Assembly (NCBI GenBank): GCA_947478845.1
Contig: CANJXC010000001.1
Span: forward strand, 186,001-250,000
DNA length: 64,000 nucleotides
Direction of reading: 5' to 3'
DNA from: Spirochaetales bacterium
GTDB taxonomy: Bacteria > Spirochaetota > Spirochaetia > JABEVK01
The notes under the pieces are model-generated. The model was not told where the DNA came from. It made no database searches and saw only the letters and a program-made list of their open reading frames with translations. Every line of letters begins with the position of its first letter. Positions within the stretch are counted from its first letter, which is position 1. This document shows positions 1 to 64,000 of this stretch, one piece after another. The translations under genes and the position numbers were made by a program.

Positions 1-1072
1 GTTCTTTCGCAGTCTTGGACTCCCAGAGCTGCCGAACGACCAATCGCATGATCCGAATCAGGGCACGAGTTTGTTGAAATCCATCATTCTCCCTGACGCG
101 GGCATAGAGATCTCGAATGGAGGGGTGGAATGGATAGGCTTCGATCATACGGCTTCGCTGCGACGCGGGAACGTCGGCAACGAGACCCATGTGCTGAGCC
201 GTACCGAGTGCACTGACGTACGCCTCCGCAACCTCTGCAACTTCCGAGTCGCTGGGAAGAGCGTTGAAGAGGCGCTTGCGCATGATGTGGTAAAGTTCGT
301 CGCTGGCGAGGTTCACAGGACTTAGGGTGATCGCAACCTTCGCTGTCTCTTTTTCTGCATCTGCCAAAGACTCGAGTGCACTGGCGCCGGACTTCCATGC
401 CGTACCAGCCAAGTCAGTGATGACGAGACAAACATTGGGTAGTTTGTTGCTATTCACTGCCTGGACAAGGGTTCGAAGTGCCAACGCGGTCAGAACATCG
501 AGGGTGGTGGTGCCAATCTCGATGCCTTTGCAGCCGGCGAAGTAGAGAGGAAGCTCGTCGAGTAGTACCAATGTCGGCTGGCCGGACAAGAGTGCGACCC
601 ACTCCGACTCCGTGGGGTTCCTGAGTGGTGAGTAACAGGCCGATAGACGGTCCGAAAGTCCCAGTTTTTCGGCGAGATATCCCCAAAGGCCATGTGGCGT
701 CGGCTCGGAACCACCGCTGAATGCTACGACACGTACAGCGCCAAGTGGGCCCGCCTTATAACCACATTGCTCAAGAACTCCCTCTCGAAGCCCTTGGTTC
801 AAGGCAAGCAGACCAAGAGCCACCAGGCTGTGGGTCTTTCCTCCGCCCATGGACTGCGACAAGTGGAAAATCCCCGAGCCGGAATCGGCGCGTTGCTCAA
901 GCCGCTTGAAGGCTTCAGGGAGAAGCGTTCTCATCGCGTCCGTTACGTAATTCTCTTCAAAGAAAGAACTCGCCGAAATTGTTGAAAGGTCGGCAAGGTT
1001 CCATACGGTATCAGTTCTCGAGATATCAAATACCGATTCGCGTGGTGTGAGCGCATCAAAGAGTGTTTTCAT
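1..1072 (-). CDS. DUF499-family ATPase, N-terminal part (runs off left edge)
   Basis: An open frame of about 357 codons starts at an ATG at 1072 and runs off the left edge without a stop. A P-loop (SMGGGKTHS, residues 74-82) and a Walker B-like strand ending LVLLDELP mark a P-loop NTPase. These, with the phrases VVAFSGG, LWGYLAEKLG and LPNVCLVITDL, match what I know of DUF499 ATPases, which occur in anti-phage operons beside DNA methyltransferases and helicases. It is the last visible gene of the minus-strand operon headed by the retron RT. It lies 72 bases after the VWA gene and has only a weak ribosome site, so a separate start signal is possible. The role is inferred to be defence. The missing C-terminus and any further genes lie to the left. 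Confidence 0.8.
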   Translation of the reverse strand, partial: MKTLFDALTPRESVFDISRTDTVWNLADLSTISASSFFEENYVTDAMRTLLPEAFKRLEQRADSGSGIFHLSQSMGGGKTHSLVALGLLALNQGLREGVLEQCGYKAGPLGAVRVVAFSGGSEPTPHGLWGYLAEKLGLSDRLSACYSPLRNPTESEWVALLSGQPTLVLLDELPLYFAGCKGIEIGTTTLDVLTALALRTLVQAVNSNKLPNVCLVITDLAGTAWKSGASALESLADAEKETAKVAITLSPVNLASDELYHIMRKRLFNALPSDSEVAEVAEAYVSALGTAQHMGLVADVPASQRSRMIEAYPFHPSIRDLYARVRENDGFQQTRALIRIMRLVVRQLWESKTAKE

Positions 1073-1144
1073 AGATTAACCAGATTCTAGAGTGAGTGAC
1101 CGATGGTGACAATAGATGTGCGAGTTCGATTTGGCCACTGAACC

Positions 1145-2287
1145 CTAATTTCCCACTCTCACTACCCGGCCGAACGGGAACACGGCGGCGCCACCCTTAG
1201 GAACCAGCCACAGTACAGGGTATCTGTAGTCTTGTTCAGGAAACGTTCCATAGCCGTCTGTGAAGTAGATGAGGCAGTCCGGCCAACCCGCAGCGCCGGC
1301 TGCGTCTTGCTCGATCCAATCGAACACTGGCCGAAAGTCTGTACCGCCTCGCCCGGCCACCGTCCGATTGGCAAAGGTGGTGGTAGAGAGCTCCCATGGC
1401 TCGAAAGCCTCTGCTTTGTGAACTTTGGCATCACACTCAAGTAGAACAAGTTCAGATTCCGCCACAGCACGTAGGGCGTCGAGGTAGGCAAGTGCCTCTC
1501 CCAAGAGTTCAACAGACATCGACCCGGACGTATCGATGGCAGCCACGATACGTTTTGGGCCGGGGACACCAAGTGAAGGCAGGTAGAGTCCTTGCCACAG
1601 GTGCTTCTTGTTGGCTGGGAAGAAACGAAAGTCCGAACGGCTCAAACCCTGAACAAATTGGGCCAGGTAGGACTTCCAGTCGAAACGGGGTTCGCTACCC
1701 TTGGATAGTTCTTCACTCCAAAGTCCCGCTTGCCTACCCTGCAATTCAGAACGTACGCGGGCTGCGAGTTCGATCCGAAGCTTTCTTAGGTCGTCCGGAC
1801 TGGGCGCGTCTTGGTCCCTATTGTTCAAGGAGAGGGCGTCACCCGACTCAAGGTGAATATCCCAACCTTGCTTGCGCTGTGGGTCCTTGACCAGAAGATC
1901 ATAGATGTCCTCTGCGGTCAGTCTGCGAAACTTGTAGTCCTGAAGGCGGCTGCTCGGTAGGGTGAAGCCGGTCTCGAGAAGGCACTGGTTGGTGGCGTAG
2001 TCAATTGCCTCATTCCATATTCCAGGATCGCGGCTCCTACGTCGTTCGATGTGCCCAAAAAGGCAATGGAGAACTTCATGAGCCAAAACCCCGATGGTTT
2101 CGTCCGGAGTCATAGTCCTCACAAAGTCCACGCAGTAGAAGATGTGGTAGCCATCTGTGGCCATGGTAGCAACTACGGCAGAGGGCACCTCAAGTATTGG
2201 GAACCGGGCCACGGCCGCCGCCAGAAAGGGGAACTCGAGCATTAGTCGAAGTCGTGCCCGAAGAACCTCGGGCATCAACTCTTTCAA
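1145..2287 (-). CDS. Metallopeptidase-like/VWA protein (DUF2201 type), partner of MoxR
   Basis: A 380-residue protein. The N-terminal half carries an HExxH zinc-binding motif with a third histidine (HEVLHCLFGH, about residues 89-98). The C-terminal half carries a VWA-like MIDAS motif (AAIDTSGSMS). This order, a putative metallopeptidase followed by a VWA-like domain, is that of DUF2201 proteins, which are usually encoded next to a MoxR ATPase. Its ATG overlaps the stop of the MoxR gene as ATGA, so translation is probably coupled. MoxR/VWA pairs are generally thought to remodel or load partner complexes. Here the partners would be the RT, methyltransferase and DUF499 ATPase of the same operon, which is inference. 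Whether the HExxH domain is an active protease cannot be told from sequence. Confidence 0.85.
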   Translation of the reverse strand: MKELMPEVLRARLRLMLEFPFLAAAVARFPILEVPSAVVATMATDGYHIFYCVDFVRTMTPDETIGVLAHEVLHCLFGHIERRRSRDPGIWNEAIDYATNQCLLETGFTLPSSRLQDYKFRRLTAEDIYDLLVKDPQRKQGWDIHLESGDALSLNNRDQDAPSPDDLRKLRIELAARVRSELQGRQAGLWSEELSKGSEPRFDWKSYLAQFVQGLSRSDFRFFPANKKHLWQGLYLPSLGVPGPKRIVAAIDTSGSMSVELLGEALAYLDALRAVAESELVLLECDAKVHKAEAFEPWELSTTTFANRTVAGRGGTDFRPVFDWIEQDAAGAAGWPDCLIYFTDGYGTFPEQDYRYPVLWLVPKGGAAVFPFGRVVRVGN

Positions 2288-3267
2288 ACGAGGAACTCCT
2301 TGTGTTTCGCGACGAACTCCCGGTACCCTGCCTCGCGGACAAACTTCGCGTCAGCTCTGATGAGATCCCTAGCCAACAGCACGGCGATCTCTGGACCGAG
2401 ACGACTCAACAACGTTGCCGCGGCCGACCTCACCTCGGGACGTTTGGCCCACGCTCCCAGGTAGGAAACTAGCGCGTAGAGTGCGCCTAGGTCTTCGGGA
2501 AGCTTGGCCCCAGTCGGGTCGGCGATGATGGATTGGACCAGCTTCTCAGTGATGGTATCCCGGCAATATGCCAAGAACTCGATTGCGACCCCCTCACCAA
2601 CAATTCCGGGCGCGATGTCGTCTAAATCGTTGGCTGTGCCGAAGCGGTCCAATGCGGCCGACAGCATCTCCCAGGATCTGGGGGTTGCAAAGGCTCTGGA
2701 AGCGTCACCAAGATCGAAAAGGAGTTTCGGCTTAAAGGTCAGAAAGGCAAGGACAAGGGGGTGGATTCCATGCTGCTGGGCCCACACTCGCCAGTCTGAG
2801 GCGTCGACTTCAAAGTCGAGGTGAACAAACCGATTCGCCAAGGCTGAGGGCATCCGGAACACGACCGAGCGATCCTCAGCCCGGTTTCCGGCAGCAACAA
2901 TTCTCCAGCCTTCCGGAAGCACGTACTCGCCGACCCGCCGATCGAGGGTCAGCTGATAGAGGCTGGCCTGAACCAAAGGTGGCGCAGCGTTGAGCTCGTC
3001 AAAGAACAGAACTCCCTTCGAGTCGGGCTCATGTGGCAGGAACGACGGCGGGTACCAGACTGCCTTGCCGCTCGTAACGGCGGGCAGGCCTCGTAGATCT
3101 GTTGGATCAAGCAGCGACGCACGGAGGTCGATCAGGTTCCAACCAGCCTTGGCGGCCACTTCACGCACGACGGAACTCTTGCCCACACCTGGCGGCCCCC
3201 AAAGAAAGACGGGCCAGCGGGTCTGCAATAGTTCTTCAAGGACATGTGCGACTCTGGTGGGTTTCAC
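2284..3267 (-). CDS. MoxR-like AAA+ ATPase
   Basis: A 327-residue AAA+ ATPase. The Walker A is GPPGVGKSS at about residues 24-32, the Walker B is LFFDELNAAPP, and a sensor-type segment IVAAGNRAED follows. The C-terminal helical lid is of normal length for the MoxR family. It starts 10 bases after the preceding gene and its stop overlaps the start of the VWA/DUF2201 gene by four bases, the classic MoxR-VWA pairing. Such ATPases act as ATP-driven remodellers that hand substrates to the VWA partner. In this operon it is the likely motor of the retron-associated complex, which is inference from gene order. Confidence 0.88.
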   Translation of the reverse strand: MKPTRVAHVLEELLQTRWPVFLWGPPGVGKSSVVREVAAKAGWNLIDLRASLLDPTDLRGLPAVTSGKAVWYPPSFLPHEPDSKGVLFFDELNAAPPLVQASLYQLTLDRRVGEYVLPEGWRIVAAGNRAEDRSVVFRMPSALANRFVHLDFEVDASDWRVWAQQHGIHPLVLAFLTFKPKLLFDLGDASRAFATPRSWEMLSAALDRFGTANDLDDIAPGIVGEGVAIEFLAYCRDTITEKLVQSIIADPTGAKLPEDLGALYALVSYLGAWAKRPEVRSAAATLLSRLGPEIAVLLARDLIRADAKFVREAGYREFVAKHKEFLV

Positions 3268-3277
3268 GGAGTACCTC

Positions 3278-4171
3278 TCATAGGAATAGGGTGTCGATTG
3301 CTAGCGACTGGTGTCGAAAGCATTCATCGGGAAGTTCGAGTGCTGGTAGGTTTTTCATCGGTATTGATTGCCAAGTCGCCAACGAATCCGAGGTCGGCGG
3401 TTGGAATAGATCTAGGGCTTTCGAACCTGCGTCTCCAACGTCCTCCAACTGGACCCAAAGACGAGATTCGGCCGAATGTAGAACGGCTCGCGTGGTCACA
3501 AGGGCATCGAGTCGCATCAGGCTCTCCGTGGTTGTCGTCGAAAGTGACACTTCGTTGTCGGTCACTCTGACTTCGAGCCCGAGAGAAATTGGAGAGAGAC
3601 CCTGCGGAAGGAATCGTGCTTCCTGTTCGAAGCGATGCCTGTTGATGGACTCGGCGGGGGCAAGGACAATTTCCATTTTCCGCGCGTCGAGCTTCAACTT
3701 TGCCCGGCTCTTGTCGCCGAGCAAGCCTTGGAGGTGGCCGCTGACCGGGCGCAAACCTGGTGCCCAATAGAAGGAATCCGGTTTGTCGTGCCGCGGCAAT
3801 GGAAACGCAAAGCTCTCGCGAAACACGGGCTCACCACCATCAGATCTCAACTCGACACCCGAGTCCTTGTTGGCGACTCCCGAGCGACAAACTCTCAGTG
3901 TGGGTAGGGCAATGAGCTCACAGAACGCAAAACTGATCCAGAAGGCCGCGGTTTGGCGGTCAAGGTCGACGAGGTTGAAGGGTTCAATGAGCGTACCGGT
4001 GCTCGCGGAAAGCTGCTGCAACCACGGTTCCGGCGATGGCGCCTGAAGTTTGCGCAGGTAGCCCTGTAGTGCCTCCTGAAGGTTCCGACGAACCCCCTCG
4101 TCCGGGTAATGGAAAGCTTGGTCCACGAGGATTGGTAGTCGAGTGGGAAAGCTGTATGCCTGAACTAGCAC
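3278..4171 (-). CDS. Unrecognised operon protein between methyltransferase and MoxR
   Basis: A 297-residue protein that I do not recognise. It has no signal peptide, membrane helix or obvious catalytic motif. The C-terminal two thirds look beta-rich with alternating polar and hydrophobic stretches; the N-terminal 80 residues look helical. Its start overlaps the methyltransferase stop by seven bases and it ends 10 bases before the MoxR gene. It is therefore an integral member of the operon, perhaps an adaptor or substrate-recognition subunit for the MoxR/VWA pair (inference only). Confidence 0.8.
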   Translation of the reverse strand: MLVQAYSFPTRLPILVDQAFHYPDEGVRRNLQEALQGYLRKLQAPSPEPWLQQLSASTGTLIEPFNLVDLDRQTAAFWISFAFCELIALPTLRVCRSGVANKDSGVELRSDGGEPVFRESFAFPLPRHDKPDSFYWAPGLRPVSGHLQGLLGDKSRAKLKLDARKMEIVLAPAESINRHRFEQEARFLPQGLSPISLGLEVRVTDNEVSLSTTTTESLMRLDALVTTRAVLHSAESRLWVQLEDVGDAGSKALDLFQPPTSDSLATWQSIPMKNLPALELPDECFRHQSLAIDTLFL

Positions 4172-4941
4172 GTGGCAAACCTCTCGACGGCTCGAGCGTA
4201 GGATTCAGGGTCGAGTTCCCAACCGGCCGATCGTCTGTTAAGACTTCTGGCAACTTCTAGGGTGTTCCCATACCCCATGAAAGGGTCCACTACGAGATCG
4301 CCTGGCTCTGAGAAGAGTAAGATCAGTCTATGTACGACAACTCTCGGGCTACCCCACACATGATCCGTCTTGCGGTGTGGCGACCAGAGCGTCCACACAG
4401 GCTCTACTAGCTTACGTGGGTCATCTTCTAGCTCAACGAGCGCACTTCTTTGTCGAACTTCGTTCCCTGACGCGAACACTAAGAACTCTTCGTAGTCGTC
4501 CGCGAGGAACGATCCGACGACCGGACGCCCGACGAATGCAAGGCGGCGGCGATACGAACTCTGTCCCGGTCGCCAGGCAACCCGAGTGATGAGAGAGAAG
4601 CCGCTAGAAAGCATGAGGTCCCAGTGAGTCGGGACCAATGGTAGCAAACTTCCCCCGTAGCGGAGATCCCGGATCTGGAGAATCGCCACGCCGCCAGGCT
4701 TGAGAACACGCTTCATCTCGCGGTAGACTGGGCGAAAGGAGAGTGCGAAGGAGGTCACTAGTTCGAGGACTTTTCGCGTATCCGCCTGTTTGTTTCGGGG
4801 CGCCTTAAGCAAGGGCGCAACCTCTGCTGGGAAATATGGAGGGCCGGTCATGATGAGGTCCACGGTCTGGTCGTCAAGACTCTCCATGCGCTCGGATGTT
4901 CCAAGATGAAGCAGTGGCTCCGGACCGGAATTTTCCTTCAT
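4165..4941 (-). CDS. DNA methyltransferase (N4-cytosine/N6-adenine type)
   Basis: A 258-residue SAM-dependent DNA methyltransferase. The catalytic motif is DLIMTGPPYF near residues 29-38, a TSPPY-type motif IV. The SAM-binding motif VVDPFMGYGNT lies near the C-terminus. Motif IV before motif I is the beta-class order. The exact base modified cannot be decided; TSPPY-like motifs occur in N4-cytosine enzymes and in some N6-adenine enzymes. It is short and has no obvious target-recognition domain. Its ATG overlaps the RT stop codon by four bases. It may mark host DNA as self, or modify the retron's msDNA; both are inferences from operon membership. Confidence 0.88.
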   Translation of the reverse strand: MKENSGPEPLLHLGTSERMESLDDQTVDLIMTGPPYFPAEVAPLLKAPRNKQADTRKVLELVTSFALSFRPVYREMKRVLKPGGVAILQIRDLRYGGSLLPLVPTHWDLMLSSGFSLITRVAWRPGQSSYRRRLAFVGRPVVGSFLADDYEEFLVFASGNEVRQRSALVELEDDPRKLVEPVWTLWSPHRKTDHVWGSPRVVVHRLILLFSEPGDLVVDPFMGYGNTLEVARSLNRRSAGWELDPESYARAVERFATC

Positions 4942-7829
4942 GAGCCAGCCAGCTTTGCCAGCAAAGTGTCAGCTTCTTTTGGTCGGGTAACCCTCAGGAA
5001 GGCAAGGTGCCCTCTCAGCGTTGCGTCACTGATCGGTTGGCCGTCGCGCATCACGACTTTGCCTTTCTTCTTGGCGTCGACCATCGCTCGCAAGCGACGA
5101 CGTTCGTCTCTCGCCAAGGTTGCCTTTTCGTTGACTACAAGACCGGTAACGGTCTGCCGCCGCCCTCTTCGGAAGATACCGGTCTTCTGATGGGCCAAAC
5201 GATAGCCGTGGGACTTCAGTACCTTTGAGACAAACGGCAGCAGACTTGGTGCACCTTCGTCCTGGCTCGATAATGTCAGGTCGTCGGCGAAGCGGGTGTA
5301 GACGACGCCAAGCCGATCGCAGACCGTGGAAAGTGCCCTGTCCGCCTGCATCAGGATGTAGTTCCCCAGAGCGGGACTGGTAGGAGCTCCAATGGGAAGT
5401 GCCCCACCCTGAGAACAGAGCTCAGCGACAAAGTGGCGAGCCAAAGGCGAAAGGCTTCCGCCCCAGAGGTCGCTGACGGCCCCCAGAATCGCTCCGTATC
5501 TCGTCGAAGGAAAGAAGCTTTCGATGTCAACTTTGACGACCACGCGCTGCCCCTCATGGGGACGTGCATTGTCAACAATCGAGTACCCAGAGCGAAAACC
5601 AGTTGCCGCTCGGTGCGGGACCAATTGGGCAATCGCCTTGTCGAGCAGAACTCGCTGAAGTGCCTTAAGAAACTCAGCTGGTTCGCTGATCTTTCGGCGC
5701 TTGCCGTCCTTCTTGGGAATTGTGTAGGTGCGGTAGTGCTCGTCAAAACCGGTACCGGGCGCAGCGTCGTTCGGCTTCTGTGCGAACAGGCTGAGTAGCA
5801 GAGGGTGCCAGTTCCAGCCGAGGCGACAGGCCAGTTCAAGACAGGCGAAATGGATACGATGGTTGGAGAGGATGCGACTCAGCCCGGGAAGGAATTTTAG
5901 GGCTTCTCCGGACTCGACAGGTAACTTGGCAGGGTCTGCCTTTCCCCAGCCACCAAGGGCTGTCAGGGCCAAGAGCGCCCCTCTGTCGGCCGGTTTGACG
6001 GCAGCGAGTTCGAGGACCAGCCTGGCGCGAAGCAGCTTGTCGGCTAAAGCTCCCTCAAGAAGCCCAGACTCCGACGCAGCGACAATTACTTGAGCGACAT
6101 GGCGAGGAGGCAGTGCCCCGCGATTCAGCTCAAGCAGGTCTCTTGCATAGAACCATACAGTTTGGAACTCAGTTGCATCAGCCTTGGCTGCAGCATCCAG
6201 GAGTTTCCAGGCTTTCTTTGGTTTCTGGAGCAAGAGCTCGAGAAGCTCCCGCCTGTGGCCAATCTGATGAAGCATCGGCTTAGCTGCATACCTAGGGCTC
6301 GAGAGCAGGGTGACGAGCCAATCGAGGTCCTTAATCTCTGGGTAGTCAGTCAAGAAGGCAATGACGACCGGAGCCCTCATCTTGGTGGGAATGAGTTGCC
6401 ATAGAAGGTCTGGATTTGCAACCAAGAAGCGCGACAATCCCCGTGTAAGCTCCGTTCGCTTGGCCTCTGGAACCGATCTCATTCCCCATCGGAACTTGGG
6501 TTGCAGCTTTGGAAACTGCTGCAAGAGTTCTGCGCCCGCCTCCGCAGACACGAGCAGGTCAAGAACATCAAGAGTTTCCACCTTGTAGGGAACGGGGCGA
6601 ATCTGTGTGATGACGACCTTCTGCATCCATTCTGGCAGGATTCGTGCCAACTGTCGGCTTGGTCGGGACCTCCAGATCTTGAGAAGCTGCCCTTTTCCAA
6701 GGTGCTTCTCAAGCCTGTCGAGAATGTTTGACTTCTGGGCTTCCGGGGATGCGACAAGGAAAAGTCGCTGAACTACTTCCCCGTAGTGAACCCGATTGAG
6801 AAGTTCAAGTTGTTGCTTGGTTCCCAGTTTCCTCATTTCTTGGCGTAAGACATGGTTCGAGGTCCCGGCGACCAAAGCCTCACGTTCGGCTTGCAGAAGT
6901 CGGATCAATAGGGAGGCCCAAAGTGCTGAAAAGTGCGCACTGTACCGCCGAGCTGACCAGATGCTCTTTGCCAGCGCACTTGGACTGCCTTGCTTCTCAA
7001 GGTGGGCTTCCCAAACTTCATGGTTGCGGTACCCGACAATGCCAGCTAGCCCTTTAGGCCAACGACAAAGAGGTGCTTCGCTATCAGACAGGAAGTTTCT
7101 TGTCTCGGGTGTTTCACGGAACCTCAACGGAGTAGCCACTACGAGGGCTAGAGCATTTGGCGTCAGCAAGATTTCCCGAAAGGTCTCGTGGAGGACAATA
7201 CAACGTAACTCAGAAGTTAGCCCCGCGACGGACTTGATGCTGAGGCGACGGAGTCGACCAGCTGAGGTTTCGGCGACGACATATTCTAGGGCCGCTGCGA
7301 GCTGTCTCGAGTCTTCAAAGTCAATGGTCTTCCGAGCAAGCTGAAGATGGCTCTCGACTGAAAGGTCCGGTGCGGGCTGAACCCTGAAGTAACCGTTTGG
7401 GTAGTCAGCCCAAGAGGCTCCGAAGAGTTCACTAAGCAACGACCTAGGCGTGCAGCCGCCCGGCTGCCCCAATGTTGTCCAGGAACGTTGTGAAGGAACT
7501 CGCTGCAGCAAGAACTCGGTGAACGGCTCAAGCTTAGTCCAAGTTTTCGATTGCCGCCGTAGGAAACTGAGATCTTGGAGGAGCCGCTGCCAGGCAATCG
7601 CTTGTAGTTCACTCGAGTGACCCAAAGAGACCGTAAGGTCGGTCTCGATGCGCCACCGACCAGAGCGGTTCCATCGGTGCAATCGCCGCCAGGCCAAGTG
7701 CGCCGCTCTGGCGAGTTCTGCCTCAAGAAGACGGGGCGACGATCGACGGGTCCAGGGCTGTTCTGCACACCAGGTTCGGAGTTCGTGGAGGTAAGCATTG
7801 ATCAAGTCATTTACGGTCTGCTCACGCAC
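4938..7829 (-). CDS. Retron-type reverse transcriptase with long N-terminal extension
   Basis: A 963-residue protein if started at GTG 7829, which has an AGGAG site nine bases upstream (7839-7843). An earlier in-frame GTG at 7862 lies inside the ncRNA end repeat and is less likely. The RT domain occupies about residues 696-963: NARPH (about 754-758, fitting the retron NAxxH motif), VKVDIESFF with the first catalytic Asp, GAPTSPALGN, the catalytic FADDL (Asp 849/850) and VTG (about 894-896), which fits the retron region-Y motif. About 690 residues precede it, mostly helical, leucine-rich and repeat-like (possibly HEAT/ARM), with no recognised catalytic motif. Typical retron RTs are 300-400 residues. 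It lies directly downstream of a retron-like ncRNA and heads the operon. Confidence 0.92.
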   Translation of the reverse strand: MREQTVNDLINAYLHELRTWCAEQPWTRRSSPRLLEAELARAAHLAWRRLHRWNRSGRWRIETDLTVSLGHSSELQAIAWQRLLQDLSFLRRQSKTWTKLEPFTEFLLQRVPSQRSWTTLGQPGGCTPRSLLSELFGASWADYPNGYFRVQPAPDLSVESHLQLARKTIDFEDSRQLAAALEYVVAETSAGRLRRLSIKSVAGLTSELRCIVLHETFREILLTPNALALVVATPLRFRETPETRNFLSDSEAPLCRWPKGLAGIVGYRNHEVWEAHLEKQGSPSALAKSIWSARRYSAHFSALWASLLIRLLQAEREALVAGTSNHVLRQEMRKLGTKQQLELLNRVHYGEVVQRLFLVASPEAQKSNILDRLEKHLGKGQLLKIWRSRPSRQLARILPEWMQKVVITQIRPVPYKVETLDVLDLLVSAEAGAELLQQFPKLQPKFRWGMRSVPEAKRTELTRGLSRFLVANPDLLWQLIPTKMRAPVVIAFLTDYPEIKDLDWLVTLLSSPRYAAKPMLHQIGHRRELLELLLQKPKKAWKLLDAAAKADATEFQTVWFYARDLLELNRGALPPRHVAQVIVAASESGLLEGALADKLLRARLVLELAAVKPADRGALLALTALGGWGKADPAKLPVESGEALKFLPGLSRILSNHRIHFACLELACRLGWNWHPLLLSLFAQKPNDAAPGTGFDEHYRTYTIPKKDGKRRKISEPAEFLKALQRVLLDKAIAQLVPHRAATGFRSGYSIVDNARPHEGQRVVVKVDIESFFPSTRYGAILGAVSDLWGGSLSPLARHFVAELCSQGGALPIGAPTSPALGNYILMQADRALSTVCDRLGVVYTRFADDLTLSSQDEGAPSLLPFVSKVLKSHGYRLAHQKTGIFRRGRRQTVTGLVVNEKATLARDERRRLRAMVDAKKKGKVVMRDGQPISDATLRGHLAFLRVTRPKEADTLLAKLAGS

Positions 7830-7851
7830 GAGGACTGTCTCCTGAAAAAAA

Positions 7852-8045
7852 GCTGGTTCCACCCACTAAAAGTTTTGACGTGGAGTGCGCAGCGGCGAGA
7901 GGGGCGCTCGCGACTCTCGCGAAGGGATCTTGATCGCTTATGCGAGAGGAGTGAGCGCCCCTCTCGCCGCGAGCAGATTCAAGAAATCTCCTCACGAACA
8001 ACACCCCTGACGAAACATCAGGGAATAATCTGGGTGGAACCAGCA
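7852..8045 (-). ncRNA. Retron msr-msd non-coding RNA
   Basis: The ends are a perfect 14-bp inverted repeat, 8031-8044 (a1) and 7852-7865 (a2). Read on the minus strand, between them lie two small msr-like hairpins: 8005-8023 (6-bp stem, 7-nt loop) and 7971-7993 (8 bp around one mismatch). A long msd-like hairpin follows at 7892-7970: an 18-bp perfect stem (7892-7909 with 7953-7970), an internal loop, a 7-bp stem and an apical hairpin containing two GATC sites. A G directly follows a1 (position 8030) and could be the branching guanosine. A promoter ends just upstream and the RT gene begins 23 bases downstream, so order and structure fit a retron. The exact msd boundaries are not determined. 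Confidence 0.9.
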
Positions 8046-8052
8046 AGAATAC

Positions 8053-8081
8053 ATTATTGATGGAAGACCCCATTCATGCAA
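8053..8081 (-). promoter_or_regulatory. Promoter of the retron ncRNA/operon
   Basis: On the minus strand a -35-like TTGCAT (8076-8081) is followed after 17 bp by AATAAT (8053-8058), five of six matches to the -10 consensus. The expected transcription start is about 8045-8047, one to three bases before the a1 repeat of the ncRNA. This places the 5' end of the transcript where a retron ncRNA should begin. The RT operon is probably transcribed from here too, by read-through. Confidence 0.65.
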
Positions 8082-8148
8082 CCATTTGTAATCCCTGAAT
8101 GCTACGCCCGAGGTGGAGTCGTGGCTCGAAGGTCGGTTGAGTCATGAT

Positions 8149-8790
8149 TCAGCGACCACCACCAGAACCTAGTCTTGCGGACTGCTTCTGACTCAGTGCC
8201 TCCAGATCGTTGATGACCTGCTTGGCTGCTCCGGGTCCAGCATCGGTTGCAGCAGCCACGGCTGCCTGGAAACCCTCGAACGAGTAGTAGGCTCGCCGCG
8301 AATGAGTTTCGTCGAAAAAAGCAAAATGATCGAGTTGCTCAAATAACCCGATGGGAGAAATCATCGGCTGCAGTTCAAACTCAACCGGAGCCATTGAATC
8401 CCTGCGGTATGGACTCGTTGCGGGAAAGAGGATACCCATCCACTCAAGAAGTCGCTGAAAAGGTACCTCAATGTGAACCATCCAGAGTTGACGACGTAAG
8501 GTGATAGCCGAAGTCCCGTCGCTAGCCTCCTCGAGAACTGGCATTTGTTCGGGCAAGAAGCCAACTGAGCGGAACGAATCAACCGCGACCGAGGCGATGG
8601 TGTGCTGAGAGCTGACCGAAGTCTTCTTGCCCAAGATGTTGTTCTCGACAACTTCGGTACCGAGGTCGAACTGTGAGTCGTGGGCCATAAGTTCCATGAC
8701 TTTCGTGAGGTCCTCGAGCATCATCGTGCGACTGTTGTGGACACCCGAACTGCCGGTTCGGAGCCCGAAGTCAGGTTCAGTTGTGGGCAT
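8149..8790 (-). CDS. Hypothetical protein, N-terminus resembling BrxA (DUF1819)
   Basis: A 213-residue protein from ATG 8790, preceded by a good GAGGAAACC site. An upstream in-frame ATG at 8817 has no such site. The stretch MMLEDLTKVMEL, followed by ENNILGKKTS and a run of helix, resembles the start of BrxA/DUF1819 proteins of BREX systems. The rest does not clearly match, so this is tentative. The C-terminus is Gly/Ser-rich. It begins 46 bases after the preceding gene and ends about 70 bases before the retron promoter, so it may belong to the same defence locus. Confidence 0.65.
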   Translation of the reverse strand: MPTTEPDFGLRTGSSGVHNSRTMMLEDLTKVMELMAHDSQFDLGTEVVENNILGKKTSVSSQHTIASVAVDSFRSVGFLPEQMPVLEEASDGTSAITLRRQLWMVHIEVPFQRLLEWMGILFPATSPYRRDSMAPVEFELQPMISPIGLFEQLDHFAFFDETHSRRAYYSFEGFQAAVAAATDAGPGAAKQVINDLEALSQKQSARLGSGGGR

Positions 8791-8835
8791 GGTTTCCTCT
8801 GGAGCGGAGTCTAGCATGGACCGCGAAGGTTGAAG

Positions 8836-9780
8836 TCACAACGAGTATCCTTCCCCGCTGAGAACACTTGTGGCCCATTCGGATCTGTTCCTCGACCAAA
8901 TCGCGTAATTGAGCGCGAGGCCCGGGATGTCGTGCATGGGATTCGGAAGAAACGACACATAGGCAAGCCCGGTGTGATCTGCGCCTGTGGTCCAAGCGCC
9001 AAAGTGAGGCACTAGGTCACGACACTCCTGCTCGCGCACGTTCAGGAGATTGGCTAGTCGAGTCGCCTCTGCAGAGTCGCGGAAGCCGAAGGGCAGTTGC
9101 AGCAGGCAAAAGAGCCCGCCCCCCAGTTCGGGGTGCGGCTGGTCCGTCTGGAGCTGCAAGAAGGCTGTCTTCCCGGGATGAGTTGCGGCACTAGTGGCAC
9201 CGGCGACGAGGCCAAACTCCGCTGAGAACCCTTTCGAGTCAGCAAAACAGACACAATGCCGAGACAATGCGTCTCGAACCTGGACAAAGTCAGCCTGTCC
9301 CCATTTGGAGCTGCCCTTCGCCGGTTGTTGTTCATTGAACGTGCGACGCATTCCGCCAAACAAAGCCTCGGTTGAACAGAGAATGTTGAACATCAAGAGC
9401 GGCAGGTGCAAGGTTTTCCAGGCGGACTCTCCCTCGTAGACTGTCAGACGTGAGCAGATCGTGACTCTTCGTTCGGCAAAAGTGAAAGCACTGAGGGCCG
9501 CAAAGCTGTTCATGGCGACGGCAGCCTGTTCGGAATCCAGTATTTGAGTGAGCGGCTCGGGAATCTCTGTCGTGATAGTCACAAATGCTTGAACTCGATC
9601 GTTTCCCATTTGTCCTGATGGCGGCGGCAAGACCTCAAGTCGCATGGTGTAGTTGCCATGGTCCGCAGCAATCGCCATCGGAGTACGCTTCACTCTCACA
9701 GAGGTTGGTCTCAGGACCACTTCCAAGTCCTTGAGCGGCACTCCGAGATCTTCCGCCGTTTGCTTCTTGCTGAAGAACAT
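8836..9780 (-). CDS. Hypothetical protein of the retron locus
   Basis: A 314-residue protein with no recognised domain. It has no signal peptide or membrane helix. It appears to be alpha/beta, with a C-terminal part that could be a small chaperone-like fold (speculative). Its ATG directly follows the stop of the 39-residue gene upstream (TAA then ATG), so the two are almost certainly translationally coupled. Together with the 213-residue gene downstream it forms a three-gene unit on the same strand as the retron operon. Confidence 0.72.
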   Translation of the reverse strand: MFFSKKQTAEDLGVPLKDLEVVLRPTSVRVKRTPMAIAADHGNYTMRLEVLPPPSGQMGNDRVQAFVTITTEIPEPLTQILDSEQAAVAMNSFAALSAFTFAERRVTICSRLTVYEGESAWKTLHLPLLMFNILCSTEALFGGMRRTFNEQQPAKGSSKWGQADFVQVRDALSRHCVCFADSKGFSAEFGLVAGATSAATHPGKTAFLQLQTDQPHPELGGGLFCLLQLPFGFRDSAEATRLANLLNVREQECRDLVPHFGAWTTGADHTGLAYVSFLPNPMHDIPGLALNYAIWSRNRSEWATSVLSGEGYSL

Positions 9781-9900
9781 TTAGGCCGCTCCCCGATCAA
9801 TGGAGAAGTAGAGCGTGCGAATTGGGCAATGAACTTGGGGATATTCCATGCCGAAGGGCTGCTCAACGCTGGCGAGCTGGGGTTTCTTGGTCTCTTTCAT
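9781..9900 (-). CDS. 39-residue small protein
   Basis: A short frame starting at ATG 9900 with a strong GAGGAGACC ribosome site and ending directly against the ATG of the 314-residue gene. It is polar with one cysteine and no membrane segment. The longer frame that begins at 9996 has no comparable ribosome site, so the shorter start is preferred. It may be a leader peptide that couples translation, or a small subunit. No family is recognised. Confidence 0.55.
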   Translation of the reverse strand: MKETKKPQLASVEQPFGMEYPQVHCPIRTLYFSIDRGAA

Positions 9901-10415
9901 TGGGGTCTCCTCAAGTTGGTGTTCACTGCTACTTGCGATGCAGAGGCAGTTGAGTTTTTTGGAATAGTAACCAGACCTAGCGTAAGTAGGGTCCATTCTA
10001 GGACGCCGCCTTTCTCTCTGATCTCCAACTTATAAGCCTCAGCGAGGACGGGTGGTAGCTCAGGCATGCGGGTTGTTGCAGCCCAAGCCCTACGAAACTC
10101 CTGCTCAAATTGAGCAAATGCCTTGTAAATTGACTGCTTTCGATGCTTTTAGTACACAGACCTGTATTCGGGGCAACTTCTGGCCCAAGCCAACGAGCCT
10201 CCAGCACTATCGATGACGAAGCCCAACCTTTGACGCAATTCTTTGGGACAATTGGGTATAGCATGGCCTCGCTGGTAAACGTCGAGCTACCACCGTTGTA
10301 CCCGCCCCTTCCCATCACTTATACCTCCCCCTCACCGCAAGCATAGACCTACAACCAATTACACCACGGAAACCCCAACCCCACAATGACCAAAAAGTTG
10401 TCACCCATTGCCCCC
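9901..10415. other. Gene-free stretch in island 1
   Basis: About 515 bases without a convincing gene. A 106-codon minus-strand frame (9998-10318) lacks a ribosome site and has a composition that does not look coding. The stretch separates the retron-linked genes from the lipoprotein/ParA module and should hold the promoter of the 9900-8149 unit, but I could not pick out clear -35/-10 boxes. Confidence 0.5.
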
Positions 10416-10868
10416 TCACCTTCGGGCGATGACATTCCCCTCCAAAATCGCCGTGCGTGAGGTCAGCAACAAAGAGCCCAGCGAGACTCCGGTGGAAAAG
10501 GTGGTCACGGTTGCATAACTGCCGGCGGAGGCCGAAAGCAATAGGCCCGTGCTCAAACCTATGCCGAGGCTGACCAGATAGTCCCAAACTCCGGTCTCGG
10601 TTCTGATGGTCAGGTTGGCCACGCCGTCACCGCCGTACTGGATGACATAGCGCCGGACAATCTTGTCAACCTCAGGCTGTTGGACGGTGATGAGTCCAGC
10701 GAGCGTGAAAAAGACCCGCACTTCCTCGCGGAAGTGTCCCACGACTTCATAATTTGACTTGTCGACCGAAGAGAGGGTCATCAGTTCTCTTGAAGAAGAC
10801 TCGAAGTTCATGGAGGCGCACGAGGATAGGAGGGCAGCAGCAAGAACGAAAGCAATGAGTTTGTTCAT
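10416..10868 (-). CDS. Predicted lipoprotein of island 1
   Basis: A 150-residue protein from ATG 10868, with an AAAGGAACTGCC ribosome site. Its N-terminus is a typical lipoprotein signal: MNKL, a hydrophobic core, then lipobox LLSSC with Cys at about residue 16. The C-terminal part contains a glycine/serine-rich hydrophobic stretch that could sit in a membrane. Its size and place on a mobile element recall Bor/TRL-like lipoproteins that alter the host surface, but no specific family is assigned. The frame stays open for 100 codons upstream without a plausible start; this is probably chance. Confidence 0.7.
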   Translation of the reverse strand: MNKLIAFVLAAALLSSCASMNFESSSRELMTLSSVDKSNYEVVGHFREEVRVFFTLAGLITVQQPEVDKIVRRYVIQYGGDGVANLTIRTETGVWDYLVSLGIGLSTGLLLSASAGSYATVTTFSTGVSLGSLLLTSRTAILEGNVIARR

Positions 10869-11294
10869 GGCAGTTCCTTTGGTAGAGACATGCTCCGGTC
10901 GGGAAAACTTCCCAGCTTGGAGGCAATCGTAGCGGGCGCGGACGGCGTCGAGTTGAGAGGCTGGGGCGTCTTCGGAGAAGAGGGGCTCCTTGACGGACGA
11001 GTCGGAGCGGTTTACAATGTTCTTCAGTTCCGCAACCACTTGGGCACGGCTACCGGAGGGCCCTGGTGTGTAGAGGTCGGGGTTGTAAGATTCCCCGACC
11101 TCATCGGAACCCCAATCCTTAAATCCCGAAGACCCCCATGAGACCAAGTCTGCTATTCGTCGATGCACAGGTAGTGCACTGTGTTGCCAATCACAAAGAA
11201 TTATTCAATTTTTTGGTTAACAGATGTACAGAATCTCTGGGTCAGCTTGTGGGGCTGTCCGGCCCAAAATTAGGGTCTTTCGAGAAACGTTTTG

Positions 11295-11549
11295 TCATCC
11301 AGAGCCCTGATCCTGTCCTTCCTGACGTTTGACTGCCTCGTAGACTGCTTTCTTGATCCCTTCAGCCAAGGTCAGACCTTGACGGGCAAAGTGAATCTTC
11401 AACCTGTTCGTCTCACCTTTAGGAACCCGGAAACTTATGACCTCGGTGGTCGATGGAAGGGAACCGAAGTCCCTGTCGAGTTTGCTAAATGTATCAGCGG
11501 CCTTTCGTGCTGCGGAGTCTTGGGTTGTGACCTTTCCCCTTAGCGGCAT
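11295..11549 (-). CDS. Small DNA-binding partner of ParA (ribbon-helix-helix-like)
   Basis: An 84-residue basic protein with a central strand (VISFRVPKGETNRLK) followed by two helices, the pattern of a ribbon-helix-helix protein. It overlaps the end of the ParA gene by ten bases. Such small proteins are the usual centromere-binding (ParB-like or ParG-like) partners of Walker-type ParA ATPases. Role in element partitioning is inferred from position and fold pattern. Confidence 0.65.
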   Translation of the reverse strand: MPLRGKVTTQDSAARKAADTFSKLDRDFGSLPSTTEVISFRVPKGETNRLKIHFARQGLTLAEGIKKAVYEAVKRQEGQDQGSG

Positions 11550-12295
11550 ACTGCCTCTCCGATCCTGCGCAATTCGGCAAGAGTTTCAGGCTTTGCTGCC
11601 TTCTGCTTTGGCAACGACTGGACTGCGACGCGATCAGCCTGAGCCTTGCGGAAGCAGGGGTCTACCGGCACCGTGAAGACCTCAAACCCCTGAAGCTCCC
11701 ATGCCTGTGACATGATGGTCTTATGCTGATCAATACGCCCGTCGAAGGCGTTGACGATGATTCGCCGATGGGCCGGTCCTCTACGCATTGCCTTTTTGGT
11801 CTTTGCAAGCTCGGCAGCAAAGATGTCCATACCATCGAGCGAAAATGCCTCGGGGGTCATTGGTGTGATGGCCTCATCAGCAGCGATGAGAGCACAGCGC
11901 TCCAGGCGGCCCATTCCTGGAGACAGGTCCATGATGGCATAATCGTACCCCGCACGAGCCAACTCCTCAATCAAGTCGCAGAAGATGAAAGGCTCCGAAG
12001 CCAACTGGTTCTCTCCAAACATCTTGAGCTCACCGTCCAACCCAAATGTCGCTAGGATGTCTAACTTAGGGGTCGCAGTCGGGACGATTGCCTTCGTGAC
12101 TCCAACCCTTCCATACAGTACCGATGCGAGCTCATACACGGGTGTTTGAGTCAGAAGCCAACTGCTCGCGTTCCCTTGTGGGTCCAAGTCGATGAGAATC
12201 GTCCGTCCTTTCCGGGACAGTTCGTAGGCAACTGCTCCTGAGAGGCTTGTTTTGCCGACGCCTCCTTTCTGAAGGTGAAATGCGATTGTTTTCAT
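11540..12295 (-). CDS. ParA-family partition ATPase
   Basis: A 251-residue ATPase starting at ATG 12295 with a GGAGGTAAACGCC ribosome site. The N-terminus shows the deviant Walker A of ParA proteins, KGGVGKTS at residues 10-17, followed by ILIDLDPQGNAS. The segment YAIMDLSPGMG gives the second nucleotide-binding motif. These proteins move or stabilise low-copy DNA. Here it probably maintains the excised, replicating form of the island together with the small partner gene downstream. Confidence 0.88.
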   Translation of the reverse strand: MKTIAFHLQKGGVGKTSLSGAVAYELSRKGRTILIDLDPQGNASSWLLTQTPVYELASVLYGRVGVTKAIVPTATPKLDILATFGLDGELKMFGENQLASEPFIFCDLIEELARAGYDYAIMDLSPGMGRLERCALIAADEAITPMTPEAFSLDGMDIFAAELAKTKKAMRRGPAHRRIIVNAFDGRIDQHKTIMSQAWELQGFEVFTVPVDPCFRKAQADRVAVQSLPKQKAAKPETLAELRRIGEAVCR

Positions 12296-12379
12296 GGCGT
12301 TTACCTCCTGTATACAAGTACATTTGTTTTCGACATGTTTACAGGGTGTAATCACCGGTCGACAAATGAAAGAAAGTCT

Positions 12380-12967
12380 TCATGTTTTATCCTTGATGGC
12401 TAGCAGTGCGAGTTCAGTAGGTGTCATTGCTGGAAGCCCGTGTCGCTCCCTCCACTCAGGAATCTGTTTGCGCCAAGCGTAGCTCGGGCTCCCGGGATCA
12501 CCCGGATAGACCACCTGTATCTTCAAGCCTTTGATTTGCTTGCGCTCGGGTTCCGCGGGCAGGTCGTAGAACGCACCTGCCCCCAGCACCTTTATAAGCT
12601 CGAGTGCAAAGTGCCCCTTCTGTAGCAGGAAGCGGAACTGTGGATCGTCCCAGGCCTGCACGCCCTTGAGGTCGAGCACCTCCTCTGCAATTGCTACAGC
12701 CTTGAGCAGCGTCATAGAGCGAGAGCGTTCGGTCTCTACCATGATCTCAGCCAGCTTGTTATTGCGCTCTTTGTTCAACTTAACCGCTGCCGGTCTAGCC
12801 AGGGGTGAATTAACTACCGTCGCCAGCGCCCTCTCAGGGTCCTTGCTGACGCGGTAGAGGTACTTTTTGACAGTCTCACGGTTCTTGCTCAGCAGACGGG
12901 CGATGTCGGTGGAACTGCGACCGTCCTGCGACAGCTTGATAGCGTCGGCATGCCAGTCCACCTTCAC
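12380..12967 (-). CDS. Helix-turn-helix protein of the replication module
   Basis: A 195-residue protein if started at GTG 12967, which overlaps the stop of the Rep-like gene (GTGA) and has a GGGGGC site. Near the N-terminus, DGRSSTDIARLLSKNRETVKKYL is split by a clear helix-turn-helix pattern. The remainder is helical and charged and ends in a possible second DNA-binding segment. It sits between the Rep-like gene and ParA, so a role in replication control or partition is likely. No family is named with confidence. Confidence 0.6.
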   Translation of the reverse strand: MKVDWHADAIKLSQDGRSSTDIARLLSKNRETVKKYLYRVSKDPERALATVVNSPLARPAAVKLNKERNNKLAEIMVETERSRSMTLLKAVAIAEEVLDLKGVQAWDDPQFRFLLQKGHFALELIKVLGAGAFYDLPAEPERKQIKGLKIQVVYPGDPGSPSYAWRKQIPEWRERHGLPAMTPTELALLAIKDKT

Positions 12968-13848
12968 GAATGCCCCCTGTTTGTCCCCAGTTCCTGCTCC
13001 GCCCATGCTTGGACCAAACCGTCAAGTTCTACAGTGAGGTCGGTTGGTTCGATGTACTGACCTTGCTGGCTGAGACCCCTTAAGCGGCTGCGCATCGTTC
13101 GTTTCTGGTTGGGGCTCAGGGCTCTGCTCTGTTTAATCTCGAGGCTAACCTCGGCCAGTCGTCCAGGACTGCCCAAGTCTCCAGCTGCCAACCACGTGAT
13201 CAGCTCTCGTGTCGAGGTCACGAACCTTGGGCGAGCGGTTCCTCCCTTTGGGATTCTCTTGTATGCGGTATGCCAGCGCTCAACTAGTTCGACATACACT
13301 AGGTGGTTCCGGAGGTGCTTTACGTAAACTGGTTCGCCAAATACCACCCGAAGTCGGTTCCGTTTGTACTTCTGTTCGAGACGCATCAGATAATGGTTGA
13401 GGAACGCTTCGGGAATCCCCCTAAGCCGCATTTGAAGTGCCTTGTCGTAGCCTTGAAAGGAGGTGTTGCCGTTGGTGTACAAGACGGTCTGACCAGCGTT
13501 TGTGACGACCTGCTTGAATTGGGCGACCGGTCCCCAAGTCCGGAGGTATGCACCACAAGGTTCGCGTGTTGCGACTACGGCACCAAACTCGAGCTCGTTA
13601 ACCTCGGCATCATCGAGGTCGGTCTCTAGTACCTGTTCAAGCCAGGCGATTCCAGCGCAGACATCTGAAAAACTCATCGGCTGCACGTTGTTGCCATGGA
13701 TTGCTTTTGCGAGACTTCCTCTTATGTGGAGGACCTCGGGTTTTGGTGTGAAAGTCATGCCGTTCAGTTGTACTCCACGATGGAATGTCACGGCATAGGC
13801 CGGAAGCACAAACTCCCCTCGATGGCGCAAAGCAATGAGATCAATCAT
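12964..13848 (-). CDS. Rep-like replication initiation protein (phage II/X-type)
   Basis: A 294-residue protein beginning MIDLIALRHRGEF. It contains a YDKALQMR segment that recalls the conserved tyrosine region of phage/plasmid replication proteins of the II/X (G2P) family, which nick DNA for rolling-circle replication. I cannot see a full HUH motif, so the assignment is moderate. Its ATG overlaps the stop of a short homologous gene upstream, and its stop overlaps the helix-turn-helix gene, giving a coupled unit. The likely role is replication of the excised island. Confidence 0.6.
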   Translation of the reverse strand: MIDLIALRHRGEFVLPAYAVTFHRGVQLNGMTFTPKPEVLHIRGSLAKAIHGNNVQPMSFSDVCAGIAWLEQVLETDLDDAEVNELEFGAVVATREPCGAYLRTWGPVAQFKQVVTNAGQTVLYTNGNTSFQGYDKALQMRLRGIPEAFLNHYLMRLEQKYKRNRLRVVFGEPVYVKHLRNHLVYVELVERWHTAYKRIPKGGTARPRFVTSTRELITWLAAGDLGSPGRLAEVSLEIKQSRALSPNQKRTMRSRLRGLSQQGQYIEPTDLTVELDGLVQAWAEQELGTNRGHS

Positions 13849-14054
13849 GCTGCCCCCCCGAAAAAGCTGTCGATTATACGGTTTGTTAAGAGATTGCTTC
13901 CGTGTTTGAACTTGGTGAGCCTCCCCCTGACCTTGAAGCCATTGTCGTGGAGCCTCACCGTCAGCCCACGCCAGATGCCCCCGCGATCGCTTCTCTCTAG
14001 CTCGACTGGCTTAATGTAATGGCCTCGGTAGTAAAACTCGAATAGGTCAATCAT
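13845..14054 (-). CDS. Short paralogue of the Rep-like N-terminus
   Basis: A 69-residue protein that aligns with the first 65 residues of the Rep-like protein downstream. Both start MIDL, share RG, a proline, a second RG and G-T, and then [V]RG-L-K--HG-N in the same spacing. It ends with a normal stop whose TGA overlaps the start of the longer gene (ATGA). It is therefore an intact tandem paralogue of one domain and not a simple frameshift. It could modulate Rep or supply a separate DNA-binding subunit (inference). Confidence 0.65.
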   Translation of the reverse strand: MIDLFEFYYRGHYIKPVELERSDRGGIWRGLTVRLHDNGFKVRGRLTKFKHGSNLLTNRIIDSFFGGAA

Positions 14055-14105
14055 GGGAAACTTCCAACAAATCGGGCAATTGTGGAGACAACGTTAAGGG
14101 ACTAC

Positions 14106-14273
14106 TCATTGTTCCCTCCGAATGCCAGCGATGTTCTCGACGGTCTGCCGTGGTGCGCGGAACCCAACTCCCTTGATCTTCTTGCACCCATACCGTGCCG
14201 GTCGCCGATAGATCGACTTTGGATTCACCCGGAAGAAAGCCGCCACTTCGGCGACGGTCATGAGGTCACTCAT
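14106..14273 (-). CDS. Excisionase-like helix-turn-helix protein
   Basis: A 55-residue protein from ATG 14273. The segment LMTVAEVAAFFRVNPKSIYR is the classic MerR/excisionase type helix-turn-helix, followed by a basic wing. It overlaps the preceding small gene by eight bases. In integrative elements such proteins bind the attachment site to direct excision, or act as repressors. The integrase encoded in the same module fits an excisionase role. Confidence 0.72.
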   Translation of the reverse strand: MSDLMTVAEVAAFFRVNPKSIYRRPARYGCKKIKGVGFRAPRQTVENIAGIRREQ

Positions 14274-14463
14274 AGTTGGGTTCCCGAGCATTCACCGGTT
14301 CTTGCCGGTCCGTCTTCATTGCGTCCAGTACGAGCCTTCGGACCCAAGCACCACGGCTTCTTCCCGTCTCCCACAGGTAGCGTCGGAACTCCGCTGCTTC
14401 TGTTCGGCTGAACGGCACGTCGATTTTGACACGGGTTTCCCCCGTCCTTCTCTCAGTCTTCAT
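14266..14463 (-). CDS. Small ribbon-helix-helix-like regulator
   Basis: A 65-residue basic protein starting at ATG 14463 with an AGAGGGGACG site. A strand (TRVKIDVPFS) is followed by two helices (EAAEFRRYLWETG and WVRRLVLDAM), which fits a ribbon-helix-helix fold. It is the first gene of the leftward operon and faces the divergent repressor gene across the operator region. It probably regulates the element's own promoter. Confidence 0.6.
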   Translation of the reverse strand: MKTERRTGETRVKIDVPFSRTEAAEFRRYLWETGRSRGAWVRRLVLDAMKTDRQEPVNAREPNYE

Positions 14464-14475
14464 CGTCCCCTCTTT

Positions 14476-14560
14476 ACGCCAATTGGCGTGTATAATTTAT
14501 ATATATCTCCATATGGAGTATTGGTCAATAGCACTGGACACAACTTGCTTCATTTGGCGT
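14476..14560. promoter_or_regulatory. Divergent operator/promoter region of island 1
   Basis: Between the leftward operon and the rightward repressor gene lies a perfect 14-bp palindrome at 14476-14489 (ACGCCAATTGGCGT). A single half-site TTGGCGT recurs at 14554-14560. TATAAT boxes sit immediately beside both copies (14491-14496 and about 14561-14565). A second perfect palindrome, CTCCATATGGAG, is at 14507-14518. This is the layout of a lysogeny-type switch, with the downstream Cro/CI-like repressor as the likely ligand. Confidence 0.6.
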
Positions 14561-14581
14561 ATAATCAATTACGGGGGTACG

Positions 14582-15028
14582 ATGCAGTTCTGGGAGACCG
14601 TCAAGTCGGAGTTGAGAAGGAAGAACATGACCCAGGCCCAGTTGGCATCTGAGGCGAAAGTTAGCCTTCGCACATTGCAGGGCTGGATTTCCAAGGGCCG
14701 GGAACCCAGCGGAAGCGAGGCTCTCGCGATTGCGGCTGCACTGAGAACCTCGCCGGCCCATTTAGTGACAGGGGTACCCGACTGGATGCGGGGGTCACCA
14801 ATCCTCTCTGGTATCCCTATTCCGGCTATGTCTGATTATGCCTTCTTCACTCGACACGAGAATCTCATCCAAGAACTGGGTGCATTGGAGCGGGAGTGGC
14901 CGGCTGAGTTTGACGAGGTAGTTACTTATGTCAAAGTGCGACTGAGAGCGAAGAGAGACCAGGCTTTCGCCCGGCAGATGGCACAGTTGCGAAAGCAGCA
15001 AAAAGGCGCGGAGATCGGCGAAGATTAG
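14582..15028 (+). CDS. Phage-type repressor (Cro/CI family helix-turn-helix)
   Basis: A 148-residue protein starting at ATG 14582 with a GGGGG site eight bases upstream. The N-terminus has the XRE helix-turn-helix: RRKNMTQAQLASEAKVSLRT followed by a recognition helix and PSGSEALAIAAAL. The C-terminal part is helical and lacks the Ser-Lys autoprotease motif of LexA-type repressors. It is transcribed away from the other island genes, across an operator with matching palindromes. Its stop overlaps the stop of the convergent integrase gene. Confidence 0.8.
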   Translation: MQFWETVKSELRRKNMTQAQLASEAKVSLRTLQGWISKGREPSGSEALAIAAALRTSPAHLVTGVPDWMRGSPILSGIPIPAMSDYAFFTRHENLIQELGALEREWPAEFDEVVTYVKVRLRAKRDQAFARQMAQLRKQQKGAEIGED

Positions 15029-16185
15029 TCCTTCCGTCCCCCACGCGCCCGGCGGAACAGGTCTTCCTCGTCAGGGTGGTCATAGCGATCGGTCATTCCT
15101 GAAGTCTTGTGTCCCATTCGGACCCGGGCAGCGTCTGCACCGCGCTCGGTGACAAACCTGGTGTTCGCCGCGTGCCTGAGGCTGTAAAGGGTACGACCTG
15201 ATCGGTCCACTCCCTCCAGTCGGTCGACACCAGCACAAAAGGCCTTACCGGCGGTGTCGACTCGAATGGGTTTGCAGACAACCACAGCCTTGCCGGCCTC
15301 GTTGAAGGTTTTCACCTTTCTAGACACCAGCAGACCGTGTCTCTTGTCTTGAGGCACTTTGTCCAGTTCTTCGGCCAGGAAGTTCGACACAAGCGCAACC
15401 TTCGCCTTTGCCCCCCGACCGGAAGTCTTAAGCCCCTTCATCTCGCCGTGGTCGTCGACAGCGCGGGTTACGTAGAATCCCCGGTGCTCGGGCCGCCAGT
15501 CTTCCCATTGAAGGGCGCTGACCTCCTGTGGGCGAAGTCCCGTGTCTGCCGCGATGAGGAAATAAAGTCCCCATTGGTCTGGCCACACTTTTGACAGATC
15601 ATCGGGGAACATCCCCAAAAGTTCGTCCCGGTTGAACGAGTCCCGACGTTCTCCGACGCTTCCGATCTTGGGGATCGTCTGGAGTGGATTCGCGCTCATG
15701 ACTCCTTTGAAGACGGCCCAGTCCCAGATCTTGGTTGCACCAAATAGAATCTTGCGGAGTCGAGCGGGACCAAGCGGCCGTTTGTCGAGTTCTTTGCGCG
15801 TCGAAGTCAAGTTCAATAGCCAGTCGTGGAAGGTCCCGGGGAGCACGGCGCTCATCTGGTACTTGCCCCACTTAGGAAGCAGGTAGTCGATCAGGATAAC
15901 CCGCAGTTCGTGCCAGTGCTTAGGCGAACGAGGTTTCGAGCCCGTCTCACGGCTTCGCACATAGCTGCACTTGCTTGGCAGAAAGAAGTCCTTGGCAAAC
16001 TCTTCGAGCTTGATGTTCTCAGAGTAGCCTCCTTGGGCTTGCCTAAGCGCCCACGCAATGGCGGTCGCCTTATTATCCTCGCCGGAGGACTTCCAGCCTT
16101 CCTCTCTTCCGGGCACTTTGACGTACCAGACGCCGCGATCTTTGGTCTTGTCCCAGGTCCTGACATCTTTCGCAGTAAACTCCAT
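15025..16185 (-). CDS. Tyrosine integrase of island 1
   Basis: A 386-residue site-specific recombinase. It starts at ATG 16185 with an AGGTGG site; a GTG six bases earlier is the alternative. The C-terminal catalytic domain shows ADTGLRPQEVSALQWED (box I Arg), then LYSLRHAANTRFV (His/Arg box) and a final MGHKTSGMTDRYDHPD with the nucleophilic Tyr. The N-terminus is an arm-type and core-binding region. The gene lies 193 bases from the 3' end of tRNA-Thr, the standard arrangement for an integrase that uses a tRNA gene as its target. Confidence 0.93.
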   Translation of the reverse strand: MEFTAKDVRTWDKTKDRGVWYVKVPGREEGWKSSGEDNKATAIAWALRQAQGGYSENIKLEEFAKDFFLPSKCSYVRSRETGSKPRSPKHWHELRVILIDYLLPKWGKYQMSAVLPGTFHDWLLNLTSTRKELDKRPLGPARLRKILFGATKIWDWAVFKGVMSANPLQTIPKIGSVGERRDSFNRDELLGMFPDDLSKVWPDQWGLYFLIAADTGLRPQEVSALQWEDWRPEHRGFYVTRAVDDHGEMKGLKTSGRGAKAKVALVSNFLAEELDKVPQDKRHGLLVSRKVKTFNEAGKAVVVCKPIRVDTAGKAFCAGVDRLEGVDRSGRTLYSLRHAANTRFVTERGADAARVRMGHKTSGMTDRYDHPDEEDLFRRARGGRKD

Positions 16186-16320
16186 ATCCACCTACGCATT
16201 CCGCGATTTTAGGTCAAAATGGCCGCCGACCCGCTGGGTCGCGATATACGAACGGTATAAGACAGCGGTTGAAAACAGTGTAACCCGACCCAGAACGATA
16301 TACAAGAGTATATGAAACAC

Positions 16321-16369
16321 CAAAAGAAAAGGCCCACCAGAAAAAAGCTAAATGCTTATCTGGTAGGCC
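16321..16369 (-). terminator. Rho-independent terminator after tRNA-Thr
   Basis: Stem 16331-16341 pairs with 16359-16369 (10 pairs around one mismatch). It is followed on the minus strand by TTTTCTTTTG. It lies ten bases beyond the tRNA 3' end and would stop its transcription before the integrase gene. Confidence 0.7.
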
Positions 16370-16378
16370 TTTACATTG

Positions 16379-16402
16379 AGCCGATGCCCGAAGTCGAATC
16401 GG
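16379..16402. other. Probable attachment site (right end of island 1)
   Basis: The 3' portion of tRNA-Thr (T arm and acceptor) is where a tRNA-targeting tyrosine integrase would recombine and leave a short direct repeat. I did not find the second copy within the window, so the other end is presumably beyond the left edge. The exact core cannot be given. Confidence 0.45.
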
Positions 16403-16450
16403 GGACCTACGCATTACGAGTGCGTTGCTCTACCACTGAGCTACATCGGC
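16379..16450 (-). tRNA. tRNA-Thr (CGT)
   Basis: A complete cloverleaf of 72 bases on the minus strand. The acceptor GCCGATG pairs with CATCGGC, the D arm is GCTC/GAGC, the anticodon loop is CTCGTAA with anticodon CGT, and the T arm is CCCGA-TTCGACT-TCGGG. The CCA end is not encoded (TCAA follows). Its 3' end faces the integrase, so it is the probable integration target of island 1. Confidence 0.95.
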
Positions 16451-16540
16451 GAGAGACGATTTTCTATACAGCGTTTCTGGGCCTCAGTCAAGGGTTGTCT
16501 TCACCCTAGCTTGCCCTATACTGAACCACAGGAGGCGAGC

Positions 16541-18949
16541 GTGTTTTTTTTCCGGACCGTTTCGCTGCTCAGTGCTTTGCTTGCACTGGTGGCCTGCTCG
16601 CAGCCGCCCTTGGCAAATCAGGGAACACTTGACCTTTCCCATTGGGACTTCGTCGCTAAGTCGGAGGTGCCTCTCGACGGACAGTGGGCGGTGCGCGACT
16701 CCATCGAAGCTCCAGTGGAACAAGCCTGGAAAACTCTACCCCAGGCTGCGAAGAGCACTCCTGAATCCCTTCCCTCACCGGGTAATATTACCTACCGCTT
16801 GAGGCTCTTTCTCCCCACCGACCGTACCGAATGGAGCCTGATTCTCCCCGAGTTCACTTCGGCCTCGGGGCTTTGGGCGAATGGTTTGCCAGTGATTTCT
16901 ACAAGAACTTTTGGTACCAATGCCGAAATCAAGGTCCAACAGGTTCAATCAAGGATCGTTGACCTCCAAACCGACGGACCTGAGCTGTTGCTTGATCTGG
17001 AAATATCTAACCTCCGCGAGCTCAGCGGTGGCACCAGCTATTCTATGCATTTCGGTCCGAGGGAAGAAATGCAGGCACACTGGGCGTGGTCTAGACTCAA
17101 GACCTCCTTCCTCGCCGGTGGACTTCTCGTACTCGGGCTTCTCAACTTGTTTGGCTACTCTCTCCGGGGAAAGTCCATGGGCACGGTGTGGTATTCGATT
17201 CTGGCCTTCCTGATATCGCTACGCACCCTTTTCACCAACTCGGCACCGGGGCTTGATCTGATACCAGACTCTCCACTTCAGCTGGCGATAGCTCTGAAAT
17301 ACCTGACTGCCATGGGCGGCTTGGTTGCTTTCGGGCGCTATTTGAAAGCGTCATTTCCCGTACGTTGGCACAGCATAGGGCTTACGATCTTCGAGTTCTA
17401 CACACTCTTGGTGGCCATGCTTTGCTTTGTGCTGCCGGTGAAGGCCTTTACCGAGGTTTTCGAACTCTATTACGTAGTCCCGATGATTTTGACGATGTTC
17501 CTTTGCCTCGCAACCGTTGCTTCAGCCACCATGAGGCGGGTGGAAGGCGCCCGCCACCTGCTTCCTGCAGTGATTCTGCTGCTGCTCGCAGCGCTCAATG
17601 ATACCCTGGCATCCCAGAGGGAGCTTCCGTGGGGCCCCATACTGCCAGATTGCCTGCTCCTGTTCATGGTTTATGTCTACTGGCTGGAGTCGGTTCGAAC
17701 ATCACTTACCTATCGACTTAGCCTGGATCAAGCGCTGAAACTCAGCCAGCTCGACAAAATGAAGGACGATTTCCTCGCTCGGGTGACCCATGAGCTCCGT
17801 ACTCCCCTTCATGGTATCCTCGGGATCCTGGCCGCTTTCCAAGGGGGTGACTTCGGCACGGTAACGCCCCGCCAAGCTTTTCATCAGAAACTGCTCGAGA
17901 GCTCAAGCCGGCGTTTGTTGAAAATGGTGAACAGCATCATTGATTTTTCGAACTTGCGAGGTGGCACTCAGGTTGGAGAACTTCAGCTCATCGTTCTCCA
18001 ACCTTTTATTGAACTTTTGGTTGTGCCGTTTCGAGCTCACCTTAAGCCCGGTGTTGACCTTATCAACAGTATTTCTCCTTACCTGCCACTGGCTTGGGGC
18101 GATCCAGGCAAGGTCGCCCAGGTCGTTCAAAACCTGCTGGCGAACGCGCTTGAACACACCTGGAGCGGAACTATAGCGGTCGAGGCCGAAGTCGCCGACC
18201 ACAAACTGACAGTCAGTGTCCGCGACACGGGATCGGGTATCGATGAAGAAGCCCTTAAACATATTTTTTCGCCCTTTCAGCAGTCCCAAAACGCCGAAAA
18301 TCGAACCAAAAACGGTTTGGGCTTGGGTCTGGCGGTAGCGTCGCGGCTGATGGAGCAAATGGGAGAATCCCTGAAAATAGAATCGGAAATCGGCCGTGGA
18401 ACACGGGTTTTGCTGACCCTCCCTCTCGCCACGCAGGCCCAGCGACTGACACGAGAAGCGGGAGAGAGCTTTCACGGTGGGAGCGACCCTGCCTATGTTG
18501 GCCCTTTAGCTGCCAATGAAACGTCTTTAGCACCCCCGGAGCGACAACCTGAACGTTCCCCGTCTCACCGCGCAACGATTCTCGTTGTCGACGACGAAGC
18601 AGTTAACCTCATGTTGCTCGAACGATTTGTTGCCAAAATGAATTATCAAGTTCTAGCGGCATCCAGCGGAATCCAAGCGCTCGAGATTCTAAAGTCGACC
18701 AAGGTCGACCTCATGATTCTCGATATCATGATGCCAGGAATGTCTGGATATGAGGTGACGCGGGTGGTAAGGCAAACGCATCCTCTGGCCGAGCTACCTA
18801 TCCTATTACTGACAGCTAAGAACAACCTCGAAGATCAGCTTCGGGGACTTGAGATGGGAGCCAATGACTTCATCACCAAACCCTTCGAACGGGCCGATCT
18901 CCAGTCAAGGCTGGATTTCCATTTACTTCTGCGCAACAAGTCAGGCTAA
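16541..18949 (+). CDS. 7TMR-DISM hybrid sensor histidine kinase/response regulator
   Basis: An 802-residue protein from GTG 16541 with an AGGAGG site. It has a lipoprotein signal (Cys19 in LALVAC) and a beta-rich periplasmic sensor region (residues about 20-185). Seven hydrophobic helices follow (about 188-390), of the 7TM-DISM type. The dimerisation domain has phospho-acceptor His417 (THELRTPLHG). The ATPase has the N box NLLANALEH (531-539), DTGSGI and GLGLGLAV. The C-terminal receiver (about 680-800) has the acidic pair in VVDDE, phospho-acceptor Asp728 and Lys780. No output domain is present. It probably phosphorylates a separate histidine phosphotransfer protein. The ligand is unknown; 7TM-DISM sensors often read extracellular carbohydrates. 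Confidence 0.93.
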   Translation: MFFFRTVSLLSALLALVACSQPPLANQGTLDLSHWDFVAKSEVPLDGQWAVRDSIEAPVEQAWKTLPQAAKSTPESLPSPGNITYRLRLFLPTDRTEWSLILPEFTSASGLWANGLPVISTRTFGTNAEIKVQQVQSRIVDLQTDGPELLLDLEISNLRELSGGTSYSMHFGPREEMQAHWAWSRLKTSFLAGGLLVLGLLNLFGYSLRGKSMGTVWYSILAFLISLRTLFTNSAPGLDLIPDSPLQLAIALKYLTAMGGLVAFGRYLKASFPVRWHSIGLTIFEFYTLLVAMLCFVLPVKAFTEVFELYYVVPMILTMFLCLATVASATMRRVEGARHLLPAVILLLLAALNDTLASQRELPWGPILPDCLLLFMVYVYWLESVRTSLTYRLSLDQALKLSQLDKMKDDFLARVTHELRTPLHGILGILAAFQGGDFGTVTPRQAFHQKLLESSSRRLLKMVNSIIDFSNLRGGTQVGELQLIVLQPFIELLVVPFRAHLKPGVDLINSISPYLPLAWGDPGKVAQVVQNLLANALEHTWSGTIAVEAEVADHKLTVSVRDTGSGIDEEALKHIFSPFQQSQNAENRTKNGLGLGLAVASRLMEQMGESLKIESEIGRGTRVLLTLPLATQAQRLTREAGESFHGGSDPAYVGPLAANETSLAPPERQPERSPSHRATILVVDDEAVNLMLLERFVAKMNYQVLAASSGIQALEILKSTKVDLMILDIMMPGMSGYEVTRVVRQTHPLAELPILLLTAKNNLEDQLRGLEMGANDFITKPFERADLQSRLDFHLLLRNKSG

Positions 18950-18980
18950 TCCCTTGAAGGGGGGTGCCGATACTAAAACT

Positions 18981-19832
18981 ATGGAACGTGGACTTTACAT
19001 CAGTGCAAGTGGAATGAACGCCCAGCAATGGCGACTCGACGCAGTTTCTAATAATTTGGCCAACGTCGACCAGACAGGCTACAAGAGGGATGAGGCGGTT
19101 CATAAAGCCTTTCCGGAGATGTTAATGCGCCGCCAAAACGACGACGGCGTCTACAAATTGCCCTTCGGATCCATTGACACATCACCGGTTGTAGGCAAGC
19201 TCGGCATGGGAGTGGAACAGAACGAGTTCTTCACAGTGCAGACCCAAGGAGCCCTCAAGGAAACCACCAGCCCGTTTGACATGGCGCTGGAGGACAAAGG
19301 CTTCCTAGTTGTCGATACCCCAGACGGTGAACGCTACACCCGTAACGGAAGTTTTGTGCTGGGCAAAGAAGGCTACATCGAAACGAAGGACGGCTTCCCA
19401 CTCTTAGGCGAAAAAGGCCCCATACAGGTCAAGGCCAACAACTTTATCATCGATTCCCGAGGCCAAGTCTGGATCAACGAGGAGTTCGCCAACGACCCCT
19501 CTCGCCTAGTGAGCATGGATGAAAACCAGTGGAAGAAGACCACTCTCCTCGATACGCTCAAGGTGGTTAACTTTGAACAGCCACGTTATTTGGCCAAGCA
19601 GGGGAACAGCCAGTATAAAGAAACTGAAAACTCCGGTAAGGCCACAGACCTCGCCCTCAACTCACGTCCGAAAATCCGACAGGGCTTCGTCGAGGCGGCC
19701 AACGTCAACCCAGTGACCGAAATGGTGCAGATGATCGAAATCAACCGCGCCTATGAGAACAACCAGAAGATGATCCAGACTCACGATTCACTGATGGGAA
19801 AACTGATTAACGAAGCAGCGGCGTTCCGCTGA
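18981..19832 (+). CDS. flgF: Flagellar basal-body rod protein, FlgF type
   Basis: A 283-residue rod protein. It starts MERGLYISASGMNAQQ, with SNNLANVDQTGYKR as the conserved N-terminal flagellar rod motif. It ends NRAYENNQKMIQTHDSLMGKLINEA, the C-terminal coiled helix shared by axial proteins. A central insertion makes it longer than FlgG. Spirochaetes carry two FlgG-like genes in tandem, the first often called flhO, so naming as flgF is by position. It would form the proximal rod of the periplasmic flagellum. The downstream gene begins 14 bases later in an apparent operon. Confidence 0.9.
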   Translation: MERGLYISASGMNAQQWRLDAVSNNLANVDQTGYKRDEAVHKAFPEMLMRRQNDDGVYKLPFGSIDTSPVVGKLGMGVEQNEFFTVQTQGALKETTSPFDMALEDKGFLVVDTPDGERYTRNGSFVLGKEGYIETKDGFPLLGEKGPIQVKANNFIIDSRGQVWINEEFANDPSRLVSMDENQWKKTTLLDTLKVVNFEQPRYLAKQGNSQYKETENSGKATDLALNSRPKIRQGFVEAANVNPVTEMVQMIEINRAYENNQKMIQTHDSLMGKLINEAAAFR

Positions 19833-19846
19833 TAAGGATGTAAACC

Positions 19847-20641
19847 ATGATGCGATCCCTATGGACGGCAGCCTCAGGCATGACCGGACAACAATTTAAC
19901 ATTGATACCATCGCGAACAACCTCTCCAACGTCAACACTACTGGTTTTAAGCAAAACCGTGCCGACTTTGAAGACCTCATCTATCAGACCCAGCGCATTG
20001 CCGGCACACCCGCCACCGAACTCACAGTTGTTCCTACCAACACCCAAGTTGGTCACGGTGTTAAGGTGGCCGCCACCCAGAAACTTTACACGCAGGGAGC
20101 GCTACAGGCCACCGGCAACGTGGCCGATATGGCCATCACCGGTGAAGGCTTTTACCGCATCCAGACTCAAGACGGCACCTACGGCTATAGCCGCGACGGT
20201 TCGTTTAAAATCGACTCCAATGGGCAACTGGTGACCAGCCAAGGCTACCGTGTGATGCCCGAGGTCACGATGCCTCCCAACTGGATTCAAGACAGCGTGA
20301 CAGTGAGCCAGAGTGGCAAAGTGAGCACCAAGGTTCCTGGTCGTGATGATCCTCTTCAGGTCGCGCAAATGGAAATCTTCAGGTTCCCTAACCCGGCGGG
20401 CCTCCAAGCGGTGGGAGAAAACCTCCTCAAGCCCACCAATGCTTCGGGGGATCCCATCGCTGGTCGACCCGGTTTTGACGGTATGGGCAAGATTCAACAA
20501 CGTTTTTTGGAAATGTCAAACGTGAGCGTAGTGCAGGAAATGGTTAACATGATTGTGGCCCAGCGCGCTTATGAGCTTTCTTCCAAAGCCATCCAAACCA
20601 GCGACAGCATGCTTGGCATCGCCGCAAACTTGAAGCGATAG
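19847..20641 (+). CDS. flgG: Flagellar distal rod protein FlgG
   Basis: A 264-residue protein with the hallmark N-terminus MMRSLWTAASGMTGQQ and IANNLSNVNTTGFKQ, the conserved FlgG core with MAITGEGFYRI, and the C-terminal SNVSVVQEMVNMIVAQRAYELSSKAIQT split across the axial helix. Length and motifs are typical of FlgG. An AAGGATG site precedes two adjacent ATGs and either may be used. It is the second of three rod genes transcribed together. Confidence 0.96.
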   Translation: MMRSLWTAASGMTGQQFNIDTIANNLSNVNTTGFKQNRADFEDLIYQTQRIAGTPATELTVVPTNTQVGHGVKVAATQKLYTQGALQATGNVADMAITGEGFYRIQTQDGTYGYSRDGSFKIDSNGQLVTSQGYRVMPEVTMPPNWIQDSVTVSQSGKVSTKVPGRDDPLQVAQMEIFRFPNPAGLQAVGENLLKPTNASGDPIAGRPGFDGMGKIQQRFLEMSNVSVVQEMVNMIVAQRAYELSSKAIQTSDSMLGIAANLKR

Positions 20642-20651
20642 GGGTTAGTTG

Positions 20652-21029
20652 ATGAACGTTCTTGATACGGCAAACCTAAACCTAACCAACAACCGCTACA
20701 ACGTAACTTCGCTTGCCTACAGTGCGAAAGCCTCTGCAGGAACTTACCCTGTTGGCGGTGCGTCTTCGAGCAAGGTCGACAAGAGCTCCGACCTTTACAA
20801 GGCCGCCGAGGACTTTCAGTCGATCTTCATCAAAACCATGCTCGATACCATGAGAAAAACCGTTCACAAAGAGAGCGAGACAGAGCAAAGTCAAGGCGAA
20901 CAGGTGTTCGAAGACATGCTTTACGACGAGTACTCTAAGAAAATGTCCAAAACCGCGGGTTTCGACTTAGCTGACAACCTCTACAAGCAGATGGCCTTCT
21001 TGCAAAATCTGCCCAAAACCGTATCTTGA
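20652..21029 (+). CDS. Flagellar rod-binding protein (FlgJ N-terminal type)
   Basis: A 125-residue protein from ATG 20652 with an AGGGG site. After a low-complexity N-terminus comes the rod-binding domain: YKAAEDFQSIFIKTMLDTMRKT, read here as two helices, and GEQVFEDMLYDEYSKKMSKTAGFDLADNL. It lacks the peptidoglycan hydrolase domain of enterobacterial FlgJ, as usual for spirochaetes. It probably caps the growing rod and works with a separate muramidase. It follows flgG by ten bases. Confidence 0.88.
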   Translation: MNVLDTANLNLTNNRYNVTSLAYSAKASAGTYPVGGASSSKVDKSSDLYKAAEDFQSIFIKTMLDTMRKTVHKESETEQSQGEQVFEDMLYDEYSKKMSKTAGFDLADNLYKQMAFLQNLPKTVS

Positions 21030-21033
21030 GGTC

Positions 21034-21822
21034 ATGAACCCCGTTTCGTTCAGCAAGGTTACCTTTAGTTACGAAAACACACCGGTTCTCCTAGACTGGA
21101 GCCTTGAAGTTCAGCCAGGAGTCACTTCGCTGATAGGACCCAATGGCACCGGCAAGTCTACGTTTCTTCTCTTAGCCTCCGGGCTTCTTGTTCCCGCATC
21201 GGGCACTGTTCTCCTTCACGGGATCGACACAAAAACCCTCAACGACGATTCTCGCAACGAGTTGGCTTCCTTAGTGTACCAGAATATGGAGTTTGAAAAC
21301 GAAGAACCCCTCGGCCACTTGCTTTACTACGTGGCTGGAGTCGGCTTTCTTGCTGATAAATCCGAGCAGCGAGTTCGTGAAATCGCCGAGGTGTTTGAAT
21401 TAACCCCGGTTCTCGACCGCAAGACGCAACACCTGAGCAAGGGAGAGCTGCAGCGCGCCGTGATGGCTTTTGCGCTACTTTATGGGAGCCGCGTCGTGGT
21501 GATGGATGAACCCGTTTTCGCTCTAGAAGACTACCAGAAAAACCGTGCCCTGGCTTTCCTGCAAGAGTTTTCAGTCGACCAAGGCGTCAGCGTTCTTTTC
21601 AGTGTCCACGAACTAGAACTGACCCGCAAATACAGCAGTGCAGTGATGCTCTTCTCTAAGAGCTCCCCACCACTCATCGGCTCCACAGCCAAAGTGCTCA
21701 ACCGAGAAAACTTGGAATGGGCCTATCAGGTACCAGCGGTACTACTGCACAAAAAAGAAAGACTTTATCGAGACAGCCTCGTCACCACAACACAAATAAA
21801 TACTGGTGGCAGAGAGATTTGA
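21034..21822 (+). CDS. ABC transporter ATP-binding protein
   Basis: A 262-residue ABC ATPase. The Walker A is GPNGTGKST, the signature is LSKGELQR, and the Walker B is VVVMDEPVFALED. The H-loop is SVHELEL. It begins four bases after the rod-binding gene, so it is probably co-transcribed. No permease gene is adjacent, so the substrate is unknown. The Walker B-associated D-loop is ALED instead of the usual SALD/NLD, within normal variation. The last 19 bases overlap the 3' end of the tRNA-Met gene on the other strand. Confidence 0.88.
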   Translation: MNPVSFSKVTFSYENTPVLLDWSLEVQPGVTSLIGPNGTGKSTFLLLASGLLVPASGTVLLHGIDTKTLNDDSRNELASLVYQNMEFENEEPLGHLLYYVAGVGFLADKSEQRVREIAEVFELTPVLDRKTQHLSKGELQRAVMAFALLYGSRVVVMDEPVFALEDYQKNRALAFLQEFSVDQGVSVLFSVHELELTRKYSSAVMLFSKSSPPLIGSTAKVLNRENLEWAYQVPAVLLHKKERLYRDSLVTTTQINTGGREI

Positions 21823-21876
21823 ACTCCCGACCGAGCGGATATGAGCCGCTTGCTCTACCTACTGAGCTATGCCACC
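21804..21876 (-). tRNA. tRNA-Met (CAT)
   Basis: A complete cloverleaf of 73 bases on the minus strand. The acceptor GGTGGCA pairs with TGCCACC, the D arm is GCTC/GAGC, the anticodon loop is CTCATAT with anticodon CAT, and the T arm is CGGGAGTTCAAATCTCTCTG in sequence. The CCA is not encoded. Whether it is elongator Met or a lysidine-modified Ile tRNA cannot be settled by eye. The first acceptor pair is a normal G-C, so it is not an initiator. Confidence 0.92.
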
Positions 21877-21938
21877 CTTCTAAAGCCCGCTAAACCTAAC
21901 AAGTCCACCAGTTTTGGTCAAGGTGGAAGGAGGATTCC

Positions 21939-22352
21939 ATGAAGCACGAAATGGAACTCGCAGTCCGACACTACGAGTGTGACGCCTACAACCACGTTAA
22001 CAACGCAACCTATTTGAATTATCTGGAGTATGCCCGCGAATGTTTTCTTAAAGAGGCGGGAATCGACTACTTTTCATGGCTGACTGAAGGGAACGGTATC
22101 TGGGTTTCAGAGTTTCACCTCGAGTATCAGTCCCCAGCAGTTGCTGATGAAACTCTTACGATTTTGAGCCAGACTTACGAGCTCGGTGGAGCTTATGCCG
22201 TCCTCACGCAGAGCATCAAAGGTCCAGAAAAACGTTCTGTACTACAGGCAAGTGTAAAACTGGTCTGGGTTGGACCGAAAGGCCGACCAACCCGTATTCC
22301 CCTTGAATGGCGCCACAAGTTAAGACCCCCTCAGAATCTCACAGCAGTTTGA
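21939..22352 (+). CDS. Acyl-CoA thioesterase, 4HBT hotdog fold
   Basis: A 137-residue hotdog-fold protein with a GGAGGATTCC site before ATG 21939. The catalytic region HYECDAYNHVNNATYLNYLEYAR carries the Asp of 4-hydroxybenzoyl-CoA thioesterase-type enzymes, and the rest forms the long sheet strand pattern (FHLEYQSPAVADETL). Substrate is unknown; short- or medium-chain acyl-CoA is typical. Its stop overlaps the end of the convergent large regulatory gene by 14 bases. Confidence 0.9.
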   Translation: MKHEMELAVRHYECDAYNHVNNATYLNYLEYARECFLKEAGIDYFSWLTEGNGIWVSEFHLEYQSPAVADETLTILSQTYELGGAYAVLTQSIKGPEKRSVLQASVKLVWVGPKGRPTRIPLEWRHKLRPPQNLTAV

Positions 22353-25272
22353 GACGTTTTCCTTCGCTCAGATACTGGGCGTTCCAATAGGGACGATGGA
22401 GGAACTCCTGTCTCTGCAGGGGATCCTCTATCCGGGCGGCCCGACTTTGGATTGCTTTCAGGGCTCGTCCGAGTAGGGTGAGCCGCAATGCCTCCTGGTC
22501 CGCGGCATTGCGAGGAAGGACCAAATAGTACCAGAAGTAGTACTGGGCAGAGACAACGTCGAGTTCAAGAAGGCTTTTCTGAGCCAGAAGTGTTTGGAAG
22601 CGCCGAGAGGAAAGCTCAACGTTTTCTAGTTGCCCCTCAAGCAGAACAGAAAACGCTTCAGCTTGTCCTTCGAGCACACCTTTTTCACCTTCCCGTCCCA
22701 ATACTCTGTCCTCAAAACCTGAATATCCAGTGGTCCAAGAATGACTCTCACTGCTGAAAGGCTGCGTTTTCTGCACCAGCTTTAGTCCTCGACGGACAAT
22801 TTCCAGTGCCAGAGCGGAATTGCGCTCAAAATAGTGAGCCTCAGCGAGGAAATAATCTCGTTCCAGTCCTTCGGCCCGAGCCTCTAGCAACGCTTTTGCA
22901 ACACGAGTATTGCCTGAGTAGGCTTCACAGCGCGCTTTCCACAGCCCGAGAACCTCAGCCGCATTCTGACGGCTATAGGAGTGGGCAACTTTCAAGGCAG
23001 ACTCTAGATATTCAAGCGCTCGGGAGTAGTCGCCTCGGTCAAACTCGATCCTTGCTCGAAGGAATGTCCAGAAAATCTTTGACTCCTGCATGCCACTACG
23101 CTCAATGACAGGTTCAGTTCGCTCTAGCACTTTCACTGAAGAACTGAGATAGCCCAGGAGAAACAGGCAGAGGGCATCGAGGGTCGAATTGACCACTATG
23201 GCGTAAACCGAGCCCGCCTTTTCGGCCATTCGCGACGCGATGTCAAAATACTCCCTGCCCTCCTCCAGCTTTTTTTTTCGCAGCAGCGTCAACCCGATTT
23301 CCGTATTGGCACGAATCTCCAAAAGGGTGAGCCGTTGATCTTGAGCCGCCAAGAGAGCCTGTTTCAGCAGTGCAAATCCTTCAGAAAGGTTTCCAAGCCG
23401 CAATTGAAAGCGGCCTTTCTGAAGTGTCCATTCTGGGCTGGCACGGGATTCAGTACGAGGAGTGAAAAAACGTTTGAAAACAACCAGAGAGTCATGAGTC
23501 CAGGTTTTTCCCGACTGGTTCAGGGCAAATCGAAGTTTAAGGGCAGCGGATAACAATCGGTACTCATCACGGACCTCCTCCGAGGTAATCCGCTCCCATA
23601 GGCTTGGTCGCAAAAGGGGAAGAAAGTCGCCCTCGTTCCTGTTGATCTTGTGAGTAGCGTAGTGCCAGAGCACCTCCAACGCTTTTGAGTAATGTTCACA
23701 GCTGCGCAACAGTTGGAATACAACTTCTGAAAGTTGTCGGTCGTTAAGCCAGCGACTGTGGACGAAATGACCCAATTTCTGTTGCAGTTCAAAGGCTTCG
23801 TGCCCAAGAAGCTCGTTCAGCGGTACACGGAAATCAGGTCGAAGTGCCAGGTTGTTCAGTCCGAAAACGATGTAGCCGAGCGTCTTGAGGTTCTCGACCT
23901 TATCTCTGATCACAGCCGGGTCCTCACCAAGAAATTGGAAGAACCCTACAAGGCTTTCCTCGTTGAGTAAGGCGCGCGAGGCAAGAAAGACCAGGTAGAT
24001 TTTGTGATGGGAGGTGTCAAGTGAAACCAACAGACTCCAGCTCGGATCTTGTTCCAACCGACCGGTGCCGGTCCAGCGTTTTTCCTGAAGGCCCACCAAA
24101 TAGTGGGTAAACGAGGCCCCGCGTTCATCGCAGAGGGCAAGGGCTTCGGCGCTTAAATCAGGAAACCTGTCTTGCCAACCTCGAGCGTCGCGCTCCTTGA
24201 GAGCTCGGCTCAGGTTTAGGGCGGGGAAGTTCCAGGCTAGGCTTGGAACCCGGGTCATGAACTCCTGTTTGCGTTCAGCAGGCTCAAGAATAAGTACCCA
24301 CAGACCTTCCTGAGAAATCAGGGACGATAGGAGCTCTTCCAGTATTGTAGCGGCAGCAGGCTCATATTCTTGGGGTGAAAGGAAAATAAAGACAGGCGGC
24401 AGGCCTTGCGATTTCAGGTCGCCTATCAGAGCCCGGTAGTACAATGCAAGGGCCGATGACACCTCTTTCCGGCTTGAATCGCCAGGAAACTCACCGGCAC
24501 CCTGTGAGGACAGAAGGAACTCCCAAGACGGTTCAGGACCTTGCATTCGTTTGAGGGCCTGAGTGTCAACTTGCCCGAGAAGTTGGCTGAGAAAGTCATG
24601 ACTCTCGACCAGAGGGAAAACTACCGGAAAACCCTCCTGAGTGCCATAGAGATGATGGAGTATCGACCTCAACACAAATACTTTCTCTGTGAGGTGTGTT
24701 CCCTTCAGCCGGATGACTTTACCTACCGGCGTAGGCGCGTCGGGAAGTTGCCTGGCTAGTGGGGCTTGAAGGGCTTCGGTCCATCCTGTCATTTCCAGTA
24801 GTTGGAAAAACGTCAGCGGTGTCATCCCCTGTTGTTCCGGGGGACCAAGAATCTCAGAAAGAGCTTCACCGTCGGCAACTGGGAAGACTCCCGCTAGATG
24901 CGGAAGAACCGTTTTTCCTGCCCAAACTGAGTTTTCTTTCGGGGCCGAGAAAAGAAGGCTTTTGAGTCGGCCCAAGACCTGTAAATCATCGGGGGAGTCA
25001 TCAATTTCAAGCAACAGGTTGAAACCAAAAAGTTCCTCTTTTTTTCGTTCAAGCGACTCGCGGGTCAAGAAAAGAAAGTCCGATACCAAGTTCAGCACCT
25101 TTTCCCGGTTTGGATGGAAGGAAAATAAAAAGAAACCACTGTGTTCCCGGACTAAGTTTCCACCGCGGTTGGAGCTGAAGTTGCCTAGTAGTGCCCGTAA
25201 TTCCGCAACCTCGGGCGCCCGGAGCCGCGAGAGTTGACTGTAATTGGCGATTTCAACGAGAACGTACAACAT
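22339..25272 (-). CDS. Large degenerate cyclase/ATPase/TPR regulatory protein
   Basis: A 977-residue cytoplasmic protein from ATG 25272. Residues 1 to about 150 (MLYVLVEIANYSQLSRL onward) look like a class III cyclase-derived domain without the metal-binding aspartates. The middle (about 190-450) resembles a STAND/AAA ATPase core (VVFPLVESHDFLSQLLG, VFIFLSPQEYEPAA) but no Walker A is visible. From about residue 560 to the end there are helical TPR-like repeats with YSRALEYLESAL and similar. This is the layout of cyclase-AAA-TPR signalling proteins with both enzyme centres lost. It is divergent from a STAS gene 100 bases away, so a shared regulatory role is possible. Confidence 0.75.
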   Translation of the reverse strand: MLYVLVEIANYSQLSRLRAPEVAELRALLGNFSSNRGGNLVREHSGFFLFSFHPNREKVLNLVSDFLFLTRESLERKKEELFGFNLLLEIDDSPDDLQVLGRLKSLLFSAPKENSVWAGKTVLPHLAGVFPVADGEALSEILGPPEQQGMTPLTFFQLLEMTGWTEALQAPLARQLPDAPTPVGKVIRLKGTHLTEKVFVLRSILHHLYGTQEGFPVVFPLVESHDFLSQLLGQVDTQALKRMQGPEPSWEFLLSSQGAGEFPGDSSRKEVSSALALYYRALIGDLKSQGLPPVFIFLSPQEYEPAAATILEELLSSLISQEGLWVLILEPAERKQEFMTRVPSLAWNFPALNLSRALKERDARGWQDRFPDLSAEALALCDERGASFTHYLVGLQEKRWTGTGRLEQDPSWSLLVSLDTSHHKIYLVFLASRALLNEESLVGFFQFLGEDPAVIRDKVENLKTLGYIVFGLNNLALRPDFRVPLNELLGHEAFELQQKLGHFVHSRWLNDRQLSEVVFQLLRSCEHYSKALEVLWHYATHKINRNEGDFLPLLRPSLWERITSEEVRDEYRLLSAALKLRFALNQSGKTWTHDSLVVFKRFFTPRTESRASPEWTLQKGRFQLRLGNLSEGFALLKQALLAAQDQRLTLLEIRANTEIGLTLLRKKKLEEGREYFDIASRMAEKAGSVYAIVVNSTLDALCLFLLGYLSSSVKVLERTEPVIERSGMQESKIFWTFLRARIEFDRGDYSRALEYLESALKVAHSYSRQNAAEVLGLWKARCEAYSGNTRVAKALLEARAEGLERDYFLAEAHYFERNSALALEIVRRGLKLVQKTQPFSSESHSWTTGYSGFEDRVLGREGEKGVLEGQAEAFSVLLEGQLENVELSSRRFQTLLAQKSLLELDVVSAQYYFWYYLVLPRNAADQEALRLTLLGRALKAIQSRAARIEDPLQRQEFLHRPYWNAQYLSEGKRLKLL

Positions 25273-25371
25273 ACTGTGTATCTCGGCCAATAAAACCGAC
25301 TTCTTGACGCATTTCCCGGAGCCCGCTACCTTAAAAAGGGCGCATGAAAGGCTGTGAACGATGAGGAAACC

Positions 25372-25713
25372 ATGGACCTGAAGATCAGAAAGCACGCAGA
25401 GACCTACATCGTTGATATCACCGGTGAAATGGACCTGTATAGTTCGTACAAGCTTAAGGAATTGATGATGAAAATGCTGGAAAAAAAGGTGGAGCCGTTT
25501 ATTGTCAACTTGGAAAATGTTGAGTCTATCGATTCCTCTGGAATTGGCGCTCTTATCTACATTTGTTCAACTATAAAAAAAATGAGACTCAAGGTTCTTA
25601 TCTGTAACGTACACGGGGAGGTAAAAAAAGTTATTGAGATGACAAAACTTACCGGCTACTTCCCAATCTCCGGTTCGGTCGAAGAGTCCCTGCAGATGTT
25701 GGCGAACGGATAA
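25372..25713 (+). CDS. STAS-domain anti-sigma factor antagonist
   Basis: A 113-residue STAS protein from ATG 25372, with GAGGAAACC as ribosome site; an in-frame GTG at 25354 is an alternative. The motif NVESIDSSGIGALIYI includes the phosphorylatable serine of SpoIIAA/RsbV proteins. Such proteins bind an anti-sigma kinase and free a sigma factor. No kinase is encoded nearby. It is divergently transcribed from the large cyclase-like/TPR protein. Confidence 0.92.
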   Translation: MDLKIRKHAETYIVDITGEMDLYSSYKLKELMMKMLEKKVEPFIVNLENVESIDSSGIGALIYICSTIKKMRLKVLICNVHGEVKKVIEMTKLTGYFPISGSVEESLQMLANG

Positions 25714-25717
25714 ACTG

Positions 25718-26350
25718 TCACGGAAGCAACCCTGGCGAACGGGGCAAGGGGTCGAATGCTTTGGCCTCCTGAAGTTCAAACTGCTGAAGATCGTTCACTT
25801 TCCAAAGGCCCTTGACTTCTCCGAGGTAGATCAAGGCTCTAGAGTTCTTGGTGCCCTGGCGCATGAAAACTTCCACCAGTGCTTCGCCCTCTTGTGGCGA
25901 TTTTTTCACACTCCACCTGCGCTTGGACCCCGCCCACCCAAGTTCCTTGAGCTCGCCGAGACGGCCCCTGAGATAGAGAGACCACCGAGGATTCACGAGG
26001 GCTTCATCAAAGCCGCGGGACTCCAACTGGTCTGCAAACTGACGGGCTAAAGCGACAACCGGGTCCTCTCCGAAGTCTAGAGGTCCGAGGTCGAAATCTT
26101 GGGCTGGAATGGCTGAAAAAGGCTTCTGCTGAAAAAGAAACTCCCTGCCACGCAACACACTCTCGTCGAAAAGACGCTCTTCAGGGCGTGACAAAGGCGT
26201 TGGTGGTAATTGGGGAGGCTGCGAATCCGACGGAGTTGGTTGAGGGTTCGCGACAGGCGCTTTCTCTGCTGGCTTCTTGGCGGCACTACAAGCTTGCAAA
26301 GCCAGAAAGAGAGCCAGAAACACGACAGGAAAGCTATACTGGAACACCAC
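25718..26350 (-). CDS. Predicted lipoprotein
   Basis: A 210-residue protein with a hydrophobic signal and lipobox LQACS (Cys at about residue 21), followed by a proline- and lysine-rich linker (about 22-60). A folded domain (about 65-205) has the strand-rich pattern RALIYLGEVKGLWKVNDLQQFEL, which could be NTF2-like. It is the convergent neighbour of the STAS gene, four bases away. Its function is unknown. Confidence 0.75.
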   Translation of the reverse strand: MVFQYSFPVVFLALFLALQACSAAKKPAEKAPVANPQPTPSDSQPPQLPPTPLSRPEERLFDESVLRGREFLFQQKPFSAIPAQDFDLGPLDFGEDPVVALARQFADQLESRGFDEALVNPRWSLYLRGRLGELKELGWAGSKRRWSVKKSPQEGEALVEVFMRQGTKNSRALIYLGEVKGLWKVNDLQQFELQEAKAFDPLPRSPGLLP

Positions 26351-26407
26351 GATTCGACACTATCCCGAGTCTGGACATCACGTCCAGAAGCCCCTACAAT
26401 CCCGTGC

Positions 26408-27685
26408 ATGAGTGCCCATGAAGACATCCTGCGACACTTGGAGCGTGACTATACGAATCCGGTGCGCGACCCTCTGTGGAAACATATTTACCTGACACCG
26501 GCCCTTGAAAAAGCACTGAGAACCAGTCCTTTTGTCCGGTTAGGCCGTTTGCGTCAGTTGGGGCTCGCGGTGCAAGTTTACCCGGGGGCAACCCATACGA
26601 GGGCTAACCACAGCCTCGGCGTTTTCCACCTGGCCAAACGTATCATCCATTCCATCGTTCTTTCTCCTTCATATCCCGGGCACCTCAGCCTAGAAGGTGT
26701 CAAGGCCTTTTTGTGTGCCGCATTGTTCCACGACTTGGGGCACTTCCCCTACGCCCATGTCCTGGAAGATGGCCTTGCGATGCGCTTTCATGAAGAACTA
26801 ACCGGTGTCGCATTGCTAGACTCTGAATTGACTCCCGTCCTTCGGTTTGATGTGGGCATCGACCCCATGTTCTGTGCGGCGATCGTCGACAAAAGCCTCG
26901 AGTTTGTACCTGGCAAAGACCAGGTCAAGTTTTTCCGCAGACTGCTTTCAGGGGTTTTGGATCCTGACAAACTCGACTACCTCAACCGAGACGCCTACTT
27001 TTGCGGAGTCCCATACGGTATTCAAGACCCGGATTTTATCATCAGTCAGATGATTCCGCATCGTGAGCTTGGTATCGGGATCCATCCCAAGGGAATCCTG
27101 AGCGTTGAGCACCTGCTGTTTTCCAAGTACCTGATGTATAAGTCGGTGTATTGGCACAAAGGGGTGAGATCTCCTTCCGCACTGATCAAAAAGGCCCTCA
27201 CGCTTGCCATTAACGCCGGTGTACTTCGTCCCGAGGCCCTGTATGGGGAAGATGACGCAAGTTTCGGTCCCAAGATGGCCCGTTTTGATCACCCCGCTTT
27301 AAGAAAAATCAATGTAGCTGAGACCTCCGCTACCTACATAACGCTATACGAGCAACCCTACGATGAGAACAGTCTCTTTAGCGTTCGCATCCGCGATACC
27401 AAGGGGCGTTTCGAAACGGAGGACGAAATCCGCAGGGAAATCGAACGCGACCTCAAAGTTTCGCTCGACCCAGAAGACCTGACCATTGACGTTCCCCATT
27501 CGGTCTCGTTTGAGGTGGATCTCCCGGTTGTGCGGGAAAACTGGCAGAAAGATTTTACCGAATCCGGTACAGTGTTCGATGCTACCGTAGTTGCCGGCTT
27601 CACCTCCAACTTGAAGAAAATGCGTCTTGTCGGACCAAGGGCTCTGAAAGGTAAGCTAAGGCAACCTGAACGCTTCTTTCTGTAA
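26408..27685 (+). CDS. HD-domain phosphohydrolase (SAMHD1/dGTPase-like)
   Basis: A 425-residue protein from ATG 26408 (MSAHEDILRHLERDY). The metal-binding HD pattern is present: first His in HTRANHSLGVFHLAKR, HD in ALFHDLGHFPYAH and the final Asp in GVLDPDKLDYLNRDAYF. This arrangement is that of the YdhJ/SAMHD1-like family of dNTP triphosphohydrolases or phosphodiesterases. The C-terminal 140 residues are family-specific. Its reaction is inferred only at the level of phosphohydrolase. It stands alone between a convergently oriented lipoprotein gene and a ComFB gene. Confidence 0.88.
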   Translation: MSAHEDILRHLERDYTNPVRDPLWKHIYLTPALEKALRTSPFVRLGRLRQLGLAVQVYPGATHTRANHSLGVFHLAKRIIHSIVLSPSYPGHLSLEGVKAFLCAALFHDLGHFPYAHVLEDGLAMRFHEELTGVALLDSELTPVLRFDVGIDPMFCAAIVDKSLEFVPGKDQVKFFRRLLSGVLDPDKLDYLNRDAYFCGVPYGIQDPDFIISQMIPHRELGIGIHPKGILSVEHLLFSKYLMYKSVYWHKGVRSPSALIKKALTLAINAGVLRPEALYGEDDASFGPKMARFDHPALRKINVAETSATYITLYEQPYDENSLFSVRIRDTKGRFETEDEIRREIERDLKVSLDPEDLTIDVPHSVSFEVDLPVVRENWQKDFTESGTVFDATVVAGFTSNLKKMRLVGPRALKGKLRQPERFFL

Positions 27686-27732
27686 CTTGCTACGCTGTGG
27701 AATTGAGCCTAGACTGGTAATCGGAGGCACAT

Positions 27733-28419
27733 ATGCGTGTTCACAATCTGGTGAAAGAGCTGGTGATGCAGAAAGTTGACGAGCTTTTCGCTGACCCTGC
27801 CGAACTCGCCGCTGCTTCGCTTGAGGTTTACGACGAGGGTAGCAAGCTCGACGTTATCTGTTTCGTCTTAAACCGGGTGCCTCCGCATTATGTTGTTTCC
27901 GGAAGGGGATTTGCTCACAATGAAAGTAGTGATTTTCAAGCAAAGTTTCAGCGTCTAGCCGACATCTACCGACTTGCACGAGAGGGTATGGCCTCGGTGG
28001 GCAAGCACCGCCGTGAGCGCATTGGCACCTTTGAACAGGAAAATAATGGCCCATACTTCAACTTTCCCTCAGTGATCGGCCGTCTATTTAACGGTGTTAA
28101 TTTTGAACCCGTCCATGATGTTGATCTGTCTCTTTACCATGAAGGCCAACTGGTCAAGGTGATAGATCCAAACTGGCATAATCCCTACCATTTGTCACTC
28201 AACACCGCTGGCACCTACCTTTTCTGGCCGCATCCAGTACAGGCGTCGTCTTTGGAGGTTGAGAAGACCTTTGAGTTCGAATTGCGTGCCCAAGACGAGG
28301 CATTTGAACCGATGAAATACTACTTTTCGCTCCATGTTCGTTCTTCACGTGAGTTTGTAGACTTTGTGAACACGGCTTCCACACGCCTGAAGGATCTCTA
28401 CCTCTTTCCCCGTGAGTAG
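27733..28419 (+). CDS. ComFB-domain protein
   Basis: A 228-residue protein with a GGAGGC site. Residues 1-70 match the late-competence ComFB domain: MRVHNLVKELVMQKVDEL, then LDVICFVLNRVPPHYVVSGRG. ComFB-like domains are small cytoplasmic modules, some now known to bind cyclic dinucleotides. The C-terminal 130 residues are beta-rich and not recognised. The downstream gene starts within its stop region (GTGAGTAG overlap). Confidence 0.85.
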   Translation: MRVHNLVKELVMQKVDELFADPAELAAASLEVYDEGSKLDVICFVLNRVPPHYVVSGRGFAHNESSDFQAKFQRLADIYRLAREGMASVGKHRRERIGTFEQENNGPYFNFPSVIGRLFNGVNFEPVHDVDLSLYHEGQLVKVIDPNWHNPYHLSLNTAGTYLFWPHPVQASSLEVEKTFEFELRAQDEAFEPMKYYFSLHVRSSREFVDFVNTASTRLKDLYLFPRE

Positions 28420-31400
28420 TTTGCTGCGGCTCGTGGAGGCCCTGTTTCTCGCCTCTTTGGCCCTGTTGCCCCTTGTTTCTCAGACTCGCGTCGATTTCCC
28501 TAAAGATCAGGAAGCCTCGGACTATTCACTGGACACCTCTGACGGTTCACAGCCATTGCAGGTAACTGCCGAAGGGTCATGGACTGCCAAGCTTGCCTCT
28601 GGCTGGGGAGCCGGCTTCAGCCCCGCGGGGTTTTTCTTGGGAGTTCCCCCTTACGGTATTGACCAAGGGTTTGTTTTCTCCCAAGTTCCAGACCTCTCAG
28701 TAACCGCACGCCTCCTCGATCGGTACTTTCTCGAGGTTGTGTACACTGGGAGCGTGGAATCAAACACTTTTGAGATCGGCTACGACGGTCAACCGGGTGA
28801 AGTTCTGCGTTGGTTCAAGGCGGGAAATACTCCATTCCGGGTTGAACCACGAGCCGGTTCCACAGTTGCGCCAGGTCGGCCGGGTAGCCCTGGAATCGGA
28901 TTGGGGCTTAGTTTGGGTCAAACCACCCATGAGCTTCTTTTGCGGTACGAGGACGGGTCACGTGAAACCCTGAAGTTTCGGGGTTTCACTCCATCGGTTG
29001 CGGGTGTGGTTCGCATTGAAGACTGGATCAGAGGACGATTTTTTCGAGTCAACTCGGGCAAAGTATCCCCTTCCCTCACCGTTTGGCTAGAAAATCCTAC
29101 GGACGCCCAGGGACTCAGGCTGGCAAGGCCAGACGAGGCCACTGCTTTCTCAGCAACGGGGGAAATCAGGCTCGCTAAGGCGGCGACCGGAAAGGTTTGG
29201 GCTTCTTGGGCGGGTCAGAGTCCTCTGGAAATCTACGTACCCGGAGCTTACTCCGTCTTTGAACTTGCCGACCGCTACCTGATTCCTGTGGGAAGTGATC
29301 CATTGGCAAGCGCAGTGGTTGAGTACAAGAATAGCTTCGCCAATGGGTTCCAAGTGACGATAGAGCCGGGCACGAGCTGGTTTTCAGTATCGGGATCCTC
29401 CAACCCGCCTTTCCTTGACCTTGTACCAGGAATTTATCAGAATTCCTCCACGCCAATTGCTCTTGGTGCCTCGGATTGGCAGATTCGGTTTCCGTCAGCC
29501 AGCCTCCCTGGTCCCACGTGGGCCTTGGGGACTGATGTTGTGGAGACCAGCCTATCCTTGTCGCGTAACGGGTTCCTGACCCGGGATTTTTCCTTCGATC
29601 CGGGGGCGGGCACGGTTACGCCGAAGTTTCCTGTCGATGCCGGTGACGAAATCGTCATTTCGTTCCAGCGGACCCAAAAAAACGGTACCTCTCCCGATGC
29701 TTTTGGCTGGCTCGCAGGGCACTGGGACCTCGGTTTAGGACAAAGCTTGGAGTACAACACCTCCGTGCGCTGGAACACTGTGAAAGATCGTTTCACCAAG
29801 GCCGAACTCGAGGCCCCGGGACTAGTCACAGCAGCAGGACAGTGGGAAGGGAGCCTAGAAAACTTGGCGTGGACCCTTCGATTAGAGGCAGGCGCCCTGC
29901 TGCCTGACAGCACTTCGGGTCGTCAACTCCTGTTGATGGACCAATCAGGAGCCACTGTGACCTTGGATGGAAACTCTCTGCGCCCCGCCGCACCACCGGG
30001 AACCCTTGACACGGCTACACTCTCGACCCTCAAGCGAGGCAGTGTTTTTTTCAGGGATTTTTCAAGCCTTGACCCTTTTCTGGGGTCGGTATCATTCGGC
30101 CGATGGTCGGAAGCTGTATCCCGCCAGCCTTACTCCAACGGAGGTTTGGTTGGTCCTTATCTTGCTCTTGATCCGAACACCGGGTCCAGGATGGCAGTCC
30201 TCGAGGCTCACTTGGAGGCTTATTCCTGGGCGGGCTTGCAGCTTGCCCTCGACAAGGGCAAGCCCCGCGACCTCTCCGCGACCACACGGATAGCGCTTCC
30301 GGTACGCCTTGCCTCAGTTTTACCCGCCGGCGCGAAAGTTTATCTCCAAGTGGGACATCTCGGAGAAGATTTTGATGGAAGCGGCGCGGTGCAGACCCTC
30401 GCGAACCAAAGCCGCAGGACCTTGCCTTTCCGAGACCAAATCAACGGGTTTTCGATGGGCTTTCCCATCCCGGAGTCAACGGACTGGACAAATGACGGAC
30501 AGGGCGACGGAGTTGCCAATGGCCCAGGAGCCGTAAGCACCTACGATATTACCAGCCAAGTCAGCACCGAAAGTACGGTTGTCTACGCAGTCCCTTTGCT
30601 GTCGGACCGTTTCCAGCTCCGGGCCGCCAACGGCTATTCGGTACTGGTTTCAAGTCCCACGGCAGGAGACGTCGTCCTTTTCGTCGGGCCCGCCCACTTT
30701 GAAGGTGCGACGTGGGCAATCCTACCTGATTCATCCTCGCTGCCTGCATCGAGTGTTACCCCTGTGGACTTGCCAAACTCCCAGGGCAATACCAGTCTCA
30801 TCAGCTGGATTTCCCGGCCACAGTGGACGGCTGAGGCCCATTTAACGGCCTTTCATTCCCGTCAATATCAACACCTTGCGGTCACTTTTCGGGTTATCGA
30901 TGCTAGTGTGAAAAGCCTTCAGTTGATCGTTTCCGACGCCAGCTTTTTGGGCCTCAACGCGAGTTGGACCGCGAAAGACACTACGGACTGGCAAACTGCC
31001 ACCATTGATCTGGCAACAGGCGACGTGTGGCTTGACGGCACCATCATAGCAAAGGCCACTCTCGCCAATCTCACGGCGGCTTGGGATCGGGTTCGCTTGA
31101 CGGTTTCCGGAAAATCGAACGGAAGCTTAGAACTGAAACCCCTAGAAGCCACCGACCCCCTCTGGGACTTTCGGCTGTTGTCCACCGAAGAACTTGTTCT
31201 GGGCAAGGGTGATGCCGTCTTGAGTCTGCGGTCGGCCCAAACTCAATCTTCCCAAAACGGTCTGAATTGGGACGTGGAACTCGGAACCGTGCTCAAGTGG
31301 GGACCGGCGAACCTGTCCACATCTTTCACTGCCGATGAGTCTCAAGCTTTTCATGGAAACTACAGGGCCGGTATTGATTTGGGACAACCTGACGGTGTCA

Positions 31401-32638
31401 CCTTTTCGTGGCAAGATCATTTTGGCGACCTCAGTGGGCGCTCGGAAACTCTGGGAGTTTCGTTACCAGTTTTCGGAAAGATTCAGGCCAAAGCCTCTGT
31501 CATCCCCCAGGCGGGCCTAGAGCGCAGCTTTGAGCTCACTTGGACCCCTGTATCACCAATAGCGAGCGCCCAACTCCAAGCATCGACAAAACTACGGTTG
31601 CTCTCCGCTAATACTCCAGCAAGACTTGCTCCTTCGGATTTGTGGTTAGCGAGTTGGGGATGGCTTGTTCCCGAGGACACGGCGCAAGCAAGCACTTTCG
31701 AGATGGGCTCGCTAGCCCTGAACTGGCAAGGTGATCTGCTAGGGTTTAGGGCCTCCTCGCAGGCCCAAGTCGTCCAACTCGCTGGGTCGCCATGGAAGGT
31801 AGCACCCTATGCCGAAGTAAAAATAGCCTTTCCCGTTCAAGATCTGCAAAGATCTGGCTCCTGGCTTTGGGAGCCACAGCTAGGCTGGAAGCTTACCTCA
31901 AACTGGGAGGAGGTTTCGGGTTTGCCTCCATCGTCCTTGATTCCCGTTGCGACTTCCCTTGTATTGGGCTCGGTGGTCGACCGCCAGCTGGAAACTAACG
32001 CCGGGCTTTCGGTCAGCGGTGGCTCGTGGGGAGCTTCTTCGGTGGGGAGTTGGGCTCAGGGCCGAAACTCGGGGCTGGAGTTCCAAGTCTTCGGCTTCAC
32101 CCTGCAATCCGCAGGAAGGGCCGACAACCTTTTTGGTAACGCCGGGATCTGGCCAATCTTCAAGTTCTATCGGACCGATACGCTTTCCTGGAGCGTTGAC
32201 ACAGCAGTGACTCAGGGCAGCCGCGCCTCCGATTCGACCTGGAAAACACAGACCACTGTTAAGCCAGAGCTGCTCTTCACCCCCAGGGAGAGCCTAGCAG
32301 CCGATGTCCGAGTCTCTGCAAGCGCCGCGACAGTTGTGTTGCAGTTGAGCCCCGAATGGAAGGTCAAAGTTCCAGCCAACCTACCTTTTGAGGTTCCCGG
32401 ATGGATAAGCCCACGCAAGTTCGACCGGCAACTTCAGTTTTCCACTGTCCTGCTACTCAGAGCCGATAATAAAACGGGTTCCCTAGCGATGAACCAGTTT
32501 GAGTTCACCGAAAAGAACACCCTCACTCTTTCGGATAAGAGTGTGTTTCACTTCGGTATTACGATAAAACAGGTGTGGGACACCCAGTCTTTCTTGACAG
32601 GGTTGCTTGCTTCTGCCGATATTGTTCTGAGCTTCTAG
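28412..32638 (+). CDS. Giant secreted/outer-membrane protein (1408 residues)
   Basis: Starts at GTG 28412, overlapping the ComFB stop. A signal peptide is present (LLRLVEALFLASLALLPLVSQ). The mature part is beta-rich throughout. In the last 400 residues the alternating hydrophobic pattern with aromatic positions (for example LSTSFTADESQAFHGNYRAG) is that of an outer-membrane barrel. The earlier 900 residues look like stacked beta-sandwich domains. The last residues, ADIVLSF, end in Phe as in many barrels. No paralogue or named family is recognised. A surface role is inferred from this and from the OMP-like and FecR-type genes that follow. Confidence 0.8.
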   Translation: MSSLLRLVEALFLASLALLPLVSQTRVDFPKDQEASDYSLDTSDGSQPLQVTAEGSWTAKLASGWGAGFSPAGFFLGVPPYGIDQGFVFSQVPDLSVTARLLDRYFLEVVYTGSVESNTFEIGYDGQPGEVLRWFKAGNTPFRVEPRAGSTVAPGRPGSPGIGLGLSLGQTTHELLLRYEDGSRETLKFRGFTPSVAGVVRIEDWIRGRFFRVNSGKVSPSLTVWLENPTDAQGLRLARPDEATAFSATGEIRLAKAATGKVWASWAGQSPLEIYVPGAYSVFELADRYLIPVGSDPLASAVVEYKNSFANGFQVTIEPGTSWFSVSGSSNPPFLDLVPGIYQNSSTPIALGASDWQIRFPSASLPGPTWALGTDVVETSLSLSRNGFLTRDFSFDPGAGTVTPKFPVDAGDEIVISFQRTQKNGTSPDAFGWLAGHWDLGLGQSLEYNTSVRWNTVKDRFTKAELEAPGLVTAAGQWEGSLENLAWTLRLEAGALLPDSTSGRQLLLMDQSGATVTLDGNSLRPAAPPGTLDTATLSTLKRGSVFFRDFSSLDPFLGSVSFGRWSEAVSRQPYSNGGLVGPYLALDPNTGSRMAVLEAHLEAYSWAGLQLALDKGKPRDLSATTRIALPVRLASVLPAGAKVYLQVGHLGEDFDGSGAVQTLANQSRRTLPFRDQINGFSMGFPIPESTDWTNDGQGDGVANGPGAVSTYDITSQVSTESTVVYAVPLLSDRFQLRAANGYSVLVSSPTAGDVVLFVGPAHFEGATWAILPDSSSLPASSVTPVDLPNSQGNTSLISWISRPQWTAEAHLTAFHSRQYQHLAVTFRVIDASVKSLQLIVSDASFLGLNASWTAKDTTDWQTATIDLATGDVWLDGTIIAKATLANLTAAWDRVRLTVSGKSNGSLELKPLEATDPLWDFRLLSTEELVLGKGDAVLSLRSAQTQSSQNGLNWDVELGTVLKWGPANLSTSFTADESQAFHGNYRAGIDLGQPDGVTFSWQDHFGDLSGRSETLGVSLPVFGKIQAKASVIPQAGLERSFELTWTPVSPIASAQLQASTKLRLLSANTPARLAPSDLWLASWGWLVPEDTAQASTFEMGSLALNWQGDLLGFRASSQAQVVQLAGSPWKVAPYAEVKIAFPVQDLQRSGSWLWEPQLGWKLTSNWEEVSGLPPSSLIPVATSLVLGSVVDRQLETNAGLSVSGGSWGASSVGSWAQGRNSGLEFQVFGFTLQSAGRADNLFGNAGIWPIFKFYRTDTLSWSVDTAVTQGSRASDSTWKTQTTVKPELLFTPRESLAADVRVSASAATVVLQLSPEWKVKVPANLPFEVPGWISPRKFDRQLQFSTVLLLRADNKTGSLAMNQFEFTEKNTLTLSDKSVFHFGITIKQVWDTQSFLTGLLASADIVLSF

Positions 32639-32676
32639 AGATGCGCTGTGATATACTTTCCACTAAGGAGTCTTTC

Positions 32677-34035
32677 ATGAGACTGAGAAAACGGGTTTGG
32701 GGTGTTGGCCTTGCCCTTGTATTGTTTGTCACTATGGGAATTGTCAGCTTAGGCGCGCAAAGTCCTGGTGTAGGCCTATCAGGCGGTTTGGGTACAGAGG
32801 TTATTAACAAGGTTACCTATCAAACTATGTCTGTCATTCCGGATTTCCCTATCGGACCTGTGGGCCTGGGAATCGATCTTTCGTTCCATTTTCGTTTTTT
32901 CACTACCAATGACGCGGGCGTTCAGTCCGATTTTGGCTTTTACCCTCGGGTGGAAGATTTCTGGGATTCTACCGCACCGATTCAAGAGAATCTTTCCAAG
33001 TGGACCTCACGCATTGCCTATGTGCGCTACGGGGTTAAGGGCGACCCGATCAACCTCCAAGTCGGGGTTCTGCCTAATGTGACTCTTGGTAACGGGTTCA
33101 TTCTTGGCAGGTATAGCAACGGCATGCTGCAACCGGTACAGAGGTTCACGGGCTTGGTAGCTAACCTCGATGGCTCACTTTTTCAATTTCCCTTTGTGGG
33201 CCTGGAGACTGTCACAGACAACATTTCTTCGTTTGACCTTGTGGGTTTGAGGGTATACGTCAAACCGTTCGGCCTATTGCTGCCTGACGTGGCCTTCCTC
33301 CGAGACTTGCAGGTGGGCGCAACAGCAGTGGTAGACACCAACCCCTACATTTATGCCTATCCTACAGCGTCTTCGCCGGGAACAGCGATGGTCGCGGGCC
33401 TCGATACCAGCTTGACGTTGCTGGCTGACCCGTTGATGTCGGCCAAGGCCTTTGCGGACTTTGCTGTTCAAAATGGACACACGGGAGGCACCGTTGGACT
33501 GGGCGGCACCGTTCTTGGTCTTGTCAGCTGGGGTCTACAAAATCGCTTCCTTGGCCTAGATTTCATCCCCTCTTATTTCAACAAAACCTATGACCTGAGT
33601 CGTGACTCGCAATATGCTTTTTACACCGGCACGGCAACCTCCCATCTCCCGGCAACACTCGCTTGGGAGGCTTCCCTTGGTGGCAGACTGCTTGACACCA
33701 TTTCCTTTGGCGCATCACTAGGTGGGCCCTATGGAAGTGCTGTTTCGGCGACCCCCACAAAGTTCGAACTTCCCAAACTGGAGTCTTTCTTCACGATTGC
33801 TAGGAACCCGATTTTGCCCGTCACTGTCGACGCCTACTACAACAAGGATAAGTTGACGAGCCTTTCGGATCTCCTGAGCCCACAGAACGCGGTCATTGGA
33901 GCCCGCATAGGCTACGTCATTGGAAGCGCAACCATCACCATGGTCTACAACCTCAAGTACATTGAGAACGCCACAGATCCAAACGAGCTTTGGGAAACGT
34001 CGTCCAAGATTGAAACTGCCATTAAGCTCTTCTAG
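32677..34035 (+). CDS. Outer-membrane beta-barrel-like protein
   Basis: A 452-residue protein from ATG 32677 with an AAGGAG site. The signal peptide is MRLRKRVWGVGLALVLFVTM, cleaved near SLGAQ. The mature protein is glycine- and aromatic-rich with repeated short amphipathic strands and ends in ETAIKLF, a barrel-type C-terminal phenylalanine. It lies 38 bases after the giant secreted gene and five codons' length before the FecR-type gene, so the three probably form one transcript. Function unknown; the pattern suggests a porin or surface protein. Confidence 0.8.
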   Translation: MRLRKRVWGVGLALVLFVTMGIVSLGAQSPGVGLSGGLGTEVINKVTYQTMSVIPDFPIGPVGLGIDLSFHFRFFTTNDAGVQSDFGFYPRVEDFWDSTAPIQENLSKWTSRIAYVRYGVKGDPINLQVGVLPNVTLGNGFILGRYSNGMLQPVQRFTGLVANLDGSLFQFPFVGLETVTDNISSFDLVGLRVYVKPFGLLLPDVAFLRDLQVGATAVVDTNPYIYAYPTASSPGTAMVAGLDTSLTLLADPLMSAKAFADFAVQNGHTGGTVGLGGTVLGLVSWGLQNRFLGLDFIPSYFNKTYDLSRDSQYAFYTGTATSHLPATLAWEASLGGRLLDTISFGASLGGPYGSAVSATPTKFELPKLESFFTIARNPILPVTVDAYYNKDKLTSLSDLLSPQNAVIGARIGYVIGSATITMVYNLKYIENATDPNELWETSSKIETAIKLF

Positions 34036-34046
34036 GAGGAATGAAC

Positions 34047-36299
34047 ATGAAAAAAACACTTACCTTTCTTCTGGTTCTGATGGCGTTATCGCCCGGCTTT
34101 TTGAGCGCCCAGACAACCAAGTCCCCGGCGGTCGTGCTGGTATTCGCCGGAGATGATCCGAACCTCATTACCATCAAGGACGATGCCGGAAAAAAACAGG
34201 CCGCCACCGAAGGCCTCAAGATGAAGGCAGGTTGGATCATCCAAACGGCCAAGGGTGGATCAGCCGAACTTCAGATTCAGCCCAACGGCTCAATCATCAA
34301 GATTGCTGCCAGCACCACCTTCAAGATCAATGACTTAGCCTCGGAGACAGCGAAGACTAAGAATGACTTCGAAGTGGCCTCGGGAAAAATCCGCGCCGTC
34401 GCAACTAAGTTAGCTGGCTCTGAGAACAGTCCTGGTTACACGCTCAAGACGCCCACCGCAAATTGCGGTGTTCGGGGAACAGACTTTTTGATCAATATTT
34501 CAGCTGATGGACTGCAGGAATCGCTGGTTGTCGCTGAAGGTTTGGTGGATTTTACCAAGGACTCCACCGGCGAATTGGTCAAGGTTGGTGCGGGCCAAAT
34601 GGCTGACGCTCTGTCGGCATCGTTTGCGGTGGGCAATATTGATCAAGCCACCCTCAATTCCCTATTTTCAGACGTAGGATTCGTCAAGCTCGATCCCAAA
34701 ACTGTGGGTGCTATTACCTCGCAGGCCAACGCCGTAGATGTGAACACCGACAACACCAAGGTTGCCGGCAGTGGTACGAACCAGGGTTCGGCACCCGCCT
34801 CCGAAGATCCGCTCATGGCTTGGATCAAGAAGGTGTTGGGAGCAGAGATCGGTTCGGTGACGATTAACGGCACCACTTGGTCGAAGGCGATCCTGCAACC
34901 CGTGATCGATACCGGCAATTTCCGGCTCGGTCTCTACCTTCCCATCATCTACGAGACCGACATGTTTGATCCTAGCGACTGGTACCAGCCTTCAGGCAAC
35001 AACGAATGGTCATTCGGTACGCAGTTGGTAAACGGTCAGTCACTTTGGACCTCCGACCCCTTGGCGGCGGCGCTCGATGCCACTTCCGACCTGGTGCTAA
35101 AAATTCGTTTCTTGGAAATAGGTCGACAAGGGGTTGATCCGTTCTACCTTAAGCTCGGAAGCCTGAACACCATGACCATCGGCCATGCAACCATCATGAG
35201 CCGCTTTGCGAACGATCAGGAGTTTCCTTCGGTCCGCAAAGTTGGTTTTAATGCGGGCGTCACTTTTGGTCCTCTTGGAATTGAGGGCGTCGCAGACGAC
35301 TTGACATCACCCCAGGTGGTGGGCGGCAGGCTGTCCTTTAACCTGATAGGCAACTGGGTTGTGATCGGAACCAGCGGTATCGCGGACTTGGCGCTAGTCG
35401 ATCCTAAGAACCTCACAGGTAATTCTCCGATAGCAGGCAAGACTGCAGCCTCGCTCGGCAATCCCATCTTCCTCGTGGGTGGCCTCGATACCCAATGGAT
35501 CAACCTTGACCTAGGTTTCCTGCGCGCCTTGGTGTTTGCGGATGTCAACGTGCTGACAGCCTACTATCAGAGCTCTTACACCGCGAATGGCGTAACGGTC
35601 CCGGTGGGACTGGCGACTGGAACTCTTTTCGATTCCACCGGTGGACTCAGGTCTTACGGTATGGAGGCTGGCGTCACCGGCAAGTTGCTGGTCATCGACT
35701 ACCGCCTTTCCTTCCAGTTGGAACATGGGTTGTACAAGAACGGGATTTTCCGTTCCAACTACTACCGTACTCGCAACGAGCGACTGCTCGGGTTGAACTC
35801 TTACCTCACCGAATCCGCAACCGCGGCCGCAATCGACAAACAATCTACAGTAGGTATTTTCGGTAGCGCGGGCTTCAATCTGCTCAATATCCTGCTGTTT
35901 GACGGGTCCTATCGATGGCCGATGACGATGAACTCGAACGGGTCCATTCAACTGAGTTCAGACAATACTCTTGCTAAGGTCGAGGATGCGCTAGCCCTGA
36001 AACTCACGATTCCTAAGGGAGCGTTACCCGACTTTATCAAACTCTCCGGACAGGTTAGCTACGAAAGAACTAAGCTTGTAGCAACGCTTGCTACTTCAGG
36101 AGGCACACTGTCCTTGTTTGATTCCAACACTGTCCTTAAGGGAGAAATCCTTTATGGTCTCGCTCAAGGCGTTGACCTCGCGATTGGCGTCTCGACTCTG
36201 ATACAGCGTGACGCAACCACAGGTGCAGTGACCTACGATACATCGGGCAATGCTAAGGTTTCACCTTCGATTTCTCTGGAAACCCGCATCGGGTTCTGA
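34047..36299 (+). CDS. FecR-domain protein with barrel-like C-terminus
   Basis: A 750-residue protein. ATG 34047 is chosen because AGGAGG lies seven bases upstream; the ATG six bases earlier sits too close to it. After a signal peptide (LTFLLVLMALSPGFLSAQ) a FecR domain covers about residues 20-210: LKMKAGWIIQTAKGGSAELQ and TPTANCGVRGTDFLI are typical. A Ser/Thr/Ala linker follows, and residues from about 270 to the end are strand-rich with a terminal Phe. FecR domains in spirochaetes often sit on periplasmic or surface proteins. Its stop overlaps the mutL start by one base. Confidence 0.85.
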   Translation: MKKTLTFLLVLMALSPGFLSAQTTKSPAVVLVFAGDDPNLITIKDDAGKKQAATEGLKMKAGWIIQTAKGGSAELQIQPNGSIIKIAASTTFKINDLASETAKTKNDFEVASGKIRAVATKLAGSENSPGYTLKTPTANCGVRGTDFLINISADGLQESLVVAEGLVDFTKDSTGELVKVGAGQMADALSASFAVGNIDQATLNSLFSDVGFVKLDPKTVGAITSQANAVDVNTDNTKVAGSGTNQGSAPASEDPLMAWIKKVLGAEIGSVTINGTTWSKAILQPVIDTGNFRLGLYLPIIYETDMFDPSDWYQPSGNNEWSFGTQLVNGQSLWTSDPLAAALDATSDLVLKIRFLEIGRQGVDPFYLKLGSLNTMTIGHATIMSRFANDQEFPSVRKVGFNAGVTFGPLGIEGVADDLTSPQVVGGRLSFNLIGNWVVIGTSGIADLALVDPKNLTGNSPIAGKTAASLGNPIFLVGGLDTQWINLDLGFLRALVFADVNVLTAYYQSSYTANGVTVPVGLATGTLFDSTGGLRSYGMEAGVTGKLLVIDYRLSFQLEHGLYKNGIFRSNYYRTRNERLLGLNSYLTESATAAAIDKQSTVGIFGSAGFNLLNILLFDGSYRWPMTMNSNGSIQLSSDNTLAKVEDALALKLTIPKGALPDFIKLSGQVSYERTKLVATLATSGGTLSLFDSNTVLKGEILYGLAQGVDLAIGVSTLIQRDATTGAVTYDTSGNAKVSPSISLETRIGF

Positions 36300-38026
36300 T
36301 GGACAAAGCCGAACACCCGTCTCGGAGGATCAAGGTCCTCCGGGACGAGGTAGCCCGGAAAATTGCGGCCGGCGAGGTAATCGACCGGCCGCTTTCTGTT
36401 TTACGTGAGCTTCTTGATAACAGCCTTGACGCTGGAGCTACCGCCATCGATGTTCACTGGGTAGCCGGCGGGGTTCGCTTATTGCAGGTGTCTGACAACG
36501 GAACCGGAATGGACCGTCAGGATCTGGAGCTTTGCTGGTTGCCACATACGACTTCCAAGATTGAGTCTGAACTCGACCTCGATTCTCTGTCCAGTCTCGG
36601 GTTCCGCGGTGAGGCTTTGGCCAGTATCTCGGCTTGCAGCCGCGTGAGCATCCTGACATCTGATAATGACACCGGCCTAGGCTGGGAGCTCCTGCTCGAA
36701 TTGGGGCGCGCTCCGCTGATTCGGAAATCCGCCTCTTTGCGGGGAACTCGGGTACGTGTCGAGGAGCTTTTTTCCAATATCCCTGCTCGGCGGAAGTTCC
36801 TGAAATCCGCAGCAGCTGAAGGCACCTTGTGCCGTCGCGTCATGGATGAAAAAGCCCTGTCGGCACCTCTGGTAGGCTTTAGCCTCTCTGTCGATGGTCA
36901 GAGGCGTTTCAGCTGGAAGGCTGGGAGCCTTAAAGAACGGGTATTCGCAGTGGAAGGTGAACCTTGGTTGAGCGGTGAAGTTATCGAGTTCTCGGCTGAA
37001 TCTTCTGGCTGCGCTGTCTACGGATTGTCTCTTGCGCCCGGATCTTCTCGCTCTGACCGCAAAGGTATCCGGATCTTCGCTAACGGGCGGCCCCTCCAAG
37101 AATACGCCTTGGTACAAGCGGTTGGCTACGCTTATGAGGGTTATCTTCCTGGCGGCTTGTGGCCCTACGCCGAGGTCTTTGCTGAAGTCGATCCCAGTCT
37201 TGTTGACTTCAACATCCATCCGGCAAAACGTGAGGCTCGATTCCGCAACGCTGCTGAATTGCATCGGTTAGTCGTTCAGGCCGTCCGGACTTCGCTGATC
37301 GAACGACAAATTAGTTTCCCAGTTGCAAGCGGACAACTCCAGCAACCGTTGGCCTTGGAATCTACAGTAAGTTTAAATCGACCGGTTTTGCGTGGGCGAG
37401 CCCAGTTGCCTTCGCTCAATGCTTGGGATTCCGACCAGCACCTTGCCCAGAAGCCTGTTCCTTACCTTCCCTCTGGCGCGAGTCCAGCATTTCGCTATTT
37501 GGGACAGGTTTTAGGTGTGTTTTTGCTGGCAGAGGTGGGTGATACGCTTTACTTGGTGGACCAACACGCCGCCCATGAACGTGTCCTCTTTGAACAGTAC
37601 CGGGCCCAAAAGGGGGTAGGACAGGCCCTGCTTTTTCCCCGCCGGTTTCAACTTGAGTCTGAGGCCGCTTCGTGTTTGAGACATCAACTAGCCACTTGGG
37701 AAGACCTTGGGATTGGGATCGTCGAACTAACCGACGACCAGTTTGAACTTCAAAAACTTCCCCAGCTGGTCTCGGGTATGGAAAAAGAGCTCATCGAGTT
37801 TCTGGAGCATAGCCTCAAGCCGGCTTCTGACGTCGACAGGGAGTTTTATGCGAGCCTATCGTGCAGAGCTGCCGTCATGGATGGAGATCCCCTTGATCCT
37901 GAAGCGGCCCGAAAGCTTTTGGAGCAAACCTTCGGCTTGAAACACGCCAGGTGTCCGCACGGCAGGCCCATTTGGACCACTTTAACGCGCCAGGACCTCT
38001 TCGAAAGGGTAGGAAGGCTTGCTTGA
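36299..38026 (+). CDS. mutL: DNA mismatch repair protein MutL
   Basis: A 575-residue MutL. The N-terminal GHKL ATPase has IAAGEVIDRPLSVLRELLDNSLDAGA with the catalytic Glu, then DNGTGM and LGFRGEALASI. The C-terminal domain has the endonuclease signature DQHAAHERVLFE and the metal-site motif CPHGRP, as in bacteria that lack MutH. It therefore probably nicks the strand itself. It begins on the last base of the FecR-type gene stop, which is an unusual partner and suggests simple read-through. Confidence 0.97.
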   Translation: MDKAEHPSRRIKVLRDEVARKIAAGEVIDRPLSVLRELLDNSLDAGATAIDVHWVAGGVRLLQVSDNGTGMDRQDLELCWLPHTTSKIESELDLDSLSSLGFRGEALASISACSRVSILTSDNDTGLGWELLLELGRAPLIRKSASLRGTRVRVEELFSNIPARRKFLKSAAAEGTLCRRVMDEKALSAPLVGFSLSVDGQRRFSWKAGSLKERVFAVEGEPWLSGEVIEFSAESSGCAVYGLSLAPGSSRSDRKGIRIFANGRPLQEYALVQAVGYAYEGYLPGGLWPYAEVFAEVDPSLVDFNIHPAKREARFRNAAELHRLVVQAVRTSLIERQISFPVASGQLQQPLALESTVSLNRPVLRGRAQLPSLNAWDSDQHLAQKPVPYLPSGASPAFRYLGQVLGVFLLAEVGDTLYLVDQHAAHERVLFEQYRAQKGVGQALLFPRRFQLESEAASCLRHQLATWEDLGIGIVELTDDQFELQKLPQLVSGMEKELIEFLEHSLKPASDVDREFYASLSCRAAVMDGDPLDPEAARKLLEQTFGLKHARCPHGRPIWTTLTRQDLFERVGRLA

Positions 38027-38027
38027 G

Positions 38028-39959
38028 TTATGACTTTTTTAAAATTTCCTCAATTTCTTTCTTTCGGTAGTAGGTCGGGTTCTTTGACAGCAGATCCTGG
38101 TAGATCTTCTTTCCCCCAACCACATCGCCCTGATCGAAAAGTAAGCCGCCTAAACGGAAGGAGGCATCCCAATAGTTTGGCGAAAGTTTGATCAAGTCTT
38201 GAAAGGCCACCTTGGCCAAATCCTTTTGATTGGTTTCGAGGTAAGCCAGCGCCAGGTTGTAGCGAATATCGGGAGTGTCACGCTTGAGGGACAGAGCCTT
38301 TTTAAAGAAGTCGATTGCTCGGGAGTATAGCTTCTTGACCAGATAAAGACGGCCTAAGTTGTTGTTGACATTGAGGTTATCCGGTGCGAGATCCCAGGCT
38401 TTTTGAAGTTGTTCCATAGCCCCATCCACATTATCCTTCTGCTCAAGAACCAAAGCGAGATTGACCCGAGCTTCAACGGTTTTCGGGTCTAATGTAATCG
38501 CATTTCTGTAGGCTGAAATCGCCAAATCGGTGTTTCTGTTCTTCTCAAAGACCATGCCGAGGTTGTTGGCATAGATGCTTGAGTTAGGGTCGAGGGCAAC
38601 TGCCTTTTGAGCATATTCCAAGGCCGAAGTAATCTTGTTCAACTGAAACTGCGTTGTAGACAAATTGTAGTAGAGATCAGCTCGAGTGCTGTCGATTCCC
38701 AGTGCCTTGGCGAATTGCGCCTCGGCCTCTGCGTATCGCCCCGCATTGTAGTAGGCGCTACCTAAATCGCTTAACCAGATAGCTTTGGTGGAATCCAGTT
38801 TCACGGCGGTCTCATAGCTTCTGATAGCTAGATCGATTTTACCTAGCTTTTCGTAGACGCGGGCGGAATTGTAGTTGATCAAGCCCGAGTCTGGCTTAAG
38901 CTTGTAGGCTTGAATAAACGCTTCCAGGGCACGCTTGTCGTCGCCGATTTGACCATAGGAACTTCCAAGAGCATTGTACGCCAGTGCGTTTTGCGGTTCG
39001 GCCTTGATGTTGGATTGAAAAGCCTCGATAGCCTGAGGATATTGGCGGTTGTTGTAGTAGGTTCTGCCTAGTTCATACCAGAGGTTTGAGTTTGAAACGT
39101 CAAGCTTAAGAGCGCCACGGTAACTGTTGGCAGCCTCCGGCCAGTTTTTGGCTTCCTTATAGACATCGCCTTGCACGGCGTACGCTGTGGCGTTTGTCGG
39201 GTTTTTTGCCAGCTCACGCGACAGGGTGTCGAGAACCTGCCTGCGGGTTTCAGCGTCGCCTTTTTTTTCGAGGAATTGAGACTCTGCGTTACGCGCAATG
39301 GCCTCATGGTTTTCGGGGTCCCGGGCGAGCAATTCCTCAAACTTCGCTTTGGCGAGGGGATACTGTGCCTGACCGAGGTAAGCCATTCCCTGATTGAAAA
39401 GATCTTGATCGACTTTTTGTTCTGCAGACAGCCTCTTTTGGTCTAACTTCTGCTTAGCCAGGCGATCGGCCTCCACTTTCGCAGCTGAATCTTGCTTTTT
39501 CTTTTCATCTTCAGAAGCAATAATGGATTGATTTGGAAACGTTGCCGCTTTGTCCTTGGCAGCGTCTGCTTTGGTGACCGGTGAAGTTGAAGCCGCCTGC
39601 ATCGTTTCGAGCTTCGACGAGAGCTGGTTGAAGCTTTCTTTGAGCTTGTCGTTCGAGGCCTGCAGACTTTTCAGTTGGTCTTTCTTGTCTTTGCCTTCTT
39701 GGGCTTTTTTCTCCTGTACAACCGACTGACGAAGCGCCTTGGCTTCCGGATCCTGAGAGTTTTTGATCAGGATACTGTCAAGCAGGTCCAACGCTCGTTG
39801 GAACTCACCCTGACCCTGGTATTCTGAAGCAAGCTTGAGAGTATTGGCGCGGTTGTTACCTGCCTCTTGGTTCGATTTGGTCGCGAGGAACGCCCCGACT
39901 CCACCTGTTGCCCCCATAACCAAAATGGTTGCTAGCACGATGAACATGTTCTTCTTCAT
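38028..39959 (-). CDS. Membrane-anchored TPR protein
   Basis: A 643-residue protein from ATG 39959 (AAAGGAAACC site). An N-terminal transmembrane helix (about residues 4-24) is followed by a coiled-coil region (70-120, VVQEKKAQEGKDKKDQLKSL and similar). About a dozen TPR units then run to the C-terminus, with canonical W-LG-Y-P-A/A-Y-LG patterns such as YYNAGRYAEAEAQFAKAL. It is an anchored scaffold with its TPR part on one side of the inner membrane. The next gene upstream, 23 bases away, is another TPR protein on the same strand. Confidence 0.9.
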   Translation of the reverse strand: MKKNMFIVLATILVMGATGGVGAFLATKSNQEAGNNRANTLKLASEYQGQGEFQRALDLLDSILIKNSQDPEAKALRQSVVQEKKAQEGKDKKDQLKSLQASNDKLKESFNQLSSKLETMQAASTSPVTKADAAKDKAATFPNQSIIASEDEKKKQDSAAKVEADRLAKQKLDQKRLSAEQKVDQDLFNQGMAYLGQAQYPLAKAKFEELLARDPENHEAIARNAESQFLEKKGDAETRRQVLDTLSRELAKNPTNATAYAVQGDVYKEAKNWPEAANSYRGALKLDVSNSNLWYELGRTYYNNRQYPQAIEAFQSNIKAEPQNALAYNALGSSYGQIGDDKRALEAFIQAYKLKPDSGLINYNSARVYEKLGKIDLAIRSYETAVKLDSTKAIWLSDLGSAYYNAGRYAEAEAQFAKALGIDSTRADLYYNLSTTQFQLNKITSALEYAQKAVALDPNSSIYANNLGMVFEKNRNTDLAISAYRNAITLDPKTVEARVNLALVLEQKDNVDGAMEQLQKAWDLAPDNLNVNNNLGRLYLVKKLYSRAIDFFKKALSLKRDTPDIRYNLALAYLETNQKDLAKVAFQDLIKLSPNYWDASFRLGGLLFDQGDVVGGKKIYQDLLSKNPTYYRKKEIEEILKKS

Positions 39960-39982
39960 AGAGGGTTTCCTTTGCAACTAAA

Positions 39983-41722
39983 CTACGGGTCGAGGGAAAA
40001 ATCACCGCCATCTGACTTGAGTGTAGCAGGGCCGGTGAGAAGATATTTTGCGTCCTGCGAAGCAACCGCTAGAGTTTCCCGGATTCTGGCTAACAAATCG
40101 TCCAGCTTCGCCCGATTTGTGGCGAACTCGGTCGATTCCGATCCCGACGATTGGCTCTGCTGCTGGGTTGCATCTTTTGTCGCCTCAGACCCCGACGATT
40201 GGCTCTGCTGCCCAGTAGCAACTTTCGCCGCATCTGTACCCGCTTGGCCCTGCTGCTGGATGGCTACTTTAGTCAAATCCTGCCCTGGCGCTTGGGCCTG
40301 CTGCCCGGTAGCGACTTTAGCTGAATCTGTACCCGCTTGGGCCTGTTGCTCAGTAGCGACTTTTGCCGCCTCCGAACCCGACGATTGGCTCTGTTGCCCG
40401 GTAGCAACTTTAATCGAATCCTGACCCGACCCTTGGGCCTGCTGCCCGGTAGCGACTTTCGCTGATTCCGATCCCGACGATTGGCTCTGCTGCCCAGTAG
40501 CTACTTTAGTCGCATCCTGCCCCGACGCTTGGGCTTGCTGCCCAGTAGCAACTTTTGCCGCCTCAGACCCCGACGATTGGCTCTGTTGCCCGGTATCTAC
40601 TTTAGTCGAATCCTGAGCCGGCGCTTGGGCCTGCTGTCCGGTAGTGACTTTCGCTGATTCCGATCCCGTCGCCGGGACCTGCTGCCCGGTAGCAACTTTA
40701 GCCGAATCCTGACCCGGCGCTTGGGCCTGCGCCCCGGTAGCGACTTTCGCTGATTCCGATCCCGTCGCTGGGACCTGCTGCCCGGTAGCGACTTTAGCTG
40801 AATCTGTACCCGCTTGGGCCTGTTGCTCAGTAGCGACTTTTGCCGCCTCCGAACCCGACGATTGGCTCTGCTGCTGGTTAGCTACTCTAGTCGAATCCTG
40901 ACCCGGCGCTTGGGCCTGCTGCCCGGTAGCGACTTTCGCTGAATCTGTACCCGCTTGGCCCTGCTGCTGGGTTGCATCTTTTGTTGCCTCAGAACCCGAC
41001 GATTGGCTCTGCTGCCCGGTAGCGACTTTCGCTGATTCCGATCCCGTCGCCGGGACCTGCTGCCCAGTAGCAACCTTTGAAGCCTCCGACCCCGAAGCTT
41101 GAGCCTGAAGTTTTCCCTGAGCGTCAGATTCTTGCTTGTTTCGTGCCTGTTCGGTTAGTAATAGCGCTTTCGATTCCAAACTAGCTTCTTCCAACAGGAC
41201 AATCAACTGGTCGATTTTGTCTTTCTGGGCGTTGTCCGGTACCAATTTCTGGTAGTTCCGGTAGTCTTTCAACGAGTGGTCGAAATCTCTAAGCTCGAGG
41301 CGCAAGTTCGCGCGGTTGAGGATGGCCTCTCCAATGGTAGGATTCTCAGCTATCAGAGTGCTATAGACTTTCTCAGCCCCTAAAAAGTCTTTTGCCCGGG
41401 CTTTAGCGACACCCAGGTTGAACAGGAAATCACCCCGGGCCGGCCCTAAAAGATCGGCACCGGCCTGGAAGGATTTCTGTGCCGACTCGTTCATTCCAAG
41501 GCTTACGTAGGTTAAACCCAGCCCCAGATAAAGCTTTTCGGTTGCGTTGCCCTGAGCCAGGGCAGCCTCCAGAAAGGTGAGAGCTTTCTTAGGATTATTC
41601 AGACTCAGTTGCTTCTCGCCCTCGGCTAAAAAATCCACTGCGAGTAAAGGTCCACCGAGCGACAGCAATGCCAAGGTGAAACCTATCTTTATCAGCCCCG
41701 CAAACTTAGCTTTGTTTGACAA
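39983..41722 (-). CDS. Exported TPR protein with a long tandem-repeat tail
   Basis: About 579 residues if started at TTG 41722; the start is uncertain because no strong ribosome site is visible and longer in-frame starts run into the divergent gene. A signal peptide (KAKFAGLIKIGFTLALLSLGG) leads into a TPR domain (mature residues to about 190). Then come about 20 copies of a 15-16 residue repeat rich in Gln, Ala, Ser and Gly, followed by a short C-terminal segment with a predicted helix. The repeat tail resembles a flexible linker or surface stalk. It is followed by the 643-residue TPR gene on the same strand. Confidence 0.8.
   Translation of the reverse strand: MSNKAKFAGLIKIGFTLALLSLGGPLLAVDFLAEGEKQLSLNNPKKALTFLEAALAQGNATEKLYLGLGLTYVSLGMNESAQKSFQAGADLLGPARGDFLFNLGVAKARAKDFLGAEKVYSTLIAENPTIGEAILNRANLRLELRDFDHSLKDYRNYQKLVPDNAQKDKIDQLIVLLEEASLESKALLLTEQARNKQESDAQGKLQAQASGSEASKVATGQQVPATGSESAKVATGQQSQSSGSEATKDATQQQGQAGTDSAKVATGQQAQAPGQDSTRVANQQQSQSSGSEAAKVATEQQAQAGTDSAKVATGQQVPATGSESAKVATGAQAQAPGQDSAKVATGQQVPATGSESAKVTTGQQAQAPAQDSTKVDTGQQSQSSGSEAAKVATGQQAQASGQDATKVATGQQSQSSGSESAKVATGQQAQGSGQDSIKVATGQQSQSSGSEAAKVATEQQAQAGTDSAKVATGQQAQAPGQDLTKVAIQQQGQAGTDAAKVATGQQSQSSGSEATKDATQQQSQSSGSESTEFATNRAKLDDLLARIRETLAVASQDAKYLLTGPATLKSDGGDFSLDP
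40134..41077. repeat. Tandem coding repeats, 45-48 bp unit, about 20 copies
   Basis: The unit encodes KVATGQQ followed by eight or nine variable residues, chiefly of four kinds (QSSGSEA, QAPGQDS, PATGSES, QAGTDSA). Copies are imperfect and all stay in frame. Copy number is likely to vary between strains by slippage or recombination. It is protein-coding and not a CRISPR array. Confidence 0.95.
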
Positions 41723-41759
41723 GGAATTACCAATACCATAGTGTAGGTTGAAGGTTTCT

Positions 41760-43127
41760 ATGGATTTACTCATCGTTGTTCTTATTATTCTCGGCGCAGT
41801 GATTGCCTTCGTGATTTTTTTTGCTGTGAAGTCTGCCGTAGCTCCCAAAAAAATCTCCTCGTTGCAAGATCTGGTCAAGGCAGGCAAAAACAGTCAGGCG
41901 ATTAAGATGGCCAAAGCCATTCTCCTCAAGGATCCAAGGAACCCGGAAGCCCACTACTTTCTTGGGTTAGCCTATCAGGAAGATTCAAAAGCCGAGCTCG
42001 CCCTCATGGAGTACAAGACCGTCAACCAACTTGGTCTCTTTCAGGGCCTTCTGGATGAAAAAGACTTCCGGCGAAGAATTGCTGAGCTCTTCAGCCGATT
42101 CGGCCAGTATGAAGAGGCTCTCAAAGAATATATTCTCCTGGTCAAACTTGACCCTGAAAATGCCGAGCACTTCTTCAAAGCCGGAGTGCTGTTTGAGGAC
42201 CGCGGCAAACCTGATAATGCCTTCAAGTACTACAAAAAGGCCGTAGAACTAGATCCGCTGCATCCCCAGGCTCACTTGCGTCTCGGGATGTTATTCTTCC
42301 GGGCAAGCCGCCCTCAGGAGGCGCGTGAGGAACTTGACTTAGCTCTCAGGCTTGCTCCTGAGAACTACAATGCTTACTTCTATCTTGGCCGCATCCTTAA
42401 GGAGGGCCAAGACCTCAATGGAGCCCTAGCCGCTTTTGAAAAGGCAGTGAAAGATCCCGTACTGAAAGTGAAGGCTTTGGTGGAACGGGGTAGTTGCTAT
42501 ATGACACAGAAAAACTATGACCGAGCCATCATCGAGTTGGAGCGAGCGATCAAACTTTCGACCGACGATGCCGAAAAGGATGTGCTTTATGCCCGTTACT
42601 TTCTGGCCCACTGTTACGAGAAGAACCGATTGATCGACCAAGCCGTGACTGAATGGGAAAAAATCTACTCCAAGAAGCCAAGTTTCAAGGATGTTGCCGA
42701 AAAACTGAGTGCCTATCAAGAACTACGCGTGGATGACCATATCAAGGATTATGTGACCAGCGCCAAACCCCAATTCTTGGCGTTGTGCGAGGGCATCACG
42801 CGGGCTTTGAGCTTTTCGGTCCAAAGCAGTGCGGAGTTGCCCAATGGTGTTGTGAAAATTATCTCCACCGAAAACGAGAATGACGAGAAGTTCCGCAACG
42901 TCAAAATCATGCCCAAACTTATGCTGTTCCACCGGACAAGTTCCAACATAGACGAGGCTCCGCTTCGGGAAGTGACCGAAGAAGTCCGCAAGTTGGGCGC
43001 CAGTAAGTGCTATATTTTTACCAACACGTCGTTCACAAGGGCGGCGCAGGCTTTCGCCGAAACTCGGCCATTTGAACTCGTTTCCAAGGATCAACTTCAG
43101 GAGCTCCTCAAAAAGGTATCTTTGTGA
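41760..43127 (+). CDS. TPR protein with Mrr-like C-terminal domain
   Basis: A 455-residue protein from ATG 41760. An N-terminal transmembrane helix (residues 1-24) is followed by TPR repeats from about 35 to 325. The C-terminal 120 residues (PKLMLFHRTSSNI, KCYIFTNTSFTRAAQAFAETR, FELVSKDQLQELL) resemble the restriction-endonuclease-like Mrr domain, with the TNTSFT and RPFELV strands in the usual order. The catalytic D-ExK residues are not evident, so it may be a non-catalytic relative. It is divergent from the repeat-tail TPR gene, and only 37 bases separate the two candidate starts. Confidence 0.82.
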   Translation: MDLLIVVLIILGAVIAFVIFFAVKSAVAPKKISSLQDLVKAGKNSQAIKMAKAILLKDPRNPEAHYFLGLAYQEDSKAELALMEYKTVNQLGLFQGLLDEKDFRRRIAELFSRFGQYEEALKEYILLVKLDPENAEHFFKAGVLFEDRGKPDNAFKYYKKAVELDPLHPQAHLRLGMLFFRASRPQEAREELDLALRLAPENYNAYFYLGRILKEGQDLNGALAAFEKAVKDPVLKVKALVERGSCYMTQKNYDRAIIELERAIKLSTDDAEKDVLYARYFLAHCYEKNRLIDQAVTEWEKIYSKKPSFKDVAEKLSAYQELRVDDHIKDYVTSAKPQFLALCEGITRALSFSVQSSAELPNGVVKIISTENENDEKFRNVKIMPKLMLFHRTSSNIDEAPLREVTEEVRKLGASKCYIFTNTSFTRAAQAFAETRPFELVSKDQLQELLKKVSL

Positions 43128-43134
43128 GGCTGGC

Positions 43135-43806
43135 ATGAAGATTCTGTGCGTAGCCGACCACGTGGACCCGCTGGTTTATAGTACCACTATGAAGGCTAGG
43201 TTCGCACAGGTCGATTTGGTGCTTGGAGCCGGAGACCTTCCCCTCGAGTACTATAGCTTTATTGTCAGCATGCTCAATGTTCCGCTGCTGTTTGTCTTTG
43301 GCAATCACAACCTTTCGGGGCTGGCAGACTACAAGGGGAAGAACCAAGGTGCAGACCCCAGGGTCGGTATTGAGCCTTTTCACAACGCCCTCGCCGTAGG
43401 CGCGACTTTTGTGGAGGATCGGTCCTATCGGCACGGAAAGCTGCTCGTGGCCGGTTTGGGCGGGTCAATTCGCTACAATGATGGTGGCAATCAGTTTACA
43501 GAGTTCCAAATGATGTCCCGCATTCTTGCCCTTGCTCCGCAGTTATGGTGGAACAAATTGCGTTACGGGCGCTATCTGGATATTCTTCTCACCCATGCGC
43601 CTCCAAGGGGCATTCATGACCGCCCCGACAAGACGCACTGGGGATTCAAGGCCTTTCTGTCTTTCATGCGGTGGTTTGAACCCCGCTATCTCATCCATGG
43701 TCACATTCATTTGTATCAGCTCAACGAAGTGCGCAAGTCAGAATACGGCAAAACCACAGTTTTAAACTGCTACGACCACCTCGTATTGGAGGTCGACCAT
43801 CTATAG
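43135..43806 (+). CDS. Calcineurin-like metallophosphoesterase
   Basis: A 223-residue protein from ATG 43135. Metal-binding motifs appear in order: ADHVDP (replacing the usual D-H pair at the start), GAGDLP, FGNHN, THAPPRG and HGHIH. These are the five blocks of metallophosphoesterases. It is encoded seven bases after the TPR/Mrr-like gene, so probably in one operon. The substrate is unknown; the small size suggests a nucleotide or phosphoprotein target. Confidence 0.88.
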   Translation: MKILCVADHVDPLVYSTTMKARFAQVDLVLGAGDLPLEYYSFIVSMLNVPLLFVFGNHNLSGLADYKGKNQGADPRVGIEPFHNALAVGATFVEDRSYRHGKLLVAGLGGSIRYNDGGNQFTEFQMMSRILALAPQLWWNKLRYGRYLDILLTHAPPRGIHDRPDKTHWGFKAFLSFMRWFEPRYLIHGHIHLYQLNEVRKSEYGKTTVLNCYDHLVLEVDHL

Positions 43807-43969
43807 TACTGGTACAGTCAATGTTCAGGCGCAATCTGACTTTAATAAGGCTCGTTCCCGAGAGTTTTTCTCCCGTGTACTTCATGTTCTGACGCCGCAC
43901 AAGAATCGGCTTCTCAGCTTCAATGAAATCCGCTCCCTCCTTCGGCCACAAGGTGAAATCTACCGGGGC

Positions 43970-44698
43970 ATGCAGGTGGTTCCGATTGAAAAAATCATTG
44001 GTAGCGAAGGCCGGTATCGGGACTTTAATGCCGCCTTCCTCCCTAAGAAGGAACACACACGCAAGCGCTGGGAGTCCATAGACAAGGCGCATCTTCAAGA
44101 CATCATTCTGCCTCCGATCAAACTCTACAAAGTTGGTGAGTATTTCTTTGTAAGAGACGGAAATCATCGGGTTTCAGTAGCCAGAATGCAGGGCGTATTC
44201 GCCATTGACGCCGAAGTAACGGAGCTTAAGACAAAGTACAAGCTTGATGCTGGCAAGAGTCAGGAAGAACTGGCCGCCCAACTCATCGTTTACGAACTGC
44301 AGAGGTTTATCGATCAAACACACCTTGACCAGATTATCCCCATGGACTACTTGGAGTTTAGCGATGCCGGACGCTTCGATGAGATTCTGCAGCATATTGA
44401 GGGCCATAAGTACTACTTGAACCAAAATATTGAAGGTGAGATGAACTTCAGCGATGCGGCGCTTTCGTGGTACTACAACGTCTTCCTCCCTATCATCGAA
44501 CAAATCAGCAACGATGGTGTCATCAGCCGTTTTCCGGGTCGCACCAAGGCCGATCTCTACATCTGGATTGTCAAATACTGGGACGAACTAAAGGGGACCT
44601 ACGGCGAGAAGGTGACTCTCAGGGACGCCACCCGCGATTTCTCGCTTGCTCGGGGAAAGAGCTTGTGGCAACAGTTTCTGGCCCTGTTAAAACACTAG
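43970..44698 (+). CDS. ParB-like nuclease-domain protein, start uncertain
   Basis: A 242-residue protein from the first ATG (43970). The core VPIEKIIGSEGRYRDFNAAFLP and YFFVRDGNHRVSVARMQG is the ParB/sulfiredoxin-type domain of a family seen in spirochaetes and actinobacteria. The frame stays open upstream to about 43766 and encodes family-like sequence (RSREFFSRVL, NRLLSFNEIRS). The true start is therefore probably upstream, at a non-ATG codon, or is hidden by a sequence error. It may act as a DNA-binding or regulatory factor. Confidence 0.72.
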   Translation: MQVVPIEKIIGSEGRYRDFNAAFLPKKEHTRKRWESIDKAHLQDIILPPIKLYKVGEYFFVRDGNHRVSVARMQGVFAIDAEVTELKTKYKLDAGKSQEELAAQLIVYELQRFIDQTHLDQIIPMDYLEFSDAGRFDEILQHIEGHKYYLNQNIEGEMNFSDAALSWYYNVFLPIIEQISNDGVISRFPGRTKADLYIWIVKYWDELKGTYGEKVTLRDATRDFSLARGKSLWQQFLALLKH

Positions 44699-45816
44699 TC
44701 AGGTAGCCCTAGGGTCAGTCCGGTATCAAGAAAAACTATATCTTCGGGCCGGGCAATCACGTCCTTCCGGCCAAGAATCTGAGCCACTTGAAGACTGTCT
44801 TTTCCCGCGAGCTGGCGTAGTTCTTCCGAAGAGAACTTTGTGACCAGCTTCACCGCCTCGTTAACCAGCACGACTGAACCCTTATCGAACTCTCCGTCAA
44901 CAGCGGTGACCCCCCGGGGCAAAAGGCTCTTGTGGCGCAATAGAGCCTCTAAGGCTCCGTCGTCGATAGTAAGCCTTCCTTGGGGCAGGCTGTTGAGAAT
45001 CCATCGGAGTCGGTTCTTCATGCGCGGTTTTGCAAGAAAGACCGTGCCGAGTTCCTCACCCGACAGGATGCGGGTAACCACCTCAGGTTCACGTCCGTGG
45101 GCCAGAACGGTGGTACAACCTCCTTTCTCAGCGATGAGGACCGCACGGATTTTTGTCCTCATTCCACCTGTGCTGAAGGTCGATCCTGCCGCACCGGCAC
45201 CCTCTAGAATCTCGGGAGTGATCTTCTCGACGATAGAAATCTTTCGGGCATCGGGAAACTTACGCGGATCCTTATCGTAGAGCGCATCGATATCACTCAG
45301 AATAACCAAAAGGTCGGCGTCGACCTTGCTGGCGACAAGAGCAGACAGACGGTCATTGTCGCCGAACGCTTTACTGATCTCGGCAATGCTAATGGTATCG
45401 TTTTCGTTAAAAACAGGAATACCACCGAGGCCGAGCAGGGTTTCGACGGTCTGTCGAAGGTTTAAATACCCAGCCCTATCGGATAGAACGTCATTGGTGA
45501 GCAGGATTTGCCCTACAGGCACGCCATGGGCTCCGAAAGCCCTCTTGTATTCATGCATCAAGACCGGTTGACCAATGGCGGCGCACGCCTGTCGCATCCG
45601 AATGTCGGAAGGCCGCTCGGTGAGACCCAGTTCCCCGGCGCCCAGTCCGATGGCACCCGAAGTGACCAGAAGCACCTGACATCCCCGTTTCCGGAGGCCT
45701 ACCAGCTGTTCGGCAAGAGCCGCGACATAATCGCGGTCGATACCGGCACCCTTGGCAAGGGTTGCTGTGCCAACTTTGACCACAACGCGCCGAACCTTCG
45801 AGAAATCGCGGCTCAT
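44695..45816 (-). CDS. proB: Glutamate 5-kinase ProB
   Basis: A 373-residue kinase catalysing the first step of proline synthesis. The amino acid kinase domain covers about residues 1-260 (VVVKVGTATLAKGAG, LLVTSGAIGLG, GTGGM-type FSTGGMRTKI). A C-terminal PUA domain follows (about 280-370). ATG 45816 overlaps the proA stop as ATGA; an upstream in-frame start would lie inside proA. The pair is transcribed proA then proB. Confidence 0.96.
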   Translation of the reverse strand: MSRDFSKVRRVVVKVGTATLAKGAGIDRDYVAALAEQLVGLRKRGCQVLLVTSGAIGLGAGELGLTERPSDIRMRQACAAIGQPVLMHEYKRAFGAHGVPVGQILLTNDVLSDRAGYLNLRQTVETLLGLGGIPVFNENDTISIAEISKAFGDNDRLSALVASKVDADLLVILSDIDALYDKDPRKFPDARKISIVEKITPEILEGAGAAGSTFSTGGMRTKIRAVLIAEKGGCTTVLAHGREPEVVTRILSGEELGTVFLAKPRMKNRLRWILNSLPQGRLTIDDGALEALLRHKSLLPRGVTAVDGEFDKGSVVLVNEAVKLVTKFSSEELRQLAGKDSLQVAQILGRKDVIARPEDIVFLDTGLTLGLPD

Positions 45817-47132
45817 TGGTTCACTGACCTCGGTAACTCCCGGTGCGTGAACGGTCGCGCCCCCTCGCCTGCATAAGGGGCAACAATCTGCCCATTTCCG
45901 TAGAGCTTCCACTTGTAGGTGACCAAACCTTCCAGACCTACCGGTCCACGAGCATGCAGTTTAGAGGTGCTGACCCCGACTTCAGCCCCCAGGCCATAGC
46001 GGAAGCCGTCGGCAAAACGTGTGCTACAGTTCCAAAACGCGTTGGCGGTATCGACGGCATTGAGGAAGCCCTCTGCTGTTGCACGATTTTCTGTGATGAT
46101 CCCATCGGTATGGCGACTGCCGTACATATTGATATGAGCCACGGCCTCATCAACGCTTTCAACAACTTTAATGGAGAGGATGTAGTCGAGATACTCGGTC
46201 TCCCAGTCTTGCTCGAAGGCCTCTTTCGCCGAAGGAATAAACTTACGGGTCGCAGGGTCGCCGCGGACTTCTACCGTCAGCTCATCGAAGGCCTGTTTGA
46301 GTGGCGGGAGGATATAGGGCGCAATATCACGATGAACAAGCAGGGTCTCGACCGCATTGCAAACGGCGACATATTGGGTCTTTGAGTCAAGGATGATCGG
46401 GATAGCTTTCTGCAGGTTGGCAGCGCCGTCGACATAGAGATGGCAAAGGCCGTCGGCATGACCAAGTACCGGAATTGTTGTGGCACGCATAATGTGCTGT
46501 ACGAAAGCATTGCTACCCCTGGGAATGATGAGGTCGATACTATCATTCAGATCGAGCAAAGCTTGGACGTCTTCACGCGATTCTGCCAAATGCATCCACC
46601 CCGGCGGCAGCCCAGCGGTGACTCCCGCCACATGGAGAAGTTCGGCAAGGGCACGGTTGGATTCTAAGGCTTCCGCGCCGCCTTTGAGGATGACAGCATT
46701 TCCACTCTTCAGCGCGAGGCCAACCATTTGCACCAGCGCATCGGGCCGGCTTTCGAAGATCATCGCGACAACACCTATGGGGCAAGTTACCTGATACAAC
46801 TCAAGACCGGTGTCGAGTTCTCGGGCACTGAGCGTTCTACCAACCGGGTCCGGCAAACGAACTACACTTTCCAAGCCTTCTGCGGCTTGAGCGATTTTAA
46901 CGCCTTGAAACTTAAGCCTAGCCAGAAGTGGAGCGGCCAGACCTGAAGCCTCAGCCGCTGAGAGGTCCTTCTGATTGGCAGCGGCGATTCCGAGTGCGCC
47001 GGTTCTCAGCGCATCTGCCAAAGCCTGAAGCGCTTTGTTTTTGGCCTCGGTACTCAGCGCGGACAATTTTGGGCATAGGGCTTTGAGGCGACGGACAGCA
47101 GCAGGGATTGCGGACGAAACAGGGGTGCTCAT
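45813..47132 (-). CDS. proA: Gamma-glutamyl phosphate reductase ProA
   Basis: A 439-residue NADPH-dependent reductase of proline synthesis. Family motifs include VAMIFESRPDALVQ, NAVILKGG, VCNAVETLLVHRD with the catalytic Cys, GSRHTDGI and ANAFWNCSTRFADGFRYGLGAEVGVS read in parts. It starts at ATG 47132. It is first in the proAB operon and overlaps proB by four bases. Confidence 0.97.
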   Translation of the reverse strand: MSTPVSSAIPAAVRRLKALCPKLSALSTEAKNKALQALADALRTGALGIAAANQKDLSAAEASGLAAPLLARLKFQGVKIAQAAEGLESVVRLPDPVGRTLSARELDTGLELYQVTCPIGVVAMIFESRPDALVQMVGLALKSGNAVILKGGAEALESNRALAELLHVAGVTAGLPPGWMHLAESREDVQALLDLNDSIDLIIPRGSNAFVQHIMRATTIPVLGHADGLCHLYVDGAANLQKAIPIILDSKTQYVAVCNAVETLLVHRDIAPYILPPLKQAFDELTVEVRGDPATRKFIPSAKEAFEQDWETEYLDYILSIKVVESVDEAVAHINMYGSRHTDGIITENRATAEGFLNAVDTANAFWNCSTRFADGFRYGLGAEVGVSTSKLHARGPVGLEGLVTYKWKLYGNGQIVAPYAGEGARPFTHRELPRSVNQ

Positions 47133-47211
47133 GAGGGGAAAACTACCACAAACGGGTACCTTTCTTGAAGGGGCTTGATTGTTCCCGTATTTTCATCATT
47201 GTTATAGCGTT

Positions 47212-49782
47212 ATGGAAAAACATGTCCTGGTCATCGTGGAGTCGCCTACCAAGGCGAAAACTATCAAGAAGTTTCTCCCTTCACGGTTTCAGGTCGAAGC
47301 GAGCGTAGGCCACATAAGGGACCTTCCCCAGACGGCCGCAGAGATTCCGGCAGCCGTGAAAGGCCAGGAGTGGAGTCGTCTAGGGATCGACGTTGAACGC
47401 GACTTCCGCCCTCTTTACGTTGTTCCAAAAGACAAGACAGCCCTCGTCCGATCGCTGAAAACGCTGGTGAAAGAAGCCTCCGAAATCTACCTGGCAACAG
47501 ACGAGGACCGTGAAGGTGAGAGCATTTCGTGGCACTTGCTGGACGTGCTTTCGGCCAAAGTCCCGGTAAAACGCATGGTTTTTCATGAGATCACCGAGCG
47601 AGCTATTCGCGAGGCCCTCGAAAACACCCGTGAAATTGACATGAACCTGGTCAACGCCCAAGAGACCAGACGAATTCTCGACCGCTTATACGGTTACACT
47701 CTGAGCCCTTTGATCTGGAAGAAGATCGCTTATGGCCTTTCCGCGGGCAGGGTACAGAGTCCAGGACTCAGGCTCATCGTGGAACGCGAGTTAGCCCGAT
47801 GCCGATTCAAGGCAGCCGAATACTGGGATCTTCGGGTCCAACTGACCAAGGCGAACAACAAAGGAAGTTTCGAAGCCAAACTCATCGAAGTCAAAAGTAG
47901 CAAGGTGGCCACCGGCAAGGATTTTGACCCTGAAACTGGTCTGATGTCGGCTAAGTCTCAAGCGGTCCTTCTCGACTACGAACAAGCCGCGCGTCTGCGG
48001 GCTTCTGTGACAGAGGCCCATTGGAAAGTTACCGAAGTACAAAAGAAGGAAACCCGTCAGAAGCCGGCGGAACCGTTCACCACTTCTACTCTTCAGCAGG
48101 AGTCCAACCGAAAGCTTGGGTATTCAGCCCGAGACACGATGCGGGTGGCCCAGAAGCTCTATGAAGAGGGATACATTACCTACATGCGTACCGACAGCCC
48201 AAACCTGAGCCAGGAGGCGTTGGCGGAAGCCCGTCAAACGGTAGCACAGTTGTTCGGTGCTGAGTTTCTTCCTCCCGACTCGCGTCAATATGCAGCCAAA
48301 TCAGGCTCAGCGCAGGAGGCTCATGAAGCCATCCGGCCGTCGATTCCGTTCCGCAATCCGGAAGCAGCGGGCCTGTCGGGACGGGAACGCGCGCTCTATG
48401 AACTAATTTGGAAACGAACCCTTGCCAGCCAGATGGCGGATGCCCGCAAGAACACGGTCAATGTGAGAATCAGTGCCGGTGAGGCCATTTTTGGAGCTAG
48501 TGGGGTAAACATCGTGTTTCCGGGATTCTTGCGAGCCTACGTGGAAGGATCCGATGACCCTGAAGCTGCCCTCGACAATCTCGAGGTTTTTCTGCCCGCT
48601 CTTGTCCCCGAGGAAATCCTGACGCAAACCAAGCTCGAGACCGAACGTCACCTTACCAAAGCCCCTTCGCGTTTTACCGAGGCCGCTCTGGTTCAGCGTC
48701 TCGAAAAAGAAGGCATAGGACGTCCTTCGACCTATGCCACCATTATTGCGACCCTGCAGGATCGAGGATACGTGTTCCGCAAAGAGCAGGCCTTGGTGCC
48801 AACCTTTACAGGTATGGCCGTCACAGCGGTACTCGAGACGAACTTCCCCCAGCTGGTCGACTATGAGTTCACCTCCAAAATGGAAGAACGGCTCGACGAG
48901 ATAGCCATGGGGCACCAAGACCGGCTCGAGTATCTGAAAGGGTTCTACTCTGGTCCGGCCGGACTGGGTGAGGTCGTCAAGAGCACCGAGAAAAGCATCG
49001 ACGCCAACCTCAGCCGTTCGTTGCGGCTCCCCCAACTTCCCGAAACCCACGTCATCAAAATCGGTCGTTTTGGTCCTTACCTCATTCAGGCCAAAGAAGA
49101 CGGCACCGAAGCCAAGATTTCCCTTCCCGAAGACACCGCACCGGCTGATCTTCAAGTCAGCGACGTGGAATCACTAATTGACCGGCAGGAAAGCGGTCCA
49201 CGGTCGCTGGGGACAGAACCGGAAAGCGGTAAACCCATTTATGCTCTCACGGGACGTTACGGGCCCCATCTTCAGGTGGGAGACAAGCCGACTGATACTG
49301 CCGACAAAACCTCGAAGCCCCGGACCGTTAGCCTTCCCAAAGGTGTCGAAGTTGAGCAGGTTACACTTGAATTGGCTCTGAAACTGCTTTCCTTGCCAAG
49401 GAACTTGGGAAACCACCCTGAAACCAGGGAACCGATTACCGCCAACAACGGGCGCTTTGGTCCCTACATTGCTCACATGGGAGAGTTCCGCTCTCTCAAG
49501 AAAGACGACGACCTTTTCGCCGTCACTCTCGAGCGAGCCTTAGAACTACTAGCGGAAGAAAAGAAGTCAAAGGCTGGGGTCAGCGTGATCAAAGAGTTTC
49601 TCCCCGGCGAAGGCGGCTTGAAAAAGAAAGTGACGGTCATCGCCGGCAAGTGGGGGGCCTACCTCAAATCAGGGGTAACCAACATCAGCCTCCCGGAAGA
49701 CCGCAAGTCGCCCGAGGCTGCCGCCGGTCTAACGGCCGAGGAAGTGCTTATGTTGGTGCAGAAACCCAAGCGCAAAGCGTAA
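47212..49782 (+). CDS. topA: DNA topoisomerase I
   Basis: An 856-residue type IA topoisomerase starting at ATG 47212 (MEKHVLVIVESPTKAKTI). The TOPRIM domain has VIVESPTKAK and ATDEDREGE. The catalytic Tyr lies in EGYITYMRTDS. The C-terminal region has several Toprim_Crpt-type repeats with GRFGPYL/IAH motifs (about residues 610-780) in place of the zinc fingers of E. coli TopA. It relaxes negative supercoils. It is divergent from proA with an 80-base gap. Confidence 0.97.
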   Translation: MEKHVLVIVESPTKAKTIKKFLPSRFQVEASVGHIRDLPQTAAEIPAAVKGQEWSRLGIDVERDFRPLYVVPKDKTALVRSLKTLVKEASEIYLATDEDREGESISWHLLDVLSAKVPVKRMVFHEITERAIREALENTREIDMNLVNAQETRRILDRLYGYTLSPLIWKKIAYGLSAGRVQSPGLRLIVERELARCRFKAAEYWDLRVQLTKANNKGSFEAKLIEVKSSKVATGKDFDPETGLMSAKSQAVLLDYEQAARLRASVTEAHWKVTEVQKKETRQKPAEPFTTSTLQQESNRKLGYSARDTMRVAQKLYEEGYITYMRTDSPNLSQEALAEARQTVAQLFGAEFLPPDSRQYAAKSGSAQEAHEAIRPSIPFRNPEAAGLSGRERALYELIWKRTLASQMADARKNTVNVRISAGEAIFGASGVNIVFPGFLRAYVEGSDDPEAALDNLEVFLPALVPEEILTQTKLETERHLTKAPSRFTEAALVQRLEKEGIGRPSTYATIIATLQDRGYVFRKEQALVPTFTGMAVTAVLETNFPQLVDYEFTSKMEERLDEIAMGHQDRLEYLKGFYSGPAGLGEVVKSTEKSIDANLSRSLRLPQLPETHVIKIGRFGPYLIQAKEDGTEAKISLPEDTAPADLQVSDVESLIDRQESGPRSLGTEPESGKPIYALTGRYGPHLQVGDKPTDTADKTSKPRTVSLPKGVEVEQVTLELALKLLSLPRNLGNHPETREPITANNGRFGPYIAHMGEFRSLKKDDDLFAVTLERALELLAEEKKSKAGVSVIKEFLPGEGGLKKKVTVIAGKWGAYLKSGVTNISLPEDRKSPEAAAGLTAEEVLMLVQKPKRKA

Positions 49783-49802
49783 AAGTTCTGTCATGGAGGG
49801 AT

Positions 49803-51185
49803 ATGAACCCTACATGGAATCCAGCGTTGAGCGCTTTGGGCGTCGAATACCTTTTTCCCTATCAAGAGCTGGTCGTTTCCCGTATACTCGAGTCAGAAAG
49901 CCTCAGGCAAGGTGTGGTTTTACCCACTGGTGCCGGAAAGAGCCTTTGTTTCCAGTTGCCTGCTCTTCTATTTCCCCACCCCACTTTGGTGATTTACCCC
50001 CTGCGTTCGCTTATGTCCGATCAGAAGCGCCGCTGTGATGAGGCCGGCCTATTGACGGTCATCTTGCAAGGAGGCCAAACCAAGCAGCAGCGCGATGAGG
50101 TATGGCATGTGCTTGCCTCAAGCAAGGTACACATGGTGTTGACTAACCCCGAAACGCTGCTTTTGCCCAGTGTCATCGAGAGACTGAACAAGGTGCGTTT
50201 CTCCCATGTCGTTTACGATGAGGCGCACTGTATGACGCTGTGGGGAAAAGACTTCCGTCCAAAGTACCGGGAGCTTCCTCGCGCGCTCGAATCCCTCAAA
50301 ATTCCTCGAACCACCGCATTTACGGCCACGGCTTCCCAAGCCGTGACTTCTGACTGGGAGGAGCATCTTTTTCGAGGTGAGCCTTGGACGCTAATCAGGG
50401 CATCGGCTGACAGGCCCAACATCGAGTTCTCCCGAGAGCCCTACCTCTCGCTTCGCTGGTCTCTGACAAGGGCTGTCTTGCGCGAAAAACGACCAGCCGC
50501 CGTGTTCTGCAGAAGCCGCGACGGGGTACGCCAATGGGCGCATCATCTTCACCGCGAGACCGGTCTGGATGTGCGCCACTACCATGCAGGCCTGACGAGG
50601 GAAGAAAAAACTGGAATCGAATCTTGGTTCCACGGGAGCCGTGACGGAGTTCTGGTTTGCACGAACGCTTTCGGTATGGGCGTTGACAAACCCGACATCC
50701 GTACGGTGATTCACTTGGATTGGCCCGCCCGAACCGAAGACTACCTGCAGGAGGCCGGTCGAGCAGGCCGTGACGGAAAAGCAAGCCTTGCTCTCCTGAT
50801 GTTCAGAAGTACAGCCGACGCACCCTTGGTGGCGGGATGTTGGCGGAAAAAGCTCCTCCACGTTTTTGGAGAAACTCCGGAGAACTGCAGTGGCTGCGAT
50901 TACTGCAGGGGTCTATGGAGTGGCCTTCCGCCGGAGCTGACCCGGGCTTGCGGCGTTTTGGCCAAGCATGTTCGGAGGCTAGATCGTCTGGAATGCCAAG
51001 CCCTGTTGCGTGGGCGTAGCGGTGGGCAGTGGAAAGGACTGGAAAACCTTTATGGCTGGGGGCTTTGGAAGAACTTGGACGACCTTACATTTCGTGATGC
51101 ATGGCAGTCGCTGGAAGCTGGTGGTTGGGTTGTGTTCCGGGGTCACTCCGCCCCAGGTCTGCTCGAGGTCAGTCGCGCAATTTGA
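49803..51185 (+). CDS. RecQ-like DNA helicase (short form)
   Basis: A 460-residue superfamily 2 helicase from ATG 49803, with a GGAGGGAT site. Motif I is LPTGAGKSLCF, motif II VVYDEAHCMTLWGKDF (DEAH), motif III FTATASQAV, motif V TNAFGMGVDKPDIR and motif VI QEAGRAGRDG. A zinc-binding remnant (CSGCDYC) follows, but the winged-helix is short and no HRDC domain is present, so it is smaller than E. coli RecQ (609 residues). It would unwind branched DNA in repair. It follows topA by 20 bases. Confidence 0.9.
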   Translation: MNPTWNPALSALGVEYLFPYQELVVSRILESESLRQGVVLPTGAGKSLCFQLPALLFPHPTLVIYPLRSLMSDQKRRCDEAGLLTVILQGGQTKQQRDEVWHVLASSKVHMVLTNPETLLLPSVIERLNKVRFSHVVYDEAHCMTLWGKDFRPKYRELPRALESLKIPRTTAFTATASQAVTSDWEEHLFRGEPWTLIRASADRPNIEFSREPYLSLRWSLTRAVLREKRPAAVFCRSRDGVRQWAHHLHRETGLDVRHYHAGLTREEKTGIESWFHGSRDGVLVCTNAFGMGVDKPDIRTVIHLDWPARTEDYLQEAGRAGRDGKASLALLMFRSTADAPLVAGCWRKKLLHVFGETPENCSGCDYCRGLWSGLPPELTRACGVLAKHVRRLDRLECQALLRGRSGGQWKGLENLYGWGLWKNLDDLTFRDAWQSLEAGGWVVFRGHSAPGLLEVSRAI

Positions 51186-51216
51186 CAGCATACTACTCAA
51201 CGTTTAAACTCCGGCA

Positions 51217-51570
51217 ATGGCCAAGATACTTATAGCAGATGATTCCTGGGTAGCTCGTTTGGGTATGAAAAAACTGTTGACCTCATTAGGTCATGAGATT
51301 CTCGAAGCGACAAACGGAAATCAAGCCTTGGAATTGATGCAGCAGAATCCGATCACTTTCCTTTTTCTCGACCTCTTGATGCCTGAACTCGACGGATTCG
51401 GTGTCCTTGAGTTTATACAGGGAATGGAGAACAGACCCAAGGTTTATGTTCTGTCTGCGGACTTCCAGGAAGAAACTAAAATGCGTTGTGAGGATCTCGG
51501 TGTTGACGGGTTCCTCAGCAAACCGCCGTCTCGGGCCGAGATTGAACTAGCTCTCGGGACGGTTTCTTGA
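51217..51570 (+). CDS. CheY-like response regulator receiver
   Basis: A 117-residue stand-alone receiver. The acidic pair is in IADDSW, the phospho-acceptor Asp is in FLFLDLLMPELDG, a Thr/Ser position is VLSADF and the Lys is FLSKPPS. With no output domain it acts by protein contact, like CheY. A partner kinase could be the hybrid kinase at 16.5 kb, which is only a suggestion. Its stop overlaps the TTG start of pth by three bases. Confidence 0.93.
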   Translation: MAKILIADDSWVARLGMKKLLTSLGHEILEATNGNQALELMQQNPITFLFLDLLMPELDGFGVLEFIQGMENRPKVYVLSADFQEETKMRCEDLGVDGFLSKPPSRAEIELALGTVS

Positions 51571-52169
51571 TCGCTGAGAAAATCCAGGAAACGACTAGGG
51601 AATTGCCGTGTGCCGTAGCTTTTTTGGGCAACCCGGGCCGTGAGTTTACTGCTTCGCGCCACAATTTTGGGTTCCAGCTTGCCTCAGTTTGGCAATTGAC
51701 ATCTCAACTTGTCTGGCAGTCAAAGTTCAAGGGACTTTGGGCTCAGGCTACACTGGAGGAGGGCAAAGTCTTCCTGCTTCAACCACAGACCTTCATGAAT
51801 CTTGCTGGCGAGAGTCTAAGAGCAGCGGGTGAGTTCTTTAAACTCCCTGCCGATGGCTGGATTGTTGTCCATGATGACCTTGAACTTGGTTTCGGGGAAA
51901 TCAGGATGCAACGAGGTGGTGGTTTGGGGGGTCATAATGGCCTGCGATCGGTGAAACAGCACTTGGGGACCGATCAGTTCTACCGACTGCGGCTCGGCAT
52001 TGGTCGTCCGACCCGAGGCGATGTGGCCGCCTTTGTTCTGGGAAACTTCTCCCGGGAAGAGGTATTTGAGATTCCCCGGGTTCTCGCTCGGGCTGGCATG
52101 CTTCTGGAGTCGACCCTGAGAGAGGGATTCCCAAGCCAATCTGCATCTGTTCGCAAGCCAAGTTCTTAA
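51567..52169 (+). CDS. pth: Peptidyl-tRNA hydrolase
   Basis: A 200-residue enzyme that releases peptides from peptidyl-tRNA. The signature LGNPGREFTASRHNFGFQ carries the catalytic His, and FMNLAGES, VVHDDLELGFG and GGGLGGHNGLRSV follow. Start is TTG 51567, overlapping the CheY-like stop. The segment before the first beta strand is about ten residues longer than usual, so a start a few codons later is possible. Confidence 0.95.
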   Translation: MIAEKIQETTRELPCAVAFLGNPGREFTASRHNFGFQLASVWQLTSQLVWQSKFKGLWAQATLEEGKVFLLQPQTFMNLAGESLRAAGEFFKLPADGWIVVHDDLELGFGEIRMQRGGGLGGHNGLRSVKQHLGTDQFYRLRLGIGRPTRGDVAAFVLGNFSREEVFEIPRVLARAGMLLESTLREGFPSQSASVRKPSS

Positions 52170-52187
52170 GCCTCTTGTCTTTCTTGT

Positions 52188-52631
52188 ATGAAACTTTCAT
52201 TGTATGAACAACCTGTCTCCCGACTTCTCCCCAGGGAAAAACTGCAATCTACCGGCGCCACCGGACTTTCGGACCGTGAACTTCTTCAACTGGTCCTAGG
52301 AAGCGGCAACCGGGGACTCCCTGTTGAGCATCTGGCTACAAGGGTTCTTGACCTTTTAGACCGCTGGGGACCAGATCTGGATGAGGGACTTCTGGGCACA
52401 GTTGAAGGTATTGGCCCCGCGAAACAGGCTCAGCTAACGGCCGTCTTGGAGCTAGTTCGGCGTTGGGGACGCCCGCCCACTTTGAGAATACATGCCCCGG
52501 CAGACCTCTATCCGCGCTTGGTACATCTTGCTGATCGTCCGCAAGAAGTTTTCGTCGCAGCGACTCTCAATGGTGCCCATGAATTGCTGACTATCCACAC
52601 GGTAACCATCGGGCTGCTGAACCGAACCCTA
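52188..52631 (+). pseudogene. radC: radC, 5' part, interrupted by island 2
   Basis: The first 148 codons match RadC (SDRELLQLVLGSGN, a helix-hairpin-helix and HELLTIHTVTIGLLNRTL). The protein normally continues into HPREVF and the JAB-type metalloprotease centre. Instead the frame enters foreign sequence after the Leu codon ending at 52631 and stops at 52718. The conserved catalytic half is missing here and is expected beyond the right edge of the window, on the far side of the island. Confidence 0.85.
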
Positions 52632-52675
52632 ACCTTATCCTTGTCAAGTAGTGTTTTTGATACTAGACTCTTGTC

Positions 52676-54394
52676 ATGGTTGGAATCTACTGCCGAGTAT
52701 CGACGAAGCGACAAATGAAGGCGAATGCAGAAGGTGACGCTGACGAACTTGGCTCGCTGCAAGTACAAATGTCCCAAGGAATCAGCTTCGCCAATTCCCT
52801 CGGTGAATCATATGAAGTCTACAAGGAACAGAAGTCCGGGAAGAATATCGACCGGCAAGATTACCTCCGGCTAATGAAGGACATCAGCACCGGTCAGGTA
52901 AAAGCACTCTGGGTCAAGAAAGTAGATCGCTCCTCACGAGATTTCACCGACGGAGTTTCGCTCCTTCAAGCCCTCCAACTTCACAAAGTTCGACTCTTCG
53001 AGGGTTGCCAAAACAACTCGGAAATAGACCTAACCGATGCTTCAGCGGTAGCAATGACGCAAATAAAATATGTCTTTGCCGAACTTGAAAGAAAGACAAT
53101 TGAGCAGCGTACCGACGAGTTCCTGAAGAAGATGATAGATGCAGGGAGAAGGAAGTTCTGTTACGTCTACGGCTATCAGTATGAATATCGAGCCGACGGG
53201 AAGAAGTACCCAATAATTCAAGAAGTGGAAGCAGAGGTAGTGAAGCTCATCTACAAGATGTATGAAGATGGAAAGTCGTTCACTGACATAACGAGATTTC
53301 TAAATGAGTCAACAAACTACAAACCAAAAAAAACTGGCTGGAAATACAAGAGCGGTCCAAAAAAAGGACAGGTTCAAACGCCAAAGTTTGACGCCAATAC
53401 TATTTCGAAGATCCTACACCGACCAGAATACATTGGAAAGACGAAGGATACGAAGGGTAACCTAATTCCATCGATCTACCCAGCGATTATTATTGATGAA
53501 TTGGCATGGTTTCGGATTCAGGAAAGTATTGATCAAAACACATTGCTCCGGGTGCGAAAACATATCCATGTTGCTCAGAATTTGGTATCGGGTCTTGTTC
53601 GTTGCCCAAGATGCGGTGCTGGGTATTTCTTCCATAAGACAACAATGCGCCACGGCAAAGATGTTGAATACAACACATACATGCATAAAGCATTCACGGA
53701 GACACAGCGAGCTTGCGAGAACTCCCCCAAAAACTTGGTTGCGCACTACCTTGATAGCCTAGTCATCCATATTTATGAAACACTCATCCTTAACCGAGCC
53801 GACTTCCTCAAGTTCGCTCAAAGGCAAAAGTCAGAGATCCTTCTGACAATCGCAAAGCTGAATGAACAGGCTGAAGAAATCGAAAAGGAACTCGAAGCTG
53901 TAAAGCAAGAGCAGAACCGACTCATCGCCGCAATTATTAAAGGGTCAATTGATGAAGAAGATGCTGTAGTCTGGAAAGTCAAACTCAAGAAGCAGGCAAG
54001 TATGCTTTCTGACAAGGCATTGTCGATGAGATCGGAAGCCCGAATGCTTACCACAAACGAACACGCTGCTTTCAGGATATTGCAGGAAGAGGAAATGCTC
54101 AGCTTCAATAAATTGTCGGTAAAGCAGCAGAGAGAGCTGCTGGGCGCACGGCTTCACCTCGAACTTGAAGCGGGTGTCCTAACAATCACCTCACTTATCG
54201 GAAGCAAATTCTGTCTCGATGTTTCGAAGTTCAAAGCCAAGTGCGATCATGTTGAGAAGACTCTCGCTGATAACCCAAAGCTGTTCTACGGAAAAAACGT
54301 TGCTCCGAACGACCAAGCTTATCAAAAAAATCGACATCGTCTTTGGGTTTTGAAGTACATTCAGCTTTATGGACGCAAGATCACCTATCTATAG
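52676..54394 (+). CDS. Large serine recombinase (integrase of island 2)
   Basis: A 572-residue recombinase. The resolvase domain (about 1-150) has the nucleophile in IYCRVSTKRQ and the Arg-rich KKVDRSSRDF. The Recombinase DNA-binding domain follows (about 170-310, YGYQYEYRADGKK to LHRPEYIGKT). A zinc ribbon (CPRCGAGYFFH, distal C in RACEN) and a coiled coil (about 385-430) complete the LSR layout. It begins 45 bases after the radC break, as expected for the integrase at the end of its own element. Confidence 0.95.
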   Translation: MVGIYCRVSTKRQMKANAEGDADELGSLQVQMSQGISFANSLGESYEVYKEQKSGKNIDRQDYLRLMKDISTGQVKALWVKKVDRSSRDFTDGVSLLQALQLHKVRLFEGCQNNSEIDLTDASAVAMTQIKYVFAELERKTIEQRTDEFLKKMIDAGRRKFCYVYGYQYEYRADGKKYPIIQEVEAEVVKLIYKMYEDGKSFTDITRFLNESTNYKPKKTGWKYKSGPKKGQVQTPKFDANTISKILHRPEYIGKTKDTKGNLIPSIYPAIIIDELAWFRIQESIDQNTLLRVRKHIHVAQNLVSGLVRCPRCGAGYFFHKTTMRHGKDVEYNTYMHKAFTETQRACENSPKNLVAHYLDSLVIHIYETLILNRADFLKFAQRQKSEILLTIAKLNEQAEEIEKELEAVKQEQNRLIAAIIKGSIDEEDAVVWKVKLKKQASMLSDKALSMRSEARMLTTNEHAAFRILQEEEMLSFNKLSVKQQRELLGARLHLELEAGVLTITSLIGSKFCLDVSKFKAKCDHVEKTLADNPKLFYGKNVAPNDQAYQKNRHRLWVLKYIQLYGRKITYL

Positions 54395-54402
54395 CATGGA
54401 AG

Positions 54403-54756
54403 ATGCAATTTATGAGTTTCGATTTCGGTCTTTTTCGAAATCTATCTACCCGCCTCTTCCAAGTCCTCGAATACCGCGAGCTGTGTCGAGCCCTCAGAAG
54501 TGACATCCCGCCCCGCTCATTCTTGGAGGATCTCAGCCTCTATACCGCTGAAAATTTCGCGGATGAACAACTCCGCATAAGGGGATACTCAGAACCCGAG
54601 ATGCTTTGGGGATCATCGTTGTGGAATGGCTACAAGTACCAAAATTTATCTTCTCAGCTTGTCAGAAACCTGCTACGTAGTAAGAAGCCCACCAGAGACC
54701 ATCAGAAGAACGCCGGAGCAGAACACATCAAACTCGTGCCCAGACATCAACTGTAG
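54403..54756 (+). CDS. Hypothetical protein
   Basis: A 117-residue frame from ATG 54403 (or ATG 54412, nearer a GGAAG site), just after the recombinase. It has no recognised domain, signal or membrane segment, and the last 30 residues are rich in Lys, Arg and His. It could be a real accessory gene or a chance frame; codon usage gives no strong answer. Confidence 0.35.
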   Translation: MQFMSFDFGLFRNLSTRLFQVLEYRELCRALRSDIPPRSFLEDLSLYTAENFADEQLRIRGYSEPEMLWGSSLWNGYKYQNLSSQLVRNLLRSKKPTRDHQKNAGAEHIKLVPRHQL

Positions 54757-54866
54757 CCCTTCCCGGCTCGTCCCGAGGGTGCGACAGCCCCAAATGCCAA
54801 TGATGGAAGAGCCGTGCTGCAAGAGCAGGGTGTACTGTCCACGCTCGCGGCAGGGGCGAAAGTGAC

Positions 54867-54891
54867 AAAAAAAGCCAAGGTTTCCCTTGGC
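54867..54891 (-). terminator. Rho-independent terminator for the ART-like gene
   Basis: A 7-bp perfect stem (54874-54880 with 54885-54891) with a GAAA loop on the minus strand, followed by seven Ts (54867-54873). It lies 15 bases beyond the stop of the minus-strand gene at 54906. Confidence 0.85.
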
Positions 54892-54905
54892 TTTGGTCGA
54901 GGACA

Positions 54906-55472
54906 TCAGGCTGAGAGCCTTTCAACCGTCAGCCTTTTGCTCCGAATTGACGGAAGACGCCGGGGTTCGATCACGATCTCCGCCTCGTTCCGAGAGTCGG
55001 AAAAGAACGCAATCTCCTCGGGTTTGAACTCGCACCGATACAACGTGGGCTCAGTTGGAGGAAGAAAACCAACTTCACCGGTTCCAGCGAAGTACCGCAC
55101 GTTCCTCGTGGCGAACCAGATTGCCCGTTCTTTTGAAAGTGTCCATGAGCAACCAATCACGTTCAATTCCTTCCCAAAAGGGAGTCCCCGGTAAGCGACA
55201 TACTTTCCTTCCTCGTTTGGCGAAGGGAGTTTCTCACCAGCCGCGATCAGCTTCTGGCTATCTGCGAGAAGGAACGCCTCGATCCACGGGAACCTACCGT
55301 CCTGCAGTCCAAAGGGTGGACATTGACCGGTTTCTGCCGTTTGCCATGTTTCCACCAGCAACCTCTCGAACTTCTTCGAGGTTTTGAAGGTTGCAAGGTT
55401 GTCCAAGAAGAACTGTGCCTTCTCATGACCTCCCAGAAAATTGTACTTTGCCATCGCTTGATTCAGATTCAT
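54906..55472 (-). CDS. Predicted ADP-ribosyltransferase-fold protein
   Basis: A 188-residue protein with a strong AGGAGG site before ATG 55472. Three blocks recall arginine-type ADP-ribosyltransferases: YRGLPFG (Arg), GCSWTLSKERAIWFATR (the S-x-T block) and NEAEIVIEP (E-x-E with the catalytic Glu). Spacing fits the R-S-E pattern. Phages and mobile elements encode such enzymes to modify host or rival proteins. No antitoxin is obvious, and the assignment is from motif reading alone. Confidence 0.6.
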   Translation of the reverse strand: MNLNQAMAKYNFLGGHEKAQFFLDNLATFKTSKKFERLLVETWQTAETGQCPPFGLQDGRFPWIEAFLLADSQKLIAAGEKLPSPNEEGKYVAYRGLPFGKELNVIGCSWTLSKERAIWFATRNVRYFAGTGEVGFLPPTEPTLYRCEFKPEEIAFFSDSRNEAEIVIEPRRLPSIRSKRLTVERLSA

Positions 55473-55576
55473 ATATTCCTCCTAAACTTCCTGCGTCTAC
55501 TAAGAGACGGTTTTCGTAAAATGTAGTTACTCGACCTACTCCTATTGGTCTCTGTACGAGAACAAAGAAGCTCCTT

Positions 55577-55897
55577 CTACATCGCCAACGGCGAGTATTT
55601 ATCTGCGATACGATACGTGAAATGAAACCTTCCCAAGTGATTGACTGATTTCTCAGAAATGATCTTCCGCTGAAATCCGAAGTAGACTTTCGAGTGGACA
55701 AAGAACGACCCCGAACGATAGAGATGGAACTCAACCCCTCGTTCATCCTTTTCAGTCCAGACATACCGCAATCTTCCCAAGCGAAATAACTTCTTCATCA
55801 AGGCATTTCTGGTCTCGTAGAGTTCGTTTCGCGCACACCGTTCGAATGTTGTAGTCAGCTGAATTGAGACTTTTCGGATTTCATCGATTTCATCCAT
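55577..55897 (-). CDS. Hypothetical protein of island 2
   Basis: A 106-residue protein from ATG 55897 with a GGAGGAATCAA site. The N-terminal half is a charged helix pair; the C-terminal half has alternating strands (FHLYRSGSFFVHSKVYFGFQ). No family is recognised. It precedes the ART-like gene on the same strand and a structured leader lies just upstream. Confidence 0.6.
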   Translation of the reverse strand: MDEIDEIRKVSIQLTTTFERCARNELYETRNALMKKLFRLGRLRYVWTEKDERGVEFHLYRSGSFFVHSKVYFGFQRKIISEKSVNHLGRFHFTYRIADKYSPLAM

Positions 55898-55930
55898 TTG
55901 ATTCCTCCGTATGTACGACGTCTGGAAATA

Positions 55931-55977
55931 TTTGGGCGTGGCTGTCTCCACAACGTGGTTTTTCAACCACGCCCAAA
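55931..55977. repeat. Compound inverted repeat upstream of hypothetical gene
   Basis: An 11-bp perfect inverted repeat (55931-55941 with 55967-55977) encloses a second hairpin with a 7-bp stem and 4-base loop (CGTGG at about 55954 with CCACG before 55972). The two can form mutually exclusive structures. A further 7-bp hairpin (56003-56009 with 56015-56021) lies 25 bases away. It sits in the leader of the 55897 gene, so attenuation or an RNA regulator is possible. Confidence 0.55.
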
Positions 55978-56038
55978 CGGAGTCTTCTCCCGCTCTCCTA
56001 CGCTCGCGGCTCACCCGCGAGGTAGTTCGAGTACTGTG

Positions 56039-56350
56039 CTAGTTGCTTTCGCTTGGCGGTGTGTACTTCATTCCGAACTTCGTCGAAGTCTTCTCTAGTT
56101 CGGCGATGATCTTCTTTGTGAAGTCCTCTTGATAAGCCCTATAGAACCGTTCAAATACGGCGCGGTTCCTGTGCTCATAGACGACCTCGTGGCTCGAATA
56201 ACCCTTACGGTTGATCTTGAACTCCAGATCCGCCGCATCTTCCGACCTAATTGGCGCGATGCAGACCTCGCCACCCTTGTATCCGACGACCAAGGTGTAC
56301 TTGGGCTGGTTGGACACGGCATTCTTACTGACAGTTTTCGCAAAATTCAT
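56039..56350 (-). CDS. Hypothetical protein of island 2
   Basis: A 103-residue protein from ATG 56350 with a GGAGGATCT site. A strand region (YTLVVGYKGGEVCIAPI) is followed by a long charged helix. Unknown family. Its strong ribosome site matches those of the neighbouring minus-strand genes, which suggests a shared style of expression on this element. Confidence 0.6.
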   Translation of the reverse strand: MNFAKTVSKNAVSNQPKYTLVVGYKGGEVCIAPIRSEDAADLEFKINRKGYSSHEVVYEHRNRAVFERFYRAYQEDFTKKIIAELEKTSTKFGMKYTPPSESN

Positions 56351-56459
56351 AGATCCTCCATACGCGTCATTCGCGATTTATTTGGAAATAGCCTCCCCTT
56401 CGCTCATGGCAACGCCTGAGCCTGTGAACATGAGACAAGTCAAACTGACCGCATAGAGA

Positions 56460-56495
56460 GTCCCACGTGGGTTATAAAGCGTCCCCACGTGGGAC
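56460..56495. promoter_or_regulatory. Tandem CCCACGTGGG operator-like palindromes
   Basis: Two copies of the 10-bp palindrome CCCACGTGGG (56462-56471 and 56484-56493) are 22 bp apart, close to two helical turns, which would suit a pair of bound dimers. The outer GT/AC flanks extend the symmetry to a 12-bp inverted repeat. No ligand is known. Confidence 0.55.
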
Positions 56496-56827
56496 AGGTG
56501 CCGGTGCGACTGCGGGCATCTCGCAGATTTGAAGGGCGGTAGGCGACTGAAGCTGATTCCCGGAAGGTGCCCCACCTACAGGATCGGGGCTGTTCTCTTC
56601 AGTCGCTTGCTGATTTCTTTGGGATGACGTTGCCGCCACCGTGATTTGTAGTGTATCAACCTTTTCGACTATGGTCAAGTACATATGATGATATATTGAT
56701 ACCTGAAGACCAGTTTCAAGACATGAGAGAGCCGCTGGATGGGTACTATTTGACAAAAGCTCTTCTGATCTGGAGTGCGATGACACGTTAACTCTATGGC
56801 ATATGGGTATTTAACATACTGCCACTC

Positions 56828-56868
56828 TTGACAAATGTATCAACATGACATAACAATATTGATATGTA
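56828..56868 (+). promoter_or_regulatory. Promoter with overlapping TGTATCAA sites
   Basis: TTGACA (56828-56833) matches the -35 consensus and a weak TAACAAT lies about 17 bp downstream. Sites TGTATCAA (56836-56843) and TTGATATGTA (56859-56868) overlap and flank the boxes. The same motif pair occurs at 56652-56659 and 56696-56702. The gene starts 27 bases further on. Confidence 0.45.
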
Positions 56869-56894
56869 TGGATTCTGAAGAAAATGGAGGGAAA

Positions 56895-57620
56895 ATGAAA
56901 CTTTTCTGCAAGAAGTGCTACGAGGATGGTGTCAGGGGTGGGAAATCCGTCTTTCGTCGTACTCCCTCCATGCGACCCGGCTGGTCAGAACCTGAGGACT
57001 ACTTCATTTTGTCCCAAACTCATGAGAAGCATGAGCAAATGAGGACTACACTCCCGGCATGGATGGTAGATGCTGCCATTGCAGCCTCTTTGGATGCCGT
57101 GGCGGCGAATGATCACTTAATGGAGGGGATAGCCATTGCACGCGCTGGTGCCCGTGAAACTAGCGTCATACCCGCCACGCCTAGAGACGACGCAATCAAG
57201 ACCAGAGACGCCGTAGCTCGACAGATCAATGCAGGCGTCGAGGAGCTCTTGGGGTTCAGGCAGTTTCCTGCCGTCATGGAGCAACTGAGGGCGAAACTGA
57301 AGTCTCTTGCGGTCGAGCATGACCAGTTGAATAGGACAATCGAAATAATGCAACCTGCTGACCAGAGTGAAGCCGATCATCGGCGCAAGCTGGAAATGTG
57401 GGAACGGTTCAAGCTTACCAAGGTTGAAAAGCCCGAGGACTATGTGGATCACATCCTAATCACCGACAAGTCTCTGGAGATTCACTTCAATATCGAGTTG
57501 GTCATTTGTTTGGAACTCCCCAAAAAAGTCTCGAAGACTGACAGGAAGTTCAAGGCTACGATTCTCCGATCTGGCTTCGAGTACTTTGAATCCAATAGGG
57601 ACTTTGAACTAAACCTCTAG
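56895..57620 (+). CDS. Hypothetical protein with Cys-rich start
   Basis: A 241-residue protein from ATG 56895 with a GGAGGGAAA site. The N-terminus has a CKKC pair (FCKKCYEDG) that could bind zinc. The middle is a long helical, possibly coiled-coil region (VMEQLRAKLKSLAVEHDQL). The end is strand-rich (DHILITDKSLEIHFNIELV), recalling the terminal segment of large serine recombinases, though weakly. Function unknown. Confidence 0.6.
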   Translation: MKLFCKKCYEDGVRGGKSVFRRTPSMRPGWSEPEDYFILSQTHEKHEQMRTTLPAWMVDAAIAASLDAVAANDHLMEGIAIARAGARETSVIPATPRDDAIKTRDAVARQINAGVEELLGFRQFPAVMEQLRAKLKSLAVEHDQLNRTIEIMQPADQSEADHRRKLEMWERFKLTKVEKPEDYVDHILITDKSLEIHFNIELVICLELPKKVSKTDRKFKATILRSGFEYFESNRDFELNL

Positions 57621-57628
57621 TCTCCCAG

Positions 57629-58102
57629 TCAGAGCCCCTGCCGCTTAGGTGCCGAAAGCAGAGCATTCAGACTTGCGCCGAAGTTTTTTATTTCCCGCTC
57701 CCGTTTCCAGACCGCTTCCGTCGGGTAGCCACTCATATAGATACCGCACGTGGACTCCAGATCATCGATGAGCTCGATGATTCTCTTCAAGTGAGACAAC
57801 CACGTGTCACCGCCCTCTTGTAGCTCATCATGCGCCGTCACGATTTCAACGGCGGTCTCAGCGGCAACTACGATTCCTTCCCACGAACAGGCGACGCGTA
57901 AAAACTTGGATCTCTCAACCGGATAGAAATTGAACTGACGCCGCCCAAATGTAAGCGCATAAGGCTCCTGAAAAAATTGGAAGCCAATCGAACGAAGATG
58001 AGTTGACCACTCTTTTGGCGGAAGGCGTCGAGGATTGCGGTTGGTGCTTTCCGGGGCGTCGTACTCATCGGTATCCAATATCTCTGTAGGTTCAAAAGCC
58101 AT
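57629..58102 (-). CDS. Hypothetical protein of island 2
   Basis: A 157-residue acidic protein from ATG 58102 with a CAGGAGG site. It has a possible helix-rich core (VVAAETAVEIVTAHDELQE) and no signal or membrane segment. It ends ten bases after the convergent 241-residue gene. Unknown family. Confidence 0.6.
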   Translation of the reverse strand: MAFEPTEILDTDEYDAPESTNRNPRRLPPKEWSTHLRSIGFQFFQEPYALTFGRRQFNFYPVERSKFLRVACSWEGIVVAAETAVEIVTAHDELQEGGDTWLSHLKRIIELIDDLESTCGIYMSGYPTEAVWKREREIKNFGASLNALLSAPKRQGL

Positions 58103-58710
58103 TACTACCTCCTGTACGAAATTAACTTGGAGGCGTGATTCGCTTCTTTCCAAATTCTAGAAGTTTTCTAGGATGTTTCGTGCTGATCTCCTTATTAATA
58201 GGAAACGACGCTACTGCGTCCAGCGAGCGGCAGCGAGCTGCTGTTGAATGATGATGAACCGGTAATCCTTGGCATTTAACACATTCAACGTTCGGACTGA
58301 TGTTCAACTTAATACTTCGAAGTAAATTTCATATCACCGAGGATCTTGAACCAAATTCCTGTTTCAAGGTTGATGGACTTGCAAGTTTCAAATCTCTTCC
58401 CTTACTCTCAAGTATCAGAGCAATCAAATATTCTTCTACTCCAAACCTCAAGACGAGTAGAAATTCTATCATAGCCCACGAAGTGGACTGCTCTTTGAGT
58501 ATTCATATACTATATTCCTATTCAGTTATTCTTATCAGTATTGTTAGTAGTGGTACAAGAACGACCAAGTAGGATAGCAAGTAATACCTAGAGACTCCCA
58601 GAAACAGCTAGCCGACGTTTCAGTATCGTTCGATAGCCATTCAGAAACAACCAATCAATTTTCAAAAACCTCAGGTGTTTGAGCATAGTTAATTTCGAGG
58701 AGAATTAATT
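58103..58710. other. AT-rich gene-free stretch
   Basis: About 600 bases, visibly more AT-rich than the neighbours, especially after 58300. The only frame (58300-58572) has no ribosome site and looks non-coding. It lies directly upstream of a replication- or regulator-type gene, so it could hold an origin or control region. I see no iterons. Confidence 0.45.
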
Positions 58711-59640
58711 ATGCCAACAATGCCCAAGGCTTCCCAGTACGAATTCAAGGTCAAGCTTCCGTTTTTGACCTATCGGCTGATTCAGGAGAAAAAACTCGAT
58801 GCGAGAGATGTTCTGGTCTACTTGTCCATTACAGGAGACAAGAACGGATTCTTAAAGTCGGAACGAAGTATTTCTGTTTCAACTGGACTGTCACGTTCTG
58901 TGATTCAAAAAGCAATCGCACGTCTAGAAAAGGAGAAACTCGTTAGTACGATACGAGAGTTCCGTGTGGACAAAGTAAAGATCAACGGTAAGATCGTTGA
59001 AAGAACGAATAGGTACTACCGATTCAGCAATTTAGTTCCGTTCTTTACTAAGCAAGCGAATACTGGTCAAAAGTTCCGTTTCGTTTTGAAGTTCATTCTT
59101 GATTTGAAGACTAGTGCTAAAGACTTCGAGCTGACTCGCCGGGAAAAATACAAACTCGAAACCCGCAAAGGCGAACAGCTGACATCAATTGACACTTGTG
59201 TGTTCATTTTTTACTTGAGCAGAAACCCTGCGAAACACAAAGTGAATTTCACTCGTGACTCAGCCAAGGCAGGCATTTCCCGGAAAGTATTCGTGAAGTC
59301 ATTCAGAAAGCTTCAGGAGCTTCGCTTCCTGCGGATGTCACAAAGTACGCGTCACTTTGCATTTTCCACTGATCACGTTTATGATTTCGTTAAACGTCGT
59401 AACGGTCTTCTTGGGGCGATGCAAAGTCCTAAAGTAGCTCACGGAATCATGGAAGACCACTGCCTCTCAGAAATGGATCTGTCGATTTTCAGGCTCAAAG
59501 TGGAGGAGGAGCCTTCATTCTCCAAATTGAGGGGATATCGGGTGGAAGTCCATAACTTTTTCGATGCGGGGCAGATAACGGAAGAACAGAAGGACTGGTT
59601 GTTTGATTTGATCGCAGCGAAAGAGAAAGACCCTCTATGA
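58711..59640 (+). CDS. Winged-helix replication/regulator-type protein
   Basis: A 309-residue protein from ATG 58711 with a GAGGAG site. Residues about 25-90 form a helix-turn-helix with wing (DVLVYLSITGDKNGFLKS, SISVSTGLSRSVIQKAIARL), like MarR-type or phage replisome-organiser N-termini. A second similar segment appears near 190-215 (SAKAGISRKVFVKSFRKLQ). Two tandem winged helices are typical of plasmid Rep proteins, so replication initiation of the excised element is a reasonable but unproven guess. Confidence 0.6.
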   Translation: MPTMPKASQYEFKVKLPFLTYRLIQEKKLDARDVLVYLSITGDKNGFLKSERSISVSTGLSRSVIQKAIARLEKEKLVSTIREFRVDKVKINGKIVERTNRYYRFSNLVPFFTKQANTGQKFRFVLKFILDLKTSAKDFELTRREKYKLETRKGEQLTSIDTCVFIFYLSRNPAKHKVNFTRDSAKAGISRKVFVKSFRKLQELRFLRMSQSTRHFAFSTDHVYDFVKRRNGLLGAMQSPKVAHGIMEDHCLSEMDLSIFRLKVEEEPSFSKLRGYRVEVHNFFDAGQITEEQKDWLFDLIAAKEKDPL

Positions 59641-59680
59641 GGTGATCAGTCAGTGCCCCGCCATCAGAAGGTGCGAAGCT

Positions 59681-59719
59681 GGCTGACCTGTTGGGATCAA
59701 AAGACCCATCAGGTCAGCC
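59681..59719. repeat. Strong hairpin between convergent genes
   Basis: A 10-bp perfect stem (59681-59690 with 59710-59719), one mismatch and four further pairs, closing on a 9-base loop. It overlaps the last codons of the minus-strand gene at 59714 and lies 40 bases past the plus-strand stop. There is no T run, so it is a factor-dependent terminator or 3' end stabiliser at best. Confidence 0.5.
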
Positions 59720-60175
59720 CCCGCTCTGTAACAGGTGGCACAAAATAATGTATCTATAGCTTTTCAGACAAAAATTGTTTTTCGATTGGAGCAATAGCGG
59801 CTGCCATTGCGCGAACAGATCGAGATTTCGAAGGCAGATCCGACGATCAACCTCGTCTGCAGTGTCGCAACGGGCTTTGGCGGCGTTGAGGTCGTAGATC
59901 GCTTCGGGAATGCCATACTCCTTCTCCTCAACGATTTCGAAAGCGTTTGAAGGGGATTCGCCGAGTATCAGATCGTGATCTTCACCATGGTGGTACACAT
60001 GGAGCTTGTATTCCTCCAGCATGATTTCGTTTCCTTTACGGCGGTATATCGATTTACACCAGCCGAATTCCTGTCCAGTTTCCCTGCCAATTAAGAATTT
60101 GAAGCGGTATTTTTCTGTCAGTTCAAACGGGTCAAGTTCGTCGTCGATATCAAAGTAGTCAGAGGGTTCTTCCAT
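59714..60175 (-). CDS. Hypothetical acidic protein of island 2
   Basis: A 153-residue protein. The first 100 residues are acidic with short strands (EEYKLHVYHHGEDHDLIL); the end is helical with several cysteines. No ribosome site is strong and no family is recognised. It may be translated with the stand-alone recombinase-like gene, 91 bases upstream on the same strand. Confidence 0.5.
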   Translation of the reverse strand: MEEPSDYFDIDDELDPFELTEKYRFKFLIGRETGQEFGWCKSIYRRKGNEIMLEEYKLHVYHHGEDHDLILGESPSNAFEIVEEKEYGIPEAIYDLNAAKARCDTADEVDRRICLRNLDLFAQWQPLLLQSKNNFCLKSYRYIILCHLLQSGG

Positions 60176-60266
60176 GCAGATATCTTGTCAGAACCGTCCA
60201 AATAATGCCGCAATTCGGGCGATTCATGCAGGTTCTGTCACCATCAGGTTAGGCAATAGATCTGAA

Positions 60267-60674
60267 TTATGAGCCGTAGTTCTTGATTCGCTGCATGGCT
60301 TTCCACACTACGTCCCAAGGAACAATGGCAGGATAATGTTGGGAAGGCAGGTATTCACCATCCTGCCAGACCCGACCGCCGAAAATGGGGCGGATTGAAC
60401 CAAGTAGCGTTTTTTGGATAAATCGCTTCCCGGAACGATTGCGAATACCAGCCTCTGCGAGGTGCACAAGCAACAGCGGCACAAGAGTGCTGAGAGGTTG
60501 TGAGGAGGCAGCAACCGTTTCTATCACATACCGAATCACGGCAGCTTCAGACGGAACCTGTTCAATGGCTCCATTGGCTGCAAAGCGGAAACCGTACAAG
60601 CGAGATAATTTTAGAGGCGATGTCTTGGGTTGTTCGATTTCGATTTCCCCAAGCGGGGTTTGAATTGTGGGCAT
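60267..60674 (-). CDS. Stand-alone 'Recombinase' domain protein 1
   Basis: A 135-residue protein without the catalytic resolvase domain. Residues about 28-130 resemble the Recombinase DNA-binding domain of large serine recombinases: LYGFRFAANGAIEQV, EAAVIRYVIE, a helix with LAEAGIRNRSGKRF, and the final RPIFGGRVW with PAIVPWDVVWKAM. It also resembles a second protein at 61256. It could bind att-like DNA as a directionality factor or competitor of the integrase, or be a remnant under selection. Function is inferred from fold likeness only. Confidence 0.62.
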   Translation of the reverse strand: MPTIQTPLGEIEIEQPKTSPLKLSRLYGFRFAANGAIEQVPSEAAVIRYVIETVAASSQPLSTLVPLLLVHLAEAGIRNRSGKRFIQKTLLGSIRPIFGGRVWQDGEYLPSQHYPAIVPWDVVWKAMQRIKNYGS

Positions 60675-60679
60675 TCTGT

Positions 60680-60705
60680 ATCTTGGCGGCAGACAATGCC
60701 AAGAT
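60680..60705. repeat. Hairpin directly upstream of stand-alone recombinase gene 1
   Basis: An 8-bp perfect stem (60680-60687 with 60698-60705) and 10-base loop, ending six bases before the ATG at 60674 on the minus strand. Its 3' arm includes the only possible ribosome site, so translation may be controlled by this fold, or it may be a protein-binding palindrome. Confidence 0.5.
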
Positions 60706-60713
60706 GCCGATTC

Positions 60714-61046
60714 TCAGATATCTTCGGCAAGCATCACCGTAATCGACGGAGTACCATCGACTTCCATAAAGATGTCACGGGGACCATTGGGCAACGGATA
60801 GTCTTTCAATTTGATCATCGAAGGATCATCCTTCAAACCGCGAATCAATGTCCGTAATGCAGTGAAGAATTTCAGCAACTCAGCATCTCTGTCAACTTCG
60901 AATTCAGCTTCCAGATTGAAGCTGATTAGTGTCAAAACTGGGAACCCTGCTTGAATCGCGACAAGTGTGACGTCGATAAGAACTCCGTCCAAGAGTGCAT
61001 CTTCTCTCGAATACTCTGAAATGACGTCGCCAAACAAGTCGTCCAT
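60714..61046 (-). CDS. DUF6573-like hypothetical protein
   Basis: A 110-residue protein. The start (DDLFGDVISEYSREDALLDGVLIDVT and then AIQAGFPVLTL) recalls DUF6573-type proteins of mobile elements, which share a tyrosine/arginine-(Q/D)A--DGVL-DV motif. No activity is known for them. It ends 39 bases before the start of stand-alone recombinase gene 1. Confidence 0.6.
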   Translation of the reverse strand: MDDLFGDVISEYSREDALLDGVLIDVTLVAIQAGFPVLTLISFNLEAEFEVDRDAELLKFFTALRTLIRGLKDDPSMIKLKDYPLPNGPRDIFMEVDGTPSITVMLAEDI

Positions 61047-61255
61047 GCAGCACCTCTCAAGTGCAATATATTCCGATGATTTGGAGTGTCAATCGCATTT
61101 CTGTGGGGAATCTCAAAAATTCGAATTCCCTCCAAAACCGCGTTTGCTGGCATTTTGGCGAACCGTTGCGGAGGTCGATGGAAGTTCATGGATTTATAAT
61201 TTAAATACGAATCCCGCCCCCGTAGTGCAAAAACGGGGGGTGGCGATGCCCATTT

Positions 61256-61675
61256 TCAGATGAACTTTTCGCGTTTAAGTCTTTTCCATGCCAATTTAAA
61301 CTTGGACGCGCTTACGATTTCTGGATACCCAAAAGTACGCACCAAAATCCCCAAGGAGTTGACTTCCAAACCCGCATAGATTGGGCGGCACAAAAGTGCG
61401 AGGGTCTTGGGACTCCATAACCTCTTGCTTCTGTTTAAAATTCTCGGGTTCGCTCGTCGGTACTCATTGGCGATCAAGGTTAGTATCTTCTCGCAGCTCA
61501 AAAATGGAATGTCGGCGAGCTGCGATATTACATTCTCGATGACCGCCGCTTCTTTCTCGACGACGACTATTTCGCCGTCGTCAGCAAAGGCGTAGCCATA
61601 AATCTTGGAGCGCACGGCGGCGGCTCGGGGGGACTCGTTCAGAATCATGTCTGGATGGTGTTCGAGGATGGTCAT
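61256..61675 (-). CDS. Stand-alone 'Recombinase' domain protein 2
   Basis: A 139-residue protein that aligns with protein 1 (60267-60674) over about 105 residues: S-YG[FY]-FA-[DN]G-I, EAAVI--VI and RPI[FY]-G. Like it, it lacks the resolvase catalytic domain and the zinc ribbon. About 210 bases without a gene separate it from the DUF6573-like gene. Two intact paralogues argue against random decay of a single integrase. Confidence 0.6.
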   Translation of the reverse strand: MTILEHHPDMILNESPRAAAVRSKIYGYAFADDGEIVVVEKEAAVIENVISQLADIPFLSCEKILTLIANEYRRANPRILNRSKRLWSPKTLALLCRPIYAGLEVNSLGILVRTFGYPEIVSASKFKLAWKRLKREKFI

Positions 61676-61839
61676 GATCTATCTTGATTGGGAACGGACG
61701 AATCGCATCAAGATTTTATCTTTTGTTAGCGATTTCCGAACCGAGGTTCCGATTCGAACACGTCGAGACCCCTTACTGTACACATCGTGGGCACTAAGTC
61801 CCATCAGATAGCGGGTCAGCCCAGATCGGAAGAATCCGC

Positions 61840-61868
61840 TTGTCGGCTGTTGTCAGGTAGACTACAAT
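61840..61868 (+). promoter_or_regulatory. Promoter of BREX-like operon (possibly leaderless)
   Basis: TTGTCG (61840-61845), 17-bp spacer, TACAAT (61863-61868). The ATG of the first gene is at 61875, only six bases after the -10 box. Transcription would therefore start at or within a base or two of the start codon, and no Shine-Dalgarno site is present. Confidence 0.55.
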
Positions 61869-61874
61869 CGTTCC

Positions 61875-62075
61875 ATGACAAAGAATGAGGTCCTGACCCT
61901 TCGGGTCGAGCGCTCCCTTGGCGACCTTCTTTCCGAGAACGCGGACTTAATCGGTCTCACACGGGCGGACTACCTCAGACTGGTCTTGAGAGCGGCGTCG
62001 AAGATTGATCCCAAATTGCTTCTGACCTCATGGGAAACCGAAGTCCAATCGCAATTGTTGCGGAAACACCAATGA
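61875..62075 (+). CDS. Ribbon-helix-helix regulator of the BREX-like operon
   Basis: A 66-residue protein: strand LTLRVERSLGDLL then helices, like CopG/Arc-type repressors. It is the first gene of the operon, its stop overlapping the BrxF-like start. Such proteins usually repress their own promoter, and small DNA-binding regulators are common at the head of BREX operons. Confidence 0.6.
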   Translation: MTKNEVLTLRVERSLGDLLSENADLIGLTRADYLRLVLRAASKIDPKLLLTSWETEVQSQLLRKHQ

Positions 62076-62473
62076 GAAACCGAATCGAGTACACGGACAG
62101 ATACCCCGAAGAACTCGCCGCGAGACCCGGATTTGTCGTCTTGGACGTTGGGTCGATTCTTTCAGCGACCTACTCAGAGTCACCCAGTGACCTCTCTGCA
62201 GACTCCTACACCGCAGTCTCTGCAGCACTTCGCCACCAGATTCCGGAAGGGAGCAAACACCTGCTACTTACGAATGTTGGAATCCTTTGCGAACCGGAAC
62301 TCCACCTCAACCCTTCAAAACTGCTGCTGGATCTCGCACTGGACTTCGAGGTCCTTCTCTATTGGACCTTTCCGGTGATCAACGCCAAGCGTCTGGTCTG
62401 GGATACAGCGGCACCCCAATACGGAATAGAATTTGAACCCACCATCTTGCAACGAATGGAGCAACAAAATTGA
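62072..62473 (+). CDS. BrxF-like protein lacking the P-loop
   Basis: A 133-residue protein from ATG 62072, overlapping the previous stop (ATGA). The segments VLDVGSILSATYSE, LLLTNVGILCEPELHL and LVWDTAAPQYGIEF resemble the middle and end of the BREX type 3 ATPase BrxF, whose corresponding segments are LS--LLE, EILFDPEL and L-YA-PGHPEY. The N-terminal Walker A (GxxGxGKT) of BrxF is absent. It is probably a non-ATPase variant. Its position just before a BrxC-like gene supports the reading. Confidence 0.55.
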   Translation: MRNRIEYTDRYPEELAARPGFVVLDVGSILSATYSESPSDLSADSYTAVSAALRHQIPEGSKHLLLTNVGILCEPELHLNPSKLLLDLALDFEVLLYWTFPVINAKRLVWDTAAPQYGIEFEPTILQRMEQQN

Positions 62474-64000
62474 AGTACTCGGAACTTATTCACTTTGAGC
62501 CAATCACCTCGGTCATCAAGTTGGTCACCACTGACACTAGAAAGGTCCAAGAAAACCTCGTCAAGTCTTATGTCTTCTCGAAAAAGATGCTGGACGCGAT
62601 ACCGGAAGTGATCTCCAAGAACCTCGATACTGACTCTGCACTTGAACAGAAGGGTATCCAAGTTGTTGGTAGCTACGGGACGGGCAAGAGCCACCTTATG
62701 GCGATCATTGGCGCAATTGCCGAAGATGCCTCCCTTTTGGATCTTGTAACAGAAGAGTCCATCAAACCTTCCCTTCTGCGTTTTGCCGGAAAATATAAGA
62801 CGCTTCGTTTTGAGGTCGGCGTTGATAAGCCGCTGAAGGATGTTCTCTTTTTTCAGCTTGAACGCTTCTTGAAAGCCAATGGCGTTGCTTTCACATTTGA
62901 CCCTGAGAACTCGCAGAGCTGGAAGGAACAGCTAAAAGAAATGATTGCCGCCTTCGAAGCGGTTTTTCCGGATAAGCACATCCTCGTGGTGATCGACGAA
63001 CTCCTTGAATACTTGCAAGGGCGCAATCCCCAGTCTCTCAACAACGACCTGATGCTTCTCCGTCAGGTTGGTGAAGTGTGCGATGGGACTCGTTTCAAGA
63101 TCATCTTCGGGGTTCAGGAACTGCTCTACCGGAGCACTTCTCTTCAGTTCGCCGCGACCATGCTTGGAAAGGTGGAAGACCGCTTTGAAGACCTGATCAT
63201 AAACAAGGACGATGTGGCTTACGTGGTCAAGGAACGGCTTCTGAAGAAAGACGCGCATCAGAAACAGGCAATCCGCGACCACCTCGTGAAGTTTGGACAT
63301 CTCTTCGACGGGATCAACACGAGTCTGAACGAGTACGTGGACCTCTTTCCTGTTCATCCATCCTATGTGAGCACGTTCGAAAGAATAAAAGTTGGCAAGT
63401 CGCAAAGGGAAATCCTGAAAACCCTGAGCGCACGCTTTGAGGCTATCGCTTCTACCGATGTGCCAACGGATCGTCCCGGATTGGTCTCCTACGATACCTA
63501 CTGGGAGGACATCAACTCTACTGCCTCCATGCTCATCATTCCGGATGTGAGGACTGTCAAAGACAAGATGGACACCATCTACGAGCGAATCGACAGTCAC
63601 TTTGTGGCAGGGCGAGCCAACAAAAAGGCTATCGCAAAGCAGATCGCAAACGCCCTCGCAGTCAAAGTCCTTTGCGATGATTTGGACAAACACAACGGCG
63701 CGGGTGCTCGGGACTTGAAGGAAGACCTGTGCCAGACTATCTCCGGCATTGATGACCCTGAATTACTCACCCAGACAATCGAGACCACGGCAAACCAGCT
63801 GAAGTCGGCGACCTCTGGGCAGTTTGTGGATCAGGACACCGTATCGAACCAGTTCTATGTGCGAACCGAGGGTGGAATCAACATTGCCCAAATTGTTCGA
63901 GATTACGCTGACAACGTTCTGAAGAAGAACCTCCCGGTTAGTGACCAGTACTTCTTTGAGTTTCTGCAGTTCGTACTCGCAATAAAGCAGGACCCGTACA
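62470..64000 (+). CDS. BrxC-like P-loop ATPase (DUF6079 type), open at right edge
   Basis: An open frame of 510 codons from TTG 62470, which overlaps the stop of the preceding gene and has a GGAG eight bases upstream; the frame is still open at the window end. The Walker A is VVGSYGTGKSH at about residues 65-75 and the Walker B is ILVVIDELLEYL at about 170-180. The opening KYSELIHFEPITSVIKL and the overall pattern match DUF6079/BrxC proteins of BREX phage-defence systems, which are about 1200 residues. Genes for a PglX-type methyltransferase and PglZ would be expected to the right. Confidence 0.78.
   Translation, partial: MKYSELIHFEPITSVIKLVTTDTRKVQENLVKSYVFSKKMLDAIPEVISKNLDTDSALEQKGIQVVGSYGTGKSHLMAIIGAIAEDASLLDLVTEESIKPSLLRFAGKYKTLRFEVGVDKPLKDVLFFQLERFLKANGVAFTFDPENSQSWKEQLKEMIAAFEAVFPDKHILVVIDELLEYLQGRNPQSLNNDLMLLRQVGEVCDGTRFKIIFGVQELLYRSTSLQFAATMLGKVEDRFEDLIINKDDVAYVVKERLLKKDAHQKQAIRDHLVKFGHLFDGINTSLNEYVDLFPVHPSYVSTFERIKVGKSQREILKTLSARFEAIASTDVPTDRPGLVSYDTYWEDINSTASMLIIPDVRTVKDKMDTIYERIDSHFVAGRANKKAIAKQIANALAVKVLCDDLDKHNGAGARDLKEDLCQTISGIDDPELLTQTIETTANQLKSATSGQFVDQDTVSNQFYVRTEGGINIAQIVRDYADNVLKKNLPVSDQYFFEFLQFVLAIKQDPY

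What the first reader, a model, noticed from the sequence alone, without database searches (positions are those of the whole stretch)
4938..8045. Retron with a promoter-matched ncRNA and retron-type RT
The sequence shows a perfect 14-bp end repeat, two small hairpins, an 18+7-bp long hairpin, and a promoter ending one to three bases before a1. The RT downstream has NAxxH, FADD and VTG. Established knowledge: these are the defining parts of a retron, which makes branched RNA-DNA msDNA and acts in phage defence. Inference: this retron is functional.
Basis: partly seen in the sequence, partly recalled or inferred. Interest (0 to 1): 0.85.

Follow-up and report, generated by a model that had tools for sequence, protein, structure and literature searches.

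The report
Retron operon with MoxR–VWA genes
This is a real retron, a bacterial gene cassette predicted to make a hybrid RNA-DNA molecule and most likely to act in anti-phage defence, but its reverse transcriptase carries a huge unknown front half and is co-encoded with a DNA methylase, an unknown protein and an ATPase/VWA-metallopeptidase pair that I could not match to any known retron type.

Summary
Window 7852-8044 (minus strand) folds as a retron ncRNA: perfect 14-bp a1/a2, msr hairpins and a long msd hairpin (z = -11). The a1/a2 and msd arms are the only inverted repeats of at least 14 nt within 300 nt in the 64-kb window, apart from one short palindrome. It abuts a retron-type RT with NAxxH, FADD and VTG. 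(1) The RT is ~963-974 aa; only the last ~265 aa are RT, and the ~700-aa N-terminus matches no family. (2) The RT heads a tightly coupled five-gene operon: RT, N6/N4 DNA methylase, unknown protein X, MoxR-like AAA+ ATPase, DUF2201 metallopeptidase/VWA protein. (3) The genome holds a second full copy, same gene order and own ncRNA, with three compensatory changes in a1/a2. Both copies lie beside other defence genes; copy 1 sits in a ~35.7-kb element flanked by a 42-bp tRNA-Thr repeat. The RT is not type XIII (229 bits against 584 for a true member) and forms its own deep branch. No third copy was found in ~800 related genomes, plasmids, phages or viral contigs. Best reading: a new, rare retron type with a MoxR-VWA effector module; msDNA and defence untested.

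The parts
8053..8081 (-). promoter-like element TTGCAT-17 nt-AATAAT, 8 nt before a1 (tentative)
   Evidence: same geometry in the second copy; not found by the consensus scan
8031..8044 (-). a1 arm of the retron ncRNA
   Evidence: 14/14 complementary to a2; 3 compensatory changes against copy 2
8024..8030 (-). conserved GATTATT after a1; G8030 is the candidate branching guanosine (inferred)
   Evidence: identical in both copies
8004..8024 (-). msr hairpin 1, nearly identical in both copies
7971..7993 (-). msr hairpin 2
   Evidence: fold; not kept as such in copy 2
7892..7970 (-). msd hairpin (29-nt arms 7892-7920 / 7942-7970, 90% complementary)
7852..7865 (-). a2 arm of the ncRNA, just before the RT gene
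4938..7862 (-). RT gene, 974 aa as listed; likely real start GTG 7829 (963 aa)
   Evidence: PF00078 6.5e-18 at 715-904; PADLOC retron RT models; PDB retron RTs Ec86 and others
5736..7829 (-). ~700-aa N-terminal extension of the RT, no family match, mostly helical in a low-confidence model; 24% identical to copy 2
4941..5744 (-). retron RT core with NAxxH, FADD, VTG
   Evidence: 65% identical to copy 2
4165..4941 (-). N6/N4 DNA methylase (PF01555), ATG overlaps the RT stop (ATGA)
   Evidence: 9.4e-25; 48% identical to copy 2; junction
3278..4171 (-). protein X, 297 aa, unknown
   Evidence: no Pfam, NCBIfam or PDB match; 26% identical to copy 2; not found in 394 other genomes of the class
2284..3267 (-). 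MoxR-like AAA_5 ATPase, Walker A GPPGVGKSS, Walker B LFFDELN
   Evidence: 1.3e-10; 67% identical to copy 2
1145..2287 (-). DUF2201 protein: putative metallopeptidase domain with HEVLH plus VWA domain with DTSGS MIDAS
   Evidence: PF13203 1.9e-27, PF09967 4.2e-19; 55% identical to copy 2
15025..16191 (-). tyrosine integrase of the element that carries the operon
   Evidence: PF00589 4.5e-7
16379..16420 (.). 42-bp att-like repeat in tRNA-Thr; second copy at G000:C1:166723-166764, 19.2 kb left of the window

Best explanation
A new retron type. Shown by sequence: an ncRNA with retron anatomy, an adjoining retron RT with a ~700-aa N-terminal domain, and a co-encoded methylase, protein X, MoxR AAA+ ATPase and DUF2201 metallopeptidase-VWA protein, kept as a unit in two diverged copies. 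Inferred: the RT copies msd into msDNA, and the RT-msDNA particle, through its N-terminal domain, holds the AAA-VWA pair inactive or serves as its docking client. When a phage disturbs or modifies the msDNA, the MoxR ring is released or engaged and drives the VWA/HExxH protein to remodel or cut host or phage proteins, stopping infection. The methylase probably marks host DNA or the msDNA duplex so that the cell's own state reads as 'safe'.
For: ncRNA fold and near-unique inverted repeats. RT family and motifs. Second complete copy in the same order. Overlapping or near-abutting gene junctions. a1/a2 compensation. Catalytic motifs intact in both copies in AAA, VWA and methylase. Both copies next to other defence genes, copy 1 in an integrative element. 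MoxR-VWA pairs are known to work together (PMC9976466) and are proposed in conflict systems (PMC7159879). Retrons act as RT-msDNA sensors gating effectors (PMC13405049).
Against: Only two copies, both in one genome. No measured msDNA. No homologue shows which protein is the effector. The N-terminus and X have no recognised fold. The roles of the methylase and of the AAA-VWA pair are guesses from domain names.
Confidence: 0.6

Rival explanations
1. An ordinary retron that happens to be transcribed with an independent methylase/X/MoxR/VWA cassette; the cassette is its own defence or housekeeping module and the retron RT only carries an odd N-terminal extension.
For: MoxR-DUF2201 pairs are common without any RT. 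Defence genes cluster in islands for many reasons.
Against: Same order in two copies on different contigs with diverged sequence and different flanks. Start/stop overlaps through RT-methylase-X and at AAA-VWA in both. Methylase plus X plus this pair was not seen without the RT in the genomes searched.
Confidence: 0.2
2. A restriction-modification-like system: the methylase marks self DNA, the AAA-VWA machine with X attacks unmarked DNA or its replication complex, and the RT-msDNA particle is the recognition or regulatory part.
For: Dedicated methylase in the operon. A MoxR-class ATPase (CbbQ) is structurally close to McrB (PMC9976466). A very weak PADLOC type II endonuclease match for X (E = 0.048).
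Against: No nuclease domain recognised in X or the RT N-terminus.
Confidence: 0.15
3. Decayed or silent retron: sequence relics without msDNA production.
For: Activity is unmeasured; promoter match is weak.
Against: All five frames and all catalytic motifs are intact in two diverged copies, and a1/a2 pairing is kept by compensation.
Confidence: 0.05

Closest known systems
Retrons in general (Ec86, Ec78, Ec67 etc.)
   Same: a1/a2 inverted repeats, msr hairpin, msd hairpin, RT right downstream with NAxxH, FADD (YADD position) and VTG; RT core matches solved retron RTs
   Different: ~700-aa N-terminal domain on the RT; four further operon genes that match no effector I could find for a retron
Retron type XIII (PADLOC RT_XIII; ARM/WGR protein + WHSWIM protein + RT), example L010 Methylobacterium bullatum
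   Same: best PADLOC RT model for copy 1; nearest RT in the tree by path
   Different: 229 / 210 bits against 584 for L010; copy 2 prefers RT_X; separate deep branch; no SWIM protein, no separate ARM protein; N-terminus shows no similarity to the L010 ARM protein
MoxR AAA+ / VWA pairs (NorQ/NorD, RavA/ViaA, and proposed MoxR-vWA conflict systems)
   Same: AAA_5 ATPase plus VWA protein with intact MIDAS encoded side by side
   Different: VWA protein is of the DUF2201 metallopeptidase-like family and is linked to a retron; the eLife survey (PMC7159879) mentions retrons only as relatives of DGR RTs
Thermus oshimai pTHEOS01 cassette: LRV/HEAT-repeat protein - MoxR - DUF2201 VWA (L123)
   Same: closest MoxR among those compared (46% identity), DUF2201 VWA next to it, preceded by a helical-repeat protein
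   Different: no RT, no ncRNA, no methylase seen; repeat protein not detectably homologous to the RT N-terminus

Membership tests
Retron (any type) | ncRNA with paired a1/a2 ends, msr and msd hairpins | tested here: met
Retron (any type) | adjacent RT of the retron family with NAxxH, (Y/F)ADD, VTG | tested here: met
Retron (any type) | branched msDNA produced | not testable with these tools
   needs wet work
Retron (any type) | associated effector and anti-phage activity | not testable with these tools
   candidate genes in the operon only; defence neighbourhood
Retron type XIII | RT scores and groups as type XIII | tested here: not met
   229/210 bits against 584 for a true member; own branch of length 1.18, 100/100
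Retron type XIII | separate ARM/WGR and WHSWIM proteins | tested here: not met
   operon has methylase, X, AAA, DUF2201 VWA instead; type definition partly from memory, example locus
Other sampled retron RT groups (I-A, I-C, III-A, VII-A1, XI/XII-like, 'other'/outgroup) | RT groups with members of the type | tested here: not met
   tree of 28 RTs; deep forks weakly supported, and several types (II-A, IV, V, VI, VIII, IX, X among them) were not deliberately sampled as rows
MoxR-VWA pair | MoxR-like AAA+ with Walker A/B next to VWA protein with MIDAS | tested here: met
MoxR-VWA pair | physical complex of ATPase and VWA protein acting on a client | not testable with these tools
   needs purification or pull-down

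The most novel reading that the evidence does not exclude
A new retron type in which an RT-msDNA particle with a built-in ~700-aa scaffold directly gates an ATP-driven MoxR-VWA metallopeptidase machine, with a dedicated DNA methylase in the operon setting the methylation state that the msDNA sensor reads.
Probability: 0.3. Interest if true: 0.85.

Novelty: new variant of a known kind. Interest (0 to 1): 0.62.

Why it matters
Retrons are grouped by their effectors (13 types in PMC12548924, sixteen subtypes in PMC13405049). I found none described with a MoxR AAA+/VWA machine or with its own DNA methylase. Methylation of the msDNA is a proposed retron trigger (PMC12548924), so a retron operon that carries its own methylase makes the self/non-self logic of that trigger directly testable. 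It would also tie retrons to the MoxR-VWA conflict machinery known from other systems, and the RT is unusually large because of its N-terminal extension.

Tried and rejected
Type XIII assignment: rejected on bit scores and tree. Homology of the RT N-terminus to a HEAT/LRV protein of a Thermus MoxR-VWA cassette, to a 1154-aa protein next to a VWA-AAA pair in G407 and to the type XIII ARM protein: none significant. Structure prediction of RT and of X with two-row alignments: unusable (mean pLDDT 39 and 37.5), so no fold search was made. Searches for further members: two genome-contig scans (limited by the peptide patterns chosen), viral contigs, plasmids and phages, order, class and phylum samples: only the two copies. 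GATC sites occur in both ncRNAs but at different places, so I draw nothing from them. Rfam has no match. The main classification paper (NAR gkaa1149) is not held, so I cannot rule out that this architecture was listed there.

Full report
OBSERVATION. The minus strand of 7852-8044 folds as a retron ncRNA. a1 (8031-8044) and a2 (7852-7865) are perfectly complementary over 14 nt, 165 nt apart, and the msd has 29-nt arms at 90% complementarity. Over the full 64 kb, inverted repeats of at least 14 nt within 300 nt are only these two pairs plus one 15-nt palindrome. The fold is 11 standard deviations better than dinucleotide shuffles. The RT gene follows directly. Its C-terminal ~265 aa match PF00078, PADLOC and NCBIfam retron RTs and solved retron RTs, with NARPHE, FADD and VTG at 5553-5570, 5280-5291 and 5142-5150. 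Rfam has no match at the locus. The promoter claim is plausible but weak: the consensus scan misses it, yet a TTG-type hexamer, a 17-nt spacer and an AATAAT/TAGAAT hexamer end 8 nt before a1 in both copies.

The ORF is 974 aa. The listed start lies inside a2. GTG at 7829, with AGGAG upstream, has an equivalent in the second copy, so ~963 aa is likelier (sequence). About 700 aa precede the RT core. They match no Pfam family even at E = 5, no PDB sequence and nothing in plasmids. A two-row AlphaFold run is unreliable (pLDDT 39) but almost wholly helical there.

On the same strand follow a PF01555 DNA methylase (4165-4941, start overlapping the RT stop as ATGA), protein X (3278-4171, overlapping), a MoxR-like AAA_5 ATPase (2284-3267, 10 nt later) and a DUF2201 protein (1145-2287, overlapping) with a metallopeptidase-like domain (HEVLH) and a VWA domain (DTSGS). 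Motif IV of the methylase is GPPY here and SPPY in copy 2; SPPY is usual in N4-cytosine enzymes (own knowledge).

The same genome holds a second complete unit on contig C6 (L004): ncRNA 5036-5225, RT 5211-8162, methylase, X, AAA, VWA in the same order. Identities: RT 37% overall (core 65%, N-terminus 24%), methylase 48%, X 26%, AAA 67%, VWA 55%. All catalytic motifs are intact in both. The ncRNA of copy 2 folds at z = -6.5. It keeps 14/14 a1/a2 pairs with three two-sided compensatory changes and one G-U change, and shares GATTATTCCCTGATGTYTCGTCAGGGG after a1, while the msd differs in sequence but stays a long stem. With two sequences this is supportive, not statistically decisive (61 of 500 shuffles reach it).

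CONTEXT. A 42-bp perfect repeat of the tRNA-Thr gene lies at 16379-16420 and 19.2 kb left of the window (C1:166723-166764), with a tyrosine integrase at 15025-16191. So copy 1 appears to sit in a ~35.7-kb integrative element. The element also holds a DUF499 - DUF3780 - DUF1156 methylase - PLD-helicase set. Copy 2 lies beside a DruE-like helicase, type III restriction and methylation genes and an AAA_15/DUF3696 ATPase. This supports a defence role, by association only.

DISTRIBUTION. RT-profile searches of 7 genomes of the order, 395 of the class and 393 of the phylum (overlapping samples) found only these two full-length copies; other retron RTs matched in the core alone. X was not found in any other of 395 genomes of the class. 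Plasmids, phages and viral contigs gave RT-core matches of at most ~38% identity. MoxR-DUF2201 pairs are widespread without an RT. The closest MoxR among those compared, on a Thermus plasmid (46%), follows an LRV/HEAT-repeat protein, but that protein is not detectably related to the RT N-terminus. The two genome-contig scans were limited by their patterns, so rarity is shown for the sampled sets only.

TYPE. Copy 1's best PADLOC RT model is RT_XIII at 229 bits and copy 2's is RT_X at 224. A true type XIII RT (L010, with ARM/WGR and SWIM neighbours) scores 584. In a 28-RT tree the two copies form their own branch (100/100, length 1.18), outside all sampled groups; deep order is unresolved, and several types are not represented. 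So membership in retrons is met on anatomy, and membership in type XIII is not met.

MECHANISM. Shown: anatomy, co-conservation, intact motifs. Inferred: msDNA synthesis; an RT-msDNA particle acting as sensor, as in characterised retrons (PMC13405049); the MoxR-VWA pair as the ATP-driven effector, since such pairs remodel client proteins with the VWA MIDAS contacting the client (PMC9976466); the large RT N-terminus as docking scaffold; the methylase as the source of a self mark, which is attractive because phage methylases trigger some retrons (PMC12548924). Rivals are an independent neighbouring cassette and a restriction-modification-like device.

NOVELTY. I found no paper in the held library that links retrons to MoxR or VWA effectors. 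The founding classification paper is not held. I rate it a new variant (probably a new type) of a known kind.

Noticed in passing
G000:C1:166723-166764 to window 16420: ~35.7-kb integrative element bounded by a 42-bp tRNA-Thr repeat with a tyrosine integrase; also carries a ParA-like ATPase (11540-12355).
   Followed up: partly
L137:11435-19995 (continuing towards window start): DUF499, DUF3780, DUF1156 methylase and PLD-helicase genes, a candidate defence set in the same element as the retron.
   Followed up: partly
window 8149-8817: 222-aa protein upstream of the retron with a weak PADLOC BrxA match (5e-9 over 58 residues), no Pfam match; neighbour 8836-9780 unknown.
   Followed up: no
L138:46-8404 and L004:689-4884: Second copy is flanked by a DruE-like helicase, type III restriction/methylation genes and an AAA_15/DUF3696 ATPase with two unknown genes.
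   Followed up: partly
L123:4042-7422 (Thermus oshimai pTHEOS01): LRV/HEAT-repeat protein, MoxR ATPase and DUF2201 VWA cassette followed by a UvrD-like helicase; possible RT-less relative of the effector module.
   Followed up: partly
L010:256-7284: Unannotated type XIII retron (WGR/ARM protein, SWIM protein, RT) in the Methylobacterium bullatum record.
   Followed up: partly

What the first reader, a model, noticed from the sequence alone, without database searches (positions are those of the whole stretch)
60267..61675. Two stand-alone DNA-binding domains of large serine recombinases
Both intact small genes match only the Recombinase domain (YGF-FA-G, EAAVI, RP-YG) and not the catalytic or zinc parts, and they are paralogues of each other on an element with a full LSR. 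They could compete with or steer the integrase at att sites, as a new kind of directionality factor or regulator.
Basis: inference. Interest (0 to 1): 0.75.

Follow-up and report, generated by a model that had tools for sequence, protein, structure and literature searches.

The report
Stand-alone serine-integrase DNA-binding domain proteins
Two small genes on a 31-kb mobile element of a spirochaete encode only the DNA-recognition domain of a large serine integrase without its cutting part; close parallels beside integrases in other spirochaete elements suggest accessory factors that help control when such elements integrate or leave, but no function has been tested.

Summary
The genes at 60267-60674 (sRD1, 135 aa) and 61256-61675 (sRD2, 139 aa) are intact, share 34% identity (E 1e-12) and contain only the LSR recombinase domain (RD). 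Pfam alone is sub-threshold (E 0.22, 0.13). A profile of four non-window homologues scores them 63 and 50 bits (best of 1000 shuffles 5.6), and AlphaFold models match the RDs of solved serine integrases (Z 13.2 and 12.1; next unrelated fold 4.5 and 4.1). No catalytic or zinc remnants lie around them.

Five further stand-alone RDs turned up in four other genomes of the class, two of them named spirochaete MAGs. In four of six elements the sRD gene lies directly beside the integrase: twice a large serine recombinase, twice a TYROSINE integrase. The sRD beside an LSR and one beside a tyrosine integrase are 78% identical, under purifying selection. Two elements also carry a conserved LSR-like protein that lost its catalytic domain.

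Best reading: small, basic, RD-derived DNA-binding accessory factors of integration/excision (Xis/RDF-like), possibly also regulators. Function is inferred.

The parts
60267..60674 (-). sRD1, stand-alone LSR recombinase domain, 135 aa, pI 9.75
61256..61675 (-). sRD2, stand-alone LSR recombinase domain, 139 aa, pI 9.48
60714..61046 (-). DUF6573-like gene between the two, 39 nt upstream of sRD1 (probable operon with it)
   Evidence: E 0.00098, below cut-off; promoter-like TTGACA-16-TATATT at 61092-61065
59714..60175 (-). 153-aa gene of unknown function, downstream neighbour carrying the same CAAGATA box before its start
60672..60685 (-). CAAGATA-N4-ATG box at the start of sRD1
61673..61686 (-). 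CAAGATA-N4-ATG box at the start of sRD2
60173..60187 (-). CAAGATA-N5-ATG box at the start of the 153-aa gene
61213..61237 (-). terminator-like stem-loop after sRD2, which suggests that sRD2 is a separate transcription unit
   Evidence: consensus match only
52676..54394 (+). full large serine recombinase, the presumed integrase of the element
   Evidence: PF00239 and PF07508 over cut-off
52629..52630 (.). CT core of attL inside radC; the right-hand core is at G000:C1:270032-270033 (L055:32-33)

Best explanation
sRD1 and sRD2 belong to a group of stand-alone recombinase-domain proteins that split off from large serine recombinases, lost the catalytic, zinc-ribbon and coiled-coil parts, and kept the helix-turn-helix-containing DNA-binding core. 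They most likely act as small, basic DNA-binding accessory factors of the mobile element, of the excisionase/directionality-factor type: they bind DNA at or beside the attachment sites and alter the nucleoprotein complex so that the integrase excises or is held back. Shown here: homology, fold, intactness, purifying selection in one clade, and gene adjacency to integrases of both chemistries. Inferred: DNA binding, the binding site and the effect on recombination. Because near-identical sRDs accompany an LSR in one element and a tyrosine integrase in another, action through DNA (att arms or an int-region operator) is more likely than action through contact with one integrase type.
For: RD fold by model and by profile. 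All seven are small (112-144 aa) and basic (pI 9.5-10.4), as are most described RDFs of LSRs ('small, basic proteins', PMC5025042). Direct neighbours of the integrase gene: G035, 86 nt upstream of an LSR whose 3' end overlaps tRNA-Asn; G191:C24, 32 nt downstream of an LSR; G191:C39 and G407:C5, directly downstream of a tyrosine integrase beside tRNA-Thr and tRNA-Leu. The sRD next to the LSR in G191 and the sRD next to the tyrosine integrase in G407 are 78% identical, with JC-corrected dN 0.14 against dS 1.9. One origin for all seven is not rejected (p-AU 0.53), and derivation of the window pair from the resident LSR is rejected (p-AU 0.04). No other excisionase candidate lies between tyrosine integrase and sRD in those elements.
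Against: In the window, and in G068, the sRD genes are not next to an integrase. Three of the four adjacencies belong to one sRD clade, so there are about two independent lineages. LSR directionality factors studied so far act by protein contact with the integrase (PMC4111918), not through an RD. The N-terminal alphaE-beta6 linker that tracks the minor groove in LSRs looks degraded in sRD1 and sRD2 (predicted disordered, pLDDT mostly under 50). No binding site at att was identified. A recombinase domain alone might bind DNA weakly as a monomer.
Confidence: 0.42

Rival explanations
1. Transcriptional regulators of the element: the RD was co-opted as a helix-turn-helix repressor or activator that binds operators of its own gene and a few element genes (Cox-like proteins could do both this and excision).
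For: A box AAGATA lies in the 30 nt upstream of only 3 of 56 window ORFs, exactly sRD1, sRD2 and the adjacent 153-aa gene; it also precedes the sRD gene in G068 and the G191/G407 clade, and a CAAGATA-N5-ATG box starts the gene that heads the tyrosine-recombinase operon at the right end of the window element (L054:16455-16469). Cluster near a replication-initiator-like HTH gene.
Against: The box may be a start-site or -10-like signal and not an operator: it is also at two ordinary chromosomal gene starts (L083, L086) and sits where a ribosome-binding site would. The pattern was chosen after seeing three of the four sites. It does not explain adjacency to integrase genes.
Confidence: 0.3
2. Dominant-negative competitors: sRDs occupy integrase half-sites and block the resident or an incoming LSR, which gives element stability or exclusion of related elements.
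For: The domain that recognises the inner att half-site in LSRs is retained (fold; role of the RD from PMC3783163); a full LSR is on the window element.
Against: sRDs are not derived from the resident LSR (p-AU 0.04); two elements with sRD next to the integrase use a tyrosine integrase; without the zinc domain a large part of the att contacts is missing (PMC3783163).
Confidence: 0.1
3. Decaying fragments of LSR genes without function.
For: LSRs are common in these genomes, and the scores of sRD1/sRD2 to Pfam are weak.
Against: Intact frames in seven cases; no flanking catalytic or zinc remnants; dN/dS about 0.07 in the G191b/G407 pair; same gene position in different elements. Selection on sRD1/sRD2 themselves could not be measured, for want of close homologues.
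Confidence: 0.07
4. DNA-binding parts of another process of the element, such as plasmid-like replication or partition.
For: In G068 the sRD sits beside a ribbon-helix-helix-like gene and a primase/helicase-like gene; in G407 the AAGATA box also lies upstream of a DnaD-like gene.
Against: Adjacency to integrases is commoner; there is no direct evidence for replication.
Confidence: 0.08

Closest known systems
Large serine recombinases / serine integrases (A118/LI, Bxb1, phiC31 and others in the PDB)
   Same: Recombinase-domain fold and order of elements; best matches of both models (Z 12-13)
   Different: No catalytic resolvase domain, no zinc ribbon, no coiled coil; cannot recombine on their own
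Recombination directionality factors of serine integrases (phiC31 gp3, Bxb1 gp47, SprB, CD1234, PexA)
   Same: Small proteins usually encoded on the same element as the integrase; most described ones are basic (PMC5025042)
   Different: Described ones act by protein contact with the integrase and share no sequence features (PMC6002521, PMC4111918); none is described there as an RD. Function of sRDs untested
Xis/Cox excisionases of tyrosine integrases
   Same: Small basic DNA-binding protein encoded directly next to the integrase at the element's end (G191:C39, G407:C5)
   Different: Different fold: an LSR recombinase domain and not the usual Xis fold (the latter from general knowledge)
Pfam PF07508 Recombinase
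   Same: The only Pfam match; four of the five other stand-alone proteins are over the cut-off
   Different: sRD1 and sRD2 are below the curated cut-off, and the family is known mainly as a domain of full LSRs

Membership tests
Large serine recombinase (active enzyme) | N-terminal resolvase catalytic domain with nucleophilic serine (PF00239) | tested here: not met
   No PF00239 match; no catalytic remnant by tblastn
Large serine recombinase (active enzyme) | Recombinase domain (PF07508 fold) | tested here: met
   Z 13.2 and 12.1 to serine integrases; profile 63 and 50 bits
Large serine recombinase (active enzyme) | Zinc ribbon and coiled coil | tested here: not met
   Proteins end after the RD; no PF13408 match; no flanking remnant
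Pfam PF07508 Recombinase | Score over the curated cut-off of 21.1 bits | tested here: not met
   12.3 and 13.0 bits for sRD1/sRD2; homologues reach 31.8, 25.2, 43.8 and 37.7 bits, G035 20.6
Stand-alone RD group (this report) | 112-144 aa, RD only, basic, on an integrated element | tested here: met
Stand-alone RD group (this report) | Single origin, apart from LSR domains | tested here: inconclusive
   Six of seven group together (82/69); all seven as one clade not rejected, p-AU 0.53; with a non-window profile sRD1/sRD2 score about as high as the best LSRs
Recombination directionality factor / excisionase | Small protein encoded on the same element as the integrase | tested here: met
   Window element bounded by the split radC; other elements at tRNAs
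Recombination directionality factor / excisionase | Stimulates attL x attR recombination and/or inhibits attP x attB | not testable with these tools
   Needs a recombination assay
Recombination directionality factor / excisionase | Binds the integrase or its att DNA | not testable with these tools
   Needs EMSA or pull-down

The most novel reading that the evidence does not exclude
A previously undescribed class of excisionase/directionality factor made from the DNA-binding domain of a serine integrase, which has been recruited to work with both serine and tyrosine integrases, in some elements together with a second, larger catalytic-less LSR derivative (RD, zinc ribbon and a new C-terminal domain).
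Probability: 0.3. Interest if true: 0.82.

Novelty: new variant of a known kind. Interest (0 to 1): 0.62.

Why it matters
Directionality factors of serine integrases cannot be found by homology, because the known ones share no sequence features; this is a practical bottleneck. A recognisable, recurrent protein type next to integrases of both chemistries would give a searchable signature, a case of a recombinase's own DNA-binding domain reused as an accessory factor, and possibly switches for genome-engineering integrases. It also connects two otherwise separate recombination families, since the same accessory protein (78% identity) sits beside an LSR in one element and a tyrosine integrase in another.

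Tried and rejected
Single-protein scans of GTDB contigs and viral contigs with sRD1, and of viral contigs with sRD2, found nothing; the profile of all stand-alone RDs gave no usable pattern in GTDB contigs and no relative in viral contigs; a profile of the three closest sRDs found only its own three members in GTDB contigs and none in viral contigs. tblastn in phages and plasmids gave mainly LSR domains; the one phage record hit by sRD1 (MT836003) is an LSR-type ORF on what looks like bacterial chromosome. A fragment explanation was tested with catalytic-domain and whole-LSR tblastn and found no remnants. I looked for the inverted-repeat arm of the predicted attP (AACACTACTT) near the sRD genes: no exact copy, only one site with a mismatch inside sRD1. 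Shared DNA words between the sRD-proximal regions of G407 and G191 are confined to the leader of the sRD gene. The C-terminal domain of the catalytic-less LSR was not found in viral contigs. Literature searches found no description of stand-alone RD proteins; the library is open-access only, so absence there is weak evidence.

Full report
WHAT IS THERE. The two ORFs are intact and encode 135 and 139 aa. Pfam finds only PF07508 Recombinase in both, below its cut-off but over nearly the whole profile; PHROGs gives an integrase family. The two proteins are 34% identical over 126 columns, E 1e-12. A profile built only from four stand-alone homologues of other elements scores them 63.3 and 50.2 bits, and the best of 1000 shuffled copies scores 5.6. 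AlphaFold models (pLDDT 85.4 and 82.7; roughly the first 20 residues disordered), made from an alignment that included LSR domains, match the recombinase domains of serine integrases with Z 13.2 and 12.1; unrelated folds drop to 4.5 and 4.1. In the PDB sequence search the best, though weak, hit of the profile is the same domain of the A118/LI integrase (E 0.3). Between them lies a DUF6573-like gene, and downstream a 153-aa gene of unknown function. A promoter-like site precedes the DUF6573-like gene and a terminator-like hairpin follows sRD2, so sRD2 and DUF6573-sRD1 are probably separate units.

THE ELEMENT. radC is split. Its left part ends at 52629 next to the LSR gene 52676-54394, and its right part starts on the same contig at G000:C1:270034. 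Joining the flanks at a CT core gives a 223-codon uninterrupted radC frame; the element is 31,403 bp long. It carries the LSR, a BREX system (BrxC E 4e-148), the sRD cluster, and near the right end a tyrosine recombinase operon (L054:14502-15602).

RELATIVES. A search of 395 genomes of the class with the profile separates a few high-scoring stand-alone proteins from LSR domains with lower scores; a search of the order of G191 added one. In all, seven stand-alone RDs are known in six elements: window (two), G068, G035, G191:C39, G191:C24, G407:C5. Contig lengths and sequence identify G407 as Spirochaetae bacterium HGW-Spirochaetae-3 and G191 as Spirochaetales bacterium Zod_Metabat.296. In a phylum-wide sample of 345 genomes only the window's genome and G191 had stand-alone members above the threshold, so the type is rare.

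GENE NEIGHBOURHOOD. G035: sRD 86 nt upstream of an LSR whose end overlaps tRNA-Asn. G191:C24: sRD 32 nt downstream of an LSR. G191:C39 and G407:C5: tRNA, tyrosine integrase, sRD, then a convergent gene for an LSR-like protein without catalytic domain. G068: element with a tyrosine integrase at tRNA-Met, sRD elsewhere in it beside a ribbon-helix-helix-like gene and a primase/helicase-like gene. The sRD beside the LSR (G191:C24) and the one beside the tyrosine integrase (G407) are 78% identical, with a dN/dS near 0.07 (dS is high, so this is approximate).

THE CATALYTIC-LESS LSR. The two convergent proteins are homologous over 577 aligned columns (23%, E 2e-33). Their homology begins at the recombinase domain, continues through the zinc-ribbon region and ends with a shared C-terminal domain not seen in 242 other genomes of the order. 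No catalytic remnant lies upstream. This is an independent case of LSR DNA-binding parts kept without the catalytic part on tyrosine-integrase elements.

PHYLOGENY. Six of seven sRDs group apart from the LSR domains and the two catalytic-less proteins (82/69). sRD2 is a long branch of unsure place. All seven as one clade are not rejected (p-AU 0.53), nor is sRD1 with sRD2 (0.52); both with the resident LSR are rejected at p-AU 0.04. A single origin is therefore possible but not shown.

A SHARED START-SITE BOX. AAGATA occurs in the 30 nt before the start of exactly three of 56 window ORFs: sRD1, sRD2 and the 153-aa gene, as CAAGATA-N4..5-ATG. It also precedes the G068 sRD and, about 20 nt upstream, the G191/G407 sRDs. 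In the whole genome CAAGATA-N4..6-ATG occurs 14 times (reversed control 3), four of them in this element and all four at gene starts, the fourth heading the tyrosine-recombinase operon. The pattern was seen before it was tested, three of the four are the seeds, and two ordinary chromosomal genes have it too, so it may be an operator, a -10-like element of short-leader transcripts or an unusual ribosome-binding signal.

MECHANISM. Shown: homology, fold, intactness, position, selection in one clade. Inferred: DNA binding and effect on recombination. Small basic proteins next to integrases are the usual look of excisionases (general knowledge) and of most described LSR directionality factors (PMC5025042). 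Because near-identical sRDs accompany integrases of both chemistries, action through DNA is more likely than through contact with one integrase. A regulator role is the main rival and could coexist with it. Known LSR directionality factors act by protein contact (PMC4111918) and have no shared sequence features (PMC6002521); I found none described as a recombinase domain, in an open-access library only.

VERDICT. Observation confirmed; interpretation partly supported. New variant of a known kind: the domain is known, its recurrent stand-alone use next to both kinds of integrase appears undescribed. Interest 0.62, because function remains inferred and the sample is small.

Noticed in passing
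L017:~7869-9497 (+) and L065:9765-~11372 (-): Conserved LSR-like protein without catalytic domain (recombinase domain, zinc-ribbon region, new C-terminal domain with motif LPEWFYG), convergent to the sRD gene in two tyrosine-integrase elements.
   Followed up: partly
window 60173-60187, 60672-60685, 61673-61686 (-); L054:16455-16469 (-): CAAGATA-N4..5-ATG box at the starts of both sRD genes, the 153-aa gene and the first gene of the tyrosine-recombinase operon; no usual ribosome-binding site there. Also near sRD starts in other elements.
   Followed up: partly
L065:9308-9331 (+), L049:522-543 (-), L068:9983-10004 (+): In the G191/G407 clade the sRD leader holds an inverted repeat, CCATAGG-(AGGA...)-CCTATGG (weaker in L068), with the ribosome-binding site in the loop and the start codon in the stem: possible translational control.
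   Followed up: no
window 52560-52740 and L055:1-60: The predicted attP has near-symmetric outer arms AACACTACTT / AAGTAGTGTT around the CT core, as expected of LSR zinc-domain motifs.
   Followed up: partly
window 62030-64000 and L054:1-14311: A BREX defence system (weak BrxF-like, BrxC and following genes) is the main cargo of the radC element.
   Followed up: no
L054:14502-16493 (-): Tyrosine recombinase in an apparent three-gene operon near the right end of an element that also has an LSR; role unclear.
   Followed up: no
L065:9146-9247 (+): 33-codon ORF (MNLTPPAQRLLLRLCFESEAGLNLTLAYLSLIG) after a CAAGATA box between tyrosine integrase and sRD.
   Followed up: no
L018 (MT836003.1): A GenBank record named Bacteriophage sp. 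carries gyrase, citrate synthase and argininosuccinate-lyase-like genes and looks like bacterial chromosome.
   Followed up: no
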